Position numbers and translations under genes: made by a program
Shown: positions 1-13,257 of the stretch, in pieces
How the letters are laid out: every line of letters begins with the position of its first letter
Position numbering within the stretch: the stretch's first letter is position 1
Assembly (NCBI GenBank): GCA_030753015.1
Contig: JASMDC010000063.1
Span: 1-13,257 of the forward strand
Direction of reading: 5' to 3'
DNA: 13,257 bases
Source of the DNA: Candidatus Undinarchaeales archaeon
GTDB lineage: Archaea; SpSt-1190; JASMDC01
The notes under the pieces: model-generated
What the model saw: the letters and a program-made list of their open reading frames with translations, nothing else
What the model was told of the DNA's origin: nothing
Databases searched by the model: none

Positions 1-53
1 TCTCACTTAGTCAAACGACTCCGACGTTTCTTGCGATAACATTGGCTTGCCCG

Positions 54-320
54 ATGGATATTCAAGCGCACCTCAAAGCACTCGAAGAGTTCGTCTCGTC
101 GGTCGAACAGCTCGCCGGTCAATCGCCTTCTGCTCGAGTGAGGCGTAAACAGCTCGCTGCCGTCGAAGCAGCGAGACGTCAACTTGAACGGACCGGACTA
201 CCAATACCCGAAAGCCTGTCGGTCGAGTTCGAGGCCCTCAAGGAAGGCGCAGCTGTGGAGTTCGATAAGGAGCAGGGCGACAAGGGTCCCCGCGCCGCGA
301 ACGTCAAGCTGTCCGCCTAG
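54..320 (+). CDS. Hybrid small protein: helical N-terminal half joined to the C-terminal half of a cold-shock domain
   Basis: About 88 residues from ATG 54; TTG 42 is an upstream alternative. Residues 1 to about 56 are charged, Leu/Ala/Arg/Glu/Gln-rich and probably helical (for example KALEEFVSSVEQL); I do not recognise this part. From position 221 the DNA matches the C-terminal half of the cold-shock gene at 598-697 almost continuously and past the stop codon (both end gcctaggacc). The encoded tail, VEFEALKEG onward, lacks the aromatic RNP1 and RNP2 strands that bind nucleic acid, so it should not work as a cold-shock protein. Glu codons switch at the junction: five GAA to one GAG before it, four GAG to one GAA after it. 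This suggests a recombination joint between foreign DNA and a duplicated cold-shock gene. It may be a remnant rather than a working gene. The upstream promoter is too near the window edge to judge. Confidence 0.5.
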   Translation: MDIQAHLKALEEFVSSVEQLAGQSPSARVRRKQLAAVEAARRQLERTGLPIPESLSVEFEALKEGAAVEFDKEQGDKGPRAANVKLSA

Positions 321-322
321 GA

Positions 323-345
323 CCGGGAACAACCGAACTTCCCGG
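323..345 (+). terminator. Stem-loop just after the hybrid cold-shock gene
   Basis: CCGGGAA at 323-329 pairs perfectly with TTCCCGG at 339-345 around a 9-base loop, starting 2 bases after the stop codon. A smaller AGGAT/ATCCT inverted repeat follows at 346-358. There is no T-tract, so it may be a transcript-end or stability structure rather than a classical archaeal terminator. Confidence 0.35.
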
Positions 346-363
346 AGGATATTATCCTAGCCA

Positions 364-395
364 GCGGTAGCTGTACCCTACGGTATGGCTACCGC
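364..395 (+). repeat. 14-pair inverted repeat upstream of the cold-shock promoter
   Basis: 364-377 can pair along its whole length with 382-395 around the loop CTAC. Twelve pairs are Watson-Crick and two are G-U. The outer eight bases, GCGGTAGC/GCTACCGC, are a perfect inverted repeat. It lies between the hybrid gene and the TATA element at 420-429. It could be the 3' hairpin of the upstream transcript, an operator, or a scar of the rearrangement that made the hybrid gene. No flanking direct repeat or transposase was seen. Confidence 0.5.
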
Positions 396-419
396 AGGTT
401 CCCGGCCGACAAGGTGGTA

Positions 420-429
420 AATTAATAAA
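420..429 (+). promoter_or_regulatory. TATA element for the cold-shock gene
   Basis: AATTAATAAA is the only strongly A/T-rich stretch in a GC-rich intergenic region. Archaeal spacing puts the transcription start near 450, giving a leader of about 47 bases that begins at the stem-loop at 451-474. Confidence 0.45.
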
Positions 430-450
430 GTAATCGCTTACCACGTAGAC

Positions 451-474
451 CGGGCTGCCCTTCGGGACGGCCTG
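451..474 (+). promoter_or_regulatory. UUCG-capped stem-loop in the cold-shock leader
   Basis: CGGGCTGCCC at 451-460 folds back on 465-474 around the tetraloop UUCG (461-464), closed by C460-G465. Nine pairs form, two of them G-U, with one C458/A467 mismatch. C(UUCG)G is a well-known exceptionally stable tetraloop. The hairpin would sit at the extreme 5' end of the transcript, with a GGTG ribosome-binding element (486-489) between it and the ATG at 497. A role in temperature control or mRNA stability is inference, by analogy with structured leaders of bacterial cold-shock genes. Confidence 0.45.
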
Positions 475-496
475 TTTGATCTGAAGGTGTAAACAC

Positions 497-697
497 ATGA
501 AAGGAACTATTAAGAAATTGATCGGTGACCGTGGCTTCGGCTTCATTGTCACAGAAGAAGGCGATGAGATCTTCTTCCACCGCTCTGGCCTCAAAGAGGT
601 CGAGTTCGAGGCCCTTAAAGAGGGCGCTGGCGTAGAGTTCGAAAAGGAGCAGGGTACAAAGGGACCCCGCGCAGCGAACATCACGCTGTCAGCCTAG
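497..697 (+). CDS. Cold-shock-domain protein (CspA family)
   Basis: A 66-residue protein, the usual length for a single cold-shock domain. It is a five-strand OB fold that binds single-stranded RNA or DNA and is thought to melt mRNA structure. The opening MKGTIKKLIGDRGFGFI holds RNP1 (RGFGFI, about residues 13-18), and EIFFHRSGL holds RNP2 with its aromatic residues and His. The C-terminal strands end GPRAANITLSA, as usual in the family. CSPs are widespread in bacteria and patchy in archaea, so bacterial origin is likely on family grounds. The ATG follows an AAGGTG element at about 7 bases. The gene has its own TATA element and a structured leader, and a long stem-loop follows 19 bases after the stop. 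Its C-terminal half is duplicated in the hybrid gene at 54-320. Confidence 0.95.
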   Translation: MKGTIKKLIGDRGFGFIVTEEGDEIFFHRSGLKEVEFEALKEGAGVEFEKEQGTKGPRAANITLSA

Positions 698-716
698 GAC
701 CTCTACGAACGGATCT

Positions 717-753
717 CTCCAGGGGCAACCCCTTACAGGGTCTGCCTCTGGAG
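717..753 (+). terminator. 15-pair stem-loop downstream of the cold-shock gene
   Basis: 717-731 pairs with 738-753 around a 6-base loop (732-737), with one bulged base (C742) and one G-U pair. It starts 19 bases after the cold-shock stop. No T-run follows directly; the nearest T-rich stretch is 794-802. It could protect the 3' end, terminate transcription, or belong to a small RNA. A shorter alternative hairpin (AGGGG/CCCCT, 721-733) competes with it. Confidence 0.4.
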
Positions 754-848
754 CTCCACAAGTAATGCATAGGTGATCGGGGCCGGGGCCCACTTTACTT
801 TTGATATCCTCTTGGATCGGTACATCGTTCTTTCTGAGATACACGTGT

Positions 849-896
849 CCGGTCGGTCCCTTACTGCGGAGCGCGAGAATCCCCCGACCGGTCGGG
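849..896 (+). promoter_or_regulatory. Candidate operator: 14-base palindrome plus a repeated half-site
   Basis: CCCGACCGGTCGGG at 883-896 is a perfect palindrome ending 14 bases before the TATA element of the next gene. The 8-mer CCGGTCGG within it (888-895) also occurs at 849-856, 39 bases upstream. This arrangement suits a dimeric regulator. Nothing else in the 698-945 intergenic region looks coding. Confidence 0.4.
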
Positions 897-910
897 CCGC
901 ACATGGGCAA

Positions 911-920
911 AGGATAAATA
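911..920 (+). promoter_or_regulatory. TATA element for the leaderless lipoprotein gene
   Basis: AGGATAAATA is centred about 30 bases before the GTG at 946, which gives an essentially leaderless transcript and supports that start codon. A GGACC/GGTCC inverted repeat (925-929/937-941) lies between the TATA element and the start and could bind a repressor. Confidence 0.6.
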
Positions 921-945
921 GCGGGGACCGGGCTTTGGTCCGACA

Positions 946-1860
946 GTGACAGGGTACGAGCTGGACCTCGAGTCTGACGGGTACGATACCGCCCATACCG
1001 CTGACAGCTATGCGACCGCTGGCGACCTCAACGGGCGGGGCGCGGCCCTGGCAGGAGTGCTCACCGCCGTGGTCCTCGGAGCGCTCTCCGGGTGCTCTCC
1101 AAAGGAGTACACGAAGCCCGAGGAGGACAGTGTCATCGACGCGTACGATCCTGCCGAGGTTCCCGCCCTCAAGGAGGCGCTGGAGGACCGCAAGCTCGCC
1201 CTGGCCCTCATAACGACCCACGACCACAACGGTGCCACCGAGGGCATGGAGGAGATGTTCGCAGCCGACTTCGAGGACATCCCTGGCTACGTGCTCCGTA
1301 CGGGACGCCCCGAGGACATCGATGCCATGCTCAACCACATCCGCGACTATGCCGCCGTGAAGAAGATCGACACGCTCATCCTGGCCTACCACGGGAGCTC
1401 CTCTTCGATGTCAGTGAGCGGCATGGAGTCGCTGAGCGAGTGGAACGTCGATGAGGTGTTCGCAGGCTACGAGGACAGCTTCACGCCCGACGCCCGCATC
1501 ATCCTGTATTCCTGCTCGGTGGGTTCCGGGGATGGGAACGTCACGACCGCCATAGCCCGGGCGCTCGACCGCGATGCGATAGGTGCGAGAGGTTCTCTTA
1601 TCCCCGAGACCGAGCTCGCATCCAGCGCGCGTATCGGCGAGTTCGAGGTGGACGGGGACGGCAGGCTCACCTTCGATGCGGATAACTACGCGAGGTTCGA
1701 CAAGCTCAGGTTCAAGGGTTCGACGTACTACGATGCAGTGGCCCCCAGGTCCTATAAGGGTGTGGGCGACAACGTGATCGACGCCGACGGGCCCCATGGA
1801 GAGTCACTGTTCCTCCACGTGGACATGGAACCTGCCGTTAAGGACGTCCCGGGAAAATAG
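946..1860 (+). CDS. Predicted lipoprotein with a caspase-fold (clan CD, DUF4347-like) domain
   Basis: 304 residues from GTG 946, chosen because of the TATA element at 911-920. A hydrophobic stretch at about residues 33-47 ends in a lipobox-like LSGC, with Cys50 the candidate lipidated residue, so the domain should lie outside the membrane. The leader before it is unusually long (about 30 residues) and acidic, which weakens the lipoprotein call. Residues 84-230 show the clan CD pattern: a first strand (LALALITTHDHNG), a strand ending in His-Gly (DTLILAYHGS, His149) and a strand ending in Cys (ARIILYSCSVGSG, Cys190). These would be the catalytic dyad. The stretch after Cys190 recalls DUF4347 and CHAT-like peptidases. 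No partner gene is obvious. It is probably transcribed alone, with a T-tract after the stop. Proteolytic activity and substrate are not shown by the sequence. Confidence 0.75.
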   Translation: MTGYELDLESDGYDTAHTADSYATAGDLNGRGAALAGVLTAVVLGALSGCSPKEYTKPEEDSVIDAYDPAEVPALKEALEDRKLALALITTHDHNGATEGMEEMFAADFEDIPGYVLRTGRPEDIDAMLNHIRDYAAVKKIDTLILAYHGSSSSMSVSGMESLSEWNVDEVFAGYEDSFTPDARIILYSCSVGSGDGNVTTAIARALDRDAIGARGSLIPETELASSARIGEFEVDGDGRLTFDADNYARFDKLRFKGSTYYDAVAPRSYKGVGDNVIDADGPHGESLFLHVDMEPAVKDVPGK

Positions 1861-1886
1861 CCGCATCATCCCGCCCGACGCATCGA

Positions 1887-1893
1887 TTTTTTT
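1887..1893 (+). terminator. T-tract terminator
   Basis: Seven consecutive T, then ACTTT, begin 26 bases after the stop of the peptidase-like gene. Archaeal RNA polymerase terminates at such T-tracts without needing a hairpin. Confidence 0.6.
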
Positions 1894-1983
1894 ACTTTGA
1901 ACCGATAGGTTCCCTGCCCCTGCATATGCGGGGTGGGAATGATCACAATTGGGTGCCAATGAGGACGCCGTTCGGGCATAGCC

Positions 1984-1991
1984 ATTTAAAA
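1984..1991 (+). promoter_or_regulatory. TATA element for the signalling operon
   Basis: ATTTAAAA is centred about 26 bases before the ATG at 2013, so transcription should begin at or next to that codon. This decides against the longer reading from GTG 1926, whose first codons would lie upstream of the transcript start. Confidence 0.65.
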
Positions 1992-2012
1992 CATCGTTCG
2001 TACGTGGCGTAT

Positions 2013-2708
2013 ATGGGTGACGTGGAGCCGGATGTGCTTTCCATTCTCGCGTTCGTGAGACAGAACCACGAGATCGCACCCACATCGGACACCAAGTTTC
2101 ATTACCCGGAGATAGAGACGCTGCTCGACACGACCGCGGAACGTGTACAAGAGATCCTGGCCGAGATGGAGAGCAAGGACCTCCTCAGGCATCTCGAGGA
2201 GTCGACGTCCGTCGGTTGCCCGAACTGCAGCTCGCTTTCGCTTCTCAGGCAGAACATATGCCCCATCTGCTCGAGCGACCAGATCGAGGTCCAGAACGAG
2301 GCAACGGGGATGATGGTATGCAGCTCGTGCCAGAACGTGTTCTACTTCCCGGCCACGAGACTCAAGTGCGACAGCTGCGAGACGGTCCTGCCCGAGATCG
2401 GCCTCAGCATGATCACGGCGAACAGCTACGGCATCACCAGCAAGGGCCTCGGGCTTATTTCCGAAAGGAAACAGGAGGGTCAGGAGGATGTGTTCAAGCG
2501 TATGATGGCCTCTATCTTCTTCGCGCTCATCCTCACCTTCACGTTCGCCGTCTACCTCATCTACAAGCAGAAGGGGTTCGTCGACATTTTCATGTTCGTA
2601 CTGTACGGGACGGTCATCCTCTCCTATATGATTACCTCGTACTACATCGGCAAGAGCGGTGTGAGCAACACGGAAGGATCCTCCCTGCCGTCACACAAGA
2701 TCCCCTGA
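2013..2708 (+). CDS. Membrane-anchored double zinc-ribbon protein with an N-terminal helical (winged-helix-like) domain
   Basis: 231 residues from ATG 2013, a leaderless start. Residues 1-65 look like a small helix-turn-helix: a conserved-looking PEIETLLDTTAERVQEIL followed by an acidic LEES turn. Residues 69-122 hold four CxxC pairs (Cys69/72, 83/86, 103/106, 119/122), enough for two zinc ribbons. The pattern is reminiscent of the TackOD1 output domain of archaeal signalling proteins, but it lacks the usual LIHHF-type segment, so I do not claim membership. Two transmembrane helices follow at about 165-184 and 190-212, leaving both ends on the same, probably cytoplasmic, side. It is the first gene of a string with the KaiC-like ATPase (10-base gap) and a kinase-regulator pair, so a membrane-linked sensing or docking role is plausible. 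Function is unknown. Confidence 0.8.
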   Translation: MGDVEPDVLSILAFVRQNHEIAPTSDTKFHYPEIETLLDTTAERVQEILAEMESKDLLRHLEESTSVGCPNCSSLSLLRQNICPICSSDQIEVQNEATGMMVCSSCQNVFYFPATRLKCDSCETVLPEIGLSMITANSYGITSKGLGLISERKQEGQEDVFKRMMASIFFALILTFTFAVYLIYKQKGFVDIFMFVLYGTVILSYMITSYYIGKSGVSNTEGSSLPSHKIP

Positions 2709-2718
2709 GAGTGATACC

Positions 2719-3414
2719 ATGGCTATCAAAAGGTTGACGTCCGGTGTTCCCGGCCTTGACAAGATGATCGAGGGAGGGTTCGTTAAGGGTTCGAGCGTTC
2801 TGCTCTCCGGTACACCGGGGTCCGGCAAGACAACGCTCGCCATGCAGTTCCTGATCGAGGGAGCGTTGAACGCAGGAGAGCCCAGCATTTTCATCAGCTT
2901 CGAGGAGGGGCTCGAGCTCATACGTGAGAACTTCATACGCTTCGGATGGAGCATCGATGATCTGGAACGACAGGGCAAGCTGGTCCTGGTGCAGAAGGAC
3001 GCGACGCTGGTGGGGGCGCTCCTGGAAAACGAGCTCGGCCAACTGCAGGAGATCCTGGAGAGGGTGGGTGCCAAACGTGTGGTCATCGACTCCGTGAGCG
3101 TTATGAACGAGAGCTCGGACAAGGTCGACCGGCAGACGCTCGCCCAGCTCGTGGACTTCCTGCGGTCGAAGGGATGCACGACACTCTTCATCCATGAGCG
3201 GAGCGTCGCAGCAGTCGATGAGATCAAGTACGAAGCGATCGACTTCCTCTTCGACGGTATCATACTCCTTAGCAGGATGCGGACGGGCAACTCCTTCCGC
3301 CAGATCCTGAGAGTACCGAAGATGCGCTACACGAAGATCATGCCCAAGATCGTTCCTGTGCAGATATCGGACAAGGGTGTGGCCGTGTACCCTGAGATGT
3401 CCGTCTTCGAATAG
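2719..3414 (+). CDS. Single-domain KaiC/RadA-like RecA-superfamily ATPase
   Basis: 231 residues, one RecA-like domain rather than the two of cyanobacterial KaiC. It opens with the family pattern TSGVPGLDKMIEGGF. Walker A is GTPGSGKT at 31-38, the paired catalytic glutamates are Glu62-Glu63 (FISFEEG), and Walker B is RVVIDSVS with Asp124. All ATPase residues are present. The length matches archaeal KaiC-like proteins, which often sit beside histidine kinases and are thought to act as hexameric signalling ATPases. The second domain with KaiC's Ser/Thr phosphosites is absent. AGTGAT at 2710-2715 serves as ribosome-binding site, 3 bases before the ATG. The gene is 10 bases after the zinc-ribbon gene and 1 base before the kinase, which argues for one operon and a shared pathway. 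Confidence 0.92.
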   Translation: MAIKRLTSGVPGLDKMIEGGFVKGSSVLLSGTPGSGKTTLAMQFLIEGALNAGEPSIFISFEEGLELIRENFIRFGWSIDDLERQGKLVLVQKDATLVGALLENELGQLQEILERVGAKRVVIDSVSVMNESSDKVDRQTLAQLVDFLRSKGCTTLFIHERSVAAVDEIKYEAIDFLFDGIILLSRMRTGNSFRQILRVPKMRYTKIMPKIVPVQISDKGVAVYPEMSVFE

Positions 3415-3415
3415 G

Positions 3416-5575
3416 ATGAAGCATGAGGTGTCCGCTATCGCGGGAAATGAACGGACCACACTGGAGCTCGCTCAGGAGGAGCTGCGCAAGAGCGAGGAGC
3501 GCACCCGGTCCATCATCGACGTCATCCCCGACCTGATGTTCCAGATTCACAAGGACGGCACCTTTCTGAGCTACAAGGGGGGACGAGAGGACCTGTATGC
3601 ACAACCGGAGCTGTTCCTGGGCAAGAAGGTCCAGGACGTGCTCCCGAAGGACCTCGCCGCCCTGACTATGCGCCATGTGAAACTCGCCCTCGATAGCGGC
3701 GAAAAACAGTCCTACGAGTACGATCTCCCGATCAATGGCCAGGTGTGCAGCTTCGAGTCACGCATGGTCAAGAGCGGGGTGGACGAGGTCGTCGCCGTCG
3801 TGCGCGACATCACCGAGCGGAAGAGGACGGAGGAGAGCGTGCAGCAGGTGGCCGATGAATGGAGCTCGACCTTCGACTCGATCTCGGACCTGATATCAAT
3901 CCAGAGCACGGATTGCAGGCTCATCCGCGTCAACAAGGCCTACGCCGACGCCTTCGGGATGGAGCCAGAGGAACTGGCTGGCAAGCGATGCTTCGGGGTG
4001 GTCCATGGATCGAAAGAGCCTACTCCGGATTGTCCCATGTGCAACGTGCTAGAGGATAAGGAGCCGTTCACGGTGGAGTTCTTCGAACCGCACATTGGGG
4101 CTCATCTGGAGGTGTCGGTCTCACCGATACTGGATGAGAAGGGGGAGGTCGCCAGGGTCGTGCACATCGCAAAGGACATCACAGAGCGCAAGAAGATGGA
4201 GGAGGAGCTGGATGAACACCGACGGAACTTAGAGGTGAGGGTGGCCGAACGGACCGAGGACCTCAACGAGGCCGTCGAGCGTCAAGAAAAGGAGGTCGAG
4301 GAGCGCTCCCGGGCCCAGAACGAGGTACGTTTTATACAGTCCCTGACTTTGACCATAAGCGATGCCGGGGACCTAAGGACCGCACTGTGTGCGGTCCTCG
4401 AAAAGGTGTGTGTTGACACGGGGTGGAACCTCGGTGAGATATGGTCGCACGGTACCGATGGGGAACTGGGATGGTCCGACGTTTGGTACCACTCCAATAA
4501 GGGGATGACGCGATGGAGGAATGAATCCAAGGAGGTGACCTTTCGAGAAGGGGAAGGGCTTCCAGGGATATGCTGGTCCTCAAGGGAACCCGTCCTTTTC
4601 CACGACATCAGCTGTGATCCGAGGTTCATTCGAGGCGAACTCGCAAGAGCGTTCAAGTTACGGGGCGGTGTTGCTGTACCTGTACTGATGGAGGACGATG
4701 TGCTGACCGTCCTGACGTTCTTCAAGTATAACCCTCTTGAGGAGGAGGACGAACGCTGGGCCCAGCTCGTCTTTTCGAGCGTGTCCCAACTCAAGACGAT
4801 CATTGAGCGCAAACGAGCCGAGGATGAACTTCGTGGGACCCAGGAAGAGCTGATCCAGTCCGAGAAGATGGCCTCCCTAGGGTTGCTGGTGGCCGGCGTT
4901 GCACACGAGGTGAACAATCCGCTTGCGTTCCTCAGATCGAATTCGGAGTCCATTGTGGACAAGATAGAGACGATCAATGAACAAGTAGATGCGAGCGAGG
5001 CCGTGGATACCATGGCCCTCGATGGTATAGGGGCCATGGCCCGCACGAACTTGAGGGGGATCGACAGGATCGCCGACATCACAAGGACCCTGAAGCGGTT
5101 CGCCGCACCCGACGCCGGGGAAATGTCACCTTCGGACGTCAACCAGGGGATACGGGACACGCTGCTCATGGTGCACAACCAGCTGAAGCACCATGTCACC
5201 GTTCACGAGGAATACGGGGACGTACCAAAGGTGGTCGGGCGCATCGGCCAGCTGAACCAGGTGTTCATGAACATGATCCTCAACGCTTCGCAGGCCATGG
5301 AGAAAGGAAACATATGGGTGCGAACGCGGGAGCGGTCCGGCAACGTCTACGTGGAGGTACGTGACGACGGAGAGGGGATCGCCGATGAGGACCTCGACAG
5401 GTTGTTCGATCCATTCTTCACTACGAAGGACGATGGGACCGGCCTCGGGCTCAGTACGTGCTATCGCATCATCCAAGAGCATGGTGGTTCCATCAAGGTG
5501 AAGAGCACCAAGGGGAAGGGTGCGACCTTCACCATATGCATCCCGGTAGGTGAACGAAATGAGCGAAAGAGATGA
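3416..5575 (+). CDS. Sensor histidine kinase, PAS-PAS-GAF-HisKA-HATPase
   Basis: 719 residues from ATG 3416, one base after the ATPase stop; GTG 3377 would overlap that gene and is less likely. No transmembrane helix, so cytoplasmic. Domains: PAS1 about 30-136, PAS2 about 143-258 (each ends DITERK), a coiled coil 258-300, GAF about 305-460, HisKA about 473-555, HATPase about 600-715. The H-box is GVAHEVNNPLAF with phospho-acceptor His497. The N-box is QVFMNMILNASQAM (Asn623), G1 is RDDGEGI (Asp651), the F-box is DPFFTTK and G2 is GTGLGL (from 674). This is the NtrB/ZraS-like class. PAS2 carries three cysteines in RCFGVVHG...DCPMC (Cys192, 206, 209), which may bind metal or a cofactor or sense redox. 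Its stop overlaps the start of the regulator at 5559, so the two are translationally coupled. The C-terminal half and PAS1 are paralogous to the kinase at 6656-8590. Confidence 0.95.
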   Translation: MKHEVSAIAGNERTTLELAQEELRKSEERTRSIIDVIPDLMFQIHKDGTFLSYKGGREDLYAQPELFLGKKVQDVLPKDLAALTMRHVKLALDSGEKQSYEYDLPINGQVCSFESRMVKSGVDEVVAVVRDITERKRTEESVQQVADEWSSTFDSISDLISIQSTDCRLIRVNKAYADAFGMEPEELAGKRCFGVVHGSKEPTPDCPMCNVLEDKEPFTVEFFEPHIGAHLEVSVSPILDEKGEVARVVHIAKDITERKKMEEELDEHRRNLEVRVAERTEDLNEAVERQEKEVEERSRAQNEVRFIQSLTLTISDAGDLRTALCAVLEKVCVDTGWNLGEIWSHGTDGELGWSDVWYHSNKGMTRWRNESKEVTFREGEGLPGICWSSREPVLFHDISCDPRFIRGELARAFKLRGGVAVPVLMEDDVLTVLTFFKYNPLEEEDERWAQLVFSSVSQLKTIIERKRAEDELRGTQEELIQSEKMASLGLLVAGVAHEVNNPLAFLRSNSESIVDKIETINEQVDASEAVDTMALDGIGAMARTNLRGIDRIADITRTLKRFAAPDAGEMSPSDVNQGIRDTLLMVHNQLKHHVTVHEEYGDVPKVVGRIGQLNQVFMNMILNASQAMEKGNIWVRTRERSGNVYVEVRDDGEGIADEDLDRLFDPFFTTKDDGTGLGLSTCYRIIQEHGGSIKVKSTKGKGATFTICIPVGERNERKR

Positions 5576-6488
5576 GGACATGGTACACGACATCCTGGTC
5601 GTGGACGACGAGAGGGACGTGCTGGAAGCGCTCCGCATTACACTCGCGGACGCAAAGCGATTCAGGAGCAAGACCACACTGGTATGCAATGCCGAGGAGG
5701 CGCTCGCAGAGCTTGATAAGCGCGAGTTCTCGCTTGTCATCTCGGATTATAAGATGCCCGGGATGAACGGCGTGGACCTGCTGGCAGCGGTACGCGAGCG
5801 ACATCCCCGGACCATGCGTGTGCTCATCACCGGTTACTCGGACGTCGCCATCGCCCGGGAGGCCATCAACCGGGCGAAGGTTGACCACTACGTGGAGAAG
5901 CCATGGGATAACAAGGCGCTCAGGGAAATCGTCAAGGGCCTGCTTTCCCTCCACGCCTACCGGAGGTCCCCTGACCTCTCACCAAGCACCGAGAGGGCCA
6001 TGGACACCGACCAGCGCTTCTCGCTGGAGCCGGGATTCATCTATAAGGTGTCGGAGAGGAAGGGTGAGAGGAGCTTCGAGATCCTTTCGGACCTCGTGAC
6101 CCATGGTCATCAGGGCCTTGTCATCACCATACAATCCCCCGAAGTGCTCAGGAAGAAGTACGGATTCGAGAACACGCGCATCCTGTATCTTGGAAAGGAG
6201 AAGCATGGGGGCGAGTGGGTCGACGCGAGCGACCTGATATCAATCGGTATCCTCATTCGGGACTTCCTAGAGGATGCAGAGAACGGGGTCGTGGTCCTGG
6301 ACGGTATCGAATACCTTATCACTTCATTCAGCTTCGAGACGATAATCAAGCTCATCCAGAACCTGTACGAGTTCAACACATTCAACCGTTCGCTCATAAT
6401 AATACCCGTCAATCCCAATGCTCTGGACAGGAAGGAGATGGCGATACTCGAGCGGTACGCCGAACCAGTCGAGGAAGGCAGGGACTGA
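5559..6488 (+). CDS. Response regulator, receiver-DUF835
   Basis: 309 residues from ATG 5559, chosen because GGTGA (5549-5553) lies 5 bases upstream; GTG 5550 is within that site. It overlaps the kinase by 17 bases. The receiver covers about 8-130: acidic pocket VVDDE, phospho-acceptor Asp63 in VISDYKMPGMNG, Thr91 in LITGYSD, Lys114 in VEKPWD. The receiver style (ITGYSD...AINRAK...EKPWD) is common in bacteria. Residues about 156-305 are DUF835, an archaeal domain of unknown function that replaces a DNA-binding output. It has a Walker-B-like strand (VVVLDGIEYLI) and strand-helix order like RecA/KaiC but no P-loop. I infer a degenerate RecA fold that may bind the KaiC-like ATPase encoded at 2719-3414. 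The partner kinase is almost certainly the upstream one. Confidence 0.93.
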   Translation: MSERDEDMVHDILVVDDERDVLEALRITLADAKRFRSKTTLVCNAEEALAELDKREFSLVISDYKMPGMNGVDLLAAVRERHPRTMRVLITGYSDVAIAREAINRAKVDHYVEKPWDNKALREIVKGLLSLHAYRRSPDLSPSTERAMDTDQRFSLEPGFIYKVSERKGERSFEILSDLVTHGHQGLVITIQSPEVLRKKYGFENTRILYLGKEKHGGEWVDASDLISIGILIRDFLEDAENGVVVLDGIEYLITSFSFETIIKLIQNLYEFNTFNRSLIIIPVNPNALDRKEMAILERYAEPVEEGRD

Positions 6489-6520
6489 CCGACCGGTGCC
6501 CCTTCGTGCCAGGGAATAAC

Positions 6521-6530
6521 GCTTAAGTAA
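6521..6530 (+). promoter_or_regulatory. Weak possible promoter of the second kinase-regulator module
   Basis: The stretch around GCTTAAGTAA (6521-6530), in the 167-base gap before the second kinase, is the most A/T-rich part of that gap. It would start transcription near 6550 with a leader of about 100 bases. No terminator is visible after 6488, so read-through from the first module is equally possible. Confidence 0.3.
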
Positions 6531-6645
6531 CTTAATGGATTGGGGCTGCACAGGGAAGAGACAGACGTGAGGATGGGCTGTGGGATTCTCCGCTTGCGTT
6601 GATGCCATCGCGACCCCCTATCTCATCCGTTCCCCTTCCCTGCCT

Positions 6646-6651
6646 GGGTGA
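6646..6651 (+). promoter_or_regulatory. Shine-Dalgarno site supporting a TTG start at 6656
   Basis: GGGTGA matches the archaeal 16S tail and lies 4 bases before TTG 6656. The ATG at 6602 has no such site and would add a Pro/Ser-rich leader (PSRPPISSVPLP) that does not look like coding sequence. Confidence 0.45.
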
Positions 6652-6655
6652 AGGA

Positions 6656-8590
6656 TTGAGCGAGCAAGTAGATTCGCTGCCAGAGCGTCAGAAGGAAACG
6701 CTCGACGGAAAGAGCGCTCTAACGCAGTCCATCCTCGACGCGATGCCCGACCTGATGTTCCAGATCCGGAAGGACGGCACCTTCCTTAGCTACAAGGGGG
6801 GGGTGGACGAGCTGTACGCCCCTCCTGAGCAGTTCCTGGGGAAGAAGATCCACGAGGTGCTGCCCAAGAATCTCGCCGACCTGACGATGCGGAATATGAA
6901 GGCCGCTCTCGGTAATGGCGGGACGCAGACGTACGAGTACGAGCTGCCCATCAGCGACGAGACGCGATACTTCGAGTCGCGGATGGTCAAGAGCGGGACG
7001 GACGAGGTCGTCGCCGTCGTGCGCGACATCACCGAGAGGAAGAGGAACGAGCGTGAGATCCAAAGCTCCGAGGAGCGGCTCAAGGTAATCTTCGAACACG
7101 CTCCCGACGGATACTTCGTAAGCGACTTCAAGGGATACTTTACAGACGGGAACAAGGCCACTGAGGAGATCTGTGGCTTCAAGCGTGAGGACATCATCGG
7201 TACCAACATCCTGAGGAACTGTCCGATCGTACCCATTGACCAGGTACCTCTGGTGGCCAAGATACTTGCTCAGAACATCAAGGGGAAGTCCACGGGACCC
7301 GACGAGCTGGAGATCGTGCGCAAGGACGGAAAAAGGCACATGGTCGAGGTTAAGACGCTGGTCATGGAGATCAAGGGTGAGCCACGCGTGCTGGGAATCG
7401 TAAGGGACATCCACGAGCGCAAGGTGGCCGAAGCCCAGGTACGCGAGTACCAGGAACAGCTGACCTCCATCTTCCAGACCGTCCGGGACGGCCTTGCTCT
7501 CATCGACCTCTCTGGCGCCATACTGCGCGTCAATAAGGCGTTCGCCACCATCTCGGCCTACAAGGAGGACGAGCTCGTTGGTAAGCAGATCCACAAGCTG
7601 GAGATGTTCTCGAAGGCAGGGCGTGCACAGCTCATGACGGGATACGCCAAGATGCGGCTCGGCCGCCGGACACCTGCCTTCGAGCTAGAAGCGAGCAGGA
7701 AGGGCGGCGAGCGGTTCCACCTCGAGGTATCGGCCGATCCGATCAAGAAGGAGGGAGTGGTGGTCGGGATGGCGGTGTCGCTCAAGGACATCACCGACCG
7801 CAAGAGCCTGGAGGGAGAACTGCGAGAGCACGCAAAGAACCTGGAGGACGATGTACGGGCACGTACCAACGAGATGATCCAGTCGGAGAAGATGGCCTCG
7901 ATAGGGCTTCTTGTCGCAGGAGTGGCCCACGAGGTGAACAATCCCCTGGCGTTCATCAAGTCCAACTCCGAGGACATGCAAGAGGATATCGAGAATGTCC
8001 TGGAGAAGGTCAGCAAGAAAGGAGACGTTGATACGGAACTGCTGGACGAGGTCGACGCGCTCATCGAGACCAATCTCAAGGGTATCGACCGGATAGCGGA
8101 AATAACCAAGACGCTGAAGCGGTTCGCGCGCCCGGAGACGACCGAGATGGTGCCGTCGGACATCAACCAGGGGATACAGGACACGCTGGTCATGGTCCAC
8201 AACAAGATCAAGTACAGGGTCGAGGTCCTCGGGGACTATGGCGAGGTCCCCGCGGTGATGGGACACATCGGCCAGCTGAACCAGGTCTTCATGAACATCA
8301 TACTCAACGCGTCACAAGCAATGGACAAGGGTAACGTATGGGTCCGGACTTGGCATAAAGACGGCAATGTCATGGTGGAGATCCGCGACGATGGCAAGGG
8401 GATCCCGGAGAAGGACCTCGGCCGGATATTCGATCCCTTCTTCACGACGAAGGAGGGGGGGACAGGGCTCGGGCTCAGTGCGTGCTACAGGATCGTGCAG
8501 GAACACAACGGTTCCATTGATGTGAGGAGCACGGTAGGGAAGGGAACTGCTTTTACGATAACTTTACCGGTGGGTGGAAGGAATGGATGA
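6656..8590 (+). CDS. Sensor histidine kinase, PAS-PAS-PAS-HisKA-HATPase
   Basis: 644 residues from TTG 6656 (see the ribosome-binding site); ATG 6602 is the alternative and adds 18 residues. It is soluble. PAS1 about 20-130 (DLMFQIRKDGTFLSYKGG), PAS2 about 132-258, PAS3 about 262-390, HisKA about 405-485, HATPase about 530-640. The H-box is GVAHEVNNPLAF with His425, the N-box QVFMNIILNASQAM (Asn551), G1 RDDGKGI (Asp579), F-box DPFFTTK and G2 GTGLGL, so all kinase residues are present. PAS1 and the kinase core are close paralogues of the kinase at 3416-5575, but the middle differs: two ordinary PAS domains replace the cysteine-bearing PAS and the GAF. The two kinases therefore probably read different inputs through similar cores. 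The stop overlaps the following regulator by 8 bases, indicating coupled translation. Confidence 0.94.
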   Translation: MSEQVDSLPERQKETLDGKSALTQSILDAMPDLMFQIRKDGTFLSYKGGVDELYAPPEQFLGKKIHEVLPKNLADLTMRNMKAALGNGGTQTYEYELPISDETRYFESRMVKSGTDEVVAVVRDITERKRNEREIQSSEERLKVIFEHAPDGYFVSDFKGYFTDGNKATEEICGFKREDIIGTNILRNCPIVPIDQVPLVAKILAQNIKGKSTGPDELEIVRKDGKRHMVEVKTLVMEIKGEPRVLGIVRDIHERKVAEAQVREYQEQLTSIFQTVRDGLALIDLSGAILRVNKAFATISAYKEDELVGKQIHKLEMFSKAGRAQLMTGYAKMRLGRRTPAFELEASRKGGERFHLEVSADPIKKEGVVVGMAVSLKDITDRKSLEGELREHAKNLEDDVRARTNEMIQSEKMASIGLLVAGVAHEVNNPLAFIKSNSEDMQEDIENVLEKVSKKGDVDTELLDEVDALIETNLKGIDRIAEITKTLKRFARPETTEMVPSDINQGIQDTLVMVHNKIKYRVEVLGDYGEVPAVMGHIGQLNQVFMNIILNASQAMDKGNVWVRTWHKDGNVMVEIRDDGKGIPEKDLGRIFDPFFTTKEGGTGLGLSACYRIVQEHNGSIDVRSTVGKGTAFTITLPVGGRNG

Positions 8591-9506
8591 AGAAACGGAA
8601 GGGACCAGCTACAAGATCTTGATAGTGGACGACGACGTGGACGTCCTCAGGGCCCTTGAGCGGAACCTGACTAGGGCCAAGGATTTCAAGAGTGTCGTCG
8701 AAACGGCCAACAACGGCGAAGAGGCGCTCACGAAGTTGGCTGCACAGGAGTTCGCTCTCGTGATCTCGGACTTCAAGATGCCGGGCATGAGCGGCGTGGA
8801 CCTGTTGAAGCTTGTGAAGGAACGCTATCCTACTACAGTGCGCGCCCTCATCACCGGATATTCCGATGTGTCGATCGCCAGAGATGCTATCAATAGGGCA
8901 AAGATCGACCATTACATGGAGAAGCCCTGGGACCGCGATGAGATCCGTAGTGCGGTCAAGGGATTGCTGGACCTCCACGAGTTCAAGCGTCGTGTCGAGC
9001 TATCACCGGACACCGAGCAGACTGCAGAGGGTGAACAGCAGTTCTCCATGAATCCCGGATTCATCTACATGGTGGAAGAGCGGAAGGGGATGAAGAGCTT
9101 CGAGATCCTCTCCGACCTCGTCACCCATGGTCATGAGGGACTTGGCATCACCATCCAGTCGCCAAAGATCCTGCGACAGAGGTACGGGTTCGAAAAGACA
9201 CGCATCGTCTACATGGGGAAAGAACAGCACGGCGAGGAGTGGGTGGACGCTTCCGATATCGTGGCGATAGGCATCATCATCCGAAACTTCCTCGAAGAGG
9301 CGAAGAACGGTGTCGTCGTCATAGACGGTATCGAGTACCTCATCTCGTGCTTCAGCTTCGATACCATCGTCAAGCTCATCCAGAACCTCTACGAGTTCAA
9401 TACCTTCAACGGCTCGCTGATCATCTTCCCCGTGAATCCGAAAGCTCTTGAGAGGAAGGAGCTTGCGATCCTCGAACGCTACCTCGAGCCTGTCGGAGGT
9501 GAGTGA
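8583..9506 (+). CDS. Response regulator, receiver-DUF835 (paralogue of the first regulator)
   Basis: 307 residues from ATG 8583, preferred over GTG 8574 because GGTGG (8573-8577) lies 5 bases before the ATG. Receiver at about 8-130 with VDDD, phospho-acceptor Asp63 (VISDFKMPGMSG), Thr91 (LITGYSD) and Lys114 (MEKPWD), each at the same residue number as in the regulator at 5559-6488. DUF835 at about 156-303 is highly similar to the first copy (for example EILSDLVTHGH and KLIQNLYEFNTFN occur in both). This pairing, with the second kinase overlapping it, makes a duplicated two-component module. There is no DNA-binding domain, so the output is probably protein-protein. The stop overlaps the ribosome-binding region of the DUF362 membrane gene (9509), which ties that protein to this pathway. 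Confidence 0.93.
   Translation: MDEETEGTSYKILIVDDDVDVLRALERNLTRAKDFKSVVETANNGEEALTKLAAQEFALVISDFKMPGMSGVDLLKLVKERYPTTVRALITGYSDVSIARDAINRAKIDHYMEKPWDRDEIRSAVKGLLDLHEFKRRVELSPDTEQTAEGEQQFSMNPGFIYMVEERKGMKSFEILSDLVTHGHEGLGITIQSPKILRQRYGFEKTRIVYMGKEQHGEEWVDASDIVAIGIIIRNFLEEAKNGVVVIDGIEYLISCFSFDTIVKLIQNLYEFNTFNGSLIIFPVNPKALERKELAILERYLEPVGGE
9495..9502 (+). promoter_or_regulatory. Consensus Shine-Dalgarno site of the DUF362 membrane gene
   Basis: GGAGGTGA is fully complementary to the archaeal 16S 3' tail and is the strongest site in the window. It lies 6 bases before ATG 9509, inside the end of the upstream regulator, and decides against GTG 9503 as start. Confidence 0.6.
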
Positions 9507-9508
9507 AC

Positions 9509-12112
9509 ATGAGCTTCCTCCTGGACCCACCGCTCCTGTTCGCCATGGGTTTCCTCGTCCACCTCTTGGGGAAGGCCCTCGGATGGGAGCGACGTGCCAA
9601 GATCGCCCTCGGTACGGGTGTGGTGGTGCTGTTCTGGGCGGTGAGCTCGCTCCTGTACCTGGACGTGCTGGGCTGCGTATTCCCGTGCTTCTGCTACGGT
9701 GTGACGTTGCTCCCGACAACAGTGTGTCATCAGGGGACACCTCCCGACGCCGCCACGTTCATGGTTTCGGGCGTGCCCTGGGTACCGTTCGTGGGGAACG
9801 TGCCGCCCTGGGCCGCGGCCGCGCTCTTCCTCCTCTACATCATCTGGGTGTTCATCGGGTACGACCTTGCGCTCAAGTTCACGAAGCGCAGGGTGAGCGA
9901 CGGGTCCGGATATATCTTCATCCTGGTCCTCTTCCCCTTGTGGACGCTCCTCGGTTACTGGGTCTCGGCGGAGGTAGGGGCTGCCGTCGGACCACCACTC
10001 GCCAACCTCCTGAACTATCTCCTGCGGACACAGATAACGACGGGCATCGGCTTCTCCAAGACCCTCCAGTTCGTGCTCAATCCGCTTTGTCTGGTCCTCG
10101 GCTACGCACTGGCACTATGGAGGACGGCTCCTCAGCCTGCCACCGGTCAGGTCTACAGCAAGGACGATGTCAAGAGCACCGGGCTCGACCTGGGCGACAC
10201 CCAGTTCGCGGTCGCCCGGGACGAGGATGCCGTGAAGTGCGTCCAGCAGGCCATCAAGGGACTCGGTACCAAGTGCGAGTGGATCGACGACAACGGCACT
10301 GCCGAGGACGCGATGAAGCATGTTGTCAAGGACGGGGACAGGGTCCTCATCAAGGTGAACATCTGCGGCGGTGTCGCCCAGCGAAAGGGTACCTGGACCT
10401 CGACCGACGTCGCCGGTGAGGTCGTCAGACTGGTGAAGGCCGCCGGCGGGAAGCCCTTCGTGTGCGATGCGGACATGATCTGGACCCACTTCTGGCCCGC
10501 GGCGGAGTTCAAAGGCTGGAAGCAGTGGGCCGAGGACAATGATGTCGAGCTCGTGAACCTGTCCGAGACCGATCGTGTGAGGTTCGACTTCGGTCTGGAT
10601 AGCCACTCCTGGGAAGTGGACGTCTCTAAAGAGATCGTCGAGGCCGACGTCATCATAACCGTTCCTGTGATGAAGACGCACGTGCTCACGGGAATCACCA
10701 TCGCCATGAAGAACATGTACGGCACCTATCCGCAGGTCGACAAGGCGATGTTCCATAAGAAGGGCATCGAGGATGTCATCTACTACGTGAACAAGGCGTT
10801 CACTCCCAACCTCGCCATCATCGACGGGAGCATCGGCGGGGAGGGGCAGGGACCGCTCACAGCGGACGATGTCAACTACCAGACCATCATCGCGTCGAAC
10901 GACGTGGTCTGTGCCGATGCCATCGCCTGCAGGATAATGGGTTACGATCCGCTTGAGGACATCATCCATCTTCGGTTGGCCCACGAGAGGAACCTAGGTG
11001 ACGGATCAGTGGACTTCGACCTCGATGAACTGCCCTATCCCCATCCAAAGGATGGGAACTGGAGGCGTCCGGACACTGATGTGTTCAGCTTCTATAACAG
11101 GTTCACCGAGGGCGTGCTCAATCTTCCCGTGCTCGGACCCCTGTTCAAGAGCTTCTTCAACATGGGCGCCGACTTCCTCATGTACGACACGGCCAAGCTT
11201 CCCACTATCGGGTACGTAACGCCCGGAGTGCTGACCGCCGTGCACGACGGATTCGACTGGGCGCTCGAAGGTCAGGAGGACACCGGTCCGGACGATAGAA
11301 GGAGGTGGAACAACACGTACATCCTCGCGTTCGTCGCCATCCTCTCCCTGGTCCTGTTCGTCCTGGACGGGTACGTGAGCCTCCTTACAGCTTTCCTTGT
11401 CCTCAACTTCGCCGGGTTCCTGGTGCTGGCATGGGTGATGGGTATCTGGATGGAGACAACGTCCTACATGGTGCTGATAGGGATCTCGGCGCTCTTGGGC
11501 TTCGTGCTCGAGTCCATCACGCCATCGGGCGGGATGTGGACCTATGCCAACGGGCTCATGCCCCCTCTGTCCGCGGTGCCCACCTGGGCCGTGCTCATGA
11601 CATCCATCTTCGCTCTCACGAGCGCGGTCGCTCCGTACCTCGAGTGGCTGGACGTGTTCAAGCGGCTGAGGAACGGCATCTGGGTGCTCCCTGGTTGGCT
11701 GTGCAGGACGCTACCGTTCCTGCTGGCGTCGGCCGGATTCGTCATCCTCCTACATTGGGAGGGCTACCTCAATCAGGCGCTAACGTCCTTCACCTGGAAG
11801 GCGTTCATCTGGCAGGGGCCGCAGGCGATGTGGGTGGTCTACCTCTATGTCGTGATGTGGCTCTTCGGGTTCTACTATGCACTGAGCCGCTCGATGGAAT
11901 GGAACGCTGCCCTGATGGTGTCAGGGATCGTCTTCGGCGGATGGATAGAGCTCATCGGCTGGCAGGCAGAGATGTGGTACTACCTCCATAACGGTACCCT
12001 TCCGCTCTTCCTGTGCATCGCGTGGGCGCTCAACGCGTTCGCCGTGCAGGGGCTCGCGTACGTAATCGGTTACGACCTGAAGGATGCTATCGTGAGGGGA
12101 CGCCAGAGCTAG
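9509..12112 (+). CDS. Polytopic membrane protein with a central DUF362 domain
   Basis: 867 residues. The N-terminal region, about 1-210, has four or five transmembrane helices and a loop with Cys56, Cys60, Cys62 and Cys73. The central soluble region, about 223-560, matches DUF362: LIKVNICGG (Lys282, Asn284), ADVIITVPVMKTH (Lys389-His391) and IAMKNMYGTYP (Lys401, Asn402). DUF362 has no settled function; some members are fused to ferredoxin domains, but no 4Fe-4S cluster motif is seen here. The C-terminal region, about 600-850, has six to eight transmembrane helices with an internal duplication around Glu668 and Glu814. Fusion of DUF362 between two membrane regions is unusual in my experience. 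Coupled translation with the second regulator suggests joint expression. It might be a membrane enzyme or transporter, or the effector of the signalling island. Sequence alone does not decide. Confidence 0.85.
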   Translation: MSFLLDPPLLFAMGFLVHLLGKALGWERRAKIALGTGVVVLFWAVSSLLYLDVLGCVFPCFCYGVTLLPTTVCHQGTPPDAATFMVSGVPWVPFVGNVPPWAAAALFLLYIIWVFIGYDLALKFTKRRVSDGSGYIFILVLFPLWTLLGYWVSAEVGAAVGPPLANLLNYLLRTQITTGIGFSKTLQFVLNPLCLVLGYALALWRTAPQPATGQVYSKDDVKSTGLDLGDTQFAVARDEDAVKCVQQAIKGLGTKCEWIDDNGTAEDAMKHVVKDGDRVLIKVNICGGVAQRKGTWTSTDVAGEVVRLVKAAGGKPFVCDADMIWTHFWPAAEFKGWKQWAEDNDVELVNLSETDRVRFDFGLDSHSWEVDVSKEIVEADVIITVPVMKTHVLTGITIAMKNMYGTYPQVDKAMFHKKGIEDVIYYVNKAFTPNLAIIDGSIGGEGQGPLTADDVNYQTIIASNDVVCADAIACRIMGYDPLEDIIHLRLAHERNLGDGSVDFDLDELPYPHPKDGNWRRPDTDVFSFYNRFTEGVLNLPVLGPLFKSFFNMGADFLMYDTAKLPTIGYVTPGVLTAVHDGFDWALEGQEDTGPDDRRRWNNTYILAFVAILSLVLFVLDGYVSLLTAFLVLNFAGFLVLAWVMGIWMETTSYMVLIGISALLGFVLESITPSGGMWTYANGLMPPLSAVPTWAVLMTSIFALTSAVAPYLEWLDVFKRLRNGIWVLPGWLCRTLPFLLASAGFVILLHWEGYLNQALTSFTWKAFIWQGPQAMWVVYLYVVMWLFGFYYALSRSMEWNAALMVSGIVFGGWIELIGWQAEMWYYLHNGTLPLFLCIAWALNAFAVQGLAYVIGYDLKDAIVRGRQS

Positions 12113-12151
12113 AATCGGTACCTGGTCCTTCTGTACATCAGTGAGAGGGTG

Positions 12152-12163
12152 CGCGGATCCGCG
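12152..12163 (+). promoter_or_regulatory. 12-base palindrome upstream of the cysteine-rich gene
   Basis: CGCGGATCCGCG is a perfect palindrome about 48 bases before the TATA element at 12211, and follows the end of the DUF362 gene by 40 bases. It could be an operator or a short transcript-end hairpin. Nothing else stands out in the 130-base gap 12113-12242. Confidence 0.35.
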
Positions 12164-12210
12164 GATTTAGATCGGACATTCAGATACGTTCGCCTGCCCC
12201 GAAGAAATAC

Positions 12211-12219
12211 CTATTTAAA
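12211..12219 (+). promoter_or_regulatory. TATA element for the cysteine-rich repeat gene
   Basis: CTATTTAAA is centred about 28 bases before ATG 12243. This predicts a leaderless transcript and supports 12243 as the real start of the open frame that runs off the window. Confidence 0.65.
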
Positions 12220-12242
12220 CCATCCACGGGTTCGACTTTAGT

Positions 12243-13257
12243 ATGGGAAGAAGCATCATTGGGATCCTGTTCCCAATCTTTATGATCATCACGCTCCTGG
12301 GTGCAGGGGTCGACTGTACGACGGTCGCAGACTGTGGCGGTTCGGACCATCATTGCGAGGGTAACACTCTCGTGCAGAACGTGTGCACGCAAGGTTCTTG
12401 TATGCAGGACTTCCGCCCGTGCGAGAACTCGTACTATGATAACGGTCCAGCAGTGTGTCAGGAGGGTGCGTGCGCTCGTGCCCCTGATGCGCCCGTACCT
12501 ACCACCAGTAGTGGCAGCTGCACGACGGTCTCCGACTGCGGAGGCTCGGACCACCATTGCGAGGGTAACACTCTCGTGCAGAACGTGTGTTCCCAAGGTT
12601 CTTGTATGCAGGACTTCCGTCCGTGCGAGAACTCGTACTATGACAACGGTCCAGCCGTATGTCAGAACGGTGCATGCGCTCGTGCCCCCGACACCGCCGG
12701 GCCGGTGATCAGTGAAAGCGGCTGCACTACGGTCGCTGACTGCGGCGGCTCGGACCACCACTGCGAGGGTAACACTCTCGTGCAGACCGTGTGCACACAA
12801 GGTTCTTGTTCGCTGGACTTCCGTCCCTGCGAGAACTCCTACTACGATAACGGTCCAGCCGTATGTCAGGAGGGTGCGTGCGCGCGTGCTCCCGACTCAG
12901 CGGGTCCTGTCATCGATGACAACAGCTGCACGACGGTCTCCGACTGCGGTGGCTCGGACCACCATTGCGAGGGTAACACGCTAGTGCAGACCGTGTGCTC
13001 CCAGAGTTCCTGTGTGCTCGACTTCCGTCCGTGCGAGAACTCGTACTATGATAATGGCCCCGCCGTATGTCAGAACGGTGCATGCGCTCGTGCTCCCGAC
13101 ACGACCGGGCCGGTGATCAGTGAAAGCGGCTGCACGACCGTCGCTGACTGTGGCGGCTCGGATCACCACTGTGAGGGTAACACACTTGTGCAGACGGTGT
13201 GCTCACAGGGTTCTTGTTCGCTGGACTTCCGTCCGTGCGAGAACTCGTACTACGATA
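12243..13257 (+). CDS. Secreted cysteine-rich tandem-repeat protein (3' end outside the window)
   Basis: 338 codons are visible with no stop before the window ends. Residues 1-22 (MGRSIIGILFPIFMIITLLG) form a Sec-type signal peptide or anchor. From Cys25 the protein is an array of 68-residue repeats: four complete and a fifth cut by the window edge. Each begins CTTV(A/S)DCGGSDHHCEGN and holds 8 cysteines at repeat positions 1, 7, 14, 24, 29, 36, 48 and 53, so four disulfides per repeat are likely. A conserved CENSYYDNGPAVC and a variable linker (for example RAPDTAGPVISESG) end each unit. The pattern resembles cysteine-rich surface proteins of archaea and some bacteria, with C..DCG and CEGN-like motifs, but I do not assign a family. 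It is probably cell-surface or secreted; adhesion or a binding stalk is a guess. Its own TATA element argues for separate transcription. Confidence 0.88.
   Translation, partial: MGRSIIGILFPIFMIITLLGAGVDCTTVADCGGSDHHCEGNTLVQNVCTQGSCMQDFRPCENSYYDNGPAVCQEGACARAPDAPVPTTSSGSCTTVSDCGGSDHHCEGNTLVQNVCSQGSCMQDFRPCENSYYDNGPAVCQNGACARAPDTAGPVISESGCTTVADCGGSDHHCEGNTLVQTVCTQGSCSLDFRPCENSYYDNGPAVCQEGACARAPDSAGPVIDDNSCTTVSDCGGSDHHCEGNTLVQTVCSQSSCVLDFRPCENSYYDNGPAVCQNGACARAPDTTGPVISESGCTTVADCGGSDHHCEGNTLVQTVCSQGSCSLDFRPCENSYYD
12315..13257 (+). repeat. Five tandem 204-base in-frame repeats
   Basis: Units begin at the first Cys codon at 12315, 12519, 12723, 12927 and 13131, exactly 204 bases apart, the last one truncated. 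There are no length differences between units. Long stretches are nearly identical at the DNA level, including silent positions, which points to recent expansion or gene conversion. Units 2 and 4 share features, as do 1, 3 and 5, giving a weaker 408-base higher order. Confidence 0.95.

Follow-up and report, generated by a model that had tools for sequence, protein, structure and literature searches.

A gene running off the end of a Candidatus Undinarchaeales contig encodes an exported protein of 68-residue cysteine-rich repeats that is likely tethered to the cell surface by CWB2 domains

The analysed window is a stretch of 13,257 nt that makes up a complete contig (C77) of an archaeal assembly of 3.85 Mb in 117 contigs, estimated to be 98.9% complete and 5% contaminated, and it ends, together with the contig, within a genuine gene whose exported product is composed of many 68-residue cysteine-rich units. 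The gene likely encodes a large archaeal surface protein that consists of a signal peptide, at least 15 disulfide modules, an anchor of three CWB2 units, a charged coiled coil and, probably, a tail rich in cysteines. Its 5' part is on C77, and a second contig, C102, very probably holds the central portion and the bulk of the 3' part. The protein probably belongs to a set of three tethered surface proteins under common regulation in this genome.

The 5' part of the gene (12243..13257, plus strand) begins with ATG and runs for 338 codons (338 aa, 12243-13256) without a stop, remaining open at the contig end. Its frame has 0 stops across this region, as compared to 4 and 19 in the other plus frames and 3, 12 and 9 in the minus frames, which agrees with the initial annotation that only one frame reads cleanly here; a listing of open reading frames that requires a stop codon yields only shorter frames at this place, so such a search does miss the gene. 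The chance of such an open length is only moderately low (P about 5e-4 at the stop-codon frequency of the window). The coding claim holds apart from the length, because the changes among the repeat copies are mainly synonymous in the gene frame, with a mean pS of 0.49, a pN of 0.11 and a pN/pS of 0.23 (11 full-length units compared). In the other frames the changes are not mainly synonymous, except in one minus frame (ratio 0.33) that contains 26 stops and largely shares its degenerate positions with the coding frame. Selection acts on the frame at 12243-13257, and the hidden, open-ended gene proposed initially is borne out by this bias and by the frame being open to the contig end. Both C77 and C102 end inside the repeat array and the bin has a contamination estimate as given above, which might point to an assembly artefact or to a contaminant contig. 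At the DNA level the repeat units are 9-31% different from one another, and most of these differences are synonymous, a pattern that collapse or duplication during assembly does not yield. C77 and C102 are linked to the 50-kb contig C35 by a promoter box and by the anchor, respectively; an artefact or a contaminant is thus very improbable. Repeat-rich surface genes are split across contigs and hence missed in assembled genomes, and the window gene is an example of this.

The predicted product starts with a hydrophobic N-terminus of 22 residues, which was read directly from the sequence as a signal peptide (MGRSIIGILFPIFMIITLLGAG, 12243..12308, plus strand) by inspection only, with an approximate cleavage site and no lipobox; the equivalent starts of two paralogues on C35 agree with the signal peptide claimed before. 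It is followed by a single tandem array, which was reported by TRF at 12314-13257 with a 204-nt unit, 4.6 copies, 83% matches and no indels. A period of 408 nt fits the array better than one of 204 nt, suggesting that two-unit blocks were recently doubled. Four full units (12315..12518, 12519..12722, 12723..12926 and 12927..13130, plus strand) precede a fifth (13131..13257, plus strand) that has six cysteines and is cut by the contig end after residue 42, its remainder probably lying on C102. The consensus of the repeat is CTTVADCGGSDHHCEGNTLVQTVCxQGSCxLDFRPCENSYYDNGPAVCQxGACARAPDTxGPVxxDxx, in which the cysteines occupy positions 1, 7, 14, 24, 29, 36, 48 and 53; all eight of them, and also one histidine per unit, are invariant in 14 repeat copies. 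Repeats of 68 residues with eight cysteines each, as described initially, are true of every full unit in the window. The even spacing attributed to the cysteines applies to their recurrence with a period of 68 and not to their uneven positions within the repeat.

Disulfides in the repeat, which had been assumed from the cysteines, are plausible. Several DsbA-like thioredoxin_4 (thioredoxin-fold) proteins are encoded in the genome, and no VKOR, which serves in DsbA recycling, was found in it. Outside the cell, disulfides are the rule. Eight invariant cysteines together with an invariant histidine in each unit would also be compatible with metal-binding (metallothionein-like) or redox modules instead of structural disulfide domains. 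However, the signal peptide and the CWB2 anchor place the protein outside the cell, the DsbA-like proteins are present, and the repeat is without the CxxC or CxC clusters that metallothioneins have, so metal-binding or redox modules are improbable. As for the form that disulfide-bonded modules might take, the rigidity suggested initially finds no support, the repeats being set apart by variable linkers some ten residues long. In their protein sequence, positions 58-68 of the repeat change at four times the rate of the core (pN 0.31 as compared to 0.075 in the gene frame), and the junction residues 59-66 have a pLDDT below 50 in an AF2 model of two repeats, which is beta-rich and only moderately confident (mean pLDDT 69.5, pTM 0.38). 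Based on this low-pLDDT junction and these fast-evolving positions, small cystine domains on loose linkers would fit better than a rigid rod. The two-repeat model had no PDB fold match at E <= 0.001.

Within the genome the repeat occurs in 16 places, only on C77 and C102. No Pfam family matched the repeat at E <= 1, no NCBIfam entry was above the cut-off and no PDB sequence matched at E <= 10. The array in its entirety matched one uncharacterised PHROG at 2e-7, but none of the individual stretches passed by itself. No credible relative was found in 393 other archaeal genomes, which represent part of archaeal diversity and include nine other genomes of the same class, nor in the GTDB contigs, IMG/VR, plasmids and phages searched; GTDB and IMG/VR were searched with short peptide patterns, and distant relatives may be missed because of these patterns and the partial archaeal sampling. 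The class relatives searched have genomes of only 0.6-1.1 Mb, as compared to 3.85 Mb here. Four archaeal matches (E 0.002-0.01) were rejected, three having internal stops and the fourth (L029) lying in a frame that lacks a repeat of this kind. A literature search for archaeal cysteine-repeat surface proteins gave nothing to the point. The repeat is a lineage-specific module on an already known chassis.

The continuation of the array was found on C102, a contig of 3,678 nt whose minus strand (3676 down to 2, L016) is one frame of 1225 codons open at both ends, containing in order a partial repeat, ten full repeats, the CWB2 domains and a charged helical/coiled-coil region. C102 starts in frame at repeat residue 46 and the repeat of C77 stops after residue 42, and a gap of 6 nt between the contigs would complete an exact 68-aa unit in the same register. 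We infer that C77 and C102 are joined, and they are very probably one gene with the assembly break inside the repeat array. The best evidence for one gene is the one-to-one pairing of three promoter boxes with three anchors. The box of the window gene is a 24-nt BRE/TATA-like element, GAAATACCTATTTAAACCATCCAC (12204..12227, plus strand), 15 nt before the ATG. With up to three mismatches allowed, the 3.85-Mb genome contains exactly three copies, one upstream of the window gene and one upstream of each of two CWB2 paralogues on C35, and the reversed box used as a control had 0 matches in the same genome at the same mismatch limit. The copies of the window gene and of the first C35 gene match perfectly, and that of the second C35 gene has three mismatches; the distance to the start is 14-15 nt in the former two and 9 or 15 nt in the latter, depending on the choice among two in-frame ATGs. 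Based on the archaeal promoter layout, the box fits an archaeal BRE/TATA element with an almost leaderless transcript, and the good TATA element noted initially belongs to a box common to only two other genes. The two contigs have no sequence overlap and no linking reads, and tandem repeats can spread between genes; C77 and C102 might therefore be two genes sharing the repeat, in which case the product of the window gene would be secreted and have a different anchor or no anchor at all, and C102 would be the 3' part of another gene. This is unlikely, since no further 5' or 3' end of a gene of this kind is seen in the 98.9% complete genome, the three promoter boxes match the three anchors of the subfamily, and the short gap closes register and frame exactly.

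For the single gene spanning both contigs, a direct join gives a protein of over 1,560 residues with 15 repeats, so the gene would have at least 15 repeats, the copy number between the contigs perhaps being underestimated. No stop codon or frameshift, which would have spoken against the gene, is seen right after 13257, as C102, the only other contig with the repeat, continues in frame with ten more full units. The extension beyond the window that was proposed initially gives, through C102, the repeat count and the anchor, and the stop codon is outside the assembly. The breaks of C102 and C35 lie at most ten residues apart in a stretch common to both, and neither is continued into the missing 3' tail and stop codon by any contig of the assembly.

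PF04122 matched C102 with an E-value of 4.8e-14 in two stretches above the cut-off, and a third CWB2 unit was seen in alignment and model only. These three tandem units lie outside the window, and attributing them to its open-ended gene presupposes the inferred join; provided that the contigs join in this way, the triple anchor upholds the surface protein proposed initially. In bacteria, CWB2 is known to anchor proteins to wall polymers. The AF2 model of the anchor on C102 (mean pLDDT 78, pTM 0.74) shows alternating strands and helices, then long helices. The nine PDB matches obtained with Foldseek at E <= 0.001 were eight SlpA chains of C. difficile (SLPH/SLPL complexes) and Cwp6, with E-values for SlpA/SLPH and Cwp6 of 5.8e-9 to 3.9e-6 (prob 1.00). 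The triple CWB2 fold is shared with SlpA/SLPH, the best PDB match of the model, but the identity is 15-18% and the SLPL lattice domains are absent, the repeat string being in their place. Anchoring in C. difficile requires three CWB2 motifs, which bind the polymer PSII; a P[ILV][ILV][LV] motif, carried in all three units by most but not all of the proteins, is also of importance (PMC4973711). Units 1 and 2 of C102 have this motif (PVLL and PILL) and unit 3 is without it. PSII need not exist in an archaeon.

Seven large CWB2 proteins were identified with PF04122 in the genome. Two neighbouring genes on C35 (L065, 3346-7293 and 7499-12562) are 68-69% identical to C102 over the CWB2 and coiled-coil regions, whereas the other four proteins are only 25-40% identical to its anchor part. 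Both C35 genes encode a signal peptide, cysteine modules and then CWB2, and in the other four (L064, L066, L067 and L068; their open frames span 1420-1865 aa and contain 32 to 155 cysteines) CWB2 comes soon after the N-terminus, with the cysteine-rich regions far behind. The adjacent paralogues carry different cysteine modules, one gene having two modules and the other 13 repeats of 83-87 aa, mostly with six cysteines. The module of the second paralogue (DSDGGK, 13 copies) had single matches in 13 other archaeal genomes, one of them of the same class, and homology between the two repeat families of the genome was not detectable (probability 3%). PF04122 was present in 69 of the 297 archaeal genomes searched, its own genome counted; together with related proteins of Nanoarchaeota, Aenigmatarchaeota and Altiarchaeota, this indicates that the CWB2 chassis is widespread. 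Those related proteins, from MAGs, likewise have a signal peptide, CWB2 and a charged coiled coil, with a cysteine-containing tail in one, but they are 33-37% identical and have no 68-aa repeats between the signal peptide and CWB2.

CwpV of C. difficile has a conserved CWB2 anchor with interchangeable, unrelated repeat types that promote aggregation, and the window protein resembles the CwpV/Cwp family in its signal peptide, triple CWB2 anchor, long tandem-repeat array and combination of a conserved anchor with differing types of repeat (PMC3080850). The three paralogues with closely similar anchors and non-homologous repeat types represent, by analogy, a CwpV-like architecture. In contrast to CwpV, in which the anchor is N-terminal and the repeats are C-terminal, the archaeal repeats are N-terminal of CWB2 and cysteine-rich, a coiled coil follows the anchor, the host is an archaeon, and the variation lies between paralogues of one genome with no known phase switch. 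The window protein may work like CwpV, yet it is not classed as CwpV because the order of repeats and anchor is reversed. The protein would be exported via the general secretory route, the repeat modules would be oxidised outside the cell by DsbA-like proteins, and the CWB2 trio would bind a surface glycopolymer or S-layer non-covalently, so that a flexible string of small cystine modules would project from the surface. This string may mediate attachment or aggregation, much as the repeats of CwpV do; with CwpV as the nearest functional analogue, aggregation, adhesion or shielding would be the likeliest role, and an adhesion or aggregation role in particular can be put forward only tentatively. 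One promoter box would drive three genes whose products share nearly the same anchor and differ in their cysteine modules. It is a rather speculative idea that this box and the CWB2/coiled-coil chassis display interchangeable, lineage-specific strings of disulfide modules as an archaeal counterpart of Cwp/CwpV, with a new eight-cysteine fold and a new, non-bacterial CWB2 ligand. The presence in an archaeon of a co-regulated set of CWB2 proteins that carry long arrays of cysteine modules raises the question of the ligand of CWB2 there, and it provides a concrete gene set for studying surface building and variation in poorly known archaea.

Other genes were also observed in the window. A two-gene unit, consisting of a sensor kinase-like protein followed by a response regulator-DUF835 fusion, is tandemly duplicated at 3377-6488 and 6599-9506, the kinase being read by eye from the sequence and DUF835 being assigned by Pfam. 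An 869-aa protein encoded at 9503-12112 contains DUF362 (residues 281-477), with numerous hydrophobic segments on either side that seem to span the membrane; this fusion looks unusual. The protein encoded at 946-1860 has a weak, below-cut-off similarity to DUF4347, a lipobox-like ALSGCS near its start and, as seen by eye, caspase-like histidine and cysteine contexts (LAYHGSS and LYSCSVGSG).
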